Shown: positions 1 through 64,000 of the stretch, piece after piece
How positions within the stretch are numbered: the stretch's first letter is position 1
Layout of the letters: every line of letters begins with the position of its first letter
Assembly (NCBI RefSeq): GCF_036237275.1
Contig: NZ_CP108352.1
Location: 7,775,501-7,839,500, forward strand
Direction: 5' to 3'
DNA: 64,000 bases
From: Streptomyces sp. NBC_01353
GTDB lineage: Bacteria; Actinomycetota; Actinomycetes; Streptomycetales; Streptomycetaceae
The notes under the pieces: model-generated
The model's database searches: none
Seen by the model: the letters and a program-made list of their open reading frames with translations, nothing else
What the model was told of the DNA's origin: nothing
Made by a program: the position numbers and the translations under genes

Positions 1-75
1 GCTACCGCCCAGACACACCCCGACGACGCCGCTGACATCGGTCAGCCGGTTCGCGATCTCCGTCAAGCGATCCAC
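1..75 (-). CDS. Nucleotidyltransferase-domain protein, N-terminal fragment
   Basis: Only the first 25 codons lie in the window; the rest is beyond base 1. Reading leftward from a GTG at 75-73, the peptide begins VDRLTEIANRLTDVSG and ends at the window edge with CLGGS. That is how DNA polymerase beta-fold nucleotidyltransferases begin: an amphipathic helix, then a strand ending in the G-G-S of the nucleotide-binding motif. The Asp pair that would bind metal is outside the window. No strong ribosome binding site precedes the GTG. The gene diverges from the nicotinate operon. The family call rests on a short peptide and is tentative; the substrate cannot be inferred. Confidence 0.5.
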   Translation of the reverse strand, partial: MDRLTEIANRLTDVSGVVGVCLGGS

Positions 76-671
76 GACCCACAGTCTGCAGAGGTGGATC
101 ACCGTCCGCGACCCTTTTACCGGCGCCGCAGACCAGTGCGCTCGCGCTCGGCTACGGTTCCGCAGCCGCTGCGGCCGGCTCGCGGCAGCTGCGTGGGGAG
201 TGCGGTCGCCACGCGAAGGATTCGGGTTGCATCAGAGCCCTCCTCAGGGGGCGGCGTGCGCCGGTGGGAATCAGCCACGGGAGGGGCGCGCGGGGCAGGT
301 AGTCCGGGTGCGGATGAATAAGATCCGAGCACGTACGGTCGCCTCCGCGCAAGGGTTCGCACCCCTCGTCTTCATCGCCCATTCAGAGGCCTCGATCGAG
401 GGTGTGAGGCGAGTGTGGAGAAAGTGCCAGGTCAGGCCTGTTTGGCGTGGAGGTGGCGCGCTGGTTGGCGTAGAAACCGGCCATCAAATCGGGTCGACCC
501 TCTTGCCAGAGTGAGATCGTACGTGCTCGGATTAATCCCGTCGGCGGCGCTCCGGAGTGCCGCATCCTGCGACGTCGGTTTCCCTCCGCATGGCTTGATC
601 CATGCCCTCACTCGTATGCCCGAACCGGCGACCAACTCGTCTCACCAACCTCCCATCCCTAGGAGCGAGAC
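76..671. other. Gene-free stretch upstream of the nicotinate operon
   Basis: About 600 bases without a convincing gene. Open frames here are short, arginine-rich and lack ribosome binding sites. The stretch should contain the promoters of the leftward nucleotidyltransferase gene and of the rightward nicX operon. Its one clear structure is a widely spaced 15-base inverted repeat, listed separately. Confidence 0.6.
323..532. repeat. 210-bp segment bounded by a perfect 15-bp inverted repeat
   Basis: ATCCGAGCACGTACG at 323-337 is repeated exactly in inverse orientation at 518-532, leaving 180 bases between the arms. Each arm also contains the small palindrome CGTACG. The enclosed DNA has no plausible gene. 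This layout fits a miniature inverted-repeat element or transposon remnant, or two binding sites for a regulator of the downstream operon. Flanking bases do not show a clean target-site duplication (AAG on the left, TAA on the right), so the mobile-element reading is unproven. Confidence 0.5.
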
Positions 672-1703
672 ATGTTTGACCTCACCTCTGTTGATCTGCT
701 CGACGCGTTCACCCGGGAGCTGGAGCTGTGCAAGCTCACGCCCGGCGAGCACGTCGTCGTCCTGTCCGAGCCGAGCAGTCGCGGTGACTACGTCGCCGCC
801 GCCTTCGGTGCGGCGAAGGCCTGTGGCGCGCACGTCATCGCCGCCACCGTTCCCGGCGGAAACCCCTCTCCCACCGACAGCACCCACACCGGCGCCGGCC
901 CCGGCCTGACCGCTGTGCTGAACGACCGCACCGCCCAGGAGCTGCTCAAAGCCGCAAACCTCGTCGTGGACCTCACGCGGGAAGGCTTCATCCACGCCCC
1001 TCTCCAGCAGGAGATCCTGCGCACCGGCACCCGCATTCTCTTCGTCTGCGACGCGCCGGACGTCCTCATCCGCAATCTGCCCAAGCCGGAGGACAAGGCC
1101 GAGGTCCTCAAGGGCGTCGAGCTGGTGAAGAGCGCCTCCACGATGCGGGTGACCTCCGAAGCCGGTACCGACCTGACCGTCGAACTGCCGGGCTCCAAGC
1201 CCGAGTTCCAGGTGGGCTTCGCCGACGACCCGGGCCGCTGGGACCACTGGCCGAGCACCATGGTGCTCTGCTGGCCGCAGTTCTCCGACGGCCGGATCGT
1301 GCTGGCCGAGGGCGACATCCTGCTGCCGTTCAAGGAGTACGTGCGTCAGCCGGTCACCCTGGAGATCGCCGGCGGGCGCATCGAGAAGGTCTCAGGCGGC
1401 GCCGAGGCCCATCTGCTGAACACGTTCTTCGACGACGCGAACGACGAATGGGCGCGCAGCCTGTCCCACATGGGCTGGGGCCTGATGCGCACCGCCGACT
1501 GGTTCGCCACCGCCCTGTACGGCAAGGAAGAGCTGATGGGCATGGACGCCCGGGCGTTCGCCGGCAACTTCCTCTGGTCCACCGGGCCGCACCCCGTCCT
1601 CGGCCGTGAGTCGTACGCACACCTCGACATCGCCATGCGGGACTGCACCGTGTCCGTCGACGACCAGGACGTCGTCAGCGCGGGCCGACTCGTCGACTTC
1701 TGA
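672..1703 (+). CDS. nicX: 2,5-dihydroxypyridine 5,6-dioxygenase NicX
   Basis: 343 residues, a typical length for the NicX branch of the M29-aminopeptidase-like fold. NicX opens the ring of 2,5-dihydroxypyridine with O2 to give N-formylmaleamate, using one Fe(II). In Pseudomonas putida NicX, His265, His318 and Asp320 are the essential iron-site residues. Here H266 (in SLSHMGWG), H317 and D319 (in YAHLDIAM) fall at almost the same numbers and spacing. A good ribosome binding site (AGGAGCGAG) precedes the ATG at 672. It is the first gene of the operon, followed 33 bases later by the monooxygenase that makes its substrate. Neighbours for every other step of the maleamate pathway make a true peptidase role unlikely. 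Confidence 0.9.
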   Translation: MFDLTSVDLLDAFTRELELCKLTPGEHVVVLSEPSSRGDYVAAAFGAAKACGAHVIAATVPGGNPSPTDSTHTGAGPGLTAVLNDRTAQELLKAANLVVDLTREGFIHAPLQQEILRTGTRILFVCDAPDVLIRNLPKPEDKAEVLKGVELVKSASTMRVTSEAGTDLTVELPGSKPEFQVGFADDPGRWDHWPSTMVLCWPQFSDGRIVLAEGDILLPFKEYVRQPVTLEIAGGRIEKVSGGAEAHLLNTFFDDANDEWARSLSHMGWGLMRTADWFATALYGKEELMGMDARAFAGNFLWSTGPHPVLGRESYAHLDIAMRDCTVSVDDQDVVSAGRLVDF

Positions 1704-1736
1704 TCACTGCCTGCCGCACCCGCATCTGGAGAACTC

Positions 1737-3008
1737 ATGGCATCCACCCAATCGTTCGAAGTCGTCATCGTCGGAGGCGGGCTCGGCGGGATGACGGCCG
1801 CGCTGGCCCTGCGCCAGCGAGGCCTCGGCGTCACCGTGCTCGAACAGGCACCGCAGTTCGGCGAGATCGGCGCCGGCATCCAGACGGCGCCCAACGCGAG
1901 CCGCATCCTGTTCGGGCTCGGACTGCGCAAGCAGCTGGAGGCCATCCACACCGAGCCCCAGGACCAGGTGCGGCGCAGGTGGAAGGACGGCAGCATCATC
2001 GGGCTGACCCAGCTCGGCGACGCCTGCAAGCAGCGCTACAACGCCCCGTACTGGCACTACCACCGCGCCGACCTGCACGGCGTCCTCACGGACGCCTGCA
2101 TCGACCCGGCCGGTCCCGGACCGGTCGTCGCACTGCACACCGGAAGCACGGTCACCGAGCTGGACCGCAGCAACCCCCGACGGCCTGCCGCCGTGACCGA
2201 GGACGGCCGACGCTTCGAAGCCGATGTGCTGATCGGCGCCGACGGCATCCGTTCCCGCGTCCGCGACCTCATGGGCCTCCCGGACACCCTGCAGTTCTCC
2301 GGCGAGATGGCCTTCCGTGCCCTGATCCCGGGCGACCTCATCGCCGCCGACCCGGCGACGCGATTCCTGATGGACCGCTTCCAGAGCACCATCTGGTACG
2401 GCCCCGAACGGCACCTGGTCCACTACGTGATCCGCGGCGGCGAGTACCTCAACGTCGTCGGCTGCGTCCCGTGCACCGACGACGTCGCCGAGAAGTGGAC
2501 CGCCCAGGCCGGCGCCGACGAGCTCGTGAACGCCTACCCCGGCTGGGACGACCGCGTCGCGGCGATGCTGTCCAAGGCCAAGGACGACGTCATGAGCTTC
2601 GCCCTCCACCACCGCCGACGCGACCCCGTCTGGGCGGACGGCCGCGTCGCCCTCCTGGGCGACGCCTGCCACGCCATGCTGCCCTACCAGGCGCAGGGCG
2701 CCTCCCAGGCCATGGAGGACGCCGCCGTCCTGGCGGAGGAACTGGGCCGAACCACCGTCGACGGCACCGAGCTCGCGCTGCGCCGCTACGTCGACCGGCG
2801 CGCCAAGCACGCCGGCATGGTCCAGGACGCCTCGCTGCAGAACAAGACCTTCTACCACTACCCGGACGGCCCTCGTCAGGAGGCCCGCGACGAGCTGCTC
2901 AAGCGCGGATTCGACGGAGAGTCCGACGTGTCCTACGACTGGTTGTGGAGCGGCACCCCGCTCAACGACCCGGATCTGGGCGCCTACGACTACCGCTTCG
3001 CCCGCTGA
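1737..3008 (+). CDS. nicC: FAD-dependent 6-hydroxynicotinate 3-monooxygenase NicC
   Basis: 423-residue class A flavoprotein hydroxylase. Visible motifs: FAD-binding GGGLGG at residues 13-18 with the ribose-binding Glu at 36, the GADG motif at 167-170, and the second FAD motif LLGDACH at about 307-312. NicC converts 6-hydroxynicotinate to 2,5-dihydroxypyridine by NADH- and O2-dependent decarboxylative hydroxylation. Sequence alone would also allow a salicylate-type hydroxylase; the position between nicX and the Mo-hydroxylase genes makes NicC the best call. The ATG at 1737 follows a GGAGAA ribosome binding site. It is slightly longer than the roughly 380-residue Pseudomonas enzyme. Confidence 0.85.
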   Translation: MASTQSFEVVIVGGGLGGMTAALALRQRGLGVTVLEQAPQFGEIGAGIQTAPNASRILFGLGLRKQLEAIHTEPQDQVRRRWKDGSIIGLTQLGDACKQRYNAPYWHYHRADLHGVLTDACIDPAGPGPVVALHTGSTVTELDRSNPRRPAAVTEDGRRFEADVLIGADGIRSRVRDLMGLPDTLQFSGEMAFRALIPGDLIAADPATRFLMDRFQSTIWYGPERHLVHYVIRGGEYLNVVGCVPCTDDVAEKWTAQAGADELVNAYPGWDDRVAAMLSKAKDDVMSFALHHRRRDPVWADGRVALLGDACHAMLPYQAQGASQAMEDAAVLAEELGRTTVDGTELALRRYVDRRAKHAGMVQDASLQNKTFYHYPDGPRQEARDELLKRGFDGESDVSYDWLWSGTPLNDPDLGAYDYRFAR

Positions 3009-3115
3009 CCCAGCCCGGGCCCCTCCCTCCCAGACCCCAGCCCCACCCCGCTCTTCCACCCCCGGTGTCCGCCCCGCGCGGGCGCGTCCCCCTCGAACAC
3101 CCCCGTGGAGCGAAC

Positions 3116-4525
3116 GTGAAAACAGGCGACCAGATTGTTCAGGACCTCCCATGGAGATGGGGCGTCCAGGGAAAGATCTTCATCATCGGCGGTCTCGGCT
3201 ACCTCTTCGACGCCTACGACATCGCGCTCAACGGCTTCCTGATGCCGCTGCTGGGTGAGCACTTCGATCTGACGCTCTCCCAGCGCGGCCTCGTGGCCAC
3301 CGCCAACCTCGTCGGTATGGCCCTGGGCGCCGTCGTCTGGGGCGCGGTCGCGGACCGTATCGGCCGCAAGAAGGCCTTCAGCGTCACCCTGCTGATCTTC
3401 GCGCTGTTCTCGGTGCTCGGCGCCTTCGCCCCGAACTACGCCGTCTTCCTGGCCCTGCGATTCGTCGCCGGCGTCGGACTCGGCGGCTGCATTCCCGTCG
3501 ACTACGCCCTGGTGGCGGAGTTCTCGCCGAGGAAGTACCGCGGGCGGGTCCTCACCGCGCTGGACGTGTGGTGGCCGATCGGCGTGACCCTGTGCGGTCT
3601 GGTGTCGACCATGATGCTGACACTCGACGACAACTGGCGATGGATGCTCGCCACCATGAGCCTCCCGGCGCTGCTGCTCTTCTGGGTGCGCCGGGGCATC
3701 CCGGAGTCGCCGGTCTACCTCAGCAAGAAGGGCAGGGAGGCCGAGGCCCGCGCCGTCATCGACGATCTGGTCGTCCGCACCGGAGCGCCGGTCGAGCCGT
3801 ACGTCATCCCCGCCCCGGTGGAGGAGACCAGGTCGAGGGGGCCTCGGGCCGCCTACGAACAGCTCCGCGACGTCTGGAAGTTCAGCCCGCGCATCACCTC
3901 CGCCGCCTGGCTGCTCTTCGCCAGCGTCATGCTCGTGTACTACGCGGCGCTGAGCTGGATGCCGTCCATCCTCAAGGAGCAGGGCCTCGGCGACACGGCC
4001 GCCTTCATGAGTACGACGCTGATGAGCGGCGTCGGCATCCTCGGTGTCCTGGTGTCCACCGCGCTGGTCGACGTGGTGGGCCGGAAATGGCTCATCGGAA
4101 TCACGGCCCCGCTCGCCGCGCTCGCCCTGGTGGCGTTCGCGCTGATGCTGGACATGCCGACGGGGTCCGTCGTCGCCATCGCCGTCTTCGGCCTCCTGAT
4201 GCAGCTGACCATCCCCGCCATGTACGCCTATGTGTCCGAGCTGTACCCGACGCTGCTGCGGGCCAGCGGCTTCGGCTGGGCGTCGTCCTTCAGCCGGGTG
4301 CTGACCGGCTTCGCCCCGCTGCTGTTCGGTTCGGTCATGTGGCCACTTCTGGGGCTGCCGCTCACCTTCGCCGTGCTCGCCCTGGCCGTCGTGGGGTCCG
4401 TCGTCTGGACGGCGGTCGCGGCCCCCGAGACCAAGGGGCGAGCGCTCGACGACGACGCCGAGGACCTCTTGGGACCCGAGCCGGTCGAGGCCCCCGTACC
4501 GGCATCCGGTCGGGCGGTGCTCTGA
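3116..4525 (+). CDS. MFS transporter, probable nicotinate importer
   Basis: 469-residue, twelve-helix major facilitator protein. After helix 2 it has the loop motif DRIGRKKAF, and helix 4 carries RFVAGVGLGGCIPVDYAL, a pattern like that of niacin and aromatic-acid:H+ symporters (NiaP/AAHS type). The reading frame is open far upstream, but similarity begins only at MKTGDQIV. The GTG at 3116 has GTGGAG just upstream, so I place the start there. Its place between nicC and the hydroxylase genes suggests it brings nicotinate or 6-hydroxynicotinate into the cell. Substrate is inferred from context; the transporter class is clear. Confidence 0.85.
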   Translation: MKTGDQIVQDLPWRWGVQGKIFIIGGLGYLFDAYDIALNGFLMPLLGEHFDLTLSQRGLVATANLVGMALGAVVWGAVADRIGRKKAFSVTLLIFALFSVLGAFAPNYAVFLALRFVAGVGLGGCIPVDYALVAEFSPRKYRGRVLTALDVWWPIGVTLCGLVSTMMLTLDDNWRWMLATMSLPALLLFWVRRGIPESPVYLSKKGREAEARAVIDDLVVRTGAPVEPYVIPAPVEETRSRGPRAAYEQLRDVWKFSPRITSAAWLLFASVMLVYYAALSWMPSILKEQGLGDTAAFMSTTLMSGVGILGVLVSTALVDVVGRKWLIGITAPLAALALVAFALMLDMPTGSVVAIAVFGLLMQLTIPAMYAYVSELYPTLLRASGFGWASSFSRVLTGFAPLLFGSVMWPLLGLPLTFAVLALAVVGSVVWTAVAAPETKGRALDDDAEDLLGPEPVEAPVPASGRAVL

Positions 4526-4583
4526 GGGTTCGCCCACCTGACCGGGCCCACCTCCCCGTCAGACTCCGTACGACAGGAGAACC

Positions 4584-5432
4584 ATGAAGCCCGCTCCCTT
4601 CCGCTACCACCGGGCGCGCGACGTCGAGGGCGCCACGGCGCTCCTCGCCGAGCTGGGCGACGAAGCCAAGGTCATCGCCGGCGGCCAGAGTCTGGTCGCG
4701 ATGATGAACTTCCGACTGGCGCGGCCGGCCCACCTGGTCGACATCGCCGGCCTGCGTGAGCTCGACCATCTGGGCGTCGACGCCGACGGTGGGCTGCACA
4801 TCGGGGCACTCACCACCCACCACACGGTGGAGATCGCCCCGCCGCACATGCTCGGGGCGGGCTTCGACGTCATCCGTGACGCCATGGCGTGGATCGGCCA
4901 TCTGCCGATCCGCACCCGTGGCACGGTCGGCGGCAGCATCGCACACGGCGACTCGACCGCCGAGTGGTGTCTGCTCGCCGTACTGCTGGACGCCGAGATC
5001 GTGGTCCGGAGTCCGCGCGGTCGGCGTCGAATCCCGGCCGGAGAGTTCTTCTTCGGCTACTACACGACCGCCCTGGACCCCGACGAGATCCTCGTCGAGA
5101 TTGTCTTCCCGCGGCCCGCACCCCACGCGGCGCTCACCGAGTTCGCCGAGCGTCGCGGTGACTTCGCCGTCGTGGCAGCGGCCGTGGACCTGGACGCCGA
5201 CGGATCCGCCGTCCGCGGCGGCCGGGTGGCCCTCGGCGGTGTCGCCGCGATGCCGGTACGGGTCCCCGAGGCGGAGGCGGTGCTGGCCGCCGGCGGCTCC
5301 TTCCGAGACTGCGCCGAAGCGGCGGCGGCCGCGGTGGACCCGCCGGGCGACGCGAACGGCAGCACCCAGTACCGCAAGCACGTCATCCGCACTCTGGTCG
5401 AACACGCCTGTGAGGAGGCGATGTCCCGATGA
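4584..5432 (+). CDS. Xanthine dehydrogenase family, FAD-binding (medium) subunit
   Basis: 282 residues, normal for CoxM/NdhF-like medium subunits. FAD-contact motifs are clear: AGGQS at 32-36 and TVGGS at 114-118. This subunit passes electrons from the two [2Fe-2S] clusters of the small subunit to the external acceptor. It is the first of three overlapping genes for a molybdenum hydroxylase, and its stop overlaps the next start as ATGA (5429-5432), implying coupled translation and stoichiometric assembly. A good ribosome binding site (AGGAGA) precedes the ATG. In this context the enzyme most likely hydroxylates nicotinate at C6. Confidence 0.88.
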   Translation: MKPAPFRYHRARDVEGATALLAELGDEAKVIAGGQSLVAMMNFRLARPAHLVDIAGLRELDHLGVDADGGLHIGALTTHHTVEIAPPHMLGAGFDVIRDAMAWIGHLPIRTRGTVGGSIAHGDSTAEWCLLAVLLDAEIVVRSPRGRRRIPAGEFFFGYYTTALDPDEILVEIVFPRPAPHAALTEFAERRGDFAVVAAAVDLDADGSAVRGGRVALGGVAAMPVRVPEAEAVLAAGGSFRDCAEAAAAAVDPPGDANGSTQYRKHVIRTLVEHACEEAMSR

Positions 5433-7822
5433 ATTCCACCAAGGACGACCGTCTGGTCGGCAGATCGGTGCCCCGCCGCGAGGATCCTCGGCTGCTGACC
5501 GGGCGAGGCCGTTTCGTCGACGACATCGAGCTGCCCGGCATGCTGCACGCGCAGTTTGTCCGCAGCACGGTCGCCCACGGCGTGATCACCGCCGTCGACC
5601 TGACCGACGTGTGCCGAGTGCCCGGCGTCGTCGCCGTGTTCACCGCCTCGGACCTGGAGATGGGCGACATCACGGCCCAACTGGGGCGTCCGCTTTCGGA
5701 GTTCGTACCCACCGCCATGCCGGTCCTCGCCCGCGACAGGGTCCGCTACGTCGGTGAGCCCATCGCCGTGGTCGTCGCCCGCGACCCGTACACGGCCGAA
5801 GACGGCCTGGAAGCGGCCAAGGTCACCTACGAAGCCCTCCCGCCCATCACCGGCGAGGAACAGGCTCTCGCTGCCGGTGCCGCCCTGGTCCACGACGAGG
5901 CCGCGCACAACACGCTCGTCGACGTCTCCCTGTTCGCCACCGAGGGCATCGACGACGTCTTCGACAACGCGCCCTGCGTGGTGCACGTGGAGACGAGGAC
6001 CGGCCGTCAGAACGCACTGCCGCTGGAGACCCGCGGTGCGGTGGCGCACTGGGACGACCGGGAGGAACAGCTCGTCCTGCACACGTGCACCCAGGTCCCG
6101 CACCAGGTGCGCACCGTCGCCTCGCGCTGCCTCCGGCTCGACGAGCGCGCGGTGCGGGTGATCGTCCCGGACATGGGCGGCGGCTTCGGGCTCAAGTGCG
6201 CGGTCGGCCGCGAGGAGATCGCCACCGCGGCGGCGGCACGGCGGCTCGGACGGCCCGTGAAGTGGATCGAGGACCGCAAGGACGCCCTGTCCGCCTCCTT
6301 CCTCGCCCGCGAACAGCACTACACCGCACGCGCCGCCTTCGACGCCGACGGCCGGATCCTCGGCCTCGACGCGGACGTGGTCTGCGACATGGGCGCCTAC
6401 TCCTGCTACCCGTTCACGGCAGGCATCGAGCCGCTGATGGCCTCCGCCGAGATGCCCGGCGTCTACAAGGTCCCCGCCTACCGTGTGCGCGGCCGGGCCA
6501 TCACCACCAACAAGGCGCCCACCGCCCCCTACCGGGGCGTGAGCCGTCCGCAGTACGTGATGGTCGCCGAGCGGCTCATGGAACGCGCCGCCCGCGAACT
6601 GGGCCTCGATCCACTGGAGATCCGACGCCGGAACGTCATCACCGAGTTCCCCTACACCGGCGTCAACGGCATCACCTACGACCCCGGCTCGTACCTGGAA
6701 TCCCTCAACCTGTGCGAGCAGGCCCTGAAGGAGGCCGGCTGGTACGAGCGGCAGGCCGCGGCGCGGGCCGAGGGACGCCATATCGGGATCGGCTACAGCT
6801 GCTTCAGCGAACGCACGGGGTACGGGTCCGCCGCCTTCGCCGCGCGCAAGATGGAGGTCGTCCCCGGATTCGACTTCTCCGAGGTCCGCATGGACACCAG
6901 CGGTGCCGTCACCGTCACCACCGGCACCATGAGCCACGGCCAGAGCCACGAAACGACCATGGCGCAGATCGTCGCCGACGCGCTCGGCGTCGACCTCGCG
7001 AAGGTCAAGCTCCACCAGGGCGACACCGACCGCATCACCTACGGCTGGGGCAGTTTCGCCAGCCGCTCGATCGTCGTCGGCGGCAGCGCTGTGGGGCTGG
7101 CGGCGGCCAAGCTCGGCGACAAGCTCCGCGCGATCGCCGCCGCCGAGTGGGGCATCTCTCCGGAAGGGACCGCACTGGACCAGGGCCGGGTCCGCCGTCT
7201 CGACGACCCGGACACGACACTCACGTACGCGCACCTGGCCGACACCGCGTACCTCAAGGCGCACCTGCTGCCCAAGGACATCGAGCCGGGCCTCACCGCC
7301 ACCGCCGTCTTCGACGTCTTCAACGACGGCACCTTCTCCAACGCCACCCATGGTGTCGTCGTCGAACTGCACCAGGGCACCGGCCAGGTGGAGATCCTCG
7401 CGTACGTCTGTGTCGAGGACTGCGGTGTGGCGATCAACCCGCAGGTCGTGGAGGGCCAGTGCCGGGGCGGCATCGCCCAGGGCATCGCGGGTGCCCTGTT
7501 CGAGCAGGTGACGTACGACGACCAGGGCGAGCCCTCGGCCACCAGCTTCATGGACTACAAGGTCCCCACCGCCCACGAGATCCCCGACGTCTCCATCCAC
7601 CACCTGGAGACCCCGTGCGCCTTCACCGAGACAGGCGCCAAGGGCGCCGGGGAGGGCGGCACCATCGGGGCTCCCGCCGCCGTACTCAACGCCGTCAACG
7701 ACGCGCTGCGCCCCACCGGTGTCGAACTGGACAACACGCCCATCACACCGGAGACCGTCCACCGCGCCCTGACCCCAGCGGCACCAGTACCGCCGGCACC
7801 AGCACTGGAGCAGACACCATGA
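5429..7822 (+). CDS. Xanthine dehydrogenase family, molybdopterin-binding large subunit (probable nicotinate hydroxylase)
   Basis: 797 residues, the usual size of a CoxL/NdhL-type catalytic subunit. It carries GGGF (250-253), a pterin-contact motif, and GAGEGG, whose E742 matches the catalytic Glu of the family. The active-site loop is YRGVSR (368-373). That is like form II (YRGAGR) and unlike the Cys-containing AYRCSFR of genuine CO dehydrogenase, so the enzyme should be a purine- or N-heterocycle-type hydroxylase. It overlaps both neighbours by four bases. Expected reaction: water-derived hydroxylation of nicotinate to 6-hydroxynicotinate. The substrate is inferred from nicC and nicX in the same operon. 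Confidence 0.9.
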   Translation: MNSTKDDRLVGRSVPRREDPRLLTGRGRFVDDIELPGMLHAQFVRSTVAHGVITAVDLTDVCRVPGVVAVFTASDLEMGDITAQLGRPLSEFVPTAMPVLARDRVRYVGEPIAVVVARDPYTAEDGLEAAKVTYEALPPITGEEQALAAGAALVHDEAAHNTLVDVSLFATEGIDDVFDNAPCVVHVETRTGRQNALPLETRGAVAHWDDREEQLVLHTCTQVPHQVRTVASRCLRLDERAVRVIVPDMGGGFGLKCAVGREEIATAAAARRLGRPVKWIEDRKDALSASFLAREQHYTARAAFDADGRILGLDADVVCDMGAYSCYPFTAGIEPLMASAEMPGVYKVPAYRVRGRAITTNKAPTAPYRGVSRPQYVMVAERLMERAARELGLDPLEIRRRNVITEFPYTGVNGITYDPGSYLESLNLCEQALKEAGWYERQAAARAEGRHIGIGYSCFSERTGYGSAAFAARKMEVVPGFDFSEVRMDTSGAVTVTTGTMSHGQSHETTMAQIVADALGVDLAKVKLHQGDTDRITYGWGSFASRSIVVGGSAVGLAAAKLGDKLRAIAAAEWGISPEGTALDQGRVRRLDDPDTTLTYAHLADTAYLKAHLLPKDIEPGLTATAVFDVFNDGTFSNATHGVVVELHQGTGQVEILAYVCVEDCGVAINPQVVEGQCRGGIAQGIAGALFEQVTYDDQGEPSATSFMDYKVPTAHEIPDVSIHHLETPCAFTETGAKGAGEGGTIGAPAAVLNAVNDALRPTGVELDNTPITPETVHRALTPAAPVPPAPALEQTP

Positions 7823-8388
7823 ACGACACCAGCGGCCTGGGCGACGACCTCCAGCTCCTCACCCTCGACGTCAACGGCACCTCGCACGAAGTGATCACCG
7901 CACCGCGCCGCACCCTGGTGGACGTGCTCCGCCACGACCTGCGACTGACGGGCACCCACGTCGGCTGCGAGCATGGCATCTGCGGTGCTTGCACCGTGCT
8001 GGTCGACGGGCTTCCTGTCCGGGCCTGCCTGATGTTCGCCGCCCAGGCGGAGGGGGCGCGGATCGCCACCGTCGAGTCTCTCGCCGACGCAGGAAGCAAA
8101 GCCGACTCCGGCTCCGACTCCCGCTCCGACTCCGGCGAACTCAACGATCTCCAGCGGGCCTTCACCGAGAACCACGGCCTGCAGTGCGGCTTCTGCACCC
8201 CCGGCTTCCTCATGCTCGCCGAAGGCTTCCTCGCGGAGCGGCCGGAGGCGACCAAGGAGGAGATCAGGGAGGTCGTCGCCGCCAACCTGTGCCGGTGCAC
8301 CGGCTATCAGACCATCGTGGAGGCGATCGACGCCTGCGCGACCGCCCGGCGCGCTCAGCGGGCCGCGTGCTCCGAGGAGACTCCGTGA
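7819..8388 (+). CDS. Xanthine dehydrogenase family, [2Fe-2S] small subunit
   Basis: 189 residues with both expected clusters. A plant-type [2Fe-2S] site uses C50, C55, C58 and C70; the all-helical second site uses C123, C126, C158 and C160 (CGFC and CRC). It relays electrons from the Mo centre to the FAD subunit. Between the domains is an unusual acidic Ser/Asp linker at about 90-107 (repeats of DSGSDS type), longer than in most homologues and encoded by imperfect repeats of GACTCCGGC. The start overlaps the large-subunit stop as ATGA, and the stop overlaps the next GTG. Confidence 0.92.
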   Translation: MNDTSGLGDDLQLLTLDVNGTSHEVITAPRRTLVDVLRHDLRLTGTHVGCEHGICGACTVLVDGLPVRACLMFAAQAEGARIATVESLADAGSKADSGSDSRSDSGELNDLQRAFTENHGLQCGFCTPGFLMLAEGFLAERPEATKEEIREVVAANLCRCTGYQTIVEAIDACATARRAQRAACSEETP

Positions 8389-9023
8389 AACTGATCAATA
8401 CCGTTCCGGTCAAAGCCGCGCCCGACGCGGTGTTCGCCCTGGTCAGCGACGTCCAGCGGGTGGCGTCCTGCATGCCGGGAGCCGCTCTCCAGGGCCGGGA
8501 CGGCGACGCCTGGCGCGGCGCCGTCAAGGTCAAGGTGGGCCCGATCACGGCCGCCTATGCCGGCACCGTGCGCTTCCTGGAGGTCGACGCCGAGAAGCGG
8601 CGACTGCGTGTCCACGCCAGCGGCGCCGATACCCACGGCAGCGGCGACGCCGAGGCCGAGGTCTCTCTGGAAGTGCTTCCGACCTCTGACGGCACGCAGC
8701 TGAACCTCACCACGGATCTGGTGATCCGGGGCAAGATCGCCCAGTTCGGCAAGGGTGCCATCGCCACGGTGTCCGACCGGATCCTGCAGCAGTTCGCCCA
8801 GAACCTCGGAGACTTGCTCCTCGCCCGGAGCGACGCGCAGGGCCCCACCGCGGCCCCGGCTTCGGCCGAGTCCACGTCCGCGGCCGCCGTGCCCGCCGCT
8901 GCGTCCGCCGAACTCAACGGGCTGTCGCTGATCGCCGGCCCGGTGCTGAAGAAGTACGGCCCGGTCGGTGCCGCCTTCCTGTTCGGGCTCTTTCAGGGCT
9001 GGCTCCTGGGCAGGCGCCGATGA
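8385..9023 (+). CDS. CoxG-like SRPBCC protein with C-terminal membrane segment
   Basis: 212 residues. Residues 1-145 match the CoxG/SRPBCC lipid-binding fold (INTVPVKAAPDAVFAL, CMPGA, GPITAAY). An Ala/Ser-rich linker follows, and the protein ends in a hydrophobic segment, VGAAFLFGLFQGWLLG, followed by RRR, consistent with a tail anchor. In aerobic CO dehydrogenase systems CoxG links the Mo enzyme to the membrane quinone pool. Here it sits directly after the small subunit, overlapping by four bases (GTGA), so it probably does the same for the nicotinate hydroxylase. GTG start; the upstream gene supplies the ribosome binding site GAGGAGA. Confidence 0.87.
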   Translation: MKLINTVPVKAAPDAVFALVSDVQRVASCMPGAALQGRDGDAWRGAVKVKVGPITAAYAGTVRFLEVDAEKRRLRVHASGADTHGSGDAEAEVSLEVLPTSDGTQLNLTTDLVIRGKIAQFGKGAIATVSDRILQQFAQNLGDLLLARSDAQGPTAAPASAESTSAAAVPAAASAELNGLSLIAGPVLKKYGPVGAAFLFGLFQGWLLGRRR

Positions 9024-9697
9024 GCGCCGGACTCTACGGTGCGAGCACCGATCGCACCTACAAGGCGGCCGGCTTCGGTTCCCCGGTCAGGCGTGGCAGT
9101 CGTCCGGCGATCGTCGTGGTGGACCTGACACGGGGCTTCACCGAGGACTCGTATCCCTCGGGTTCGGATCTGACCGAGGTCGTGTCCGCGACCACCAACC
9201 TGATCGAGGCGGGGCGTCCGGCCGACGCGCCGGTGGTTTTCACCGCCATCGCCTACACCGAGGCCGAGGCGTCCGGGGACTCGATCGCCTGGCTGCGCAA
9301 GGCGCCGGGCCTGCGGCAGCTGGTCGAGGGCAGCGACGCGGTGGCCGTCGACCCGCGGTTGCCGATGCGGCCCGAACACGACGTGCTGGTGGTGAAGAAG
9401 GGCGCCTCCGCGTTCTTCGGGACCAACCTCGCCGGCACCCTGACCGGACTCGGCTGCGACACCGTCGTGGTGTGCGGCGCCACCACCAGCGGCTGCGTAC
9501 GGGCCACCGCCGTGGACGCCGTCCAGTCGGGATTCTCGGTGCTCGTGCCCCGCGACTGCGTGGGCGATCGGGCGGAAGGGCCGGCGGACGCGGCGCTCTT
9601 CGACATCCAGGCCAAGTACGGCGACGTCATCAGCCTTGAGGATGCCATCCGTTACATCAGCTCTCCGCCCGCTCCTTTCGTGCGGGCTCGTTCATGA
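9020..9697 (+). CDS. nicF: Isochorismatase-fold maleamate amidohydrolase NicF
   Basis: 225-residue cysteine hydrolase of the isochorismatase superfamily, in the N-carbamoylsarcosine amidohydrolase branch. The catalytic triad is visible: D35 in VVVDLTRGF, K126 in VKKGASAFFGT, and C159 in GATTSGCVR. NicF hydrolyses maleamate to maleate and ammonia, step five of the maleamate pathway. The start overlaps the CoxG stop (ATGA at 9020), and nicD follows immediately. N-carbamoylsarcosine amidase would be the alternative from sequence alone, but the flanking nic genes favour maleamate. Confidence 0.87.
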   Translation: MSAGLYGASTDRTYKAAGFGSPVRRGSRPAIVVVDLTRGFTEDSYPSGSDLTEVVSATTNLIEAGRPADAPVVFTAIAYTEAEASGDSIAWLRKAPGLRQLVEGSDAVAVDPRLPMRPEHDVLVVKKGASAFFGTNLAGTLTGLGCDTVVVCGATTSGCVRATAVDAVQSGFSVLVPRDCVGDRAEGPADAALFDIQAKYGDVISLEDAIRYISSPPAPFVRARS

Positions 9698-9708
9698 GGA
9701 GAAGTCCC

Positions 9709-10617
9709 GTGTCCCAGCGATCGGTTCTGCAGGCCGCGCTCGCCGACCTGGCCGACGTGCACGCCACCAGCCGTTGGGTCCGCTCCGGCGGTATCCGGCT
9801 GCATGCGCTCGACTACGGCGGCGATCTGCCCCCACTGGTGATCCTGCCCGGCATCACCAGCCCCGCGATCACCATGGATTTCATCGCCCGCGAACTGACC
9901 GACCTTGTCAGGCCGGTGGTGCTGGACGTACGCGGCCGGGGACTGTCCGACGACGCCGAGGGCTTCGGACTGGAGGAGTACGCCGAGGACACCGAGGCGC
10001 TGATCAGCGGCCTGGGGCTCGACAGCCCCCTGCTGTTCGGCCACTCCATGGGCGCGCGGATCGCAGCCGTCGTCGCGGTGCGGGCCAAGGTGGCCGTGCG
10101 CGGCGCCGTCCTGGCCGATCCACCCATGAGCGGTCCGGGCCGAGGACCGTACCCCACCAGCCTGGAGGCCTTCCTACGACAGCTGTCCGAGGCCCGTCAC
10201 GGCACGGATGCCGACGAGGTGGCCGTCTCCTGGCCCACATGGCCGCGGCCGGAGCAGGAACTGAGGGCGCGCTGGCTGTCCAGCTGCGCCGAGGAGGCCA
10301 TCGTCGGCACCCACCGCGGCTTCGAGCACGAGGACTTCTTCGACTGGTGGCCCCGGGTCCCGACGCCCGTCGCCATGCTGTACGGGGCCGACAGCCCGGT
10401 CGTCACCGCCGCCGGTGTCGAGGAGGCCGCCCGCGCGAACCCGGCGGCTGCCCTGCACGGCATCCCCGGCGCCGGACACATGATCTTCTGGGACACCCCG
10501 GCGACCGCCCTCGCGGCCCTGCGAACGGCCCTGAGCACCGTCCTCTCCCAGCCCGGCACCGACCCCCAGCCCGGCACTCACCCCCAGCCCGGTACCGACC
10601 CCCAGCGGCGTGCGTAA
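9709..10617 (+). CDS. nicD: Alpha/beta-hydrolase N-formylmaleamate deformylase NicD
   Basis: 302 residues with nucleophile motif GHSMG (S113), acid D137 in LADPP and H257 in GAGHMIF. In P. putida NicD the triad is Ser101-Asp125-His245; all three sit here at a constant offset of 12, strong support for the call. NicD removes formate from N-formylmaleamate. An ATG at 9694 overlaps the nicF stop, but AGGAGA at 9697-9702 is well spaced from the GTG at 9709, which I prefer. The tail holds three copies of PGTDPQ or PGTHPQ (residues 282-299), encoded by an 18-base tandem repeat, an addition not needed for the fold. Confidence 0.9.
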   Translation: MSQRSVLQAALADLADVHATSRWVRSGGIRLHALDYGGDLPPLVILPGITSPAITMDFIARELTDLVRPVVLDVRGRGLSDDAEGFGLEEYAEDTEALISGLGLDSPLLFGHSMGARIAAVVAVRAKVAVRGAVLADPPMSGPGRGPYPTSLEAFLRQLSEARHGTDADEVAVSWPTWPRPEQELRARWLSSCAEEAIVGTHRGFEHEDFFDWWPRVPTPVAMLYGADSPVVTAAGVEEAARANPAAALHGIPGAGHMIFWDTPATALAALRTALSTVLSQPGTDPQPGTHPQPGTDPQRRA

Positions 10618-10625
10618 GCGTGGTC

Positions 10626-11105
10626 ATGTCTGATGCGGAAACAACTTCCGAGGCCGCAGCCCAGGCCCCTGCCGCCCTGACCGCCGCCCCCGGCTACCAG
10701 GTGCGCCGTCTCTACCAGGCATACCTCGCCGCGTGGCTGCGCGAGGTGGACCCCGTGCTCACCGGCCCGCAGTTCGCCGTCCTCCAGACCGTCCAGGCAT
10801 GTCCCGGACGCGATCAGCGCTCCCTCGCCGCCGCCGTGGCGCTGGACACCTCGACGATGGCGGACGTGGCCCGACGTCTGGAGACCCGGCGTCTGATCAC
10901 ACGCAGCACCGCGGCCGACGACGGCCGCCGCAAACTGCTCCATCTCACCGAGGAGGGCGAGCACCTTCTCCGTGAGGCCGACCAGCGCGCACGGGCGCTG
11001 GACCGGCGCCTGATGGAGCCGTTCGGCGACGCCGAACACCAAACCCTTCTGCACACGCTGACGTCCCTCGCCGACCACTGGGTGGGACTGACCTCGGGCT
11101 CGTAG
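10626..11105 (+). CDS. MarR-family regulator, NicR-like, copy 1
   Basis: 159 residues with a winged helix-turn-helix: helices around RDQRSLAAAVALDTSTMADVAR and wing TAADDGRRKLLHLT. In P. putida the pathway repressor NicR is also MarR-type and releases DNA when 6-hydroxynicotinate binds. This protein probably does the same; the effector is inferred. A second gene at 13243 encodes a protein of the same length and mostly identical sequence. The start is ATG 10626, with GTG 10620 possible in frame. It lies eight bases after nicD, inside the operon. Confidence 0.85.
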   Translation: MSDAETTSEAAAQAPAALTAAPGYQVRRLYQAYLAAWLREVDPVLTGPQFAVLQTVQACPGRDQRSLAAAVALDTSTMADVARRLETRRLITRSTAADDGRRKLLHLTEEGEHLLREADQRARALDRRLMEPFGDAEHQTLLHTLTSLADHWVGLTSGS

Positions 11106-11187
11106 CCCTCCCCGCCGCCGGACCGCCCTACTCGGCGCTCCGCACGGGGGAGTGACCGGCCCGAGCCGCAACCGGAGGACCAAACCC

Positions 11188-11955
11188 ATGACGGACCATC
11201 ACATCGGCATGATCGTGCCCAGCTCCAACCTCACCATGGAGACCGAACTGCCGCGGATGCTGAGCGCCCGCGAGGCCCTCGAACCCGACGACCGCTTCGT
11301 GTTCCACAGCAGCCGGATGCGCATGAAGCACGTCACCCCGGAGGAACTGCGCGGGATGAACGCGCAGACCCGGCGCGCCGCACTCGAACTGGCCGACGCC
11401 CGGCCCGACGTCGTCGCCACCGCCTGCCTGGTCGCCATCATGGCCCAAGGCCCGGGCCACCACTGCGTGGCAGAGAACGAGATCACCTCCGTGCTGCGCG
11501 CCGAAGGCGCCGAGGCTCCGGTGGTCTCCAGCGCCGGCGCCCTGCTCAGCGGCATCGGAGCCCTCGGCGCCCAGCGCGTCGCCATCATCACGCCGTACAT
11601 GAAGGGGCTCACCGCCCAGGTCGTCGAGTACATCGAGGACGCCGGCATCGAGGTGGTCGACGCCCTCAGCCTCGAAGTGCCCGACAACCTGGCGGTGGCC
11701 CGACTCGACCCGGCCGATCTGCGTGAGCACTGGCGGCGCCTCGACCTGAGCCGGGCCGACGCACTGGTGCTGTCGGCGTGCGTACAGATGCCGTCCCTCG
11801 CGTCGATCCAGCCGGTCGAGGACGAAGCGGGGCTGCCCGTGCTGTCGGCGGCCACGTCGACGGCGTTCCGCATCCTGACGGAGCTCGGCCTGCCTCCTGT
11901 CGTACCGGGCGCCGGCAGCCTGCTCGGCGGGAGGGTCACAGCAGCCCGGCCGTGA
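11188..11955 (+). CDS. nicE: Maleate cis-trans isomerase NicE
   Basis: 255 residues of the Asp/Glu racemase superfamily. The two catalytic cysteines are C80 (ATACLVAIM) and C198 (LSACVQMP), matching the Cys82/Cys200 pair of P. putida NicE in spacing. The enzyme turns maleate into fumarate, which enters the TCA cycle and ends the pathway. The reading frame extends to a GTG at 11152, but similarity starts at MTDHHIGMIVPSSNLTM and the ATG at 11188 has GGAGGA upstream. It follows the first MarR gene and precedes xdhC. Confidence 0.9.
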   Translation: MTDHHIGMIVPSSNLTMETELPRMLSAREALEPDDRFVFHSSRMRMKHVTPEELRGMNAQTRRAALELADARPDVVATACLVAIMAQGPGHHCVAENEITSVLRAEGAEAPVVSSAGALLSGIGALGAQRVAIITPYMKGLTAQVVEYIEDAGIEVVDALSLEVPDNLAVARLDPADLREHWRRLDLSRADALVLSACVQMPSLASIQPVEDEAGLPVLSAATSTAFRILTELGLPPVVPGAGSLLGGRVTAARP

Positions 11956-11998
11956 GCGGAGCGCACAGTCGAGTCGGCCGGCGCGAGAGGAGTGGCAC

Positions 11999-13144
11999 AT
12001 GCGTGACGTGATGGACCCGCTGATGTCCTGGTGGGCCGAGGGCAAGGCAGCGGCGTTGGCCACCGTGGTGGCCACCCACGCCTCGGCCCCGCGCCGGCCG
12101 GGAGCTTCGATGCTGGTGGGCCCCGGAGGCGAGGCGGTCGGCAGCGTCTCGGGCGGCTGTGTCGAAAGCGCCGTCTACGAGTTGGGCCAGGAGGCGCTCG
12201 TCGGTGCGCGGCCGGTGCTCCAGCGGTACGGCGTGTCCGACGGCGACGCCTTCGCGGTCGGGCTGACCTGCGGCGGCACCCTCGACGTGTTCGTCGAGCG
12301 GATCGACCCCGAGACGTTCCCGCAGTTGGGCGAGGTGGTCGAGACGGTACGGGCCGGACGGCCGGTCGCGGTGGCCACCGTGATCGCCGGGCCGCCGGAA
12401 CGCCTCGGCCGCCGCATGCTCGTCCGGCCGGACCGGGTGGCGGGCGGCACCGGCTCGGAGCGTCTGGACCGTCTCGTACGCCATGATGCCCGCGGCCTGC
12501 TGGACGCCGGCCGATCCACTGTGCTGCGCTACGGCGCGGACGGAGCGTGCCGCGCGGAAGACCTGGACGTGCCAGGCGCGGGGCTGCGGGTGTTCGTCGA
12601 GTCCTTCGCGCCACAGCCCCGGATGATCGTGTTCGGCGCCATCGACTTCGCGGCGGCCCTCGCGCGTACGGGATCGCTCCTCGGCCACCGGGTCACTGTG
12701 TGCGACGCGCGCCCGGTGTTCGCCACCGCGGCCCGGTTCCCCGGCGCGGACGAGGTCGTCGTGGAGTGGCCGCACCGGTATCTCCGCGCCGAGGCGGAGG
12801 CTGGGCGGATCGACTCGAGAACCGTCCTCTGCGTGTTGACCCATGACCCCAAGTTCGACGTCCCGCTGCTCGAGGTCGCGTTGCGCCTGCCCGACGTCGG
12901 ATACATCGGGGCGATGGGCTCCCGGCGCACCCACCAGGACAGGTGGAACCGGCTCACGGAGGCAGGGTTGACCGAGGCCGAACTGAAGCGACTGTGCAGC
13001 CCGATCGGCCTTGACCTGGGCGCCCGGACCCCGGAGGAGACCGCCGTGTCCATCGCGGCCGAGATCATCGCGCTGAAGGGGGGAGGCAGCGGTCTCCGGC
13101 TGGCCGACCGTCCGGGCACGATCCATCCCGATGCGGGGCTCTGA
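11999..13144 (+). CDS. xdhC: XdhC-family molybdenum cofactor maturation factor
   Basis: 381 residues. The N-terminal part has the XdhC/CoxI signature (ATHASAPRRPGASMLV, SGGCVE, CGG) and the C-terminal part has the Rossmann-like XdhC_C domain (RMIVFGAIDFAAALA, GYIGAMGSRRTH, IGLDLGARTPEE). XdhC proteins bind molybdenum cofactor, add the terminal sulfido ligand and insert it into xanthine-dehydrogenase-family enzymes. It is therefore the dedicated chaperone of the hydroxylase encoded 6 kb upstream and supports a sulfurated Mo centre. ATG with GAGAGGAG upstream, 43 bases after nicE. Confidence 0.9.
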   Translation: MRDVMDPLMSWWAEGKAAALATVVATHASAPRRPGASMLVGPGGEAVGSVSGGCVESAVYELGQEALVGARPVLQRYGVSDGDAFAVGLTCGGTLDVFVERIDPETFPQLGEVVETVRAGRPVAVATVIAGPPERLGRRMLVRPDRVAGGTGSERLDRLVRHDARGLLDAGRSTVLRYGADGACRAEDLDVPGAGLRVFVESFAPQPRMIVFGAIDFAAALARTGSLLGHRVTVCDARPVFATAARFPGADEVVVEWPHRYLRAEAEAGRIDSRTVLCVLTHDPKFDVPLLEVALRLPDVGYIGAMGSRRTHQDRWNRLTEAGLTEAELKRLCSPIGLDLGARTPEETAVSIAAEIIALKGGGSGLRLADRPGTIHPDAGL

Positions 13145-13242
13145 CCGCGCAGGTGGTCCCACGCATCGACCTCTGCGGCGACCACCGAGATGCCGTCACC
13201 CGCCCTCGCTCGGCGTCGGCCGTGCGTGCTTAAGTAGGCCCC

Positions 13243-13722
13243 ATGGCCGACCAGACCCCGCCCGCCGAGACCACCCCGGAGATTCCCGCTGCCCTGACAG
13301 CCGCGCCCGGCTATCAGGTCCGCCGCCTCTACCAGGCGTATCTCGCGGTGTGGGCACGCGAGGTGGACCCGGTACTGACGGGCCCCCAGTTCGCCGTGTT
13401 GCAGACCGTGGAAGCAAACCCTGGCCGGGACCAGCGCTCCATGGCTGCCGCTGTCTCCCTGGACACGTCCACCATGGCCGACGTGGCCCGCAGGCTGGAG
13501 AACCGCGGCCTGCTCGACCGCCGCACCGCGGCCTCCGACGGCCGCCGCAAGCTGCTCTACCTCACCGACGCGGGCCGTGAGACCCTCCGCGAGGCCAACG
13601 ACCGTACGCGGTCGCTCGACAAGATCCTTCTGGAGTCCTTCGGCGAGGCGGAGCGCGCACCGCTCGTCGCCACGCTCCAGGCGCTCGCCGACCACTGGGA
13701 GGGACTGGCGGAGGGCTCGTAG
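13243..13722 (+). CDS. MarR-family regulator, NicR-like, copy 2
   Basis: 159 residues, a paralogue of the product of 10626-11105. Both share AALTAAPGYQVRRLYQAYLA, then EVDPVLTGPQFAVLQTV, LDTSTMADVARRLE and DGRRKLL, with differences concentrated at the N-terminus and in the C-terminal dimerisation helices. Conservation through the recognition helix suggests both copies bind the same operators, possibly as heterodimers; divergence in the rest could give different ligands. It closes the gene set, about 100 bases after xdhC, so it may have its own promoter. A GC-rich hairpin follows at 13754. Confidence 0.85.
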   Translation: MADQTPPAETTPEIPAALTAAPGYQVRRLYQAYLAVWAREVDPVLTGPQFAVLQTVEANPGRDQRSMAAAVSLDTSTMADVARRLENRGLLDRRTAASDGRRKLLYLTDAGRETLREANDRTRSLDKILLESFGEAERAPLVATLQALADHWEGLAEGS

Positions 13723-13753
13723 CCCTGGTCATCCTCGGCATCCTCACCACCCA

Positions 13754-13778
13754 CCGCCGCCTCCCTGAAGGGCGGCGG
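13754..13778. terminator. Hairpin between convergent nic regulator and WYL gene
   Basis: CCGCCGCC at 13754-13761 pairs with GGCGGCGG at 13771-13778 across a nine-base loop. It sits between two converging genes, so it could end transcription from both sides. There is no T-run, as is usual in this GC range. Confidence 0.5.
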
Positions 13779-13801
13779 CCGCGGACGACGCGTCCCTCGC
13801 C

Positions 13802-14770
13802 TCAGCGGACCGCTGGTGTTGCGCGGCCGTAGCGGCCCGCGAGACGGCGCAGGTGGCTGACCAGTTCCGCGGGCTCGGTGACGTCGAAGTCGAAGTCGAG
13901 CATGCCCAGGTGGAGGGCGAGGGTCTGTACGGTGTCGGCTCCGGTGATCAGGACGCACGTGTCGGCGTCGATCGCCTCGACAGTGCCGACCGCGGGGTTG
14001 ATCTGTTCGACCACAGCCGCCGCCGGAGCGTGGACGGTCACCCGTGCGTGGTAGCGCCAGGCGGCGCCGGACACGCGTTGGGAGACGTACGCCGCGATGT
14101 CGCCGCCGGGCGGTTCGCGAGGGGCGAAGCGCGGTCCGGTCGGGGTGCGGGGCTGGATCCGGTCGACCCTGAAGGTCCGCCAGTCCTCGCGCTCCACGTC
14201 CCACGCCACCAGGTACCAGCGCTGTCCCCAGTTCACTGCCCGATACGGCTCCACGACGCGGCGGCTGGGCGATCCGGCGTGGTTCAGGTAGTCGAAGCGC
14301 AGCCGTTCCTGGTCGCGGCAGGCGGACACCAGAGTCGTCAGCACGTCCGCGGAGACGGCCGGGGCCGGACGGTCGGCCGGCACGGCCACGGTGTACGCCT
14401 GGAGTGTCCGCACCCGCCGGCGCAGCCGTGAGGGCAGCACCTGCTCGACCTTGGCCAGCGCCTGGAGCGAGGTCTCCGCGGTGCCGGGGACGGCGCCCTG
14501 CGCAGCGATACGCAGCGCGATCGTCACCGCGACGGCCTCCTCGTCGTCGAGGAGCAGCGGGGGCATCGCCGCCCCGGCGCCCAGCCGGTAGCCGCCCGTG
14601 GCTCCGCGCGTGGCGTCCACGGGATAGCCCAGTTCGCGCAGCCGGTCGATGTCGTTGCGGACGGTACGGCCGCTCACGCCGAGGCGCTCCGCCAGTTCGG
14701 ATCCCGGCCAGGCTCGCGGGGTTTGCAACAGGGAGAGCAGGCGCAGCAGACGCGCGGAAGTGTCGAGCAT
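13802..14770 (-). CDS. YafY/PafC-like WYL-domain transcriptional regulator
   Basis: 322 residues. The first 60 form a DeoR-like winged helix (ELAERLGVSGRTVRNDIDRLRELGYPV). A WYL domain follows around 150-210, with its hallmark RWYLVAWD, and then a C-terminal WCX extension. WYL domains sense small ligands or nucleic acids. The gene diverges from the epoxide-hydrolase-like gene with only 42 bases between the starts, so it most likely controls that gene and itself. ATG start at 14770. The ligand is unknown. Confidence 0.85.
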   Translation of the reverse strand: MLDTSARLLRLLSLLQTPRAWPGSELAERLGVSGRTVRNDIDRLRELGYPVDATRGATGGYRLGAGAAMPPLLLDDEEAVAVTIALRIAAQGAVPGTAETSLQALAKVEQVLPSRLRRRVRTLQAYTVAVPADRPAPAVSADVLTTLVSACRDQERLRFDYLNHAGSPSRRVVEPYRAVNWGQRWYLVAWDVEREDWRTFRVDRIQPRTPTGPRFAPREPPGGDIAAYVSQRVSGAAWRYHARVTVHAPAAAVVEQINPAVGTVEAIDADTCVLITGADTVQTLALHLGMLDFDFDVTEPAELVSHLRRLAGRYGRATPAVR

Positions 14771-14812
14771 GAAACCAAGCCTGAACTGTTATTAGGAAGG
14801 CAGCGTGCCTAT

Positions 14813-15979
14813 ATGGACACTACTGTCTTACCCATGGAGACCAGCAGCAACACCGACGCCCGGATCCACCCGTACCGCATCGACATCGCGCAGGAGGAGG
14901 TCGACGATCTGCGCGATCGGCTGGCGCGTACCCGCTGGGGCAGTGAGATCCCCGGCGCCGGCTGGAGCCGGGGTGTGCCCACCGACTACCTCAAGGCGCT
15001 GGCCGCGTACTGGGCCGACGGCTTCGACTGGCGCAAGGCGGAGGCGGAGCTCAACGAGTTTCCCCAGTTCACCACCGAGATCGACGGCCAGAACATCCAT
15101 TTCCTGCACGTCCGTTCGCAGAACGAGGCGGCTGTCCCGCTGCTTCTGATGCACGACTGGCCCTGCTCGTTCATGCAGTTCGTCGATGTCATCCGACCGC
15201 TGACGCAGGACTTCCATGTCATCGTGACCTCCACGCCCGGCACCGGCTTCTCCGGTCCGCTCGGCGACGCAGGCTGGAACACCGGCCGCATCGCAGGCGC
15301 GTTCGTGGAGCTCATGGGCCGGCTCGGCTACGACTCCTACGGCGTTCAGGGCACAGGCGGCGGCGCCTGGATCGCCGCCGAGATGGGGCGTCAGGCACCG
15401 GACAAGGTCGTCGGCATCCACGTGAACGGCCTGATCACCTTCCCCTCCGGCGACCCCGCCGAGTTCGAGGGGCTGACCGGGTCCGAGCAGGAGCGGCTGG
15501 CCCGGCTGGAGAACTTCCAGCAGGACAAGATGGGCTTCAACGCCATCCAGTCCACTCGCCCGCAGACCCTCGCCTATGGGCTGCACGACTCGCCGGTCGG
15601 CCAACTCGCCTGGATCGTGGAGAAGTTCAAGGAGTGGACGGACCCTGCCGCTGAGCTCCCCGAGGACGCTGTGGGCCGCGACCGTCTGCTGACGAACGTC
15701 AGCGTCTACTGGTTCAGCGGTACGGCCGGCTCCTCGGCGAACCTCTACTACGAAGCGGGTCACGACGCGAGCGCCTGGGCCCCGAAGCCGCGCGGCACCG
15801 TCCCGACCGGCGTGGCCGTCGCCCTGGGCACGGATGTCGCCATCCGCCGCTTCGCCGAGCGGGATCACCACATCACCCACTGGAGCGAGCTGGAGCGCGG
15901 AGGCAACTTCCTCGCGCTGGAGCAGCCGGAGGAGTTCGTCACCGACGTCCGCGCCTTCTTCGCCGGACTCGGGGCCTGA
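14813..15979 (+). CDS. Epoxide-hydrolase-family protein lacking catalytic residues
   Basis: 388 residues with the epoxide hydrolase N-terminal domain (about 18-125) and an alpha/beta-hydrolase core. Active members have HGxP, GGDxG with the nucleophilic Asp, and GGHF with the catalytic His. Here the positions read HDWP (114-117), GTGGGA (180-185, Gly182 in place of the nucleophile) and GGNF (Asn365 in place of the His). Both catalytic residues are therefore missing although the frame is intact and the fold well kept. It may be a ligand-binding pseudoenzyme or use other chemistry. It is divergent from a WYL regulator. The ATG at 14813 has AGGAAGG only at a long distance, so leaderless translation is possible. 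Confidence 0.8.
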   Translation: MDTTVLPMETSSNTDARIHPYRIDIAQEEVDDLRDRLARTRWGSEIPGAGWSRGVPTDYLKALAAYWADGFDWRKAEAELNEFPQFTTEIDGQNIHFLHVRSQNEAAVPLLLMHDWPCSFMQFVDVIRPLTQDFHVIVTSTPGTGFSGPLGDAGWNTGRIAGAFVELMGRLGYDSYGVQGTGGGAWIAAEMGRQAPDKVVGIHVNGLITFPSGDPAEFEGLTGSEQERLARLENFQQDKMGFNAIQSTRPQTLAYGLHDSPVGQLAWIVEKFKEWTDPAAELPEDAVGRDRLLTNVSVYWFSGTAGSSANLYYEAGHDASAWAPKPRGTVPTGVAVALGTDVAIRRFAERDHHITHWSELERGGNFLALEQPEEFVTDVRAFFAGLGA

Positions 15980-16003
15980 CACCTGCGGTCGGCACGCACG
16001 AAT

Positions 16004-16051
16004 GCCCGGACAGTCCACGGCGTTGAAACGCCGGGCAGGGACTGTCCGGGC
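16004..16051. terminator. Long double hairpin between convergent genes
   Basis: GCCCGGACAGTCC (16004-16016) pairs perfectly with GGACTGTCCGGGC (16039-16051). Inside it lies a second hairpin, CGGCGT-TGAA-ACGCCG (16018-16033). The structure lies between the epoxide-hydrolase-like gene and the converging FAD monooxygenase, and reads the same from either strand, so a bidirectional terminator is likely. Confidence 0.7.
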
Positions 16052-16136
16052 CGAAGGAATCCGGGGCGAGGCGCACGCGGTGCCGTGCCCCCTCAGGATC
16101 GGGAGCTACGGGCCGCGCACGCGGTGCCGCGACCTC

Positions 16137-17330
16137 TCAGAGTCGCGCGCTACGGGCCTGGGAGTCTCCATCCGTTCGGCTGGTGGGCAGTTCGCCGCAG
16201 TCGTGGGTGTAGAGCCAGGCCGTGGCCTTCTCGAAGAAGAGGGGGACCGCCACCGGCATCACCAGATCGCGCATCCTCCGCGCCAGCGGGCCGGCCGTCT
16301 TGGCGTCGCGGTTGTCCGAGGCAGCCTTGACCATCTTGGCGATGCGCTCCGAGCGGGCGGCATCGTACGCCGAGAGGGCGGCGGACACCGAGGGTTCCGT
16401 GGCCAGTGACCGGGCCAGGACCAGTGCGTCCTCCAGGGCCATCGATGCGCCTTGACCCGCGCCGACGGGGTGTCCGGCGTCGCCGACCAACGCGATACGG
16501 TCGTTGTGGCGGACCGGGACCGCGCCGAGCCTGTGCATCAGGGTGGGCCGGTGCAGTTCGACGGTCGCCGCAAGGATCGCGGACGGCACCTCTTCGTGCC
16601 GGTGGAGCCCGGTCAGGCGGCGAAGCCACTCCTCCTCGGTGAGTCCGAGCTCCGGCTGCGCGGGACACGAGACCTGGGCCGACCACCAGACCTTGCCGCC
16701 GGGGGCGGCGAGGTGGATGAAGGCGCCGTTCCGGGCGAACGTCATGTTGAAGAAGCCGGGTTCGGTCTCGATGCCCTCGGCGATGCCCGAGATGCTGTAA
16801 AGGCCGGCGTACTCGGGAGTGGGCGCGTGCGCGTCGAGCAGCGACCGAGTGGCCGACCAGATGCCGTCCGCGCCGATGAGCAGTGACGCCTCCTCCGTAC
16901 GACCGCTCGCGAAAACCGCCCGTACGCCCTTCTCGGTGGTGACCGCATCCACCAGACGCTCACCCGTGACGACGGCAGCTCCGGCCGCCAGCGCCTCCGC
17001 GCGCAGCGCCTGGACCAGGTCGCCCCGCATGAGGGTCACGCTGTGCAGCGTGTCGCCGCTCAGCCGACCTCGCGGAACGTCACCCAGCAGCTTGCCCGAG
17101 CTCGACCACATGCGCTGGCCGGGCACGTCGATCCCGGCCCGCTTCACCCGGTCCAGTACGCCGAGGGAGCGCAGCACGCGCAGACCGTTGGACGCCAGGC
17201 TCAGGAATGAGCCCACCTGGCCCGCCGGTTCGGCGTACGCCTCGTACACCGTGGCCTGCACGCCAAGTCGTCGTAGTGCCAGGGCACTTGCCGCGCCCGC
17301 CACTCCGCCGCCGATCACCATGACGTTCAT
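16137..17330 (-). CDS. FAD-dependent monooxygenase
   Basis: 397-residue class A flavoprotein hydroxylase. FAD motif GGGVAG starts at about residue 7, LIGADG follows at about 160, and the second FAD motif LVGDAGHPVGAGQG at about 285. No signal peptide or membrane segment. The substrate cannot be told; relatives act on aromatic acids or on polyketide-like antibiotics (for example TetX-like oxygenases). It diverges from a TetR regulator 105 bases away, with several operator-like palindromes in the gap, so it is probably induced by a small molecule that the TetR protein senses. Confidence 0.85.
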   Translation of the reverse strand: MNVMVIGGGVAGAASALALRRLGVQATVYEAYAEPAGQVGSFLSLASNGLRVLRSLGVLDRVKRAGIDVPGQRMWSSSGKLLGDVPRGRLSGDTLHSVTLMRGDLVQALRAEALAAGAAVVTGERLVDAVTTEKGVRAVFASGRTEEASLLIGADGIWSATRSLLDAHAPTPEYAGLYSISGIAEGIETEPGFFNMTFARNGAFIHLAAPGGKVWWSAQVSCPAQPELGLTEEEWLRRLTGLHRHEEVPSAILAATVELHRPTLMHRLGAVPVRHNDRIALVGDAGHPVGAGQGASMALEDALVLARSLATEPSVSAALSAYDAARSERIAKMVKAASDNRDAKTAGPLARRMRDLVMPVAVPLFFEKATAWLYTHDCGELPTSRTDGDSQARSARL

Positions 17331-17339
17331 ACATACCCC

Positions 17340-17387
17340 CTGAATCAGTATTCAGTGAATCTTAGTTCACCGAACTGTGGTTCACAA
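17340..17387. promoter_or_regulatory. Cluster of operator-like palindromes between FAD monooxygenase and TetR genes
   Basis: Four overlapping palindromes fill about 45 bases: CTGAAT-CAGT-ATTCAG (17340-17355), GTGAA-N6-TTCAC (17355-17370), AGTTC-ACC-GAACT (17364-17376) and GAAC-TGTG-GTTC (17372-17383). The motif GTTCAC also recurs directly at 17365 and 17380. Such clustering between divergent genes is typical of TetR-family autoregulatory operators. Which repeat is bound is not known. Confidence 0.65.
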
Positions 17388-17435
17388 TGAGGCAGGGGGC
17401 TGACACACGTCAAGCCCGACGAGAGGACTCACGTG

Positions 17436-18080
17436 ATGGGCGTACGCAAGGAGAAGGCCGCCGAGACCGAGGCGGCGCTGAAGGACGCGGCCCGGCGGCT
17501 GTTCGCCGAGCGCGGCTATCTCGACACGAAGATCACCGACATCACCCGCGAGGCCGGGCGCGCCACCGGCTCCTTCTACGCCCACTTCGCGGACAAGAAC
17601 GCCCTGCTCCAGGCCCTGATGCAGGATCTGAACGCACAGGCCGACACCGAGATCGGCGCGGGCGGCCACCCGGTCGACCACGATCTGACGGACCCCGACC
17701 AGCTGCGCGACCATCTCGCCGTCACCTGGCGGGTCGTGCGCGACCACCTGCCGGTGGTCGTGGCCCTGATGCAGACCAACTTCGCCGGCCCTCCCGGCGA
17801 GGGCCGGGCATGGGCGAGTCTGGCCGAGGAGACGGCGACCCTCCGCGAGCACCTGGAGTGGCTCCGCGGGCGCGGCCACCAGCTGCCGGGCGACCCGGCG
17901 CTGGTCGCCGCGGCCATGGGGGCGATGGTCTCGATGCTCGGGTTCGCCGTCATCACGGCACGGGAGGACGGCCCGCAGGCAACCGACGAGGAGGTCGTCG
18001 ACACCCTGACCGCCCTGCTGCTGCACGGCCTGGCGGGACCCGCGTCGGGCGCGAGCCCGACCACGCGGCTCACCCGGTGA
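17436..18080 (+). CDS. TetR-family transcriptional regulator
   Basis: 214 residues. The N-terminal 60 residues carry the TetR helix-turn-helix ([20 protein letters not shown], then [17 protein letters not shown]). The ligand-binding C-terminal domain has no recognisable specificity. It probably represses the divergent FAD monooxygenase and itself through the palindromes between them. GTG 17433 and ATG 17436 are adjacent in frame; GAGAGGA is eight bases before the ATG, which I prefer. Confidence 0.88.
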
Positions 18081-18217
18081 GGCCGACCGGGACCCGCACG
18101 TCGGCTGCATCGTCATCACCGGTCGCCCCTCACCGAGGAAGGGGCCCGGCCGGGCGGAATGAACAGTGGCTCCGCTGGGGAGAACGTGGGGTCGGAGTTC
18201 AGCAGAGGGAGAGGCAC

Positions 18218-20212
18218 ATGCACTTACGCAGGAAACGGCATCGCGTGGCTTCAGCCGGCTCGAACAGCGAGCGGCCGCCACGGTTGGCGGCGGTGGCAAC
18301 AGTCTTGATGTCGGTGCTGTTCAGCGGAGTCGGGAACCTGAACGCCCAAGCCGTAGCGCCGCCGCCGGCACCGACGACTGCGCAGTCTCCGCCGTCGTCG
18401 ATCACGTCAACGCCTGCAGCCAGGTCCTGCTCGACGGCCTTGCCCGGCCGGAAGGCAGGGGCGAAGGGAACGCAGTGGGCATCGACGAAGAACCCGAAGA
18501 AGTCCGTCGTGCCGGGGCAGATGCGCTCGGACTGCGAGGTGATCCCGGAGGGCTTCACCAAGGCGCAGGCCGAGAAGGCCGAGACGATGGAAGCCGCGCT
18601 GCTCGCCAAGTCCGAGAGGGCTGAGGCGCAGTCGCGAGAGTCGGCGGTCGCCGCGGCCGACTGCCAGGTCTACTGGCCGGCGCCGTACGAAGTGTGCGGG
18701 GCGATCCGTGACAAGTACAACGCGCTAGGTGGTCCGAACAGCTTTCTGCTGTTCCCGACATCGAACGAACTGACCAATCCCGACGGGCACGGCAAGCGTT
18801 CGGTGTTTCAGAACGGGCCCATCTACTGGTCGGCGGACAGCGGCGCGTACCCCGTGGTGAACCACTTCTTCGCAGCCTGGCAGCGCAATGGCTGGGAGTC
18901 CGGGCCACTCGGTTATCCGACCTCGGACGAGATCGTGAATCCCGACAACGTCGGCCGACGCCAGTACTTTCAGGGCGGCACCGTCTACTGGCGCCTGAAC
19001 GAGGCCTATTACGTCACCGGTGCCATCAGGGACAAATGGGGCGAGACCGGTTGGGAAGGTGGCTGGCTCGGCTATCCGACCAGCGACGAGGTCAAGCTGC
19101 CCGACGGGCAGGGCCGCATGAACCGGTTCGAGAACGGCGCCGTCTACTGGTCACCCACCACAGGGGCGCATCCGATCACCGCATCCATCCTGGATCAGTG
19201 GTCCCGCGCCGGCTTCGAGGCGAGTTCGTACGGCTATCCGGCCGCCGACCCGGTCACCCACCCCGGCGGGATCCAGGAACAGCAGTTCCAGCACGACCGG
19301 ATCTACAGTTCCGGCTTGACGATTCCCGTGGCCTCGGGGGTTTCGCTGTCGCTCGGTGTGCCGTCCGCCGGTGCGCTCCGGCCTGAAACCGTGCCCGACG
19401 GTGTGGTCCTGAACGGTCCCGGGTTCACCGCCCGATTCCAACGCGTCGCCGGCGACGGCTCGTTCGAGGTGTCCCTCGTCCGACTGGACGACAGCGCCCC
19501 CACGTCACTGGACCTGCTCTTCGGCGCCCCTGCCGGCTACACCCTCCGAGCCACACCACAGCGGGTGGAACTCACCGACTCGACAGGCACGGTGGTCGCG
19601 GGCGTCGGCCTTCCCATGGGCTTCGATTCCACCGGAGCGGCAGTGCCGGTTCAGGCGAGCTTCGAGGGGAACAGGCTGCGGTTGCAGCTCGGCAACTCGT
19701 CTGCGTTCCCGGTCGAGTTCCCCGCGATCGCGGCGAAGGGGAACGCCCTCGAAGAGTGGTGGTCCACCGGAATCAAGCAGCGCATCGTGTGCGAGAACGA
19801 ACCGTACGACTGCTTCCGGGTCCGCAACGCGCGGGGGCCGGCCTTCAACGTGTCGAAGAACGCTTTTCCCGAAGCGACGGCGACCGAAGACAATCGGATC
19901 GACGCCGCACGGCACTGCATCTGGAACGGTCTGATGACCGAAGGTGCCAATCAGGGATTCGTACAGCGGATGGCCGCGGCCCATGAACTCGATGGGAGTG
20001 TGAAACCCGGCTGGACCCGCAACGCCCAGCTGATGGACGAGTACAACAACAAGACGGGTGTCCAGGTGGGGCTCCGCAACGAGGGATCGCCTGGGAACAT
20101 CGAATCCACCTGCATCCAGTACGGGAAGGATGCGCGGATCGTGCCTGAACCCGACACGATCGATCTGACGAATCCGAACGGGATCGACCTCATCGCGCTG
20201 CGACACCCTTGA
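18218..20212 (+). CDS. Secreted LGFP-repeat protein with C-terminal DUF6973-like domain
   Basis: 664 residues. A basic start (RRKRHR) and a hydrophobic stretch (LAAVATVLMSVLFSGV) form a signal peptide ending near NAQA. A charged helical segment follows at about 120-145. Four LGFP repeats follow at about 150-345, with cores such as GPLGYPTSDE and GGWLGYPTSDE; LGFP repeats are thought to bind the cell envelope. A beta-rich middle follows. The C-terminal 100 residues contain RHCIWNGLMTEGAN and MDEYNNKTG, resembling the DUF6973 pattern (RH-W-A then MD-HNN-G). The ATG at 18218 follows GAGGGAGAGG. It is transcribed alone and ends at a strong hairpin. Function unknown; a wall-associated enzyme or effector is possible. 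Confidence 0.78.
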   Translation: MHLRRKRHRVASAGSNSERPPRLAAVATVLMSVLFSGVGNLNAQAVAPPPAPTTAQSPPSSITSTPAARSCSTALPGRKAGAKGTQWASTKNPKKSVVPGQMRSDCEVIPEGFTKAQAEKAETMEAALLAKSERAEAQSRESAVAAADCQVYWPAPYEVCGAIRDKYNALGGPNSFLLFPTSNELTNPDGHGKRSVFQNGPIYWSADSGAYPVVNHFFAAWQRNGWESGPLGYPTSDEIVNPDNVGRRQYFQGGTVYWRLNEAYYVTGAIRDKWGETGWEGGWLGYPTSDEVKLPDGQGRMNRFENGAVYWSPTTGAHPITASILDQWSRAGFEASSYGYPAADPVTHPGGIQEQQFQHDRIYSSGLTIPVASGVSLSLGVPSAGALRPETVPDGVVLNGPGFTARFQRVAGDGSFEVSLVRLDDSAPTSLDLLFGAPAGYTLRATPQRVELTDSTGTVVAGVGLPMGFDSTGAAVPVQASFEGNRLRLQLGNSSAFPVEFPAIAAKGNALEEWWSTGIKQRIVCENEPYDCFRVRNARGPAFNVSKNAFPEATATEDNRIDAARHCIWNGLMTEGANQGFVQRMAAAHELDGSVKPGWTRNAQLMDEYNNKTGVQVGLRNEGSPGNIESTCIQYGKDARIVPEPDTIDLTNPNGIDLIALRHP

Positions 20213-20238
20213 CCCGCGTGTGACAGACCGTCACAGTC

Positions 20239-20270
20239 GCCCGCCGCGTCGGTCTTCCGACACGGCGGGC
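20239..20270. terminator. Hairpin after the LGFP gene
   Basis: A 14-base stem with one mismatch: GCCCGCCGCGTCGG (20239-20252) and CCGACACGGCGGGC (20257-20270) around the loop TCTT. It ends the LGFP gene and may also serve the converging unit. Confidence 0.7.
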
Positions 20271-20369
20271 GGACTGCCGGATTCGGACTCTCGGCGGAAC
20301 CGTGAGGGAATTCCCATGGCTCGCTCGGGCAAACGATTTCCGTACGGGGCACAGCAGTTCCGGGCCGGG

Positions 20370-21911
20370 TCACGTGCGGCTCGCGGTGCAGTCCGCCGGT
20401 GTCGGTCGGCCCGTCGGCCAGGCGAGGCCGACGAAGCGGATGCGGCCTGGTGCGTCGGGGGCGAGTTCCACCACGGAGACCGCCTTGTTGTACGGGTTGC
20501 CGTAGTTGTCCAGGCAGATCCAGCCGCTCGCGCCGTCGACCTTGCCCATGCCGTGCAGTCGCAGCCACGAGTCGCTGATGCGGCCGAGCGTGGGGATGAC
20601 GGGGTCGCCGTCGTCGCGCATCCGGATCGCGGTGATCGCGGTGAGACCGGCGTCGTAGAACGTGATGGTCCGCGAGTCGGTGAGTTCCACCGGGCCGATG
20701 TTCCCGACCTCCTTGCTGGTCGCAAGTTCGGAGAGGGTACGGAAGGCCGCGGCGGAGCCGCCCGTGGCCGGCGCCTTGCGGTCGGTCCAGGCATCGGGGT
20801 GGGCGACCGCGGCGTACTGGAGGGTCACGCCCTTGCGGAAGGCGTCCCAGTCGAGGAGCTTGTCCGAGGAGAGGGTGGAGGCGCCGGAGCCGGTGATGAC
20901 GGTGTACTTCTTCTCGGTGCAGCCCCGGTTGCCCAGTTCGTTGACGAACTGCCGTAGCTGGACGGGCCGTCCGGCGAAGTAGATGACCTTGGCCGCCGAG
21001 GTGCAGATGGTGTCGACCATCTGGTCGAAGGCGTTGGCGGTGGTGCCTTCCTCGTGGAACTCCTCGGGCGCGCGGTACTGCTCCGGCGCCCGGGGCGACC
21101 CGAGGGTCCGTTCGGCGAAGGCCCGCTTGAGCGCGTCGACGTAGTTGTCGCCGGTGCGGATGTCCTCGACGACCAGGGTGTGCTGGGGATCGATGCCCTT
21201 GTTGAAGTGGGACAGGGCCTTGGCCTGGTCGGTGGTCGTGGGCACGACCCGCGCGAGGCCCGGGTACGCGTCGGGGCGTTCGGCGCTGTTGCCGGAGTCG
21301 TCGGCGGTGATGGGGCCGCCGACGACGGGGATGCCGCGCTCCCGGGTGAGGTAGGCGATGGCAGCCTGGGTGGTGGCGGTGGAGACGTCGAAGCCGATCA
21401 CGGCCCGGAGGTTGTCGGTCGTGGACTCCGACATGGTGCCGAGCTGTTCGGCGACCGGCCGCCAATGCGTATGGCTGCGGCCGGGGTTGGCGAGCAACAG
21501 CCGTATCGACGGCTTCTTGCTGTTGGAGTCGTGGTTGGCGCGGTACTGGGCGAGGTAGGCGCCCTGCACCTCGTGGAGCGTCTTCTGCTGCTCGAAGGTC
21601 TGGGCCGGGGCCATCGGCAGCATCACGGCGACGGACACATGCGGTTCGCCCTTGATCCGCTCGTTCTCCGCCTTGATCCGCGCGCTGACCTCCTTGAGGT
21701 TGTCCGCGAAGACGAAACTGCCGTCGGTGACGCCCGTGCACTCCCGGGAGCCTTCGGGGCCCCGTTCCTCGATGCCCCTTCCGCAGGCCGGATCCGGTCC
21801 GAAGACGACGATTCCGGCCCACACGGCGGCGCCGAGCACGGCCAGGGCGACGACGAGAGCGGCCGCCTTGGTGAGGGGGCCGCCGGGGAGTCTTGAGATG
21901 AACGACGTCAT
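20370..21911 (-). CDS. Membrane-anchored periplasmic-binding-protein-like protein
   Basis: 513 residues. One N-terminal membrane segment (about 14-38, AAALVVALAVLGAAVWAG), no lipobox, then a large extracytoplasmic part resembling type I periplasmic binding folds (GFDVSTATTQAAIAYL, VVGGPITADDSG, TLVVEDIRTGDNY, KVIYFAGRP). No ABC permease or transport ATPase lies nearby. Instead, its start overlaps the stop of a P-loop NTPase gene (ATGA at 21908-21911), so the two are translated together. This suggests a sensor, not a transporter: an outside ligand-binding module paired with a cytoplasmic NTPase. The ligand is unknown. Confidence 0.75.
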   Translation of the reverse strand: MTSFISRLPGGPLTKAAALVVALAVLGAAVWAGIVVFGPDPACGRGIEERGPEGSRECTGVTDGSFVFADNLKEVSARIKAENERIKGEPHVSVAVMLPMAPAQTFEQQKTLHEVQGAYLAQYRANHDSNSKKPSIRLLLANPGRSHTHWRPVAEQLGTMSESTTDNLRAVIGFDVSTATTQAAIAYLTRERGIPVVGGPITADDSGNSAERPDAYPGLARVVPTTTDQAKALSHFNKGIDPQHTLVVEDIRTGDNYVDALKRAFAERTLGSPRAPEQYRAPEEFHEEGTTANAFDQMVDTICTSAAKVIYFAGRPVQLRQFVNELGNRGCTEKKYTVITGSGASTLSSDKLLDWDAFRKGVTLQYAAVAHPDAWTDRKAPATGGSAAAFRTLSELATSKEVGNIGPVELTDSRTITFYDAGLTAITAIRMRDDGDPVIPTLGRISDSWLRLHGMGKVDGASGWICLDNYGNPYNKAVSVVELAPDAPGRIRFVGLAWPTGRPTPADCTASRT

Positions 21912-23899
21912 GACGCGGCACCTTCCTGAACGGGCAGGTCGGGAGCCTGTGCTCCGGCCCGCAGACGGGCCGGCCAGGCGGCGGACGCCTCGCGGTAGGC
22001 GGCGTGCGCGGCCTTGTTGCCGTACAGCGTCTCCAGCGCGATGCGGACGGTGGTCAGCTCGTCCTCGCGCGGGGCGAGGGTGAGCGGGTCGGACAGCCGC
22101 CACAGCAGGGGCACCAGGGAGGCGACGGCGTCGTGGTGCGGGCCGGGGGCGTCGCTGCCGCAGGCCGTGCACGACAGGGTGGGGCCCCCGGCCGGGGGCT
22201 CGTAGCCCTCGCGGGGATGAGGCGCGGCGCAGATCAGATTGAGCGACGTCAGCCATGCGGCGGGCGGGGCGACGGTGAACCGGTGGTGCAGGACGCTGAC
22301 CACCTCCTCGACCCGGCCCAGGGCCAGCGTGTGGTGCAGATACGTGTCACTGCGCGGGTCGCACAGGGAGCGCAGCCGCAGCTGGGTGTCGCGCCAGCGC
22401 TCGTGGGTGACGGTGGCGGCAAGGCGGTGCCGCAACAGCAGATCGAGGGCACGGTCGCCGTCGAGACAGGATCGGGTCCGGTAGTCGTCGGCCTCGCGGA
22501 CGCGGACGGCGACCATCTCCTCGGAGTGGTCCTCGGGATGGGCGAAGGTCCACAGCCCGCGCCGGGTGCCCGCGTCGGCCGCGGCGGACAGCAGCACCAG
22601 GCGCTCCCGCATCACCGGATCGGGCAGCAGCTTGGCGAGGAGCGCGGGTGCGGCCTCGTCGAGGAGTTCCCCGCCGCGTATCGTGCCCACCTCCTCGACA
22701 CGGCGCACGGCCGCGTCCGCCAGGATCCGGGCGCTCGCCGCTCGGCCGCCGCTGTAGCGGGCAACGACCCGGGGCAGATGGTCGGGGTAGTCGACGAGGC
22801 TGAGCATCTCCGCGATGTGGGCCGGTTCGATGGCGGGAACGCTCAGCACCAGGGGCCGCGCCTGCGGTACGGCGTCGCCGCCGACCTCACCCAGCGGCGG
22901 GTACCCGTGGCCCCTGCCGAGAAGGGTGGCGAGGGCGACGGGCCGCGTCGGAGCCTTCCCCGTCGCGTCGCCGCCGTGTCCGGCGTCGAGCAGGCCGAGG
23001 AAGGCGCGTCCGACGTCGGTGTGGGCGTTGTCGAGGAGGAGCAGCGGTCGGGGCTTCCTGTTGAGCCGGCGCAGCGTGCCGTAGTTGGCGTCGATGTCCT
23101 CGAGGAGGGCGGCGACCAGGTGCTCCTCGGCGGTGCGTCTGCGGTCGTCGAGCCTGCGGAAGCCGCGGACGAACTGGAAGAGCCGCTGCAGCGAGTCGCC
23201 CTGGTAGCCCTGGGAGGGGTGCAGCCGGCCGCCCCACCAGGCGAGCGCGCCCTTGTCCGGTTCGTTCTTGACGAGCTGCGCCCGGGCGGCGTCGAGGACG
23301 ATCCCGGCGATGGTGTCGAGTCCGGGGACGGCGGACAGCACCAGCGGGAGGTTGTCCGTGACGAGGTCGAACCAGCGGCCGAGGCTCTCCCTGCGGCGGC
23401 GTGCGTCGGGGTCCTCGGCGGTGATGAGCGTACGCAGATCCGCTTCCGCCCGACGCAGGTCCGGCGGTCGCACATCGGTCTCGCCGCTGTTCAGTGGGCG
23501 CCAGGCGGTGACGACGAGGAGCCCGAGCGACAGCCGAGGGAAGGCCATCGGCCTGCCGAAGTGCCGTACCTCCAGGCCGAGTTTGTAGGCGAGCAGATAC
23601 AGCAGGTGGGTGATGCGGGAGGCGTTGGGGACGTCGTCGTCGCCATCTGCGACGCCGGGCTCGCCGAATCCCGGAGCCCCGAGGTCGACCCGGGCGAGCG
23701 GCACCCGGCCGTTGTACGCGTCATGGACGGCGCCCAGCAGGGCGGTCTTGCCGCTTCCCCGTCCGCCGACGATCCGTACGACGGGCGCGCCCTTGGGGTA
23801 GGCGAAGGGGACCAGGTACCCGTCCTTGTGATGCAGCCCCACCAGCCGCGGGACGAACCCCTCCTGCAGGGCCTGCTGACCGTACAGTCTCCCGCCCAT
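21908..23899 (-). CDS. P-loop NTPase of unknown function, partner of the binding protein
   Basis: 663 residues, cytoplasmic. Walker A is GGRGSGKT (45-52); a Walker-B-like strand is PLLLLDNAH (about 284-292). A helix-rich middle and a C-terminal part with a CTAC pair near residue 605 follow. The layout resembles STAND/AAA-type signalling ATPases more than ABC transporters: there is no LSGGQ signature. I choose the ATG at 23899 because of the GGGGGAGG before it and because MGGRLYGQQAL reads like the true beginning; GTGs at 23923 and 23929 are alternatives. It is coupled by ATGA overlap to the membrane-anchored binding protein. Confidence 0.7.
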   Translation of the reverse strand: MGGRLYGQQALQEGFVPRLVGLHHKDGYLVPFAYPKGAPVVRIVGGRGSGKTALLGAVHDAYNGRVPLARVDLGAPGFGEPGVADGDDDVPNASRITHLLYLLAYKLGLEVRHFGRPMAFPRLSLGLLVVTAWRPLNSGETDVRPPDLRRAEADLRTLITAEDPDARRRRESLGRWFDLVTDNLPLVLSAVPGLDTIAGIVLDAARAQLVKNEPDKGALAWWGGRLHPSQGYQGDSLQRLFQFVRGFRRLDDRRRTAEEHLVAALLEDIDANYGTLRRLNRKPRPLLLLDNAHTDVGRAFLGLLDAGHGGDATGKAPTRPVALATLLGRGHGYPPLGEVGGDAVPQARPLVLSVPAIEPAHIAEMLSLVDYPDHLPRVVARYSGGRAASARILADAAVRRVEEVGTIRGGELLDEAAPALLAKLLPDPVMRERLVLLSAAADAGTRRGLWTFAHPEDHSEEMVAVRVREADDYRTRSCLDGDRALDLLLRHRLAATVTHERWRDTQLRLRSLCDPRSDTYLHHTLALGRVEEVVSVLHHRFTVAPPAAWLTSLNLICAAPHPREGYEPPAGGPTLSCTACGSDAPGPHHDAVASLVPLLWRLSDPLTLAPREDELTTVRIALETLYGNKAAHAAYREASAAWPARLRAGAQAPDLPVQEGAAS

Positions 23900-23929
23900 G
23901 GCGCTCGCGCCTCCCCCTGTCACTTGCAC

Positions 23930-24144
23930 ATCAAGAGATCAACTCAGCGTGCACAGGGGGAACTTACCTGACATGCGCCTCCTCGGCAGAGGGGTTGTGG
24001 ACGATCAGATCCAGCCGCTGACCATCCAGCGCGCCGTGCCCGACCTCCTGCGGGAGAACCAGCAGGACATGGACGTCTCCACCTGTTCCGGTCCCGGGCC
24101 GAGGCCCCGGTCGGCCGCCGGAACGGCCGACCGGGACATCGGAG
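23930..24144. other. Intergenic region between NTPase start and katG end
   Basis: Contains the promoter of the leftward NTPase unit and the katG terminator. A rightward open frame with the peptide LLGRGVVDDQIQPLTIQ crosses it, but it lacks a clear ribosome binding site and runs into katG on the opposite strand, so I do not call a gene. Confidence 0.5.
24107..24134 (-). terminator. katG terminator hairpin
   Basis: CCGGTCGGCCG (24107-24117) pairs perfectly with CGGCCGACCGG (24124-24134) around a six-base loop, just past the katG stop at 24145. Confidence 0.7.
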
Positions 24145-27005
<2,861 letters not shown>

Positions 27006-27020
27006 TCGCAGGGGCGGAGC

Positions 27021-28607
27021 TCAGATCCCGGCGACCTTGGCGCTCGCCACCAACTCGTAGACCAGGGTGACGGTACGGCGGCCGCCGGGCGGGAGGGCGA
27101 CGTCCCAGCGGACGATGCCTTCGGCGTCGACCACGTCGGGCGCCGGGGAGCATGCCTCCTTGCGCAGGCGTACCTCCACCGCCGAGACCTCGGAGACCGG
27201 GATCCGCTCCCGGAGGACGACCACCCGCTCGCCGTGCTCTCCCGGGGCGGAGAACCGGGACAGGTGCAGCCGGACCGTGCGGGTGACGACCGTCCGCTGC
27301 ATGATCCCGGCGGAGTCGCGGGACTCCTCGGTCTCCCGGACCACCCGATGATCGTCGCGGCTGCCGAAGGCGAGCTCGACCGGGGCGCCGGGGGTGGTGA
27401 AGTCCAGCGTGCCGCGGCCGCTGAATCCGCTGCCGCGGACCAGGTCCACGGGCCCGGCGAGCAGCACATGGCCGGACCGGTTGTCGAACCGCACCACCTG
27501 CGTGACCAGCGGAGACACCTCGGGCGAGCAGGCGTACTCGCTGCTCGCGGGCGCGGTGAAGACGGAGAGCGTCACTCGGTGGGCGCGGCCGTCCGAGGGC
27601 ACGGAGACCATGGCGGGGGACTTCAGGACCCGCGCCTCGCCACCGTCGTCCACCCCCGGCAGACCGAGCACCGGCACCGGGCCGAGGTCCCCGATCTCCT
27701 CCTCGCGCAGCTCGACGTCGACCGTGCGGCGCTCGGCCGCCGTTCGGTCCTTCAGCGTCAGCCGGTCCTCGCCCAGCGACGGCGGTTCGGTGGCCAGCGC
27801 CGACCGCGCCGTCGACAACGTCAGCCGTACGTCCGACCAGTCCTCGCCCGTACGCTGCCAGACCGTCGCGTCGGTCTCCAGCGTCAGCGAGTCCCCTTCG
27901 AGCACGGCCCGATAGGCGGGCCGCCACAGCGCACACGGGACGAGATGGGTCAGGCGCAACCCGACCGGCCCCGCGACCGCGGCCTCCACCGTCAGCTCTA
28001 TGTGGCCGACCAGCTCGGCGGGCTCCTCCTCCGAGATGTCCATGGCCCGCTGGGCCTCCCCGAGTTCGGTGGCGAGCCCGGTCAGCCGGGCCTCCACGGT
28101 GCGGAGTTGCTCGCCGTACGCCTCGCGCTCGGCGTCCACCCGGTCCAACTCGGCGACCCAGCGCCGTCCTTCCGACTCGCCCGACCCGGCGCCCTCGCCG
28201 ATCTCCCGCAGCAGATCGGCGGCGAGGCGGCCGAGCAGATCGAGCCGGGTATACAGCCGGTCGCGGCGCTGCATCAGGGCGAAGCGCTCCTCCTCGAGGG
28301 CGTGCACGTGGAGGCGCAGGGCGGAGTCCTCGTCGAGGGACGGCTGCGGCCCCCTGGGCGTCCAGCTGCGGACGATCCGTACGTCGAGCACGGTCGCGGG
28401 GTGATCGGCGGTCAGCTCGGCGTGGAGCGTGCGGTCGACGGCCAGTGCGCTGACCGGCCCGAGACGCAGCCGTTGGACGCCTGCCTGCAGATCGAGCACG
28501 ACGGAGCGCTCGATGTGGGCGCGGTCCTCCAGGCAGGTGACGGCGGTGACGGGGACCGGGACGGTGGTGGGGACGGGACCGGCGGTCGGCTTCGAGTCCG
28601 TGGACAT
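27021..28607 (-). CDS. DUF4139-type protein, short form
   Basis: 528 residues with an N-terminal DUF4140-like beta domain (EDRAHIERSVVLDLQAGVQRL), a coiled-coil stretch at about 90-180 rich in Glu, Arg and Leu, and a C-terminal DUF4139 domain (ALWRPAYRAVLEGDSLTLE, VWQRTGEDWSDVRLTLSTA). Relatives are annotated mucoidy inhibitor A; the biochemical role is unknown. No signal peptide or membrane helix. Eight bases separate it from the longer paralogue upstream, so the two form an operon and may act as a pair. Confidence 0.82.
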   Translation of the reverse strand: MSTDSKPTAGPVPTTVPVPVTAVTCLEDRAHIERSVVLDLQAGVQRLRLGPVSALAVDRTLHAELTADHPATVLDVRIVRSWTPRGPQPSLDEDSALRLHVHALEEERFALMQRRDRLYTRLDLLGRLAADLLREIGEGAGSGESEGRRWVAELDRVDAEREAYGEQLRTVEARLTGLATELGEAQRAMDISEEEPAELVGHIELTVEAAVAGPVGLRLTHLVPCALWRPAYRAVLEGDSLTLETDATVWQRTGEDWSDVRLTLSTARSALATEPPSLGEDRLTLKDRTAAERRTVDVELREEEIGDLGPVPVLGLPGVDDGGEARVLKSPAMVSVPSDGRAHRVTLSVFTAPASSEYACSPEVSPLVTQVVRFDNRSGHVLLAGPVDLVRGSGFSGRGTLDFTTPGAPVELAFGSRDDHRVVRETEESRDSAGIMQRTVVTRTVRLHLSRFSAPGEHGERVVVLRERIPVSEVSAVEVRLRKEACSPAPDVVDAEGIVRWDVALPPGGRRTVTLVYELVASAKVAGI

Positions 28608-28615
28608 GGCGTGTC

Positions 28616-30784
28616 TCAGCTCCTGCGGTTGCCGCCGACCAGGGCTTTGCCGGCCGGGATACGGATCTCGTAGCCGCCGTCGAGGGCGGTGGTGCCACCG
28701 GCGGGCAGGTCCACCCGCCAGACGCGGGTGCCCGGGGCATGGTGCTCGGTCCCGGCCCCGTCGGCGGGTGTCGTCCAGTCCGCCCGCTCCTCGATCCGGA
28801 TGTCCGGTTCGGAGGCGACCGGAACCCGCTCGCGGACCTCGACGGTGACGGGCCGAGCAAGACCGTTGGCCAGCTCCACATGGACGCGGTGGTCGAGCAC
28901 GGTGACGTTGTTGCGCAGGCCCGCGGTGGACTCGTTCACGTTCGTACGGCGGGTCACCCGGATGCCCTCGGCCGGCCCGAGCCCCACCCGGCGGACACCG
29001 CCGGGGGCGAGCGTGGGCAGCGCGGCGGTCAGCAGGAAGTCGTCGTCGACGGTGACCTCCACCGGGCCCGCCAACAGAGCCTGGTCGGTGGCGTTGGAGA
29101 GCACCAGCGTCGCGTAGACGGTCGGCTCCACGGACGGCACGCAGAGGTACTCGGTGCGCAGACCGACCGGAATCTCCCCGACGGTGACGGTGTGCCAGGT
29201 GCCGTCCGACGGAACGTCGGCGCGGGCGGCGGCATCGAAGCGGTGGTCGAAGGAGCCCGCCGACTCGCGGGGCCGAACGGCGTGCCCGGGCAGCGGCAGC
29301 GCGGCCACCGCCTCGGCACGACGGCGGTGGTCGGCCGCCACCGCGTCATGGGGCGACGTGGGGAACAGCCGCCCTCGGCGACCGCCCGGCTCGTCGGGGC
29401 CGCTCAGGACGAGAGCGGCGTAGTCCAGCTCGGCGCCGCTCGGCTGCGGCGGACCGGCCGGCGGAGGCGGAGGAGGTGGCGGCGCGGCCGCGCCAGGAGC
29501 CGGCGGGGCCATGGCAGCGGGGGCCCTAGGGGCCGGCGCACCTGCGAAGCCGCCGCCACGCGGCCTGCCGCCAGGCTGTGAGGGGGCCGCCGGCCGCGCG
29601 GGGGACGGCTGCCCGTAGGCCGGCTGTGCGGGAGCCGGCCTGGCCTGGTCGGCCATCGCGCCCCCGTAGACGTCGGGGGAGGAGCCGTACGCGCTGCCCG
29701 GGACCGGGAGCCCCGAGGGCGGCCCGCCGAAGCCCTGTGGCGCGGGTGGTGGCGGTGGAGGCGGTACGGGACCGGACGCGGAGCCGGTCCGGGAAGCCGC
29801 CGGTGCGGCGGTCGTGACAGGGCGGGGGCCGGCCGCCTCGTACCCGGCGAACAGGTCGGCGAGGCCCGCCGGAGGCTCGCGCCAGCCGGAAGGCACGGGT
29901 GCGGGCTGACGGCGTCCGATCCGGATCGAGCGGAGCTTCGGCAGGTCGGTGCGGCGCCGAAGGTCGGCGGTGGCCAGGGCGATGCGTACCCCGGTCCAGT
30001 CCTCGCCGGTGCGCTGGGCGACCGAGGCGCGCAGCACCAGACGGCCGGTGCCGTCGCCCTGACGATGGGTGAGACGGTACGCAGGCACCCATACGGCACC
30101 CGGCACTCCGTACTCCAACTCCACTTCCACCTCGTCCGTGACACCGGTGCCGTCGAGGGTCAGGACAGCGGAGACCGTGGTCTCCACATGCGCCGGCGGT
30201 GCGTCGGTGGAGGCGCGGGCGAGCTTGTCAGCGGCGACGGTGAGTTCGTGCTCGAGCTGGAGCAGTGCCTGCTCCAGCTCGACGAGGCGGGTGTGCAGGC
30301 CCGCCAGCCGTTCGTCGACGAACTCGGCGAGTTCCAGCCACGCGTCGACCGGGGTGCGGCGGTGCGGGTCCTCGGGCTCGCGGGGCGGCGGCACCGGGTG
30401 CAGACCCCGGACCTCCTCGATGAGGCTCAGTTGTCGGTCCCGGCGTCCCCGCGCCGCCGCGTACGCGTCGCGCAGCCGCTCGACCTCGCGCCGCAACGCG
30501 TCGCGCGAGCCGGTGCCGTTGCCGGCGTCGATGTCCGTGCCTGTGTCGGGGCCGAGCGGCTCCGCCTCGACCTCCATCCGGGCCTCGGTGACGCGCACCC
30601 CGGGGGCGCCCAGGACGCGGGCCCGCAGCGAGCCGGGGTCCAGCGAGCGGGGCAGTCCCGTCACCCGCACCCGGCCGCCCGGCGGCACGCTGCCACGGGC
30701 CAGACGGCGGCAGAGAGCGCCCTGCGCGTACACCACGACCGAATCGAGGGTCGATCCCCAGTTCTGTGCCGTCCCAGCCGTCAT
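28616..30784 (-). CDS. DUF4139-type protein, long form with Pro-rich insert
   Basis: 722 residues, same architecture as its downstream neighbour: DUF4140-like N-terminus (VVVYAQGALCRRLARG), coiled coil at about 110-190, then DUF4139 (GAVWVPAYRLTHRQG, QRTGEDWTGVRIALATADL). It differs by a Pro/Ala/Gly-rich insert of about 150 residues in the middle of DUF4139, including two polyproline runs. I start it at the ATG at 30784 (MTAGTAQNWGSTLDSV). First gene of a two-gene operon that diverges from a glutamate-cysteine ligase-like gene. The insert may be a protein-interaction region. Confidence 0.8.
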   Translation of the reverse strand: MTAGTAQNWGSTLDSVVVYAQGALCRRLARGSVPPGGRVRVTGLPRSLDPGSLRARVLGAPGVRVTEARMEVEAEPLGPDTGTDIDAGNGTGSRDALRREVERLRDAYAAARGRRDRQLSLIEEVRGLHPVPPPREPEDPHRRTPVDAWLELAEFVDERLAGLHTRLVELEQALLQLEHELTVAADKLARASTDAPPAHVETTVSAVLTLDGTGVTDEVEVELEYGVPGAVWVPAYRLTHRQGDGTGRLVLRASVAQRTGEDWTGVRIALATADLRRRTDLPKLRSIRIGRRQPAPVPSGWREPPAGLADLFAGYEAAGPRPVTTAAPAASRTGSASGPVPPPPPPPAPQGFGGPPSGLPVPGSAYGSSPDVYGGAMADQARPAPAQPAYGQPSPARPAAPSQPGGRPRGGGFAGAPAPRAPAAMAPPAPGAAAPPPPPPPPAGPPQPSGAELDYAALVLSGPDEPGGRRGRLFPTSPHDAVAADHRRRAEAVAALPLPGHAVRPRESAGSFDHRFDAAARADVPSDGTWHTVTVGEIPVGLRTEYLCVPSVEPTVYATLVLSNATDQALLAGPVEVTVDDDFLLTAALPTLAPGGVRRVGLGPAEGIRVTRRTNVNESTAGLRNNVTVLDHRVHVELANGLARPVTVEVRERVPVASEPDIRIEERADWTTPADGAGTEHHAPGTRVWRVDLPAGGTTALDGGYEIRIPAGKALVGGNRRS

Positions 30785-30848
30785 GTGCCCCGCCCCCGCC
30801 CCGCCGTGTCCATGCTGAGCGAAGCCTACGCCCGAGAGGTCCGGCCGT

Positions 30849-30867
30849 GTTGCCACACTGTGGAAAC
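30849..30867. promoter_or_regulatory. 19-bp near-palindrome between divergent operons
   Basis: GTTGCCACACTGTGGAAAC reads as GTT-x-CCACA-C-TGTGG-x-AAC, a palindrome with one mismatched pair. It lies midway between the DUF4139 operon and the ligase gene and could be an operator for one or both. The binding protein is unknown. Confidence 0.5.
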
Positions 30868-31011
30868 CCGCAGGTCACGGTCGTACGGGGTGGGACGCGT
30901 GCGGTTTCGGCGCCGCCCGACGCCCGCCGTCACCGGCTTCGGTGGTTGGGCGGCCCCTGGAGTGGGACGCTGAAGGTGGGGGTCCGTGCCGACGAGACTC
31001 GGGAGGGACCG

Positions 31012-32490
31012 ATGGGACGTGATGTCCCGGCGCTGGAGTTCACCCGTGAAGACCGTCGCCGGTTCCGGAACAAGGTGCACTCGTGCCTCGACGTGTTCGC
31101 GACGATGCTGCGTGAGTCGCGGTTCGACTTCGAGCGGCCGCAGGTCGGCCTGGAGCTCGAACTGAACCTCGTGGACGGCGCCGCCGAGCCCGCCATGCGC
31201 AGTACGGAAGTCCTGGAGGCGATCGCCGATCCCACCTGGTCGACCGAGCTGGGCCGCTTCAATCTGGAGATCAACATCGAGCCGCGGCGGCTGATCGCGG
31301 GCGGTCCCGACTCCTGGGAGCAGGAGATCCGCGAGGCGCTCAACCACGCCGAGGAGAAGGCCGCGGCGATCGGTGCGCATCTGGTCATGATCGGCATCCT
31401 GCCGACACTGGAGCTGAAGGACGCGGGCCCCGACTCGCTGTCCGGGGATCCGCGGTACCACCTGCTGAACGAGCAGATCTTCGCCGCACGGGGTGAGGAC
31501 CTGCTGATCTCGGTGGACGGGGTGGAGAAGCTGCGGACCCATGCGGAGACGATCACGCCGGAGGCGGCGTGCACCAGCACCCAGTTCCACCTCCAGGTCT
31601 CGCCCGACGAGTTCGCGGACTACTGGAACGCCGCCCAGGCCGTGGCGGGGGTGCAGGTGGCCCTGGCGGCGAACTCTCCGTTCCTGTTCTCCAAGGAGCT
31701 GTGGCGCGAGACGCGCATTCCGCTCTTCGAGCAGGCCACCGACACCCGGCCGGACGAGCTCAAGGTGCAGGGAGTACGGCCGCGGGTCTGGTTCGGCGAG
31801 CGGTGGATCACCTCCGTCTTCGACCTCTTCGAGGAGAACGCCCGCTACTTCCCGGCACTGTTGCCCCTGTGCGACGACGAAGACCCGGAGGAGACGCTCG
31901 CCGACGGCGGGATCCCCGGACTGTCCGAGCTCACCCTGCACAACGGGACGGTCTACCGCTGGAACCGCCCCGTCTACGCCGTGGTCGACGGCGTACCGCA
32001 TCTGCGGGTGGAGAACCGGGTGCTGCCCGCGGGTCCCACGGTGGCCGACGTGCTGGCGAACGGTGCCTTCTACTACGGGCTGACCCGGGCCCTGGTCGAC
32101 GAGGACCGGCCCGTCTGGTCACGGATGTCCTTCTCGGCCGCGGAGGACAACCTCCATGCCGCCGCGCGCCACGGCATCGACGCGCACGTGTACTGGCCCG
32201 GGATGGGCGAGGTTCCGGTGACCGAGCTGGTGCTGAGGCGCCTGCTGCCGCTGGCGAACCGCGGGCTCGAGCAGATGGGCATGGAGGCGGCCCGGCGGGA
32301 GCCGCTGCTCGGGGTCATCGAGCAGCGGTGCGTCAGCGGCCGTAACGGCGCGGTGTGGCAGTCCGAGATGTTCCACCACATCCACGACATCGACCACGCG
32401 GACCGGCACCAGGCGCTGCGGCGAATGACCCTGCAGTACATCGAGTACATGCATTTGAACGCTCCGGCGCACACCTGGCCGGTCGACTGA
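31012..32490 (+). CDS. Glutamate-cysteine ligase family protein
   Basis: 492 residues. GCS2-like carboxylate-amine ligase pattern: LELELNLVDG, RFNLEINIEPRRL, and ENRVLPAGPT in the second half. This superfamily couples ATP cleavage to gamma-glutamyl bond formation. Actinomycetes use mycothiol, not glutathione, so a role in ergothioneine (EgtA) or another gamma-glutamyl compound is possible, but no egt genes are nearby and the substrate is open. ATG at 31012 with GGGAGG upstream. Confidence 0.8.
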   Translation: MGRDVPALEFTREDRRRFRNKVHSCLDVFATMLRESRFDFERPQVGLELELNLVDGAAEPAMRSTEVLEAIADPTWSTELGRFNLEINIEPRRLIAGGPDSWEQEIREALNHAEEKAAAIGAHLVMIGILPTLELKDAGPDSLSGDPRYHLLNEQIFAARGEDLLISVDGVEKLRTHAETITPEAACTSTQFHLQVSPDEFADYWNAAQAVAGVQVALAANSPFLFSKELWRETRIPLFEQATDTRPDELKVQGVRPRVWFGERWITSVFDLFEENARYFPALLPLCDDEDPEETLADGGIPGLSELTLHNGTVYRWNRPVYAVVDGVPHLRVENRVLPAGPTVADVLANGAFYYGLTRALVDEDRPVWSRMSFSAAEDNLHAAARHGIDAHVYWPGMGEVPVTELVLRRLLPLANRGLEQMGMEAARREPLLGVIEQRCVSGRNGAVWQSEMFHHIHDIDHADRHQALRRMTLQYIEYMHLNAPAHTWPVD

Positions 32491-32558
32491 CGCCCGAGGG
32501 GCGCGTCGGCGGCGGAAAGCGAGGCGTACGGAGGGCCGGGTCGGGGCAGGTCGTGATC

Positions 32559-33878
32559 ATGACAGACACGCCTCCGACGAGCCTCGACCCCACCCCCGCT
32601 CCCGCCGGCCCGCCGCCGCTCCCGTCCCGGCGGCCGTTACGGCAGTTGCTGGCGGCCTCGGTCGGCAACGCGGTCGAGTGGTACGACTGGTACGCGTACA
32701 CCTTCCTGGCCGCGTACATCGCGAACCAGGTCTTCCCCAAGAGCTCCGGGAACTCCCTGGTCCCGCTCCTGTCGACGTTCGCGGTCTTCGCCGTCGGCTT
32801 CTTCATGCGCCCGGTCGGCGGCCTCCTCATGGGCGCGGTCGCGGACCGGCGCGGCCGACGGACCGCGCTCACCGCCACCATCCTGCTGATGGGCGGCAGC
32901 AGCCTCCTGGTCGGTCTGACCCCGACGTACGCCGCCGCCGGCGTCCTCGCCCCGGTCGTGCTCGTCATCGCCCGACTGCTGCAAGGACTGTCGGTGGGAG
33001 GGGAGTTCGCGGCCTCGACCACCTTCCTCGTCGAGTCGGCCGGACCCGGCAGGCGCGGCCTGTTCTCGTCCTTCCAGTACGTCTCCACCTCCGCCGGACA
33101 GCTCGCCGCCTCCGGCATCGCCGCCCTGCTCGTCGGCGTGCTCGGGGAGGACCGGATGAACGGCTGGGGCTGGCGGATCCCCTTCCTGCTCGGCGCGGTG
33201 CTCAGCCTCGCCGGCTTCTGGATCCGCCGGGGTGCCGAGGAGACCCGGAGCGTCGCGCTGCGCGACGCTCCCCGGCCCGGGCTCTTCGACGCTCTGCGCC
33301 ACCACCCCCGCGCCTCGCTGCTCATCGGCGGCATCACGGCCGGCGGCACCCTCGCGTACTACACGTGGACGTCCTACCTGCCGACGTACGCGGAGCTCAA
33401 CACCGGGATCGACAAAGCGGACGCGCTGCTCGCCGGGACCTTGTCCCTGGCGTTCTTCGCCCTGCTGCAACCGGTCGGCGGGCTGCTCTCCGACCGCTTC
33501 GGACGCAAACCGTCCCTGCTCTTCTTCGGGCTCGGCTTCGCGGCCCTCGGTGTGCCGCTGCTGCGCGCGCTCGACGGCTCGTTCCTCTCCCTTCTCCTGG
33601 TGCAGTGCGCGGGCATGGTGTTGCTGACCGGCTTCACCTCGATCTCGGCGGCCGTGAACGCCGAGATGTTCCCCGCCCGGGTGCGGGCGGCCGGGATCGG
33701 CTTCCCGTACTCGCTGACGGTCGCGGTCTTCGGTGGGACGGCACCGTACGTCGGGACGCTCTTCAAGGAGCTGGACCGCCCCGGTCTGTTCCCCTGGTAC
33801 GTGGCCGTCCTGTGCCTGGTCTCCTCGGCGGTGTATCTCCGTCTGCCGGAGACCGCCCACAAGGAACTGGATCGCTGA
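32559..33878 (+). CDS. MFS transporter of the metabolite:H+ symporter (MHS) family
   Basis: 439 residues, twelve predicted helices. The signature of MHS transporters such as alpha-ketoglutarate permease is plain: GNAVEWYDWYAYTFLAAY in helix 1, DRRGRRTAL after helix 2, and QGLSVGGEFAASTTFLVE in helix 4-5. Likely imports a dicarboxylate or related acid with protons. Start ATG 32559, with in-frame GTG at 32553 as an alternative. It follows the ligase gene by 68 bases and converges, with two bases to spare, on the next leftward gene. Confidence 0.85.
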   Translation: MTDTPPTSLDPTPAPAGPPPLPSRRPLRQLLAASVGNAVEWYDWYAYTFLAAYIANQVFPKSSGNSLVPLLSTFAVFAVGFFMRPVGGLLMGAVADRRGRRTALTATILLMGGSSLLVGLTPTYAAAGVLAPVVLVIARLLQGLSVGGEFAASTTFLVESAGPGRRGLFSSFQYVSTSAGQLAASGIAALLVGVLGEDRMNGWGWRIPFLLGAVLSLAGFWIRRGAEETRSVALRDAPRPGLFDALRHHPRASLLIGGITAGGTLAYYTWTSYLPTYAELNTGIDKADALLAGTLSLAFFALLQPVGGLLSDRFGRKPSLLFFGLGFAALGVPLLRALDGSFLSLLLVQCAGMVLLTGFTSISAAVNAEMFPARVRAAGIGFPYSLTVAVFGGTAPYVGTLFKELDRPGLFPWYVAVLCLVSSAVYLRLPETAHKELDR

Positions 33879-33880
33879 CG

Positions 33881-34396
33881 CTATCCGCGTACGGCGGTGA
33901 GGTGGTACGTCGTGTCGACCCAGAAGCCGCCGGTCGTGCTGCCCTTGATCTCCAGGACGTACTGTCCCGGCGTCAGGGGGGCGATTCCCGCCCATATCCC
34001 CCACGCGAGATGCATCCGCAGGCCCACCCGGAACAGCGGCGCGGTGAACTCCCTCAACGGAAGCGGTACCCCGTTGAGGAAGGCCTTCGCCTCCGCCACG
34101 TCCATGGTCAGCGGCTTCCGCGAGTGGTGCTTCGTGTGTTGGGTGTTGAGCACGGGAAAGAAGACGGGGCGCTCGGAAGGCACTTCACACGTCCGCACCA
34201 CACGGCCACCGTAGGTGCCGGCCAGGAACCACAGATCCTCCGGCTGCTGCCAGGCCGCGTGTCGACCGGTCGTGTCGGCGACCGGGCTGACGTCGTCGGG
34301 CGCCGACAGCGCCCACTGCCACCAGCGTGCCGCCAGCGCGCCGCCCTCGGTGTCGCTGATGTCCCAGGAACCGCTGTTCCGAGCCGTATCGCTCAT
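33881..34396 (-). CDS. Hypothetical protein, 171 residues
   Basis: Not a family I recognise. Trp-rich and soluble: DTEGGALAARWWQWALSAPDD, LWFLAGTYGGRVVRTCEVP, and a beta-rich C-terminus (GQYVLEIKGSTTGGFWVDTTYHLTAV). No signal peptide or membrane segment. Codon use is normal for the genome and the frame is intact, so it is likely a real gene. It ends two bases from the converging MHS transporter. Confidence 0.65.
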   Translation of the reverse strand: MSDTARNSGSWDISDTEGGALAARWWQWALSAPDDVSPVADTTGRHAAWQQPEDLWFLAGTYGGRVVRTCEVPSERPVFFPVLNTQHTKHHSRKPLTMDVAEAKAFLNGVPLPLREFTAPLFRVGLRMHLAWGIWAGIAPLTPGQYVLEIKGSTTGGFWVDTTYHLTAVRG

Positions 34397-34452
34397 GCCC
34401 CACCCCTTCCCGGGGCGCCCGCCCCCGGCTGTCGATCAAGCGAACCCTACCG

Positions 34453-34472
34453 ACGAGGGCGCCTCCCCTCGT
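34453..34472 (-). terminator. Hairpin after the RNA ligase gene
   Basis: ACGAGGG (34453-34459) and CCCTCGT (34466-34472) flank a six-base loop, nine bases past the stop of the leftward gene. Confidence 0.5.
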
Positions 34473-34480
34473 GGGGGGTG

Positions 34481-35065
34481 TCACCGACTGCCGGTGAAGT
34501 CCCACGCTTCGATGTCCCGGTAGCGGATCGGACCAGGGCCGCGGCCGAAGTTGCTGCCGACCAGGTGCAGGCGTTCGGCGTGCCAGGGGCGGCCGGTGAA
34601 GGTGGCGAGTCCGGCGGCGACCTGCACCACGCCGGCGGGATCGTCGCGGCGGGACCTGGCCAACGTCAGATGGGGGCGCAGAGGCCGGTCCTCGAAGGCG
34701 ATACCGCAGTCCTTGACGACGGCGCGGACGTCGGCGGCGAGCAGGTGCAGCCCTTCGAGATCCCCGTCGATCCCGCTCCACAGCACCCGCTCGTCGAAGC
34801 ACCCGGCGCCGCGCAGTGCCAGCCGCAAGGGCCGACGCGTCTCCGCGAGATGCGCGAGCGGCTCTCGCAGGAGCGGAATGGTCGCGGTGGACACCTCTCC
34901 GAGGAATGCCAGGGTGATGTGCCAGTCCTCGATGCGGTTCCACCGCGTGGTCGGGTACGCGTCGTAGGCGGGCCGCAGCGCCTGGGCCAGCTCTTCCTTC
35001 GCGTCGTCGGGCGGCGCGAGCGCTATGAACACGCGGACGGTCGGGGCCTGGATCTTTTCGTTCAC
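34481..35065 (-). CDS. thpR: RNA 2',3'-cyclic phosphodiesterase / 2'-5' RNA ligase
   Basis: 194 residues of the 2H phosphoesterase superfamily. Both catalytic H-x-T/S-x motifs are present: WHITLAFLGE in the first half and RPHLTLARSR in the second. The family opens 2',3'-cyclic phosphates or ligates 2'-5' RNA ends; the biological substrate in bacteria is unclear. I start at GTG 35065 (MNEKIQAPTVRVFIALAPP); the frame is open further upstream but no better ribosome binding site appears. Confidence 0.85.
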   Translation of the reverse strand: MNEKIQAPTVRVFIALAPPDDAKEELAQALRPAYDAYPTTRWNRIEDWHITLAFLGEVSTATIPLLREPLAHLAETRRPLRLALRGAGCFDERVLWSGIDGDLEGLHLLAADVRAVVKDCGIAFEDRPLRPHLTLARSRRDDPAGVVQVAAGLATFTGRPWHAERLHLVGSNFGRGPGPIRYRDIEAWDFTGSR

Positions 35066-35235
35066 AGAGACTTCGTACACCACGGCCCGCCGCCGACCGT
35101 CACCCCATGGCCGATCACCCTCCTTGCCTCGCGTGACGACTTCACGACAGTGAGTGAGAGGTTCCGGATATCGGGGGAGTACGCGGGCAGATTCCTGGGG
35201 GACACACGCACCGTCGCGCACCAGGAGAGCTGCCC

Positions 35236-35910
35236 ATGTCGACATGTCAGCCGGCCGCCGAGCCGGTCTTCACCGCCGACTTCGCCTCGCTGGAGCAATG
35301 GACGGCGGGTCGCTCCTGGGCCTATCCCGACGGCGGCCCCGTCAACCCACGGGACAACAAGCTGGACCACCTGGTGGCCGACCCCGCCTACAGCCGCTCG
35401 GGCGTCTTCCGGGCGACCCGGCGCCGCGACGGCCTGTGGGACGCGGGGCTCCTGACGACGGAGGGCAGCCCCGAGGGCTTCGAGGTCCGCGCCGGTGACG
35501 TCCTGGAGGCGCGGGTACGGCTCCCGGAGGGGAACGGCGCCTGGCCGGCGATCTGGACCTGGCGGGACGGCGGCCAGGAGATCGACTTCTTCGAGTACCA
35601 CCCCGACAACCCGGATCTCCTGGAGCTGTCGAACCGGGTCCGCGGCGGATACCACTACCACCGTGACCCCGGCGTCCGGCCCGGCGGCTGGGTGCGGCTG
35701 CGCACCGAGTTCGGTGCGCGCTCGGTGGTGTGGTGGGTCGACGGCGTCGAGGTCTTCTCGGACGGACGGGGCGTCGGCCCGTCCTGGCACGCCCATCTGA
35801 TCGTCAACCTCTCCGTCTGCGCCGGCCGCTACCACCCCGCGCCCGACCCCGAGGCGACGGAACTGTCCTACGAGGTCCAGGACTTGCGCGTCTTTCGACC
35901 GGCGTCCTGA
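35236..35910 (+). CDS. GH16-like beta-glucanase-fold protein without signal peptide
   Basis: 224 residues. The GH16 catalytic motif E-x-D-x-x-E is intact as E115-D117-E120 in GQEIDFFEYHP, and the jelly-roll pattern around it (EARVRLPEGNGAWPAIWTW, then GGWVRLRTEFG and VVWWVDGVEVF) fits. GH16 enzymes cleave beta-1,3 or beta-1,3/1,4 glucans or galactans. Unusually there is no signal peptide, so it may stay inside the cell or leave by another route. ATG 35236 follows CAGGAGAG. A hairpin follows. Confidence 0.78.
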   Translation: MSTCQPAAEPVFTADFASLEQWTAGRSWAYPDGGPVNPRDNKLDHLVADPAYSRSGVFRATRRRDGLWDAGLLTTEGSPEGFEVRAGDVLEARVRLPEGNGAWPAIWTWRDGGQEIDFFEYHPDNPDLLELSNRVRGGYHYHRDPGVRPGGWVRLRTEFGARSVVWWVDGVEVFSDGRGVGPSWHAHLIVNLSVCAGRYHPAPDPEATELSYEVQDLRVFRPAS

Positions 35911-35950
35911 GAGGAGCCTTGGGGGGCGGCAAGCCGGCGGTTCGGCCACC

Positions 35951-35969
35951 CCTCCGGGTTTCCCGGAGG
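35951..35969 (+). terminator. Hairpin after the GH16-like gene
   Basis: CCTCCGGG and CCCGGAGG flank TTT: an eight-base perfect stem about 40 bases past the stop. Confidence 0.65.
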
Positions 35970-36048
35970 CGTGTCGTGGCTGGTGGTGGTAACACCATGA
36001 TCAGCACCCGCTCCCCACGGCACCTTCGCCCCACCCAGGATGGTCGTC

Positions 36049-36894
36049 ATGAACCCACCTACCGCACCCACTGTTCTGATCACCGGCGCGACCCAGGGGC
36101 TGGGGCGCGGGATCGCGCTGGAGCTCGCCGCACAGGGCTGCACCGTCCTGCTCCATGGCAGGGACTCCGGCCGGCTCGAGGCGGTGGCGGAAGAAGTCCG
36201 CGCCGCGGCCCCGCAGGTCACCGTCCGGACCTATCTCGCCGACCTCGCGGACCTGGACCAGATTCACGCGATGGCCGACCGGATTCGCGCGGCCGAGCCC
36301 CGGCTCGACGCGCTCGTGAACAACGCGGTCGCCGGCGGCGGCGCCGAGCCGCTCCGCCGGGAGGTCGGCGCGCAGGGGTACGAACTGCGGTTCGCCGTCA
36401 ACCACTTGGCGCCCTACGCCCTGACCCGGGCGCTCCTCCCCCTGTTCACCGCCTCGGCCCCCGCCCGCGTCGTCAACGTCGCCTCGATAGGGCAGGAGCG
36501 CATCGATTTCGACGACGTCATGTTCGAGGAGGGGTACGAAGGGCTGCGGGCATACTGTCGCAGCAAGCTGGCGATGATCATGGCGACCTTCGAGCTGGCG
36601 GCCGAGCTCGAAGGCACCGGAGTCACTGTCAACACCCTCCACCCCGCGCATCTGATGGACACCCGCGGAGTGCGCGAGTACGGCCTCACGCCGGTGACCG
36701 GGATCGAGGAGGGGGTGCGGCCGACCGTACGACTTGTCACCGATCCCGAGTTGGCGCACACCACCGGCCGCTACTTCGATCAGTTCACGGACGCCCGCGC
36801 CCACGAACAGGCCTACGACACGGACGCCCGCAAGCGACTCATGGCCCTGACGGACGCGCTCGTCGGCGGCTCCGCAGGCCCGAATACGGAGTGA
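36049..36894 (+). CDS. Short-chain dehydrogenase/reductase
   Basis: 281 residues. Nucleotide-binding TGATQGLGRG near the N-terminus, NNAVAGG in place of the usual NNAG, catalytic Ser in NVASIG and the YxxxK motif in AYCRSKLA. NAD(P)-dependent oxidoreductase; the substrate is not clear, and the C-terminal half resembles retinol-dehydrogenase-like members. Two ATGs are in frame (36040 and 36049); AGGA at 36037-36040 is correctly spaced only for the second. The decayed FAD monooxygenase follows after 33 bases. Confidence 0.85.
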   Translation: MNPPTAPTVLITGATQGLGRGIALELAAQGCTVLLHGRDSGRLEAVAEEVRAAAPQVTVRTYLADLADLDQIHAMADRIRAAEPRLDALVNNAVAGGGAEPLRREVGAQGYELRFAVNHLAPYALTRALLPLFTASAPARVVNVASIGQERIDFDDVMFEEGYEGLRAYCRSKLAMIMATFELAAELEGTGVTVNTLHPAHLMDTRGVREYGLTPVTGIEEGVRPTVRLVTDPELAHTTGRYFDQFTDARAHEQAYDTDARKRLMALTDALVGGSAGPNTE

Positions 36895-36927
36895 TGCGAC
36901 GCATCGGTCCCGGCTACAGTGCCGGAC

Positions 36928-37773
36928 ATGGGGGTCGACACGGATGTGGCGGTCGTGGGGGCGGGGCCGGTCGGGCTGAGCGCTGCCCTGCTGCTCGCCC
37001 GGGCGGGGCTCGGGGTGGTGGTGCTCGAACGCCGTCCCGGTCCGGTCACCGAGTCCCGCGCGACGGATCTGCACGCGCGGACCCTTGAGGCCCTGACCCC
37101 GAGCGGTCTGGCCGATGCGCTGCACCCACTGGGCCGTCGCGTGGACACGGTGGAGATGTGGGCGCAGGGGCGCAGGCTCGGTGGCTTCGACCTGTCACGG
37201 CAGCCGTCCCCGTACCCGTACATCCTGACCGTCCCGCAGTGCGCGACCGAGGGCCTGCTCGCCGCTGAGTCCGAGCGCGCGGGTGTCCGTGTCCACCGCT
37301 CGGTGCCCGTCCGGTCGATCGACGAGGACGCCGACGGCGTGACCGTACGGTCGGACGCCCTCGACCCGCTGCGCGTCCGCTGGGTGGTGGCGGCCGACGG
37401 TGCGTCGAGCCCACTGCGCGCCCTGGCCGGTACGGCGTTTCGCGGCCGGACCTATGCCGGCCTGTGGCAGCTCGCCGACCTGCAGGTCGAGGATCCCTCG
37501 CTGGACCCGACGCGCGTCCACATGGTCGGCGGGCCGCGCGGCCTTACCCGCCCGAGCTGTGCGGGACACGGCCCTGCGTGGCATCCTCGCCACCTCGACC
37601 GGCCGCCACCTGCTCGCCGAGGCCGTCGCCGGCCCGCGCCCGCCCCGACCGCGCGCCTGAACGGTCTTCCGTCCCGGGGCCGGCCCCGGGTACTCCAGCT
37701 GGACGAGGGCCTGCGCGCGTACGTCAGCGGCGAGGCCGGCGGCCCCCGAGGGGACCGCCGGCCGCCGTGCTGA
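36928..37773 (+). pseudogene. FAD-dependent monooxygenase remnant (internal deletion and frameshift)
   Basis: Residues 1-205 are a good N-terminal half of a PheA/TfdB-type hydroxylase: VVGAGPVGLSAALLLARAG, E33 region LERRPGPVTESRA, and AADGASSPLRALAG. After about base 37540 the match stops. The second FAD motif (GDAAH) and most of the substrate domain are absent. A fragment that looks like the later part, RDTALRGILATSTGRHLLAE, appears in another frame at about 37560-37640, and a piece like the C-terminal thioredoxin-like domain (ARLNGLPSRGRPRVLQLDEG) in the first frame. This fits an internal deletion with frameshift; the gene should be inactive. Confidence 0.7.
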
Positions 37774-37823
37774 GCGGAGGACCTGCGGAGTCCGCCGACT
37801 CCGCCGATCCCGTAGCTTCCGAA

Positions 37824-38741
37824 CTAGAAGACGCTCACGCCGTACGCGCTCAGGGCTTCCGTCACCGGCTGGAAGAACGTGGTGCCGCCGCTGGAGCAGT
37901 TGCCGCTGCCGCCGGAGGTGAGGCCGAGCGCGGTGGTGCCGGAGAAGAGCGCGCCGCCGCTGTCACCCGGCTCGGCGCAGACGTTGGTCTGGATCAGGCC
38001 GTAGACGATGTCGCCACCGCCGTAGTTGACGGTCGCGTTGAGACCGGTGACCGTACCGCTGTGCAGACCGGTGGTGCTGCCGCTGCGCTGCACCGACTGG
38101 CCCACCGAGGCGTTGCCCGCACCGGTGATGTCGCGGTAGCTGCCGTTGTAGAGGTAGACACGGCCGTCCGCCGCCGAGGCGTTGGAGTGGCGGATGATGC
38201 CGTAGTCGTTGGTCGGGAAGCTGGTGCCGGCGCGGGTGCCGAGCACCGTGGTGTTGGCGGAGTTGGTGTACCAGGTGCTGCCGATGTTGGTGCAGTGACC
38301 TGCCGTCAGGGCGTAGTAGGTCGAGCCGCTGCGGACGTTGAAGCCGAGCGAGCAGCGCCCGCCGCCGGCGTAGATGGCCTGGCCGCCGGCGATGAGCTTG
38401 TTGAACGTGCCGGGAGTCCGCTTGATCTCCAGGGTGCCGGCGCGGTCACCGGCAGCTTTCTTGATCTTGGCGATCTCGGCGGCGGAGACGGTGGAGTCGG
38501 CGGTGAGGACGATCTTCCCGGTCGCCTGGTCGGTGTACCACGCGGTGCCGGGCACGTCGGCCCCGCGTACGGCCTGGTCGGCGACGGCGAGTTGGGCGGT
38601 GGTGGCCCGGCCGTCCTCGGCCGTGGCCGCGGACGAGGTGGGGACGGCAAGCGCTGAGGCGGCGAGCAGCGCGGAGGCCACGGCGACGAGCCGTGCGCCC
38701 TTCGCGACGCCGCCGAGGGGGGACAGGCGCTTGAGGTTCAC
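37824..38741 (-). CDS. Streptogrisin-type secreted serine protease (S1 family)
   Basis: 305-residue pre-pro-protease. Signal peptide 1-39, pro-region about 40-116, mature enzyme of about 189 residues starting at I117 ([14 protein letters not shown]). Catalytic triad H149 (TAGHC), D179 (NDYGIIR) and S261 (GDSGGALF); cysteines 130/150 and 255/282 should form two disulfides. Size and pattern fit streptogrisin A/B-like chymotrypsin-fold proteases secreted by Streptomyces. The start is GTG 38741 with a strong GGAGGA. Likely a single-gene transcript. Confidence 0.92.
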
Positions 38742-39397
38742 AGGATCCTCCGGTGGGGGAGTGGGGGGGGGAATCGCTGGGTGGGCGATCCGTTGCGCCG
38801 GTCAGGCGGGTCCGGGCCGAAGGGTGCTCCGGCATGGACCTGTCAAACCCGACAGGAGGAATCCTCGAATCCGGGCGGCCTCGGCGGCAAGAACGCCTTT
38901 CGGCCGATCTACGCGCGTTCATGTGGTCCAAGGCCTCACGGGTGCCCTGTGTGCCCGGATTGGCTGCCGTGGCGGGCGTGACGGGGCTGGCGCGTGCAAA
39001 CGCTTGCGACGGTTTGCTGACGTTCTTTCAGGAGGGCGCTGTGGAGTTCGGGATGGTCCTGCGGTGACCCGTCGAGGAAGCGGAAGGATCTGTACCGTTT
39101 CGCCAGCTCAACCGCCGAGGTGCCCCCGATCCCACGCCCCGCGCGCCCTCGCCACCGGCACCCCGGCAGGCAGGACCCGGCCGTCCGCCGGAGCAGTAGC
39201 GGGCGCACACATCCGGCCGCTGCCTCCGGTCGGCCCTGGCGGGCGAGTGATCCCTGCCGTGGCGGGGGAGGGGCCGCCCACGGGCCTGTGGTACAGGTGT
39301 GGACGCCCCTCAATGCCGTAATCGTGCCGCTCCGTCCGGGCGGACCGGGTGTCCGGTTCCCGTCGCAGCCCAAGGCCGTCGGACGCGGCGCCGCGTC
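38742..39397. other. Gene-free stretch between protease and beta-lactamase-like gene
   Basis: About 650 bases. Open frames here are low-complexity, Arg/Pro-rich and unsupported. It should contain the protease promoter. Visible structure: CCTGTC-N6-GACAGG (38839-38856) and the LacI-operator-like near-palindrome TGCAAACGCTTGCG at 38995-39008. No adjacent LacI-family gene is present. Confidence 0.55.
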
Positions 39398-40600
39398 TCA
39401 CAGCGATGCGTACACCGCCTCGACCAGGGCCATCTTGCGAGGATCGTCCGCGATGTTGGGGCCCATGCGGTTCATCACGTAGCCGAGGGAGACTCCCGCC
39501 TCCGGGTCCGCGAGGCCGCAGGAGCCGCCGAAGCCGTCGTGGCCGAAGGCTCGGGGATTGGGGCCGTAGGAGGCGTTGGAGCCGCTGAGCCAGAGGCCGA
39601 GGGCGCACTCCGTGTCGTGGGCGAAGCCCGCGCCGAGGACCAGGTCCCGGCAGGCGCCCTGCCCCTCGCGGGCTCGTTCGGCGGCCGGTTCGGACAGGAT
39701 CCGGTGCTCGCCGGATCGGCCCCGCCCGGCGAAGACGCCGTACAGCTCGGCGACCGCGCGGGCCGTTCCGTGCCCGTTGGCAGCCGGCAGCTCGGCGGCA
39801 CGCCACTCGGGGCTGTTGGCCTGGGCGGCGCCGACGAGTGGATTGGCCAGCGCGGCCTGCGCCGCGGGCTCCAACTGGGCGAACAAGGCAGCCTGTTCGC
39901 TCGCCGAGGAGGTGCGGGGGTGTACCAGCTCGGCCACTCGCACCGCCTCCTTCTCGGGGAGGCCGATGGTGAAGTCGATGCCGAGCGGTCCGGTGATCTC
40001 GTCGCGGAGGAAGTCGCCGGTCAGCCGTCCGGTGATGCGCCGGATCACCTCGCCGACCAGGAAGCCGTACGTCATGGCGTGGTAGCCGGAGCGGGTGCCG
40101 GGTTCCCACCACGGCTCCGTCTCCGCGAGCCGGGCGGTCGTCACCTCCCAGTCGTAGAACTCCTCCAGCGTGAGCGGCTCGCGCAGACCGGACAGCCCCG
40201 CGCGGTGGGAGAGGAGATGGCGTACGGGCAGAGTCTCCTTGCCTCCGGCGCCGAACTCGGGCCAGTAGGAGGCGACCGGCGCGTCCAGGTCGAGCAGTCC
40301 GCGGTCCGCCAGCAGATGGGCGCAGAGCGCGGTGACGCCCTTGGTCGTGGACCAGACGTTGACCACGGTGTCGTGCTCCCAGCGGCGCGTACGAGCCCCG
40401 TCCGCCCAGCCGCCCCACAGGTCGACCACGGTCTCGCCGTGGACCTGGACCGTCACCGCGGCCCCGAGCTCGTCCCTCGTGCGGAAGTTGGCCTCGAAGG
40501 CGTCCCGTACGGCGGTGAAGCGAGGGTCGCAGTGTCCTTCGATCGGGGGCGTGGGCGCGGGTGCGGGCTCGGGCGAACGGGCCGGTTCGGCATCGGGCAT
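39398..40600 (-). CDS. Class C beta-lactamase-like serine hydrolase (EstB type)
   Basis: 400 residues. The serine-lysine motif STTK is at 84-87 and the Tyr motif at Y173 (SGYHAM), with HDGFGGS as the third box. No signal peptide, so it is cytoplasmic; together these features point to an esterase or D-aminopeptidase-like member of the serine beta-lactamase family, not a resistance enzyme. ATG 40600 with GGAGG upstream. It is divergent from a GH15 gene. Confidence 0.85.
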   Translation of the reverse strand: MPDAEPARSPEPAPAPTPPIEGHCDPRFTAVRDAFEANFRTRDELGAAVTVQVHGETVVDLWGGWADGARTRRWEHDTVVNVWSTTKGVTALCAHLLADRGLLDLDAPVASYWPEFGAGGKETLPVRHLLSHRAGLSGLREPLTLEEFYDWEVTTARLAETEPWWEPGTRSGYHAMTYGFLVGEVIRRITGRLTGDFLRDEITGPLGIDFTIGLPEKEAVRVAELVHPRTSSASEQAALFAQLEPAAQAALANPLVGAAQANSPEWRAAELPAANGHGTARAVAELYGVFAGRGRSGEHRILSEPAAERAREGQGACRDLVLGAGFAHDTECALGLWLSGSNASYGPNPRAFGHDGFGGSCGLADPEAGVSLGYVMNRMGPNIADDPRKMALVEAVYASL

Positions 40601-40639
40601 GACGTCCTCCAGGGGCGCTCGGCGGTCGCGAGCAACATA

Positions 40640-40651
40640 CCGACTGGTCGG
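40640..40651. promoter_or_regulatory. TetR-type operator-like palindrome
   Basis: CCGAC-TG-GTCGG, a 12-base perfect palindrome flanked by AT-rich bases, 39 bases before the beta-lactamase-like start. Its sequence resembles ACCGACCGGTCGGT-type TetR operators. No TetR gene is nearby, so the binding protein would be encoded elsewhere. Confidence 0.4.
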
Positions 40652-40830
40652 ATCGGGGGGAAGGGAGTGCGCACCGGGTGCGCGGGCGGCGGTCCGCAGC
40701 GGTTCGCGGCGGACGCCGGCGTGGTTCGCCCGGTCGGTCCATCCGCGTTGCCGAGGCCGCTACCGGCGGGTTCCGTGGACACGAGCAGTGGCACCGAAAG
40801 GCCCCGAGCCGCGGGAGAATCGAGGTCCTC

Positions 40831-42654
40831 TTGCCCGGTTACCCTCCGATCGCCGGCCACGGGCTGATCGGTGACCTGCAGACCGCCGCCCTGATCTCCG
40901 CCGAGGGCGCCGTGGACTGGTTCTGCGCACCCCGCTTCGACTCGCCGAGCATCTTCGCGTCCCTGCTCGACCAGGAGCGCGGCGGCCATTTCACCATCGC
41001 TCCCGCCGCCGCCGACGTGACCGTCCGCCAGCTCTACCTGCCCGACACTGCCGTCCTGATCACCAGGTTCCTCACCCCGGAGGGGGTGGGCGAGGTGGTC
41101 GACTTCATGCCGGTGAGCGACCGGCCGGACATCCCCACCGACCGGCACCGCATGGTGCGGGCCCTTCGGGTGGTGCGCGGGACTCTCGCCTTCGACGTGC
41201 AGTGCCGACCCCGATTCGACTACGGACGCGCCCGGCACACCCTCACACTCGACGGCAACGCCGCCACCTTCCACGGCGCCGACCTCGACGTACACCTGCG
41301 GAGCAACGTTCCCCTGAGCGCCGACGGCCAGGACGTCCATGCCACCGTCACCCTGCAGCAGGGCCAGACCGCCGGAATCCTCCTGGAGACCTCCGCCCCG
41401 GGAGCCGCGCCCGCGCCGGTCACCGAACAGGCGATGCAGGCGGCCATGGAGGAGACCCGCGTCTTCTGGCACGAGTGGATCCACCGCTGCCATTACCGGG
41501 GCCGCTGGCAACACATGGTCAACCGCTCGGCCATCACCCTCAAGCTGCTCATCTACGCCCCGTCGGGCGCACCCATCGCCGCCGCCACCATGGGGCTGCC
41601 CGAACAGATCGGCGGCGAGCGGAACTGGGACTACCGCTACACCTGGATCCGCGACGCGTCCCTCTCGATGCGCGTCCTGCTCGACCTCGGCTACTTCGAG
41701 GAGGCCGACGCCTTCCGCCGCTGGCTCGGCGACCGTTTCCGAGTGCCGCGCCCGCCCGGCAGCGAGCCGATGCAGATCATGTACCGGATCGACGGCGATC
41801 CCCACCTGCCCGAGGAGATCCTGGGACATCTGTCCGGCTACCGCGACTCCTCTCCCGTACGGGCAGGGAACGGGGCGGCCGATCAGCTGCAGCTCGACAT
41901 CTACGGTGAGTTCGCCTACGCCATGACCCACTCGGCGGACCTGGCCGAAGTGGCCGGCTACGAAGCGTGGAAGGGGTTCTCCGCGCTCCTCGACTGGCTC
42001 GCCGACAGCTGGGACCGCCCTGACGAGGGCATCTGGGAGACCCGCGGCGGCCGCAAGCACTTCACGTACAGCCGGATGATGTGCTGGGTCGCCCTCGACC
42101 GCGGCATTCGCCTCGCCACCCAGTACGCACGGCCCGCCGACCTCTCCCGCTGGATCGCGCAGCGTGACGCCATCCTCGTCCAGGTGATGGAACGCGGCTG
42201 GAATCCCCGGCTCAAAGCGTTCGTCCAGCACTACGACAGCGAAGTGCTCGACGCGTCGCTGCTGCTCATGCCACTGGTCGGCTTCATCTCCCCGAAGGCG
42301 CCCTCGTGGCTGTCCACCCTGGACGCCATGGACCGCGAACTCGTCACGGACAGCCTCGTCTACCGCTACAACCCCGAGGCGTCCCCCGACGGCCTGCGCG
42401 GCTCCGAGGGCACCTTCTCGCTCTGCAGCTTCCTCTACGTCGAGGCCCTGGCCCGGGCGGGCCGTCTCGACCAGGCCCGCTACGCGATGGACAAGATGCT
42501 CACGTACGCCAACCACGTCGGGCTCTTCGCCGAGGAGATCGGCCCGACCGGCGAACAACTCGGCAACTTCCCCCAGGCGTTCACCCACCTCGCGCTGATC
42601 ACCGCGGCGATGGCGCTCGACGAAGAACTCGACAAGGCCGCCGAACGCCGCTGA
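40831..42654 (+). CDS. GH15-family glucoamylase/trehalase-like glycosidase
   Basis: 607 residues if started at TTG 40831 (GAGGTC upstream), where similarity begins: PGYPPIAGHGLIGDLQTAALIS. The N-terminal beta-sandwich (1-220) is followed by the (alpha/alpha)6 barrel with NWDYRYTWIRDASLS, AADQLQLDIYGEF and SEGTFSLCSFLYVEAL; the last holds a conserved Glu region used as catalytic base. In actinobacteria such proteins are often trehalases. Cytoplasmic. The frame remains open to 40678, but that upstream part is low-complexity. Confidence 0.85.
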   Translation: MPGYPPIAGHGLIGDLQTAALISAEGAVDWFCAPRFDSPSIFASLLDQERGGHFTIAPAAADVTVRQLYLPDTAVLITRFLTPEGVGEVVDFMPVSDRPDIPTDRHRMVRALRVVRGTLAFDVQCRPRFDYGRARHTLTLDGNAATFHGADLDVHLRSNVPLSADGQDVHATVTLQQGQTAGILLETSAPGAAPAPVTEQAMQAAMEETRVFWHEWIHRCHYRGRWQHMVNRSAITLKLLIYAPSGAPIAAATMGLPEQIGGERNWDYRYTWIRDASLSMRVLLDLGYFEEADAFRRWLGDRFRVPRPPGSEPMQIMYRIDGDPHLPEEILGHLSGYRDSSPVRAGNGAADQLQLDIYGEFAYAMTHSADLAEVAGYEAWKGFSALLDWLADSWDRPDEGIWETRGGRKHFTYSRMMCWVALDRGIRLATQYARPADLSRWIAQRDAILVQVMERGWNPRLKAFVQHYDSEVLDASLLLMPLVGFISPKAPSWLSTLDAMDRELVTDSLVYRYNPEASPDGLRGSEGTFSLCSFLYVEALARAGRLDQARYAMDKMLTYANHVGLFAEEIGPTGEQLGNFPQAFTHLALITAAMALDEELDKAAERR

Positions 42655-42718
42655 CCGGGACCGGAACCCGACCGGGACCGGAACCCGACCGGACCGGAAC
42701 CCGACCGGACCGTACGGC
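42654..42718. repeat. Imperfect 16-17-bp tandem repeat after the GH15 gene
   Basis: About three and a half copies of ACCGGGACCGGAACCCG, two of 17 bases and then 16-base versions lacking one G. The array begins inside the GH15 stop codon. It may have arisen by slippage; it could also extend the mRNA end structure. Confidence 0.7.
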
Positions 42719-42779
42719 CGGCCGACTCGCGATGCTCCGCCGCGTGGAAGTCGCCCGGTAGCCGTCGGTCCTGTCTCCC

Positions 42780-42813
42780 ACCGCCCGGGTGAGCCGCGTC
42801 TCACCCGGGCGGT
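42780..42813 (+). terminator. Strong terminator hairpin
   Basis: ACCGCCCGGGTGAG (42780-42793) pairs perfectly with CTCACCCGGGCGGT (42800-42813): 14-base stem, six-base loop. It separates the GH15 gene from the PadR operon. Confidence 0.8.
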
Positions 42814-42822
42814 CGCGCTTGC

Positions 42823-42842
42823 CTATGCAACGAGTTGCATAG
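42823..42842. promoter_or_regulatory. Perfect palindrome, probable PadR operator
   Basis: CTATGCAA-CGAG-TTGCATAG, an eight-base perfect inverted repeat just upstream of the ribosome binding site of the PadR gene. PadR-family repressors bind ATGCA- or ATGT-type dyads next to their own starts, so autoregulation is likely. It also contrasts with the GC-rich surroundings. Confidence 0.7.
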
Positions 42843-42855
42843 AAGGATTCCGGGT

Positions 42856-43422
42856 GTGGCGATCGAACACGCGATTCTTGTGTCCCTGCTGGAGAAGCCC
42901 GGTTCCGGCTACGAGCTGGCCCGGCGCTTCGAGCGGTCCATCGGGTACTTCTGGACCGCCAGTCATCAGCAGATCTACCGCGTGCTCAAGCGGATGGAGA
43001 GCGACGGCTGGGTCGACGTCCGGGACGTGCCACAGCACGGCCGCCCGGACAAGAAGGAGTACACCGTCGCGGACCTGGGACAGGCCGTGCTGTCCAGCTG
43101 GCTCCACGAGCCCATCGAGCCCGAGAGCATGCGGCACGACCTCGCCGTGAAGATCCGGGGCGCGGCCTTCGACGACCCGGCCGCGCTGATCCAGGAAGTG
43201 GAGCGGCACCGGCGGACGCACACCGAGCGCCTCGCCCACTACCTCGCCGGCGAGGAACGCGACTTCCCGGATGTGGAGGCGCCTGCCGCCCCCGGCCCGC
43301 TCGACGCGGGCCGGGAGCTCCAGCACGTCGTACTGCGCGGCGGCATCGCGTACGAGCGGATGACGCTCGCCTGGCTCGACGACGTCCTCACCACCCTCCA
43401 CCGGCTCGCTGCCGAGCGCTGA
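42856..43422 (+). CDS. PadR-family transcriptional regulator
   Basis: 188 residues. N-terminal PadR winged helix (AILVSLLEKPGSGYELARRFE, then ASHQQIYRVLKRMESDGWV) and the C-terminal Vir-like helical dimerisation domain. The frame opens at TTG 42835 inside the operator; the GTG at 42856 has AAGGA at proper distance and begins MAIEHAILV, so I use it. It is followed by an acyl-CoA dehydrogenase gene 70 bases on, which it probably represses. Phenolic or acyl ligands are typical for the family. Confidence 0.88.
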   Translation: MAIEHAILVSLLEKPGSGYELARRFERSIGYFWTASHQQIYRVLKRMESDGWVDVRDVPQHGRPDKKEYTVADLGQAVLSSWLHEPIEPESMRHDLAVKIRGAAFDDPAALIQEVERHRRTHTERLAHYLAGEERDFPDVEAPAAPGPLDAGRELQHVVLRGGIAYERMTLAWLDDVLTTLHRLAAER

Positions 43423-43492
43423 ACCCCCGCTCCGCCACGACCACCCGCGCCACCACGACCACCTCACCCCATCGGACCGAAAGACGGAGCAC

Positions 43493-45217
43493 ATGGCCGA
43501 CTCGCTGCTGTTCAACCCGCACACCTACGACCCGGCACACTTCGATCCCGAGACCCGCCGACTGCTGCGCGCCACCGTCGACTGGTTCGAGGAGCGCGGA
43601 AAGCGTCGGCTGATCGAGGACTACCGCACCCGGGCCTGGCTGGGGGACTTCCTCGCCTTCTCCGCCAAGGAAGGACTGTTCGAGACGTTCCTGACGCCCT
43701 CCGCCGACGCCGGCGAGGGGCAGCAGGACAAGCGCTGGGACACCGCCCGTATCGCCGCCCTGAACGAGATCCTCGGCTTCTACGGTCTCGACTACTGGTA
43801 CGCCTGGCAGGTCACCATCCTCGGCCTCGGCCCGGTCTGGCAGAGCGACAACGCCGCCGCCCGCGCCCGCGCCGCGGAACTCCTCTCCCAGGGGGAGGTG
43901 TTCGCCTTCGGCCTCTCCGAGAAGTCCCACGGCGCCGACATCTACTCCACCGACATGCTCCTGGAGCCCGACACCGCGGGGGGTTTCCGGGCCACCGGGT
44001 CCAAGTACTACATCGGCAACGGCAACGCGGCCGGGCTCGTCTCCGTCTTCGGCCGCCGCACCGACGTCGAAGGCCCCGACGGCTACGTCTTCTTCGCCGC
44101 CGACAGCCGCCATCCGGCGTACCACCTCGTCAAGAACGTCGTCGACTCGTCGAAGTACGTCAGCGAGTTCCGCCTGGAGGACTACCCCGTAGCCCCCGAG
44201 GACGTCCTCCACACCGGCCGCGCCGCCTTCGACGCCGCACTCAACACGGTCAACGTCGGCAAGTTCAACCTGTGCACCGCCTCCATCGGCATCTGCGAGC
44301 ACGCGATGTACGAGGCCGTCACCCACGCCCAGAACCGCATCCTCTACGGCCGCCCCGTCACCGCCTTCCCGCACGTGCGGCGCGAGCTGACCGACGCGTA
44401 CGTCCGCCTCGTCGGCATGAAGCTGTTCAGCGACCGCGCCGTCGACTACTTCCGCACTGCCGGTCCCGACGACCGCCGCTACCTCCTCTTCAACCCGATG
44501 ACGAAGATGAAGGTGACCACGGAGGGCGAGAAGGTCATTGACCTGATGTGGGACGTCATCGCCGCCAAGGGCTTCGAGAAGGACAACTACTTCGCCCAGG
44601 CCGCCGTCGAGATCCGGGGCCTCCCGAAGCTCGAGGGCACGGTCCACGTCAACCTGGCCCTGATCCTGAAGTTCATGCGGAACCACCTGCTGGACCCGGC
44701 CGCGTACGAGCCCGTACCGACCCGTCTGGACGAGGCCGACGACACCTTCCTCTTCCGGCAGGGACCGGCCCGCGGCCTGGGATCCGTACGCTTCCACGAC
44801 TGGCGCACCGCGTACGACGCCTACGCCGGAGTGGCGAACGTCGCCCGCTTCCGCGAGCAGGCCGACGCCCTGTGCGAGTTCGTCCGCACCGCCGCGCCCG
44901 ACGAGCAGCAGAGCCGCGACCTCGACCTCCTCCTCGCCGTCGGCCAGCTGTTCGCGCTCGTCGTCCACGGTCAGCTGGTCCTGGAGCAGGCGCGCCTGAC
45001 GGATCTCGACGAGGACGTTCTCGACGAGCTGTTCGCCGTCCTCGTGCGGGACTTCTCGGCCCACGCCGTCGAGCTGCACGGCAAGGACTCCGCCACCGAG
45101 CAGCAGCAGCTCTGGGCACTGGGAGCCGTTCGGCGCCCGGTCGTCGACGAGGCACGCTCGGGCCGGGTCTGGCAGCGCGTCGAGGCGCTCTCGGGTACGT
45201 ACGAGATGGCTCCGTAA
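43493..45217 (+). CDS. Acyl-CoA dehydrogenase family protein
   Basis: 574 residues, longer than the usual 380-400 because of a C-terminal extension of about 150 residues. The FAD-binding middle domain is visible (FAFGLSEKSHGADIYS, GSKYYIGNGNAAGLVSVF). The C-terminal four-helix domain contains RILYGRPVTAFPHVRRELTDAY and MTKMKVTTEGEKVIDLMWDVIAAKGFE. The extension resembles that of acyl-CoA oxidases and long-chain dehydrogenases. Probably oxidises a fatty acyl-CoA under control of the PadR protein. ATG 43493 with ACGGAG upstream. Confidence 0.82.
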   Translation: MADSLLFNPHTYDPAHFDPETRRLLRATVDWFEERGKRRLIEDYRTRAWLGDFLAFSAKEGLFETFLTPSADAGEGQQDKRWDTARIAALNEILGFYGLDYWYAWQVTILGLGPVWQSDNAAARARAAELLSQGEVFAFGLSEKSHGADIYSTDMLLEPDTAGGFRATGSKYYIGNGNAAGLVSVFGRRTDVEGPDGYVFFAADSRHPAYHLVKNVVDSSKYVSEFRLEDYPVAPEDVLHTGRAAFDAALNTVNVGKFNLCTASIGICEHAMYEAVTHAQNRILYGRPVTAFPHVRRELTDAYVRLVGMKLFSDRAVDYFRTAGPDDRRYLLFNPMTKMKVTTEGEKVIDLMWDVIAAKGFEKDNYFAQAAVEIRGLPKLEGTVHVNLALILKFMRNHLLDPAAYEPVPTRLDEADDTFLFRQGPARGLGSVRFHDWRTAYDAYAGVANVARFREQADALCEFVRTAAPDEQQSRDLDLLLAVGQLFALVVHGQLVLEQARLTDLDEDVLDELFAVLVRDFSAHAVELHGKDSATEQQQLWALGAVRRPVVDEARSGRVWQRVEALSGTYEMAP

Positions 45218-45228
45218 GACCGGTCGAC

Positions 45229-45256
45229 GGGGCCGGGGCGCGATCGCCCCGGCCCC
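45229..45256. terminator. Bidirectional terminator hairpin
   Basis: GGGGCCGGGGCG (45229-45240) and CGCCCCGGCCCC (45245-45256) form a perfect 12-base stem with loop CGAT between two converging genes. Confidence 0.8.
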
Positions 45257-45297
45257 GATCAGGGACATGGCGACGAGGGTGGTCACGGCGCTCTCCG

Positions 45298-46923
45298 TCA
45301 GCAGGTGCTCCCGGAGGGGACCGTCTTCCCGGTGATGAGGTAGTCGTCGACGTGGCCCGTGACGCAGGCGTTGCTGCGGCCGTACGCGGTGTGTCCGAGC
45401 CCCTCGTACGTGAGGAGCATCCCGCCGGGGAACTGGGAGGCCAGGCTCTTCGCCTCCTCGTAGGGGGTGGCCGCGTCTCCGGTGGTTCCGACCACAAGGA
45501 CGGGGACGACACCGGCGGCGCTGACCCGGTGCGGCCGCTGCGCGGTCGCGGGCCAGTCCTTGCAGGTGAGTGCCGTGGTCACAGCGGAGGTGCCGTAGCG
45601 GCCTGCGGCCTTGTCGGCGGGGCCGAGGGCCTGCCAGTACGCCTGCGGATCGCGGGGATGCGGGATGTCGAAGCAATTGACGGCTTGGAGCGCCGCGTCA
45701 CTGTTGTCGGCGGGCGCCTCGGGCCGGTCGGTCTCCGGGGCCGGTTCTTCCGACTCGGGTTCTTCGGATTCCGCGTCCTCCGAGGCCGCGAGCTTCGCCA
45801 GCTTCGTACCGTTGCCGCTGTCCGCGTCCGCCAGGGCTTCGGACAGGTCCTTCCACTGTGACTCGGGCACGTACATCGACATGACGAGCGCGTCGAGCAG
45901 CATGGTCGCGTCGACGCCGTGCTCGTCCCCGTCGACGGGCAGCGGATCGCGCGCGGTCCTCTCGAAGAGCCCGTCGATCAGGGCCCGTATCTCCTCCGAG
46001 GTGCTGCCGGGGCAGCTGTCCCCGGCGACGTCGGCGCACGAGGCGATGTAGTCCTCGACGGCCCGCTCGAAGCCGGCGCCCTGGCTCACGGCTCGCTGCG
46101 ACCAGTCCAGGGAGGGGTCGACGGCGCCGTCGAGGACCATCGCGCGGACCCGGCGGGGGAACTGCTCGGCGTACGAGGTGCCCAGACTCGTCCCGTACGA
46201 CCAGCCGAGGTACGTGACCCGGGACTCCCCGAGGGCCGCCCGCAACACGTCCATGTCCCGGGCCACGTCCTCAGTGCCGACGTGGCGCAGGAAGCCGCCG
46301 CTGTGCTTCGCGCACGCCTCGGCCTGCCGTTTCGCGGCCGTGAGGACGTCGGTCCGCTCGGCCCCGGTCTTCGGGAAGAACGGATCGGTCGCCGCGGTCT
46401 CCGAGGCCCCCTCCCCGGCGGACTCTTCGCCTCCCCCGCAGGTCAGCGCCGGCGAGCTGCCCCCGACACCACGCGGGTCGAAGGAGACGATGTCGAAGCG
46501 GGCGCGCGCCTTGGCGGTGAACGAATCGGCCATCCCCTCCTCCAGGAGGGACGTCACCCCGGACGCGCCCGGTCCGCCGGGGTTCGCGATGATCGAACCG
46601 ATCCGCTCGGCAGGCTTCGCCGTGACCGCCCGAGCCACCGGAAGGACGAACGTCCTGCCGTTCGAGGGGTCGGCGTAGTCCATCGGCACGGTGAGTTCGG
46701 CGCACTGGTGGTCACCGCACGCCTTCCACGCCAGCTTCTGCCGGTAGTACGACCTCAGCTCGGGCCGGTCGGCCGGGTCCACGTTCCCGGTCGCCCCTGT
46801 GGCCCGGTCCGTGCCGGATTCCGGCGGCGAGGTGCAGCCGACGAGTGCGGTGGCGGCGAGCGTGACGGCGCCGACGAGGGCGAGGGTGACGGTCGGAGGG
46901 CGGTGGCGGACGGTGCGGTTCAA
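45298..46923 (-). CDS. Lipoprotein alpha/beta-hydrolase, tripeptidyl aminopeptidase type
   Basis: 541 residues. Starting at TTG 46923 (GGGAGCACC upstream), the protein has a short basic N-terminus, a hydrophobic core and the lipobox LVGC with lipidated Cys30. The hydrolase has nucleophile motif GWSYGTS and catalytic His in GLGHTAYGR, and ends with the TAP-like C-terminal domain. An acidic low-complexity insert (SEDAESEEPESEEP) lies at about 365-385. It resembles Streptomyces SlpD/SlpE mycelium-associated peptidases. A response regulator gene lies 92 bases upstream in the same direction. Confidence 0.85.
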   Translation of the reverse strand: MNRTVRHRPPTVTLALVGAVTLAATALVGCTSPPESGTDRATGATGNVDPADRPELRSYYRQKLAWKACGDHQCAELTVPMDYADPSNGRTFVLPVARAVTAKPAERIGSIIANPGGPGASGVTSLLEEGMADSFTAKARARFDIVSFDPRGVGGSSPALTCGGGEESAGEGASETAATDPFFPKTGAERTDVLTAAKRQAEACAKHSGGFLRHVGTEDVARDMDVLRAALGESRVTYLGWSYGTSLGTSYAEQFPRRVRAMVLDGAVDPSLDWSQRAVSQGAGFERAVEDYIASCADVAGDSCPGSTSEEIRALIDGLFERTARDPLPVDGDEHGVDATMLLDALVMSMYVPESQWKDLSEALADADSGNGTKLAKLAASEDAESEEPESEEPAPETDRPEAPADNSDAALQAVNCFDIPHPRDPQAYWQALGPADKAAGRYGTSAVTTALTCKDWPATAQRPHRVSAAGVVPVLVVGTTGDAATPYEEAKSLASQFPGGMLLTYEGLGHTAYGRSNACVTGHVDDYLITGKTVPSGSTC

Positions 46924-47015
46924 CGAGGTGCTCCCAGGGTCGGTTCGCTGGGGAGCATGACGGGCCGATGCTGAGGATTTGATGAGGACGACGGCGGCGC
47001 CGGCCGCCGGCTTCG

Positions 47016-47684
47016 CTATTGGTGGTCGGAGGCCAGGCGGTACCCGACACCCCGCACGGTGTGGATGAGCTGCGGGTCTCCCAGCTTGCGGCGGAGCTGG
47101 GAGACGAGGACGTCCAGGACATTGGACTGCGGCTCGGCCATCTCGTCCCAGCAGCTCTCGAGCAACTCCGTCCGGGACACCGCCTGATCGGCACGCGCGG
47201 CCAGCGCCTCCAGGACCGCGAACTCCCGGCTCGTCAGTGTCAGCAGCACACCGGCGCGGTGAATACGACGACGGGCCGTGTCGATCTCCAGGTCGCCGAC
47301 CCGGTGCACGGGTGGGCGGACGATCGCGGAGCGCCGGCAGAGACTGCGTACCCGGGCGACGAGCTCCGGGACGGCGAAGGGCTTGATCAGATAGTCGTCG
47401 CCTCCGCTGGCAAAGCCCTCGACACGGTCGGCGACCGAGTCGCGGGCGGTGAGGAAGAGCACCGGCACCGCCCGGCCACCACGGCGCATCTCCTCCACGT
47501 AGGTGGCGGCGTCCCCGGACGGCAGCATCCGGTCGAAGACGGCGCAGTCGTACGCGGTGACGAACAGCGCCTCGTCCGCCTGGGGGAGGTCGGCGGCCTC
47601 GTCGACCGCGAGCCCCGCGGCCCGCAGGGAGGCGGCCACCCCGAACCGTAGATCGTCGTCGTCCTCGACCAGTAGCACTCGCAC
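47016..47684 (-). CDS. OmpR/PhoB-family response regulator
   Basis: 222 residues. Receiver domain with acidic cluster VEDDDD (6-11), phospho-acceptor D51 (AVFDRMLPSGD) and K101 (YLIKPF), followed by a winged-helix DNA-binding domain (LTLTSREFAVLEALA, NVLDVLVSQLRRKLG, TVRGVGYRL). No sensor kinase gene adjoins it, so its partner is elsewhere or lost. The start GTG 47684 gives MRVLLVEDD. It may be co-transcribed with the downstream lipoprotein peptidase. Confidence 0.88.
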   Translation of the reverse strand: MRVLLVEDDDDLRFGVAASLRAAGLAVDEAADLPQADEALFVTAYDCAVFDRMLPSGDAATYVEEMRRGGRAVPVLFLTARDSVADRVEGFASGGDDYLIKPFAVPELVARVRSLCRRSAIVRPPVHRVGDLEIDTARRRIHRAGVLLTLTSREFAVLEALAARADQAVSRTELLESCWDEMAEPQSNVLDVLVSQLRRKLGDPQLIHTVRGVGYRLASDHQ

Positions 47685-47755
47685 GTCGCACACCCTAGTC
47701 ACGTCAAGATCGAGGACGGCTGCCCCATCCCGCCCGGTAGAGTTGCCGAAGGCGA

Positions 47756-47772
47756 GGTGGCAGGCTGCCACC
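47756..47772. promoter_or_regulatory. 17-bp perfect palindrome in a divergent promoter region
   Basis: GGTGGCAG-G-CTGCCACC lies between the response regulator start and the SulP start. It could be an operator or a hairpin in the SulP leader. No adjacent regulator is known to use it. Confidence 0.45.
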
Positions 47773-47877
47773 CCGCCGTTGTCGTGTCGGGGCCGATGCC
47801 GCCCCGGCGTAGATCCGCTTCATGCCCCGGCCCGTCCACTGTGGGGGCGTGCCCGCACGTGACAGGTTCCCTCCCCT

Positions 47878-49395
47878 TTGTCCTCTTCGCCCGCCCGTGC
47901 CTCCGCCGCCTCCCCGTCCGCGTGGGCGGCCCGACTGCGCCCCGACTGGCTGACCGATCCCAAGGTCTGGCGTACCGAGGTGCTGGCCGGCCTGGTCGTC
48001 GCCCTCGCGCTGATCCCCGAGGCGATCTCGTTCTCGATCATCGCCGGAGTCGACCCGGCGATCGGCCTGTTCGCCTCCTTCACCATGGCCGTGACCATCG
48101 CGATCGTCGGCGGCCGCCGGGCGATGATCTCCGCCGCGACCGGCGCCGTCGCGCTCGTCATCGCGCCGCTCAACCGGGAGCACGGGCTCGGGTACCTGGT
48201 CGCCGCCGTCATCCTCGCCGGTGTCTTCCAGGTGATCCTCGGCGCGCTCGGCGTGGCGAAGCTGATGCGGTTCATCCCGCGCTCGGTGATGGTCGGCTTC
48301 GTGAACGCGTTGGCCGTCCTGATCTTCATGACCCAGGTGTCCGAGCTGCGGAACGTCCCCTGGGCCGTCTACCCGCTCGTCGCCGCCGGGCTGCTCCTGA
48401 TGCTGTTCTTCCCGAAGATCACCGGAGTGATCCCCGCGCCGCTGGTGTCCATCGCGATCCTCACCGCCGTCACTGTGGCCGCCGGGATCGCGGTGCCCAC
48501 GGTCGGCGACAAGGGCGCCCTGCCGTCCTCGCTGCCGGTGCCAGGCCTGCCCGACGTCCCGTTCACGACGGACACCCTGATGACGATCGCTCCGTACGCC
48601 TTCGCCATGGCCCTCGTCGGTCTGATGGAGTCGCTGATGACGGCCAAGCTCGTCGACGACATCACCGACACCCGCTCCGACAAGACCCGCGAATCCATAG
48701 GCCAGGGCATCGCCAACATCGTCACCGGCTTCTTCGGCGGCATGGGCGGCTGCGCCATGATCGGCCAGACGATGATCAACGTGAAGGTCTCCGGCGCCCG
48801 CACCCGCCTCTCCACGTTCCTCGCCGGCGCGTTCCTGATGGTGCTGTGCATCGTCTTCGGCCCGGTCGTCTCCGACATCCCCATGGCCGCGCTGGTCGCC
48901 GTCATGGTCATGGTGTGCTTCGCGACCTTCGACTGGCACTCCATCGCCCCGAAGACCCTCAAGCGGATGCCCGTCGGCGAGATCGCCGTCATGGTGATCA
49001 CCGTGGTGTGCGTGGTCGCCACCCACAACCTCGCGGTCGGTGTGGTCGCCGGATCGGTCACCGCCATGGTGATCTTCGCTCGGCGCGTCGCCCACCACGC
49101 CGAGGTCACCGCCGTGACCGATCCCGACGGCACCACCGTGGTCTACCGGGTGACAGGCGCGCTGTTCTTCGCCTCGTCCAACGAACTCGTCGGCCGGTTC
49201 GACTACGCCTCCGACCCCGACAGGGTCGTCATCGACCTCTCCGCGGCCCACGTCTGGGACGCCTCGTCCGTCGCCGTACTCGACACGATCGAGACGAAGT
49301 ACGCCCAGCGCGGCAAGACCGTGGAGATCACGGGCCTCAACGACCCCAGCGCGAACCTCCACGGCAGGCTCAGCGGAGAACTCGCCGGCCACTGA
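47878..49395 (+). CDS. SulP-family anion transporter with STAS domain
   Basis: 505 residues. Ten or more membrane segments with the SulP signature (ALALIPEAISFSIIAGVDPAIGLFASF; GGMGGCAMIGQTMINVKVSG), then a C-terminal STAS domain (VVIDLSAAHVWDASSVAVLD). Carries sulfate, bicarbonate or another anion; specificity is not readable. An in-frame stop at 47860-47862 limits the start to TTG 47878 or later; only a weak ACAGG lies upstream. Confidence 0.87.
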   Translation: MSSSPARASAASPSAWAARLRPDWLTDPKVWRTEVLAGLVVALALIPEAISFSIIAGVDPAIGLFASFTMAVTIAIVGGRRAMISAATGAVALVIAPLNREHGLGYLVAAVILAGVFQVILGALGVAKLMRFIPRSVMVGFVNALAVLIFMTQVSELRNVPWAVYPLVAAGLLLMLFFPKITGVIPAPLVSIAILTAVTVAAGIAVPTVGDKGALPSSLPVPGLPDVPFTTDTLMTIAPYAFAMALVGLMESLMTAKLVDDITDTRSDKTRESIGQGIANIVTGFFGGMGGCAMIGQTMINVKVSGARTRLSTFLAGAFLMVLCIVFGPVVSDIPMAALVAVMVMVCFATFDWHSIAPKTLKRMPVGEIAVMVITVVCVVATHNLAVGVVAGSVTAMVIFARRVAHHAEVTAVTDPDGTTVVYRVTGALFFASSNELVGRFDYASDPDRVVIDLSAAHVWDASSVAVLDTIETKYAQRGKTVEITGLNDPSANLHGRLSGELAGH

Positions 49396-49455
49396 CCGCC
49401 GCGCACGGGCCACAGCCGCAGGGGGGCGCGCAGCCGCCCTCTATCGTGATCTTCC

Positions 49456-50091
49456 ATGGCAATGAGCACCGCGCTGTGGTCCTTCGCTCTGGTCGTCGGA
49501 CTCCTCACACTCACCCCCGGCCTCGACACGGCCCTCGTCCTGCGTACCGCCGCCCTCGGCCGACGCACCCGTGCCTGGGGGGTCGTCCTGGGCATCCAGA
49601 CGGGCACGCTCATCTGGGGCACCCTCACCTCGCTCGGCGTGACGGCGGTTCTGACCGCCTCCCACCTCGCCTACGAGATCCTTCGCTGGGCCGGCGCCGC
49701 CTACCTGCTGTGGATGGCCGGCCGCATGATCGTCGACACCTTCCGCGGCAGGCGCGCGGAGATCGATCCGGAGCAGCAGCTGACGGGGGTCGACACGCTC
49801 TCCGGCGGCTGGCGTCAGGGAACCCTGACCAACCTCCTCAACCCCAAGGTGGGCGTCTTCTACGTCGCCGTCCTGCCCCAGTTCATCCCCGAAGGCGCCC
49901 CCCACTTCACCATGGGGCTGCTGCTGACGGCGGTCCACATCACCCTCGGCATGATCTGGTCGACCGTCCTGATCGCCTCCGCGTCCGCCCTCGGCACCTG
50001 GCTGCGCAAGCCGCGCTCCCGCAGGATCCTCGACCGGGTGACGGGCACGGTCATCGCGGCCTTCGCCGTGCGCCTGGCCCTCACCGACTGA
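49456..50091 (+). CDS. LysE/RhtB-family amino-acid exporter
   Basis: 211 residues with about six membrane segments. N-terminal LTLTPGLDTALVLRTAALG is the LysE/RhtB signature, and GTLTNLLNPKVGVFYVAVLPQF is the conserved second motif. Exports homoserine/threonine-like amino acids or related small molecules; substrate unknown. Separate from SulP by 60 bases. Confidence 0.85.
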   Translation: MAMSTALWSFALVVGLLTLTPGLDTALVLRTAALGRRTRAWGVVLGIQTGTLIWGTLTSLGVTAVLTASHLAYEILRWAGAAYLLWMAGRMIVDTFRGRRAEIDPEQQLTGVDTLSGGWRQGTLTNLLNPKVGVFYVAVLPQFIPEGAPHFTMGLLLTAVHITLGMIWSTVLIASASALGTWLRKPRSRRILDRVTGTVIAAFAVRLALTD

Positions 50092-50152
50092 CGGCGGGGA
50101 TCCTGGAGGGTGCGGCCCGTGCTGTGGCGGCCGACGGCCTCGTCGGCGTCGT

Positions 50153-50308
50153 TCACCAGCGGTACCAGCGTGCGCTCCCGGCGCGCATGAAGAAGCCCAG
50201 CACCCAGAGCACCAACACGGCGATGGCGATGTACCAGAGCACCTCCGCGGCGAATCCGGCTCCGAAGAGGACGAGGATCAACAGGAGTACGAGCAGAAGC
50301 GGGACCAT
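50153..50308 (-). CDS. Small membrane protein, 51 residues
   Basis: Begins MVPLLLVLLLILVLFGAGFAAE and ends with a basic, Trp-containing tail (RAGSARWYRW). Two hydrophobic stretches suggest a hairpin or a single long membrane helix. The start is supported by a strong GGAGGTGA eight bases before the ATG at 50308. Similar tiny hydrophobic proteins are common in Streptomyces; no function is known. Confidence 0.7.
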   Translation of the reverse strand: MVPLLLVLLLILVLFGAGFAAEVLWYIAIAVLVLWVLGFFMRAGSARWYRW

Positions 50309-50498
50309 GACGTCACCTCCGCGGGAACGGGGGGCGGTGCCCCGTCCCGGGGGCTCGCCCTTGACACTCGCGCGTTTGCCCACGTCGTCGTGGGTCATGC
50401 GTGCGTATCCCGGGGCGGCAGCCCGGGTGACGGGAGAAGCACCGGAAGTGCCGGGCGGGCGACGGGCGTTGTTCGGTGCCGCGCGCCAGGTTGAGCGC

Positions 50499-51196
50499 AT
50501 GGCTGATGGAGAGGGAAAGGTCGAGCGGATCAGGCCGCAGCAGTTCCACGAGACCGTGGGCCTGGAGGACTGGCGCGTACTGGGTGGGGGGCGTGCGCGT
50601 ACTTCCGCACGGGATCGCGCGCGGCAGGTGCGGAGCTCGTACGGGCGATCAGCGAGCTGCCCGGTGTCGGGGACGGGCGCCCCGACGTCGACCTGAGGTT
50701 CGCGGGCGTGACCGTGCGACTGATCACGATCAAGGGCGACTATTACGGGCTGACCGAGGGGGATGTCGCGCTGGCGCGGCAGATCTCTGTGGTGGCCCAA
50801 ACGTTGCGCATACCCTCCGACCCGTCCGCCGTGCAGACCGTGCAGGTCACCGTCGACGCCCTCGCGGGACCGGAGGTCGTGGCGTTCTGGCGCGCCCTGC
50901 TCGGATATGAGGACCGCGCGAACAGCCCTGAGGACCTGATCGACCCGCAGCGCCGCGGGGCGCCGTTCCACCTCCAGCAGATGGACGCACCGCGCCCGCA
51001 GCGCAACCGGGTCCACGTCGACGTCTGGGTGCCGTACGACCTCGCCGAGAAGCGGATCGCCGCGGCGATCGCCGCCGGCGGCCGACTGGTGCCCGACGCC
51101 CACGCGCCGTCGCACTGGGTGCTCGCCGATCCCGAGGGCAACGAAGCCTGTGTCGGTGCGGCGGGCTGGACGGGGCGGGCACGTCCTACGCCGTAA
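50499..51196 (+). pseudogene. Pterin-4a-carbinolamine dehydratase-like/VOC fusion, broken by a frameshift
   Basis: The N-terminal part (MADGEGKVERIRPQQFHE, EDWRVLGG) is in one frame. The continuation (CAYFRTGSRAAGAELVRAI, then SELPGVGDGRPDVDLRFAG and onward) is in another; joining them gives a normal 232-residue fusion. The first 95 residues resemble pterin-4a-carbinolamine dehydratase, the rest a VOC/glyoxalase-like domain (VQVTVDALAGPEVVAFWRALLG, SHWVLADPEGNEACV). The break fits loss of one G in the G-run at 50586-50591. The usual HHPDVD active-site motif is GRPDVD here, so dehydratase activity is doubtful even when intact. The intact C-terminal frame could still be translated from 50708. 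Confidence 0.75.
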
Positions 51197-51224
51197 TCGG
51201 CGCCGTCCGGCGGATAGTGGAGGC

Positions 51225-52127
51225 GTGGACGTCGAGCGGGTCATCGAGGAGTTGTACGGGCTGCTGCCCGAGGAGTTCACCGCCGCCCGCGACGCATACG
51301 TCGCCGAGGCGCGCAAGGCGGGCGACACGGATGCCGTGAAGGCGATCTCCGGCCTGCGGCGGCCGACGACGGCGGCGTGGGTGTCGAATCTCTTCGTACG
51401 GGCACGGCCGGCGGACGTCGATCGCCTGCTCGCGCTCGGCGAGACCCTCCGGGAGGCTCACCGCACGCTCGACCCGGTGAAGATGCGGGAAGCGAGCGGG
51501 CAGCGGCACAAGGTGGTCGCCGCGCTCGCCCGCGAGGCCGCCGGGCCGGCGCGGGACGCCGGACAGCCGGTGAGCGACGCGGTCCTCCACGACGTCGAGC
51601 AGATCTTCCACGCCGTGCTCGCAGGTCCCGACGTCGCCGAGCAGTGGGCGACGGGCCGGCTCGTCAAGGCACCCGAGGTGCCGGTCGGCTTCGGTGAGGT
51701 CATCCCCGAGGTCGCAGCGCCCCGGCCGGAGCCCTCGAAGCCCTCGAAGTCCCCGAAGACCGCGAAGCCTTCGAAGTCCCCGAAGCCCACGGCGAAGCGG
51801 GCGAGCAAGGCGGAGGCGGAACGCCGCGAGCGGCGGGAGCGGGACCGTACGGATGCCGAGGCAGCCGCCGCGGAGACCCGCGCCCGCGACGAGGCGCTGC
51901 ACAGGGCCGAAGAAGAGCGAAAAGCGGCGCAGGCCGATGTCGCCGCGGCGGACGAGAGCGTCACCGAGCTGGAGCGGCAGCTGAAGGAGGCCAAGCAGGA
52001 GAAACGCGCAGCCCAGGACGCGGCGACCGAGGCCGAGAAGGCCGTGAAGGAAGCCGGCCGCGCGGCACGGGACGCGCACCGTGCCGCCGACCGGGCGAGG
52101 AACAAGGTGGAGAGGTCGGCCGATTGA
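51225..52127 (+). CDS. Hypothetical protein with Lys-rich linker and C-terminal coiled coil
   Basis: 300 residues from GTG 51225 (MDVERVIEELYGLLPEEFTAAR). Helical globular N-terminal half (1-165), then a Pro/Ser/Lys linker with repeats of KPSKSPK (about 170-195), then a highly charged Ala/Glu/Lys/Arg coiled coil to the end. No signal peptide. Not assigned to a family with known function; the layout is like conserved actinobacterial proteins that may bind DNA or the cytoskeleton. The ribosome binding site GGAGG is unusually close to the start. Confidence 0.7.
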   Translation: MDVERVIEELYGLLPEEFTAARDAYVAEARKAGDTDAVKAISGLRRPTTAAWVSNLFVRARPADVDRLLALGETLREAHRTLDPVKMREASGQRHKVVAALAREAAGPARDAGQPVSDAVLHDVEQIFHAVLAGPDVAEQWATGRLVKAPEVPVGFGEVIPEVAAPRPEPSKPSKSPKTAKPSKSPKPTAKRASKAEAERRERRERDRTDAEAAAAETRARDEALHRAEEERKAAQADVAAADESVTELERQLKEAKQEKRAAQDAATEAEKAVKEAGRAARDAHRAADRARNKVERSAD

Positions 52128-52305
52128 CGACCCGTCCAGGTCGCCACCGGCCGCACGCACCCACGCCCAGCGTAAGGTGATCGTCTACGGCTGAAGCGCT
52201 GAGCCTGTGTCGGGCCGCTGGGTCACCGGCCAACGTCTCCCTAACGGCGCGTTCGGGGAGCCGGACAGGGCCGAGTGGGGGAGGCTGGAGCAGGAGGTGG
52301 TACCG

Positions 52306-53619
52306 GTGCGTGGTTCCGGACGGCACAGGGGAGCGGCCCGGCTCCTGGCCCGCTGTGCGCTGCTGACGCTCACGGCGGCCGTCGTCGTGCTGTTCCTGGC
52401 GCTGGGTCAGGCCGGGCCGATGGTCCTCCTGACCGGGCTCGGCGGCTTCGTCGTCACCGCCGTGGGGCTGTGGTGGCTGCTCGCCGGCCGTGGACCGCTC
52501 AGGCTGCTCGGCGCGTTGCTCGCGATCGCCGCACCCGTGGGCGTACTGATCCATTACGTCCAGAGAGGAGTCTGGGGCAACGCGCTCATCGCCCTCGCGT
52601 TGTACGGCCTGGCCCTGATCTGCGCGCGGGCCGCGATGCGCGCCACCGGCAAGGCCTACGTCATGCGCGGCAAGACCCGGCCGCTGCCCCGTCGTCCCGT
52701 ACTGATCATGAACCCGAAGTCCGGCGGCGGAAAGGTCGGCCGCTTCGGACTCGTGGAGCGCGCCGAGCAGCTGGGCGCTACGGTGCACCTCCTCGACACC
52801 CAGGGCGGGACCGACGTGGAGGCGCTGGCCCGCGAGGCCGTCGCCGACGGGGCCGATCTGCTAGGGGTGGCGGGCGGTGACGGCACCCAGGCGTTGGTCG
52901 CCGGTGTGGCCGCCGAGCACGACCTGCCCTTCCTGGTGATCTCCGCCGGTACGCGCAACCACTTCGCCCTGGACCTCGGCCTCGACCGTACGGACCCGGC
53001 CCGGTGTCTCGACGCCCTGACCGACGGAGAGGAACTCCGGATCGACCTCGGCGTCGTCAGCGGGCGGCCCTTCGTCAACACCGTGTCGTTCGGGGTGTAC
53101 GCGGACATCGTCCAGCGTCCCGAGTACCGTGACGCGAAGACGGGAACCGCCCTCAACCTCCTGCCCGACCTGCTCCAGGAAAGCAGCCGGCGCCTGGACG
53201 CGACCGCCGGTGAGAAGCGGCTCACCGCACAGCAGGCGATCCTGGTCACGAACAACCCCTACGCCGCGCCCGATCTGATGGCCACGGGCCTCCGGACGCG
53301 GCTCGACCGCGGGAAGCTCGGTGTGATCGGCCTTCGCGTGGAAGGCGTGGCCCATGCGGCCGAACTCGCCGTGCGGGGACGGCGCTCGCAGGGACTCAAC
53401 CTCCTGACGGCCCGGCGCGTGGAGGTCACGGCCGGAACCGACACCGTCCCCGTCGCGGTGGACGGCGAGGCACTGACCCTGCCGACCCCGGTCGTCTGCA
53501 CCGTCCGCCCGGGTGCCCTGCGCGTCCTCGTCCCCCGCCATCGGCCCGGGACCGTGGCACCGAGCTCGCCCCTGAACTGGCGGTGGGTCACCGCACTCGC
53601 CCTGGGACGTGCCCGGTGA
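52306..53619 (+). CDS. Membrane-linked diacylglycerol/lipid kinase family protein
   Basis: 437 residues. Four hydrophobic segments in the first 120 residues, then a DAGK catalytic domain (VLIMNPKSGGGKVGRFGLVE, GVAGGDGTQALVAGVA with the GGDGT ATP site, and VISAGTRNHFALDLGL). The family phosphorylates diacylglycerol, sphingoid bases or related lipids. AGGAGG at 52292-52297 is correctly spaced for GTG 52306, though the frame continues to GTG 52207. A PAP2 phosphatase gene follows after 23 bases, so kinase and phosphatase are likely co-expressed. Confidence 0.83.
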   Translation: MRGSGRHRGAARLLARCALLTLTAAVVVLFLALGQAGPMVLLTGLGGFVVTAVGLWWLLAGRGPLRLLGALLAIAAPVGVLIHYVQRGVWGNALIALALYGLALICARAAMRATGKAYVMRGKTRPLPRRPVLIMNPKSGGGKVGRFGLVERAEQLGATVHLLDTQGGTDVEALAREAVADGADLLGVAGGDGTQALVAGVAAEHDLPFLVISAGTRNHFALDLGLDRTDPARCLDALTDGEELRIDLGVVSGRPFVNTVSFGVYADIVQRPEYRDAKTGTALNLLPDLLQESSRRLDATAGEKRLTAQQAILVTNNPYAAPDLMATGLRTRLDRGKLGVIGLRVEGVAHAAELAVRGRRSQGLNLLTARRVEVTAGTDTVPVAVDGEALTLPTPVVCTVRPGALRVLVPRHRPGTVAPSSPLNWRWVTALALGRAR

Positions 53620-53642
53620 GGCCCGCACGGGAGGAGGAGACC

Positions 53643-54311
53643 ATGGGCGGCACCCCCGCCGACACGAACGGGCGGCGCGGGCCCCGGGCTCTGCGGCGGA
53701 GTATCGCCGCGGCGCTCCACGACCTGCGCGTCGTCGACGGCGCCGTGTACGCGGCGGTGGCCGCGACCCCCACGCCCACGCTCGACATGGGACTGCGGCG
53801 GCTGTCCACGGCGGCCGACCACTCCAAGATCTCGCTCGGCGTCGCCGCCGCGCTCGCCGTCGTCCCCGGGCGACCCCGGCGGGCGGCGCTCGCGGGGGTC
53901 GGGGCGATCGCGGTGGCCTCGGCCGTGGCCAATCTGGTCGGCAAGCGTGTGGTCCGCCGGAGGCGGCCCGACCGGGAGGCGGCCCGGGTGGCCGTCGGTC
54001 GGCACGTCCCCATGCCGGCGTCGGCCTCGTTCCCCTCCGGACACACCGCCTCGGCCGTCGCGTTCGCCACTGCCGTCGGAGTCGTCCTGCCCGTGGCCGC
54101 GGTGCCGCTCGGCGTACTCGCGAGTGCCGTGGGCTACTCCCGCGTCCACACGGGCGTGCACTATCCCGGCGATGTGGCCGCGGGCGCGGTGCTCGGCGTC
54201 GCGAGCGCGGCCACGGTGCTTGCCGTCGGGGCGTCCTGGACCGCGGTCCGGCCCGCCGAAGGGACGGCGCTCGTCCACGGTGGGCTGGTGGGCCGGCTGG
54301 GCATCGTGTGA
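53643..54311 (+). CDS. PAP2-family membrane phosphatase
   Basis: 222 residues, several membrane helices. All three phosphatase motifs are present: KRVVRRRRP, SFPSGHTAS and YSRVHTGVHYPGD. Removes phosphate from lipid or isoprenoid phosphates at the membrane. The start ATG 53643 has GGAGGAGA. Pairing with the upstream lipid kinase suggests the two act on the same lipid pool in opposite directions. Confidence 0.88.
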   Translation: MGGTPADTNGRRGPRALRRSIAAALHDLRVVDGAVYAAVAATPTPTLDMGLRRLSTAADHSKISLGVAAALAVVPGRPRRAALAGVGAIAVASAVANLVGKRVVRRRRPDREAARVAVGRHVPMPASASFPSGHTASAVAFATAVGVVLPVAAVPLGVLASAVGYSRVHTGVHYPGDVAAGAVLGVASAATVLAVGASWTAVRPAEGTALVHGGLVGRLGIV

Positions 54312-54348
54312 GGGAGCGGGCCGGCAGGGCGCCGACCGGTGCCGCCGG

Positions 54349-56304
54349 TCAGCCGCCCACCGGATTCACCGCGTCGCGCCAGACCTTGACGTCCACGGTG
54401 ATGTAGTCCGTCGTGCCAGGCGAGGGCGCGGTGCCCCGGAAGGTGATGAGACCGACGTGGCCGGTGCCGCTGATCAGGCACAGCCGGTCGCCGACGGCGA
54501 GGTCCTTGACCCAGACGTACTTCTCGCTGCCGGTCTGTGCGAGACACGAGTCCGGCGTCCCCGCGGCGCGGGGCGCAAGCCGGGTCAGCTGGCTCCGACT
54601 GGTGGAGCCGGGAGCCACGACGGCGCCCGAGGAGTACACGGCGTACGTGAGGTCCTCGTCGATGGTGCCCGCGTCGGCCTTGGCCCGTACGGGCCGGTCG
54701 GCCAGATACAGGTCCTGCTTGGTCCTCATGCGAATGCCGCCGTACGTGGTGGCGGGCGGCTGCGGGGCCGTGGTGGCCGACGGCTTGGTCGAGGCGGTCG
54801 GCGGTCGGGACGCCGTCGGCTCGGCGGACGCGGGAGGGGCGGTGCGGGTGGCGGACGGGGAAGGGGACGCCGACGTGGACGCCTCCGGGCTCTTCGACGG
54901 CGGCGCCGACGGCCCGCCGGTACCGGTCGGGCTCGGCTCGGCCGTCGGGCTCGACCCCTGCCCCACTTGATCGTTCGCCTCATCGGCGCGCTCGCCGAGG
55001 CGCAGGACGCCGGACAGGAACAGTGCCCCGGTGACCGTGGCGGCGGTCAGGACGACCGCCCCGGCCGTGACCAGCCCCCGCCGCTTGGCACGGCGTTGCG
55101 GCTCGGTGCCCAGGCGGCCGGGATCGGTCGGCGCGGAGTACGGAGAGACGCCGACGGAGGCCGGCCCGCCGAACGCACCGGCGGGGAGGCCCGCGGCGGG
55201 GCCGGGTGTCGGGACACCCGGGGAGGGTGGGCCGAAGGCGCCGGCGGTCCCGCCACCCGGGACGGGGGACGGGGCGGGCGCGGGAGATGCGCCGGGTCGC
55301 GGGGCAGCGCCCGGGTGGGGGAGGCGCAGGGCCATCGTGTCTTCCGGGGCGGGAGTCGGCCGTGCCTGCTCCGGCCGTGCCTGCTCCGGCTCGCGGACGG
55401 CGTGCTGGGCGAGTTGCCCCGCCACCGACGCCGGGAGCCAGCTGTCGGAGCGTCGCAGGCCGCGGTCCGGGTCGGCGGCGGCGCACAGCCGGATGACATC
55501 GGCCGGGGTGAGCCGCTCGGAAGCCACCTTGCGCAGGCAACCTTCGACCAACTCGGTTATCTCGTCCGGAAGTTCACCGAGCTGGGGCTGCTCGTGCACG
55601 ATGCGGTACAGGATCCCGTGCGACGGTCCGTCGCCGAAGGCGCCCACGCCGGTCGCGGCGAACGCCGCGATCTGGCCGAGCGCGAACACGTCCGCCGCCC
55701 CGGTGATCTCCCCGCCCAGCGCCTGCTCGGGTGCCATGAAGGCGGGCGTCCCGATGGCGGACCCGCTGTGGGTCAGGGCGGTGGCGTCCGCGGCGCGCGC
55801 CACACCGAAGTCGATGACACGGGGCCCGTCAAGGGCGAGCAGGACGTTCGACGGTTTGAGGTCGCGGTGCACGATCCCGGCCCGATGGATGTCCTGGAGC
55901 GCCTCCGCTACCCCCGCCGTCAGCAGCAGCACCGTGGACATGGGCAGCGGGCCGTGCCGCTTGACGGCCTCCGCGAGCGAGGGCCCGGGAACGTAGGCGG
56001 TGGCCAGCCAGGGCGTGGGGCCCTCGGTGTCGCTGTCGAGGACCGGCGCGGTGCACACGCCCTGTACGCGACGGGCGTTGGTGACCTCCTGGCGGAACCG
56101 TTCGCGGAAGTCGGGGTCGTCCGCCAGCTCCGGGCGGATGACCTTCACGGCGACGGGTCGCCCGCCGGGCGTGTACGAGAGGTAGACGCGCCCCATACCG
56201 CCGGCTCCGAGCCGTGCGACGAGGCGGTAGGCCCCGACAGTGCGCGGATCGTCGTCCCCGAGCGGCTGGAACGTCTCCGAACTCGTCCCCGTACCCGTCT
56301 GCAC
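54349..56304 (-). CDS. Membrane-spanning Ser/Thr protein kinase
   Basis: 651 residues. Kinase domain 26-285: glycine loop GAGGMG (33-38), K54, HRDLKPSN with D148, DFG (165-167) and APE. A Pro/Ala-rich stretch leads to one membrane helix (about 415-437), then a Ser/Thr/Pro-rich extracytoplasmic stalk and a C-terminal beta-rich domain of about 130 residues with two cysteines (SCLAQTG, RLCLISG). This is the PASTA-less PknB-like arrangement common in Streptomyces. GTG start. The outer domain probably senses an envelope signal. Confidence 0.9.
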   Translation of the reverse strand: MQTGTGTSSETFQPLGDDDPRTVGAYRLVARLGAGGMGRVYLSYTPGGRPVAVKVIRPELADDPDFRERFRQEVTNARRVQGVCTAPVLDSDTEGPTPWLATAYVPGPSLAEAVKRHGPLPMSTVLLLTAGVAEALQDIHRAGIVHRDLKPSNVLLALDGPRVIDFGVARAADATALTHSGSAIGTPAFMAPEQALGGEITGAADVFALGQIAAFAATGVGAFGDGPSHGILYRIVHEQPQLGELPDEITELVEGCLRKVASERLTPADVIRLCAAADPDRGLRRSDSWLPASVAGQLAQHAVREPEQARPEQARPTPAPEDTMALRLPHPGAAPRPGASPAPAPSPVPGGGTAGAFGPPSPGVPTPGPAAGLPAGAFGGPASVGVSPYSAPTDPGRLGTEPQRRAKRRGLVTAGAVVLTAATVTGALFLSGVLRLGERADEANDQVGQGSSPTAEPSPTGTGGPSAPPSKSPEASTSASPSPSATRTAPPASAEPTASRPPTASTKPSATTAPQPPATTYGGIRMRTKQDLYLADRPVRAKADAGTIDEDLTYAVYSSGAVVAPGSTSRSQLTRLAPRAAGTPDSCLAQTGSEKYVWVKDLAVGDRLCLISGTGHVGLITFRGTAPSPGTTDYITVDVKVWRDAVNPVGG

Positions 56305-56524
56305 GTTCCCGACTCCCGTGGTGCTCAGCTGTCTGCCGTATGACTGGCGGAAACCCTAGCGGTGTTCGAACAGCCGTGGAGACGGAGGGCGGGCCCGAGC
56401 GGATGTCTGCCGGTCCGTCATGCGCCGAACGCGTCGCCGTGGAGCGCGAAGAGGCGCGGCGCGGGCCCACGAACCGACGTCCAGAACGTTCTTGCTGGCT
56501 ACGACCGAATCGTTTCGAGCGTCG

Positions 56525-56544
56525 TACTCAGATCGATCTGAGTA
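56525..56544. promoter_or_regulatory. 20-bp perfect palindrome upstream of a small membrane protein
   Basis: TACTCAGATC followed directly by its inverse, GATCTGAGTA. It lies 45 bases before the start at 56590 in a 285-base gap otherwise without features, well placed as an operator. Its AT content is higher than the surroundings. The binding protein is unknown; the PadR product encoded at 56958 is one candidate. Confidence 0.65.
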
Positions 56545-56589
56545 GCCGACCCGACGCGACCCGAATTCCGGACGCTTAGGCTCCGCGCC

Positions 56590-56913
56590 ATGAGTTCTGA
56601 TCAACACGCTCCGGCGCAGGTGACCGGTGTCGGGTCGCTGCTCCTGGGTTTCGGCGCCGTGGCCATGGGCGGCTGCCCCTGGCTGCCCGAGGCCCTCCCT
56701 CCGCCGGTCCGGTACTTTCCGCTGTACCTGGTCGTCCCCGCCGGTATCTGCGCGATCGTCTCGGGCATCAATGTGCTGCGCGTCAAGAGCGGAGTCGCCG
56801 CCCCCGCCCGTCGCCGCGCCTGGGCAGGAACCGCCCTGGGGGCGGTGGCCGTCGTGGTGCCGGTCGGCGTCGTCGTGTGGGCGCTCGCGGTGCTCAGCAC
56901 CATGGAGGGCTGA
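56590..56913 (+). CDS. Small integral membrane protein, 107 residues
   Basis: Three hydrophobic segments (about 14-30, 44-62 and 82-101) joined by short loops, with a basic cytoplasmic loop APARRRAW. It resembles DUF4190-like small membrane proteins but I cannot assign a family firmly. Preceded by a 20-base perfect palindrome, suggesting tight regulation. It stands just upstream of a PadR operon. Confidence 0.65.
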   Translation: MSSDQHAPAQVTGVGSLLLGFGAVAMGGCPWLPEALPPPVRYFPLYLVVPAGICAIVSGINVLRVKSGVAAPARRRAWAGTALGAVAVVVPVGVVVWALAVLSTMEG

Positions 56914-56940
56914 GCAGACCCAGAGTGTCTTGTGGCGCAC

Positions 56941-56957
56941 GGTAGTCGGTGACTATC
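56941..56957. promoter_or_regulatory. Inverted repeat overlapping the PadR start region
   Basis: GGTAGTC-GGT-GACTATC, seven-base arms with one mismatch, directly abutting the first ATG of the PadR gene. Likely a PadR-type autoregulatory operator; it may include the -10 element of a leaderless transcript. Confidence 0.5.
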
Positions 56958-57401
56958 ATGCACCGCATGACAAAGGAGCTGTCGACGGCCGGTGACCAAC
57001 GGCGCAGCCAGCTTCTGCGCGGCGTGCTCGACCTGTGCCTGCTGTCACTCATCGCCGAACGGCCCCGTTACGGCTACGAGTTCGTGGAGGCGCTCACCGA
57101 GAGCGGGCTCGAGCTCGTGAGCGAGGGCAGCATCTACCCGCTGCTGGCCAGGATGGAGCGCGCGGGGCTCGTCGAGTCGTACCGCGCCCCGTCGTCCAGT
57201 GGTGGGGCGCCGCGCAAGTATTACCGGCTGTCCGAGGCCGGCCGGGCCGAACTGGACCACGGGAGGGCGGTGTGGCGGGAGTTCGCCACACAGGCCGACC
57301 GGATTCTCGCCCGCACGGCCGGGACGCAGTTGCCGACCGGGACGAAGCAGCCGACCGTGTCGACCGAGACCGAACGACCCACGGGGGGAACGACATCATG
57401 A
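56958..57401 (+). CDS. PadR-family regulator
   Basis: 147 residues. Compact PadR winged helix: LLRGVLDLCLLSLIAERPRY, then EGSIYPLLARMERAGLVESY and APRKYYRLSEAGRAEL, with no long C-terminal dimerisation domain. Two ATGs (56958, 56967) lack a ribosome binding site, so leaderless translation from 56958 is plausible. The stop overlaps the next start as ATGA. Such two-gene units of a short PadR and a membrane protein are common in actinomycetes and Firmicutes. Confidence 0.83.
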   Translation: MHRMTKELSTAGDQRRSQLLRGVLDLCLLSLIAERPRYGYEFVEALTESGLELVSEGSIYPLLARMERAGLVESYRAPSSSGGAPRKYYRLSEAGRAELDHGRAVWREFATQADRILARTAGTQLPTGTKQPTVSTETERPTGGTTS

Positions 57402-57955
57402 CGAACGAGCGCGTGCTCGCGGTCTGCCGCAGCAACTGGGAGTACCGGGGCATCGACGACGCATCCGTGCGCGAGATGCTCGCCGAACTGACCGCCCACC
57501 TGGAGGACGCCGCGGCGGCCGGTCGCACCCCGCAGGACGTCGTCGGCCGGGACGTCAAGGCCTTCGCCGCGTCCTGGGCCAGGGCGCGGATGCCGCTGCA
57601 TCGTCGCGTGCTGAGGATGGCGGCGCTGATTCCGTTCGTCGTCGGCATGCTGCTGCTGATCTCGCACCTCATCCACTGGACGACGGTCGTGGACCTCAGC
57701 GCGGGGCGGCTGGCCTTCTGGCTGAGCATCGGCGTCGTCACCGTCCTCCTCGAACTGCGTCGAGGCTCCTTGGGCTTCGGCAAGGGCTGGATCGTGGCGC
57801 TCGTCGTCGGACTTCCGGTCCTCTTCCTCACGGACAAGCTGGCCGGGGACGAGACGCTGTTCGCTCTGCCGTTGTGGGGCACCGCCCTGCTCACGCTCCC
57901 GGGCATCGCGTACCTTGTCGCCGAACGGCGCGGCACGCCGCCGAAGGAGTCCTGA
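57398..57955 (+). CDS. PadR-associated membrane protein
   Basis: 185 residues. A helical soluble N-terminal part of about 70 residues (VREMLAELTAHLEDAAAAGRTPQDVVG) is followed by four membrane segments. This layout matches the DUF1048/DUF1700-like partners usually encoded beside short PadR genes; their function is unknown, with envelope stress suggested. It is translationally coupled to the PadR gene by a four-base overlap. Confidence 0.75.
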   Translation: MTNERVLAVCRSNWEYRGIDDASVREMLAELTAHLEDAAAAGRTPQDVVGRDVKAFAASWARARMPLHRRVLRMAALIPFVVGMLLLISHLIHWTTVVDLSAGRLAFWLSIGVVTVLLELRRGSLGFGKGWIVALVVGLPVLFLTDKLAGDETLFALPLWGTALLTLPGIAYLVAERRGTPPKES

Positions 57956-57973
57956 GCCGAGGGGGAGACGAGC

Positions 57974-58795
57974 ATGGTGGGAGTGCCGGACGGTCGGTCG
58001 CGGGGCGTGCTGCCCGAAGGGCTCGGCGAGGCGATACGCGGGACCGCCGCGGACATCGCCGGCGTGCTGCGCGACGCCACCGACACCGGGCTGCCCGTGC
58101 CCCGCTCCACATGGACCGTCGGGGAGGCCGCCGCCCACCTGGCGCAGGCCAACGAGCTGATGGCGGCGATCGCCGCGGGACACGCGCGCACCCACGGCGA
58201 CGGGACCCCGCAGAGCCTGGCCGAGGCCAACGAAGTGGTCCTCGCCGCCTTCGACGAGCGGGCGGCCCGGCCCCTCGCCGAGATGATCACCGACCAGGCG
58301 GACGCCTTTCTCTCGGCGATCGAGGATCGTTCGCCCGATCAGGTCCTCGACACGCCCCTGGGCCCGATGGGACCCGCCGTGCTCGGCTCGTACCTGCTCA
58401 CCCACATGCTGGGACACGGCTACGACCTCGCGCTGGCCCTCGGCAGGCCCCATATGCTCGACCGGGCCCGGGTCGAGCTGACCTTGCCGTTCATGATCAC
58501 CGCCATGCCCCGCGTCGTCGATCCCACCGCCGTGGACGGCCTCACGGCCCGCTTCACCGTGCGCCTGTGGGGCGGTGCTCGCTTCGGAGTGGCCGTCGCC
58601 GACAACGCGGTGCGGGTCACGGCCGAACCGCCGGCACAGCCGGACTGCACGATCCTCACCGAGCCGGTCGCCTTCCTGCTGCTCGGCCTCGGACGGACCG
58701 ACCCCTGGGGCGTCATCGCCACCGGCCGGGCGCTCAGCTGGGGACGCAAGCCCTGGCTCGGCCCCCGCTTCCCCCGCCTCTTCACCGCCCCCTGA
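57974..58795 (+). CDS. Mycothiol-dependent maleylpyruvate-isomerase-family protein
   Basis: 273 residues. N-terminal DinB-like four-helix bundle with metal-ligand positions in EAAAHLAQANE and THMLGHGYDLA, then a C-terminal SCP2-like domain (TEPVAFLLLGLGRTDPWG, GRALSWGRKPWLGPRF). The family uses mycothiol, the actinobacterial thiol. Whether this member isomerises maleylpyruvate or acts on another substrate cannot be told. Start ATG 57974 with GGGGGAG. It lies 18 bases after the membrane protein gene, so is probably in the same operon. Confidence 0.8.
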   Translation: MVGVPDGRSRGVLPEGLGEAIRGTAADIAGVLRDATDTGLPVPRSTWTVGEAAAHLAQANELMAAIAAGHARTHGDGTPQSLAEANEVVLAAFDERAARPLAEMITDQADAFLSAIEDRSPDQVLDTPLGPMGPAVLGSYLLTHMLGHGYDLALALGRPHMLDRARVELTLPFMITAMPRVVDPTAVDGLTARFTVRLWGGARFGVAVADNAVRVTAEPPAQPDCTILTEPVAFLLLGLGRTDPWGVIATGRALSWGRKPWLGPRFPRLFTAP

Positions 58796-58891
58796 CCCGG
58801 AACCCGGGGTGCCGCCCTCGCACCCAGAACCGTTACGCCTCCTCGCCGTTGGAACTCATGAGCATGGTTCAACGAATCGAGGAGCGTCGGC

Positions 58892-59854
58892 ATGTCCGAT
58901 CAGTCCGCCGTGGCGGGCCGCAGTCACCGGGTCCGGGTGGCGGAACGGTGTCGTGAGATCACCGAGGCCCGCTGGTTCGCCACCGCGGTCTTCCTCCTCA
59001 TCCTCGGCAATGCCGCGGTGCTCGGGGTGGAGACGTATGCGGGTGTCACCGCCCGGTTCCACGCCGAGCTGCAACTGGTCGAGCACCTCTTCCTGGCGGC
59101 CTTCACGACGGAGATGCTCCTGCGCGTCGGCGTCCACGCCGTCCGGCCACGGGACTTCTTCCGCGACCCCTGGAACGTCTTCGATCTCGTCGTGGTCCTG
59201 ACCGCGTTCGTCCCCGCGGCGCGCGAGAACTCGACGGTCCTGCGCCTGCTGCGGCTCGCCCGCGTGCTGCGCGCTGCCCGGTTCCTGCCCCAGCTGCGGA
59301 TCGTCCTGGTCGCCGTCGGCCGCAGCCTGCCCGGCACCGTCAGCTTCCTGCTGGTCGGCGCGCTGCTGCTCTATGTGTACGCGATGGTGGGCTGGGTCTT
59401 CTTCGCCGGGCACGACCCCCAGCACTTCGGATCCATCGGACGGGCCGTTCTCACCCTCTTCCTCCTGATGACGCTCGACGGGCTCGGTGACGCGGTCCAC
59501 GCGGGTCTGCAGATCTCCCGCTGGAGCTTCGTCTACTACGTCTCGTACGTCCTCATCGCCTCCTTCGTCCTCGTGAACGTGCTGATCGGCGTCGTCATCA
59601 ACTCACTGGAGGAGGCCCGTGAGATCGAGAAGGCGGAGACGGAGAAGGAGAAGGACGAAGCCGCCGAGGCGAAGCGCGACGGCACCAAGGTGGTCGACGG
59701 GGCCTTCGACGCGGCGCGCCTGCGGGACCGGATCACCGCGGCCCGGCGCGCTCTCGACGACGTGGAGTCGGCTCTCTCATCCCTGCCGCCACCGCGTGCT
59801 CACGCGCGCGTGGACGAACCACCAGCCGTCGACGAGCCCCGATTTCGGGCCTGA
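58892..59854 (+). CDS. Voltage-gated cation channel, NaChBac family, filter TLDGLGD
   Basis: 320 residues, one six-helix domain that would assemble as a tetramer. S4 has five arginines at every third position (R118, R121, R124, R127, R130). The pore segment reads TLDGLGD at 194-200. Sodium-selective relatives have TLESWS-type filters. Here an Asp replaces the Glu, Gly follows it, the conserved Trp is Leu and the last position is Asp, closer to the calcium-selective pattern TLEGWVD. After S6 comes a charged coiled coil (IEKAETEKEKDEAAEAKRD). ATG 58892 with GAGGAG. Likely admits Na+ or Ca2+ on depolarisation; selectivity is inferred. Confidence 0.85.
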   Translation: MSDQSAVAGRSHRVRVAERCREITEARWFATAVFLLILGNAAVLGVETYAGVTARFHAELQLVEHLFLAAFTTEMLLRVGVHAVRPRDFFRDPWNVFDLVVVLTAFVPAARENSTVLRLLRLARVLRAARFLPQLRIVLVAVGRSLPGTVSFLLVGALLLYVYAMVGWVFFAGHDPQHFGSIGRAVLTLFLLMTLDGLGDAVHAGLQISRWSFVYYVSYVLIASFVLVNVLIGVVINSLEEAREIEKAETEKEKDEAAEAKRDGTKVVDGAFDAARLRDRITAARRALDDVESALSSLPPPRAHARVDEPPAVDEPRFRA

Positions 59855-60027
59855 GACCACGGCAGTTGGGCCTCCGGTCAACCTGCGTTCCCGTCCTCCA
59901 CACACAGGGTCGCACCTCGCTGAAGCGGTCATTCCCCATGCCTTGGAGCGCAGTACGACGTTCATGGCCATGACATCAGACGGAGTTGAGATGAGTTTGC
60001 TCGTCCCACTCCGAAGGAGTCATCGCC

Positions 60028-61812
60028 TTGAGAAACGTCCTTCGCCGGATCGGCGTCATCGCCGCGGGCACCGCCCTCCTCGGCGGCGCGCTGTCCGTCT
60101 CACCGGCCGCCGCAGACGACACTGTCGATGTCCAACTCCTCAGCATCACCGACTTCCACGGCTATCTGCAGCCGCCCACCGCCGGGCAGGGCGGAACCAT
60201 TCCCGCGGGCCGCGGCACCTCGGTCACCGTCGGCGGCGCCGCCTATCTCGCGACCCACCTCAAGCAGTTGCGGTCGGGCCACCCCAACTCCGTCTTCTTC
60301 TCCACCGGTGACAGCTTCGCCGGCTGGCCCTTCGAAGTGGACGCCTTCCAGGACGAGCCGACGATCGAGGTCCTCAACAAGCTGGGGCTGCGCTTCTCGG
60401 CCGTGGGCAACCACGAACTGGATGTGTCCCCGGACTTCCTGGTCAAGCACATGGAAGAGGGCCAGTGCTTCGGCAAGATCGGCGTGGACAGCTGCTTCAC
60501 GGACTCCACCGGACGCCGCTTCCACGGTGCTGACTTCGACTTCCAGTCCGGCAACATCGTCTCCTCGCAGACCGGTCGCCCCGTCGTGGATCCGTACCGC
60601 ATCGAGTGGTTCCCCACCGCCGGCGGCAAGCGCGTCCCGGTCGGCTTCATCAGCACCACGCTGGAAGCCGCCGTCACCGGCTCGACGTCCTACCAGCCGC
60701 AACTGCGGACACTCGACCAGGCACAGACCATCGATCGCTACACCAAGGAGCTCAAGCGCCGCGGGGTCGAGGCCATCGTCCTCAACGTGCACGAAGGCGG
60801 TTCGCCGAAGTCCGCCACGACCTCCGGCTACAACGAGTGCGACTCCGCCTACGGGCCAGTGATCGAGCTCGCGAAGAAGGTCACACCCGAGATCGACGCG
60901 GTCGTCACGGGAGACTGGCACTCCCGCTTCAACTGCATGGTGCCCGACCCGGCCGGCGTGCCGCGCCCGGTTGTGGAAGCGGGCAACCACGGCGCACTGA
61001 TCAGTGAGATCAACCTGTCCCTCGATCCGAGGACGGGCGAGGTCCTGAGGAACCGCACCCGGTCCGTCAATCATGCCGTGACGCGCAACGTGGCGCCGGA
61101 CCGCGACGTCCAGAAGATCGTCGACCACTGGGCCGCGCGCGGAGCCCAGCGCTCCGCCGAACCGCTCGCCAAGCAGACGGGCTCCTTCACCCGTACGCCG
61201 AACGCCGCGGGGGAGAGCACCGCGGCCGACCTGTACGCCGACGTGCAGTACTGGAACGCCAACCGTACCCGCCAGGGGCAGGCCGATCTGGCACTGATCG
61301 CCGCGCGCCCCGCCAAGGGCAGCAACGCCGTCCGCGGCGACCTGCCGTACGCCAAGGGGAGCCTCCCCGGCGACGCGGACGGCCGCGTCCTGTTCGGCGA
61401 GTCCTGGAGCGTCTACGGCTACGGGAACCCGGTTCTCACCGTCGGAGTGAAGGGACGTCAGCTGGACGCGATCCTCGAGCAGCAGTGGCAGAAGCAGGCC
61501 GACGGGACGGTGAGGTCCGCCCCGCTCGCCGTGTCCCGCAACGTCTCGTACACGTACGACCCGACGCGCCCGGTCGGCGACCGCGTCTCACCCCGCGACG
61601 TGCTGATCAACGGCCGGCCGCTGGATCCCGCGCGCACCTACCGGGTCGCCGCCCTCGCGTACACGGTCATCGGAGCCGACGGCTACAGCGCCTTCGCCGG
61701 CTACACCGCCCCGGTCCGCAACGGTGCCGACCACGAGAGCTTCGTGGACTACCTCAGGGCCCACAAGACGATCTCCCCGGCGCCCCTGAACCGCGTCCGC
61801 ATCCAGAGCTGA
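60028..61812 (+). CDS. Secreted 5'-nucleotidase / metallophosphatase (UshA-like)
   Basis: 594 residues. Signal peptide 1-29 ending SPAAA. Metallophosphatase domain with ITDFHG, GDSFAGWP, GNHELD and a later GDWHSR that supply ligands for two metals. The C-terminal 5'-nucleotidase domain runs from about 370 (TADLYADVQYWNAN, GESWSVYGYGNPVLTVGVKG). Releases phosphate from extracellular nucleotides. TTG 60028 has AAGGAG eight bases upstream; that site lies in a tight ACTCC-GA-AGGAGT palindrome, which could tune initiation. Pho-type control would be expected, but I see no clear box. Confidence 0.88.
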   Translation: MRNVLRRIGVIAAGTALLGGALSVSPAAADDTVDVQLLSITDFHGYLQPPTAGQGGTIPAGRGTSVTVGGAAYLATHLKQLRSGHPNSVFFSTGDSFAGWPFEVDAFQDEPTIEVLNKLGLRFSAVGNHELDVSPDFLVKHMEEGQCFGKIGVDSCFTDSTGRRFHGADFDFQSGNIVSSQTGRPVVDPYRIEWFPTAGGKRVPVGFISTTLEAAVTGSTSYQPQLRTLDQAQTIDRYTKELKRRGVEAIVLNVHEGGSPKSATTSGYNECDSAYGPVIELAKKVTPEIDAVVTGDWHSRFNCMVPDPAGVPRPVVEAGNHGALISEINLSLDPRTGEVLRNRTRSVNHAVTRNVAPDRDVQKIVDHWAARGAQRSAEPLAKQTGSFTRTPNAAGESTAADLYADVQYWNANRTRQGQADLALIAARPAKGSNAVRGDLPYAKGSLPGDADGRVLFGESWSVYGYGNPVLTVGVKGRQLDAILEQQWQKQADGTVRSAPLAVSRNVSYTYDPTRPVGDRVSPRDVLINGRPLDPARTYRVAALAYTVIGADGYSAFAGYTAPVRNGADHESFVDYLRAHKTISPAPLNRVRIQS

Positions 61813-61921
61813 CGCGATCGAGCGGCCGTCGCCGCGCGCCCACGCGCGCGTGGATGGATCCTGGGAGTAGGAAGGGACGCACGGCGCTCTCACGCGTCCC
61901 GACGGTGCGAGGAGGCAGACC

Positions 61922-62221
61922 ATGACACGGACCCTTGAGTGGACGGTCGGCCTGGATCTGGTCGAAGAGGACGGCAGGACCAAGGCCGAGGCGCATCTGA
62001 ACACTGGCACGTCGACCCTCACCGGCCACGGCAGCGCACGGTGCAACCCGTCGGACGTGGATGTTCCGGCCATCGGCGACGAGCTCGCCGCCAGCCGGGC
62101 CATGAAGGACCTGGCAGGCCAGCTGATGCGAGAGGCCAACCGTGAGATGGAGGCGGTGGGCGCGGGGACGGTACCCCAGCACACCGGTCCCGGATACGGC
62201 TGGCCCGAGGCGGTCTCGTAG
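61922..62221 (+). CDS. DUF1876-family protein
   Basis: 99 residues matching the small DUF1876 fold: an alternating strand-helix pattern with EDGRTKAEAHLN, then GHGSARCNPSDVDVPAIGDELAASRAM. It resembles a dsRNA-binding-like fold but no RNA role is shown. Common as a single-domain protein in actinomycetes, often among stress genes. ATG 61922 follows GAGGAGG. Confidence 0.82.
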   Translation: MTRTLEWTVGLDLVEEDGRTKAEAHLNTGTSTLTGHGSARCNPSDVDVPAIGDELAASRAMKDLAGQLMREANREMEAVGAGTVPQHTGPGYGWPEAVS

Positions 62222-62238
62222 CGGGACCGCCGCAGGAC

Positions 62239-62269
62239 CGGGCCCGTCGGAGTCCTGCCGACGGGCCCG
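62239..62269. terminator. Bidirectional terminator hairpin
   Basis: CGGGCCCGTCGG (62239-62250) and CCGACGGGCCCG (62258-62269) form a perfect 12-base stem with a seven-base loop, between converging genes. Confidence 0.8.
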
Positions 62270-62277
62270 CTCCGCTG

Positions 62278-62931
62278 TCAGGGAAGGGGCGGAGCCTCGG
62301 CCTCGGCCGGAGTGTCGCTGTCGCCCTTGTCCTGATCTTCGTCCTCGTCCTCGTAGGACAGCCGGTCCACGACCTCCACGACGCCGTCCACGCTCTCGCA
62401 GAGCCGGACGAAGACCGGCGCGATGCTCTTGCGCTCCAGCGTGCCGCTGAGCGTCACCCGACCCTCGTCGACGTCGATGTGGAGCGCGGCGGGGGAGATC
62501 CCCAGGATGCGCATGACCACGTCCTCCAGGATCTCCTCCTGGATGGCGCGGTCGCGCCGCAGGAACAGCTGGAGCAGATCGCTCCGGCTCAGGACTCCGA
62601 TGAGCTGCCCGCCGGCGTCCACCACCGGCAGCCGCTTCACCCGGTGCCGCTCCATGAGCCGGGCCGCCTCGATCGCCGTCCAGGAAGGGCGGGCCACCAC
62701 CACGGGGCTGGACATCATCGCCCCCGCGGTGCTCGGCCCGCCCTTGGCGGTGTGGCGGCGCAGCAGATCCGCCTCGGACACCACACCGACCGGCCGATTG
62801 TCCTCGTCGACCACCGGCACCGCCGTGATGCCGTACTCGTCGAGCAGTCGCGCGATCTCCTTGAACGACGTCCCCGGCTGCACGGCCACCGCGGTGGGCG
62901 TCATCAGGTCGGCCACACTGCGGTTCCGCAT
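62278..62931 (-). CDS. CBS-pair protein with BON domain
   Basis: 217 residues from ATG 62931 (MRNRSVADLMTPTAVAVQPG). Two CBS motifs (EIARLLDEYGITAVPVVDEDNRPVGVV in the first; RLMERHRVKRLPVVDAGGQLIGVL in the second) precede a BON-like domain (IDVDEGRVTLSGTLERKSIAPVFV). The C-terminal tail is very acidic. CBS pairs bind adenine nucleotides and act as energy sensors. Such proteins are often part of dormancy or stress regulons in actinobacteria, and the neighbouring DUF1876 gene fits that theme. Confidence 0.87.
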   Translation of the reverse strand: MRNRSVADLMTPTAVAVQPGTSFKEIARLLDEYGITAVPVVDEDNRPVGVVSEADLLRRHTAKGGPSTAGAMMSSPVVVARPSWTAIEAARLMERHRVKRLPVVDAGGQLIGVLSRSDLLQLFLRRDRAIQEEILEDVVMRILGISPAALHIDVDEGRVTLSGTLERKSIAPVFVRLCESVDGVVEVVDRLSYEDEDEDQDKGDSDTPAEAEAPPLP

Positions 62932-63017
62932 GGTCGGTTCCGTCCCTTCTTGGCTCCTTCGTCCATGATCCCTCACGCGGAGCAGGAGCAGGTGCAGGAG
63001 CCCGGGACGGCGGGAGG

Positions 63018-64000
63018 TCAGTCGAACGGGTCGAGGGTCACGTATGCCTGTCGCGGGTCGCCGTCGTGCACCAGGGACTCGTGTGCACCGACGTCGTCGA
63101 AGGCGAAGCCGTACGCCTTGCCGTCCGCCATCTGCGCGTGGATCTTGCGCGAGTAGTGGTTGGTCACCGCGTCCCCGTAGAAGCCGGCGGACGAGGTGTC
63201 CGGCTGGTTGGGGTTGGTGAGCAGGGTGGAGCGGTTGTATCCGGCGCAGAGGGTACGGGAGATGGGGCCCCGGACCTGGTCGTTCGGGGCGTCGAGCCGC
63301 TTGTAGCAGCCGAAGACGCTGTCCGAGTCGGGCTTCTGGAAGGAGGTGACGACGGCCCCCGCGCTGTTCGTGAAGTTCATGACGTTCCCGGAGACCCGGC
63401 CGTAGTACTTCACCGACGGCTGGTTCGCGAAGGGGGTCACGGTCAGGGTCGAGCCGGCGTACTTGGTCCAGACGCGGTTGATGTAGTCGTCCATGACACC
63501 GGCCGGGAGTGCGCCGGCCTCGATGCCGTGGCCGGGGGCGAGGGCCCGCAGGACGGTCCCGTCGCTCCGGGTCTGGACGAGGCCCGCCCAGCCGCCGGGC
63601 TGGCCCCTGAGCGCGTCGAAGAAGCCTTTGTAGCCACCGGGCTTGAGCCGGCCCGTCGTGGCGACGCTCCCGTCGGGACGCTTGACGCCGACGGCGTACG
63701 GGGCCGAGACCATGTCGACCTGGGTGCTGTTGATCCAGAGTCCGGAGTCGTTGAGCGTGTACTCGGACCAGTTGAACAGGATGTTCCGGTTGGGGTCGCT
63801 CGGGTTCTGCACGGCGGGCTGCACGAGGCCGCCCGTCGCGAGCTTGAAGACGAGCTTCTGGCCGTAGCTGAAGTAGATCCGTCCGGAGAACTTCGGCAGA
63901 CGGATCGTCATGGACCCGCCGTTCGCCGGGCCGGAGATGGACGCGTCGGGCGCGGGAACGGGGACGGAACCGCCGGCAGGCCAGGGGTGGAAGGTGCCGT
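63018..64000 (-). CDS. GH64-family endo-beta-1,3-glucanase, 5' end outside window
   Basis: The frame is open to the window edge; the last 327 codons and the stop (63018-63020) are present. At the edge it reads GTFHPWPAGGSVPVPAPDAS, part of the N-terminal barrel, so the start lies beyond 64000. In Streptomyces matensis laminaripentaose-producing glucanase the catalytic residues are Glu154 and Asp170. Here Glu in FNWSEYTLND and Asp in QVDMVSA are also 16 apart. Cleaves long beta-1,3-glucan to pentasaccharides. Any signal peptide or carbohydrate-binding module at the N-terminus is out of view. Confidence 0.85.
   Translation of the reverse strand, partial: GTFHPWPAGGSVPVPAPDASISGPANGGSMTIRLPKFSGRIYFSYGQKLVFKLATGGLVQPAVQNPSDPNRNILFNWSEYTLNDSGLWINSTQVDMVSAPYAVGVKRPDGSVATTGRLKPGGYKGFFDALRGQPGGWAGLVQTRSDGTVLRALAPGHGIEAGALPAGVMDDYINRVWTKYAGSTLTVTPFANQPSVKYYGRVSGNVMNFTNSAGAVVTSFQKPDSDSVFGCYKRLDAPNDQVRGPISRTLCAGYNRSTLLTNPNQPDTSSAGFYGDAVTNHYSRKIHAQMADGKAYGFAFDDVGAHESLVHDGDPRQAYVTLDPFD

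Follow-up and report, generated by a model that had tools for sequence, protein, structure and literature searches.

A predicted operon for aerobic nicotinate catabolism in Streptomyces with a three-gene, haem-free molybdenum hydroxylase

The chemistry of the nicotinic acid (vitamin B3) route is known. As our Pseudomonas reference, we used the copy on plasmid pBYT5-1 of Pseudomonas sp. BYT-5 (L192), which we take to be of the same nic cluster type as that of P. putida KT2440; its dioxygenase alone carries a functional annotation, and the other nic names were assigned here. Quinoline 2-oxidoreductase (Qor), a three-subunit enzyme, hydroxylates adjacent to a ring nitrogen. A nicotinate dehydrogenase of three subunits (iron-sulfur, flavoprotein and molybdenum; 20, 34 and 85 kDa) is known biochemically from Bacillus, according to an excerpt of one report (PMC10331938). 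Excerpts of another describe the nicotinate pathway of Eubacterium barkeri as anaerobic and ring opening in Bacillus niacini as that of 2,3,6-trihydroxypyridine, unlike the route considered here (PMC9304392). In the portion available, the 2014 B. niacini genome note mentions no more than genes resembling nicF and nicE and two putative Mo oxidoreductases forming a pair (PMC4256190). No published description of the Streptomyces cluster was among the matches listed from the open-access literature.

A predicted nicotinate-to-fumarate operon

Within the window (the whole 64,000-nucleotide stretch of Streptomyces sp. NBC_01353 analysed here), 13 genes occupy positions 672-13722, all on the + strand. 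As the first-pass annotation had claimed, putative genes for all pathway steps, an importer, a Mo-cofactor chaperone and two regulators lie in this one rightward block:

672..1703, +, nicX, 2,5-dihydroxypyridine 5,6-dioxygenase, 343 aa (7cn3, 247 bits; 43% to the Pseudomonas enzyme annotated thus; H266/H317/D319)
1737..3008, +, nicC, FAD monooxygenase, presumed 6-hydroxynicotinate 3-monooxygenase, 423 aa (PDB matches; H226/Y230)
3116..4525, +, MFS transporter, presumed nicotinate importer (PF07690/PF00083)
4584..5432, +, hM, hydroxylase FAD subunit, 282 aa (PF00941, FAD_binding_5; PF03450, CO_deh_flav_C)
5429..7822, +, hL, hydroxylase Mo subunit, 797 aa (1t3q_B; loop PYRGVSRP; Glu742)
7819..8388, +, hS, hydroxylase [2Fe-2S] subunit, 189 aa (PF00111, Fer2; PF01799, Fer2_2)
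8385..9023, +, CoxG-like SRPBCC protein, presumed hydroxylase assembly factor (PF06240)
9020..9697, +, nicF, isochorismatase-family hydrolase, presumed maleamate amidohydrolase (4l07, 214 bits; D35, C159; 43% to the Pseudomonas homologue)
9694..10617, +, nicD, N-formylmaleamate deformylase (4l0c deformylase, 144 bits; S118/D142/H262)
10626..11105, +, R1, MarR regulator, NicR-like (PF01047; 28% to the Pseudomonas MarR protein)
11188..11955, +, nicE, maleate cis-trans isomerase, 255 aa (4fq7, 258 bits; C80/C198; 54% to the Pseudomonas homologue)
11999..13144, +, xdhC-type Mo-cofactor maturation protein (NF045664, 200 bits, under its cut-off of 350)
13243..13722, +, R2, MarR regulator, R1 paralogue (111/159 identical to R1)

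Gene content, protein families, conserved residues, overlaps, conserved order and operator conservation were taken from the sequence. They are consistent with an operon that is induced to break down nicotinate aerobically through the maleamate pathway, a reading to which we give a probability of about 0.85. The earlier proposal of a nicotinate-to-fumarate operon is supported: a homologue of the expected kind exists for each downstream step, the overlaps run from the hydroxylase genes on into nicF and nicD, and hL follows close nicX genes. The predicted route is well supported by context. By their coordinates, neighbouring genes share 4 bp at five successive junctions (hM/hL, hL/hS, hS/coxG, coxG/nicF and nicF/nicD), and this links the hydroxylase to the later pathway enzymes.

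For the substrate, transport direction, electron acceptor, repressor-operator pairing and inducer, we infer the following scheme. Nicotinate would be taken up via the MFS carrier and hydroxylated by hM-hL-hS at the C6 position, which adjoins the ring nitrogen, with water as the source and electrons passing via FeS and FAD; XdhC would supply the Mo cofactor and the CoxG-like protein would aid assembly of the hydroxylase. NicC would swap the carboxylate para to the C6-OH for OH, NicX would open the 2,5-dihydroxypyridine ring, NicD would remove formate and NicF ammonia, and NicE would isomerise maleate to fumarate. R1 and R2 would repress from a palindrome at 513-538 until released by a pathway intermediate, which by analogy may be 6-hydroxynicotinate.

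The residues named beforehand in NicX (H266/H317/D319, the presumed ligands) and NicE (C80/C198), which we take to be catalytic, are at exactly those positions. The NicD triad has the spacing given earlier and a different numbering: counted from the ATG at 9694 it is S118/D142/H262, whereas the earlier 113/137/257 corresponds to a start five codons later. The window encodes a NicX-type 2,5-dihydroxypyridine dioxygenase with the H/H/D set expected of the aerobic maleamate (nic) pathway, together with the deformylase, maleamate amidohydrolase and maleate isomerase of that pathway, all by homology. NicC fits 6-hydroxynicotinate 3-monooxygenase in superfamily and reaction class; other hydroxylases score closer. 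Its PDB matches are 8r2t (258 bits), 8x38 (255), 8gsm (249), tropone 2-monooxygenase (213) and 6-hydroxynicotinate 3-monooxygenase 8uiq (178), so that it is nearer the decarboxylative 4-hydroxybenzoate/vanillate enzymes (249-255 bits) and tropone 2-monooxygenase than the solved NicC. H226/Y230 align with the substrate-binding His211/Tyr215, a pair common to non-nicotinate enzymes too.

Were the true input a derivative of nicotinate, such as nicotinamide, that is converted elsewhere, the role of the operon would be in salvage overflow and not in growth on free nicotinate. Relatives with a Rieske-type front end, described below, do have one more isochorismatase-family amidase, along with a gene that weakly resembles cytosine permeases. 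However, NicF is the only amidase in the operon, and its best solved matches are 4l07 (titled only isochorismatase-family hydrolase) and N-carbamoylsarcosine amidohydrolase, rather than nicotinamidases, which leaves a derivative as input very improbable.

The first enzyme and its distribution

The first-pass annotation held that the first step is not NicAB with its cytochrome domain, and the proteins agree: the hydroxylase is a three-gene FAD/Mo/FeS enzyme, CxxCH is absent from all 13 proteins, and Pfam finds Ald_Xan_dh_C, MoCoBD_1 and MoCoBD_2 in hL and no haem domain. The YRGVSR loop was quoted exactly, and PYRGVSRP is kept in 58 of 58 hL relatives examined. The best solved match of hL is quinoline 2-oxidoreductase 1t3q_B (581 bits over 774 residues), with the motif of Glu742, presumably the catalytic residue, aligned; the same chain is its top Foldseek match. 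Having separate FAD, Mo and [2Fe-2S] subunits and the conserved Mo-site Glu, the hydroxylase belongs to the quinoline 2-oxidoreductase/CO-dehydrogenase branch of Mo hydroxylases. The Mo subunit is not split in the E. barkeri manner, hL being a single 797-aa chain. We dropped a pocket analysis of hL, as AlphaFold models the active-site loops (366-370 and 728-741) with low confidence and no pocket argument can be built on them.

Nicotinate as the substrate is suggested by the context. Substrates vary widely in this family and quinoline is the substrate of the nearest solved enzyme, so picolinate or a related heterocycle could be the main substrate, with nicotinate turned over on the side. On an Azospirillum plasmid, moreover, a 43% relative lies ~18 kb from nicX, grouped apart from it with genes of amidase and oxalurate type. 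Against this, a decarboxylative FAD hydroxylase needs an OH para to the COOH, which C6-hydroxylated nicotinate has, and across genomes hL accompanies nicX and nicC. The decarboxylase of the picolinate (pic) pathway, for 3,6-dihydroxypicolinate, is presumably of the amidohydrolase family; the earlier annotation saw no gene for it, and no such family was listed among the 13 products (NCBIfam for nine proteins and Pfam for ten, with nicF, xdhC and R2 scanned by NCBIfam only; for nicC, the NCBIfam list covered the top 25 of 86 rows). We judge another pyridine acid improbable, and nicotinate remains our preferred substrate.

The cluster is common in actinomycetes. The gene order, whose search in other actinomycetes had been proposed as a check, is conserved in Streptomyces, Yinghuangia and Sphaerisporangium, and the order X-C-MFS-hydroxylase-coxG is kept in Rhodococcus, Nocardia, Gordonia and Janibacter. 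Since nicX, nicC and hL occur together in 59 of 67 long-enough named nicX loci, the association is beyond chance; the MFS gene is absent from its place in six of these 59. Close nicX genes (at least 79%) were found in 22 of 392 Streptomyces genomes, 21 of which have an hL orthologue, compared with 0 of the 370 others; the 22nd has a Rieske module instead. Across the phylum, 7 of 396 genomes besides the strain's own gave eight NicX matches, at 34-39%. Four of 63 long loci with nicC beside nicX lack hL there (L080, L129, L130 and L142). An hL is found elsewhere in the genomes of L142 (79%) and L129 (66%), and that of L130 (Mycolicibacterium vaccae) has only 40-41% paralogues; these loci do not fit a simple front-end swap.

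A location about 0.7 Mb from the end of the 8.47 Mb contig, and a nicX match of any kind in only 25 of 392 sampled Streptomyces genomes (~6%), might suit a cluster that is silent or decayed in this strain. But all its reading frames are intact, the expected residues are kept and the operator is conserved, and we give decay almost no credence. Under the reading we favor, the operon supplies the genes of a candidate nicotinate hydroxylase with three subunits and no haem, together with a ready test set of relatives.

A probable nicX operator and apparently exchangeable front ends

A palindromic operator and a second copy of its core lie upstream of nicX:

513..538, +, palindromic operator, core GTACGTGCTCGGATTA at 519-534; consensus in relatives GAGATA-GTACGTGTTCGGAT-TATCTC
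321..336, -, second, reverse-facing copy of the core, GTACGTGCTCGGATCT; found in close relatives too

The right arm of the first is imperfect in the window, and behind the second no divergent gene was recognised in this strain. With at most one mismatch, the core occurs in 54 of 56 Streptomyces-type nicX upstreams, a set defined after the pattern in relatives had been seen, and in 0 of 56 for the backward control; when a second mismatch was tolerated, 1 of 200 shuffled upstreams matched as well. Genome-wide, 11 of 12 sites in eight genomes are at nicX. The operator, new here, is thus conserved and nearly confined to the nicX promoter. We took one further match in the strain's own genome (C1:1300724) as chance, because the backward control also gave one there; by eye, it lies ~300 bp upstream of a transporter-like gene. 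The idea of a wider regulon than nicX was accordingly rejected. Pairing of the MarR proteins with the operator is probable, by co-occurrence only, and would give a regulator-operator pair for vitamin B3 catabolism in Streptomyces. The R1/R2 tree omitted loci with only the end copy (L040-L042) and thus does not date the duplication.

In a few relatives, the first enzyme appears to have been swapped for an unrelated one, an exchange that, like the operator, is new here. S. hirsutus and Streptomyces sp. B-S-A6 have a divergent front end of Rieske oxygenase, ferredoxin, reductase, amidase and permease-like protein, and no 6-hydroxylase orthologue was found in their genomes; a further relative carries, next to a NicC of 72% identity, a hydroxylase resembling aldehyde oxidoreductase. 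In both alternatives the neighbouring NicC is 70-72% identical, as would fit 6-hydroxynicotinate being a common node. The Rieske module occurs in 1 of 392 Streptomyces genomes (E<=1e-60) and in 0 of 394 at class level (E<=1e-80). Its oxygenase scores 129 bits with dicamba O-demethylase and only 56 with the N-demethylase NdmA. 'Permease' is a tentative name, as the L080 gene has no Pfam family and reaches 36.5 bits against a cut-off of 326 for the NCBIfam cytosine permease. The second operator suggested that a relic of the module might lie left of the window, but the 12.7 kb left of nicX hold no trace of one (E<=10). That search gave two short matches (E ~5) in L156; within the window it picked up nothing beyond NicF, through its family (3e-7), and a single match of E 1.1.

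One tentative idea, which we think more likely wrong than right by some distance, is a plug-in design, in which varied front ends are fitted to an unchanging 6-hydroxynicotinate core (NicC-X-F-D-E, MarR and operator). As both Rieske-bearing genomes lack a 6-hydroxylase orthologue, the substrate of the module may already carry the C6 oxygen, a candidate being N-methyl-2-pyridone-5-carboxamide (2PY), a mammalian NAD waste product; cleavage to the acid and N-demethylation would then yield 6-hydroxynicotinate. Competing readings are O-demethylation and a direct oxygenation at C6, with either nicotinate or trigonelline as substrate. The apparent swap suggests how pathways for other pyridines, possibly NAD waste products, assemble around 6-hydroxynicotinate.

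Comparison with known systems

The first enzyme of the Streptomyces cluster differs from the textbook one. Like the nicotinate dehydrogenase of B. niacini (Bacillus sp. DSM 2923; PMC10331938), it has three subunits, here of 189, 282 and 797 aa, a likeness in subunit make-up. With E. barkeri nicotinate dehydrogenase (3hrd) it shares the Mo hydroxylase superfamily and, as predicted, the reaction, whereas the Mo subunit there is in two chains that match hL weakly (128 and 101 bits). Qor (1t3q) has YRGVGF where hL has YRGVSR, and the genomic context here is nicotinate-like. The pBYT5-1 cluster resembles ours in NicX (43% identity), NicC (33%), NicD (37%), NicF (43%), NicE (54%), the MarR regulator (28%), the MFS carrier (22%) and XdhC (31%). 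It differs in gene order and in its first enzyme, a small 2Fe-2S protein with a 1195-aa Mo protein bearing three CxxCH motifs, in contrast to the separate FAD, Mo and FeS subunits, free of haem motifs, in Streptomyces.

Operon layout and downstream enzymes

The first-pass annotation had proposed a complete nicotinate-to-fumarate gene block, and 13 plus-strand genes are found there in the 8.57 Mb source genome (the window being C1:7775501-7839500). Neighbouring genes are separated by no more than about 110 bp, with 4-base overlaps at five junctions from hM through nicD.

672-13722, + strand: operon of 13 genes in the order nicX, nicC, MFS, hM, hL, hS, coxG-like, nicF, nicD, R1, nicE, xdhC, R2 (hM, hL, hS: FAD, Mo and [2Fe-2S] subunits of the candidate nicotinate hydroxylase; R1, R2: MarR regulators)

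The catalytic residues listed at first pass are correctly placed, save that the NicD numbers move by five with an ATG start. NicX matches the solved 2,5-dihydroxypyridine 5,6-dioxygenase at 247 bits, NicE maleate isomerase at 258, NicD a deformylase at 144, and NicF 4l07, labelled merely isochorismatase-family hydrolase, at 214. For NicC, the top solved relatives are 8r2t (258 bits, an unnamed FAD protein), vanillate 1-hydroxylase (255) and 4-hydroxybenzoate decarboxylase (249), followed by tropone 2-monooxygenase (213) and then 6-hydroxynicotinate 3-monooxygenase (178). NicC would have to displace a carboxylate para to a hydroxyl, and vanillate 1-hydroxylase and 4-hydroxybenzoate decarboxylase carry out reactions of this type. 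H226 and Y230 of the window NicC align with His211 and Tyr215, described in PMC9304392 as binding 6-hydroxynicotinate. Because the same residues are common to non-nicotinate relatives, this match does not fix the NicC substrate.

A putative operator and the MarR regulators

The nicX upstream regions share a motif, GAGATA-GTACGTGTTCGGAT-TATCTC, with these sites in the window:

513-538: putative operator, upstream of nicX
321-336: second putative operator copy, reverse-facing, also in close relatives

Its core, GTACGTGYTCGGAT, occurs with at most one mismatch in 54/56 nicX upstreams of Streptomyces, Yinghuangia and Sphaerisporangium, a group defined after the hits had been seen, and with two mismatches in 55/56, the exception (locus L136) having a nicX just 58% identical. 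With at most one mismatch, the core was absent from all 22 nicX upstreams outside this group and from 200 shuffled upstreams (1/200 with two mismatches), and a backward control pattern gave 0/56 in the grouped upstreams. Across eight whole genomes, the 16-base form of the operator with at most one mismatch yielded 12 sites, 11 of them upstream of nicX, and its backward control one. An extra exact core match in the source genome, upstream of a transporter-like gene (C1:1300724-1300739; 8001-8016 of fetched locus L157), is at chance level, judged by the backward control. Behind the 321-336 copy, no divergent gene was recognised in the window; this copy may be a looping site or a relic. R1 and R2 group with both copies of genome G228 (tree support 93/99, below the tool's star), and we infer that they bind the putative operator.

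Distribution and alternative front ends

At E<=1e-20, nicX was found in 25/392 sampled Streptomyces genomes, with at least 79% identity in 22 and at most 58% in the remaining three; hL (E<=1e-200) occurs in 21/392, all within those 22. The closest named nicX loci are those of S. sparsogenes and S. colonosanans (both 93%), on which the assignment of the source genome to Streptomyces rests. A search for the gene order in other actinomycetes had been suggested, and the order recurs: among 78 named nicX loci, the 67 that extend 6.8 kb or more to the right of nicX were counted and the other eleven dropped, hL exceeding 60% identity in 59/67 and nicC adjoining nicX in 63/67. The MFS gene is absent from its usual place in 6 of the 59 hL-bearing loci, and the MFS-hydroxylase block of Streptomyces sp. 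NBC_01016 (L087) comes after nicE instead. Rhodococcus, Nocardia and Gordonia loci (L113-L120, L122, L125, L134) keep the order nicX-nicC-MFS-hM-hL-hS-coxG, with no nicF, nicD or nicE within the fetched stretch; their lower pathway has perhaps been replaced. Upstream lie genes for a carbon-nitrogen hydrolase, a flavin-reductase-domain protein and a LacI-like regulator (labelled by eye). Separately, nicX (82%) and hL (81%) are separated by 2.4 kb in Embleya sp. NBC_00888 (L191, NZ_CP108785.1), on a linear 5.7 Mb sequence that is deposited as a plasmid and carries no gene annotation.

The sole genome of the 22 without hL, G130, is also the only one of the 392 with the Rieske oxygenase at E<=1e-60. 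Its Rieske module is transcribed divergently from nicX-C-F-D-R, with two putative operators between. In its named counterpart, S. hirsutus (L083), the closest hL is a 40% paralogue; Streptomyces sp. B-S-A6 (L080) shares the Rieske arrangement and adds nicE, and a search of it for hL at E<=1e-100 came up empty.

L080 2979-9512; L083 99-5532; also L058; divergent: Rieske module replacing the Mo hydroxylase beside nicX-C-F-D-R
L065 4661-15912: second nicX-like locus of genome G092 (nicX 36-38%, nicE 82%, nicC 72%)

The oxygenase is VanA-type (140 bits to 7qwt, 129 to dicamba O-demethylase, 56 to NdmA). The module also encodes a ferredoxin, an isochorismatase-family amidase, a ferredoxin reductase and a weakly cytosine-permease-like protein, with an MFS protein in L080 that is reduced to a fragment in L083. 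The module may provide a route for a 6-oxo-nicotinamide derivative carrying an N- or O-methyl group, the reaction being open to reading as demethylation or as ring oxygenation. For plasmid relatives of this enzyme, four of 121 records were examined (L193-L196). Those on Roseobacter plasmids (L193, L194, L196; 50-53%) lie near a gene annotated as 6-hydroxynicotinate reductase, alongside FAD and Mo hydroxylase, MarR and ABC transporter genes; the Mesorhizobium relative (L195; 42%) is not near any such annotated gene. The Roseobacter context links the Rieske family to 6-hydroxynicotinate-like metabolism, and these genes possibly form a marine N-methylpyridine-acid pathway. As a Mo hydroxylase is also present in the Roseobacter regions, the Rieske enzyme need not be a substitute for it.

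The G092 locus carries a FAD subunit and a hydroxylase whose FeS and Mo parts are fused, the latter protein being closest to aldehyde oxidoreductase (393 bits). The simplest reading is of a fixed core with interchangeable entries converging on 6-hydroxynicotinate; an exception to this swapping is L130, where nicX and nicC occur without a close hL and no front end was recognised.

Two further sets of loci were observed. L063 (5886-16863) and L064 have a nicX of about 40% with nicE-like and nicF-like genes, L063 also carrying genes for a two-subunit Rieske dioxygenase, an SDR and a NuoF-like protein; these are perhaps another route into 2,5-dihydroxypyridine. L135 and L136 have a nicX of 57-59%, near which L135 encodes a P450, a flavin-reductase-domain protein, an AllG-like protein and a purine/cytosine permease, with look-alike genes in L136.

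The first enzyme and known systems

That the first enzyme would differ from cytochrome-bearing NicAB is borne out by hL, in which no CxxCH motif was found and whose best sequence match is quinoline 2-oxidoreductase (581 bits); the best fold match of its predicted model (mean pLDDT 72) is again this enzyme (1t3q_B, E 1.8e-66). The loop PYRGVSRP and the Glu motif GAKG(A/V)GEGGT are each kept in 58/58 hL relatives examined. A three-subunit nicotinate dehydrogenase is biochemically known from Bacillus sp. DSM 2923 (PMC10331938), and a 2017 paper (PMC5746545) recognises no fewer than three bacterial classes. Among the matches listed from the open PMC literature, with subscription papers outside coverage, none described the actinomycete cluster.

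In the nic cluster of Pseudomonas sp. BYT-5 plasmid pBYT5-1 (L192), function is annotated for the dioxygenase only and we assigned the remaining nic names; identity to the window proteins is 43% for NicX, 43% for NicF, 54% for NicE, 37% for NicD and 33% for NicC. Its large Mo protein has three CxxCH motifs in 1195 residues, whereas hL has none, and the two align piecemeal at 24-33% identity. The pathway chemistry is known, the first enzyme is different, and the regulatory and modular detail is new.
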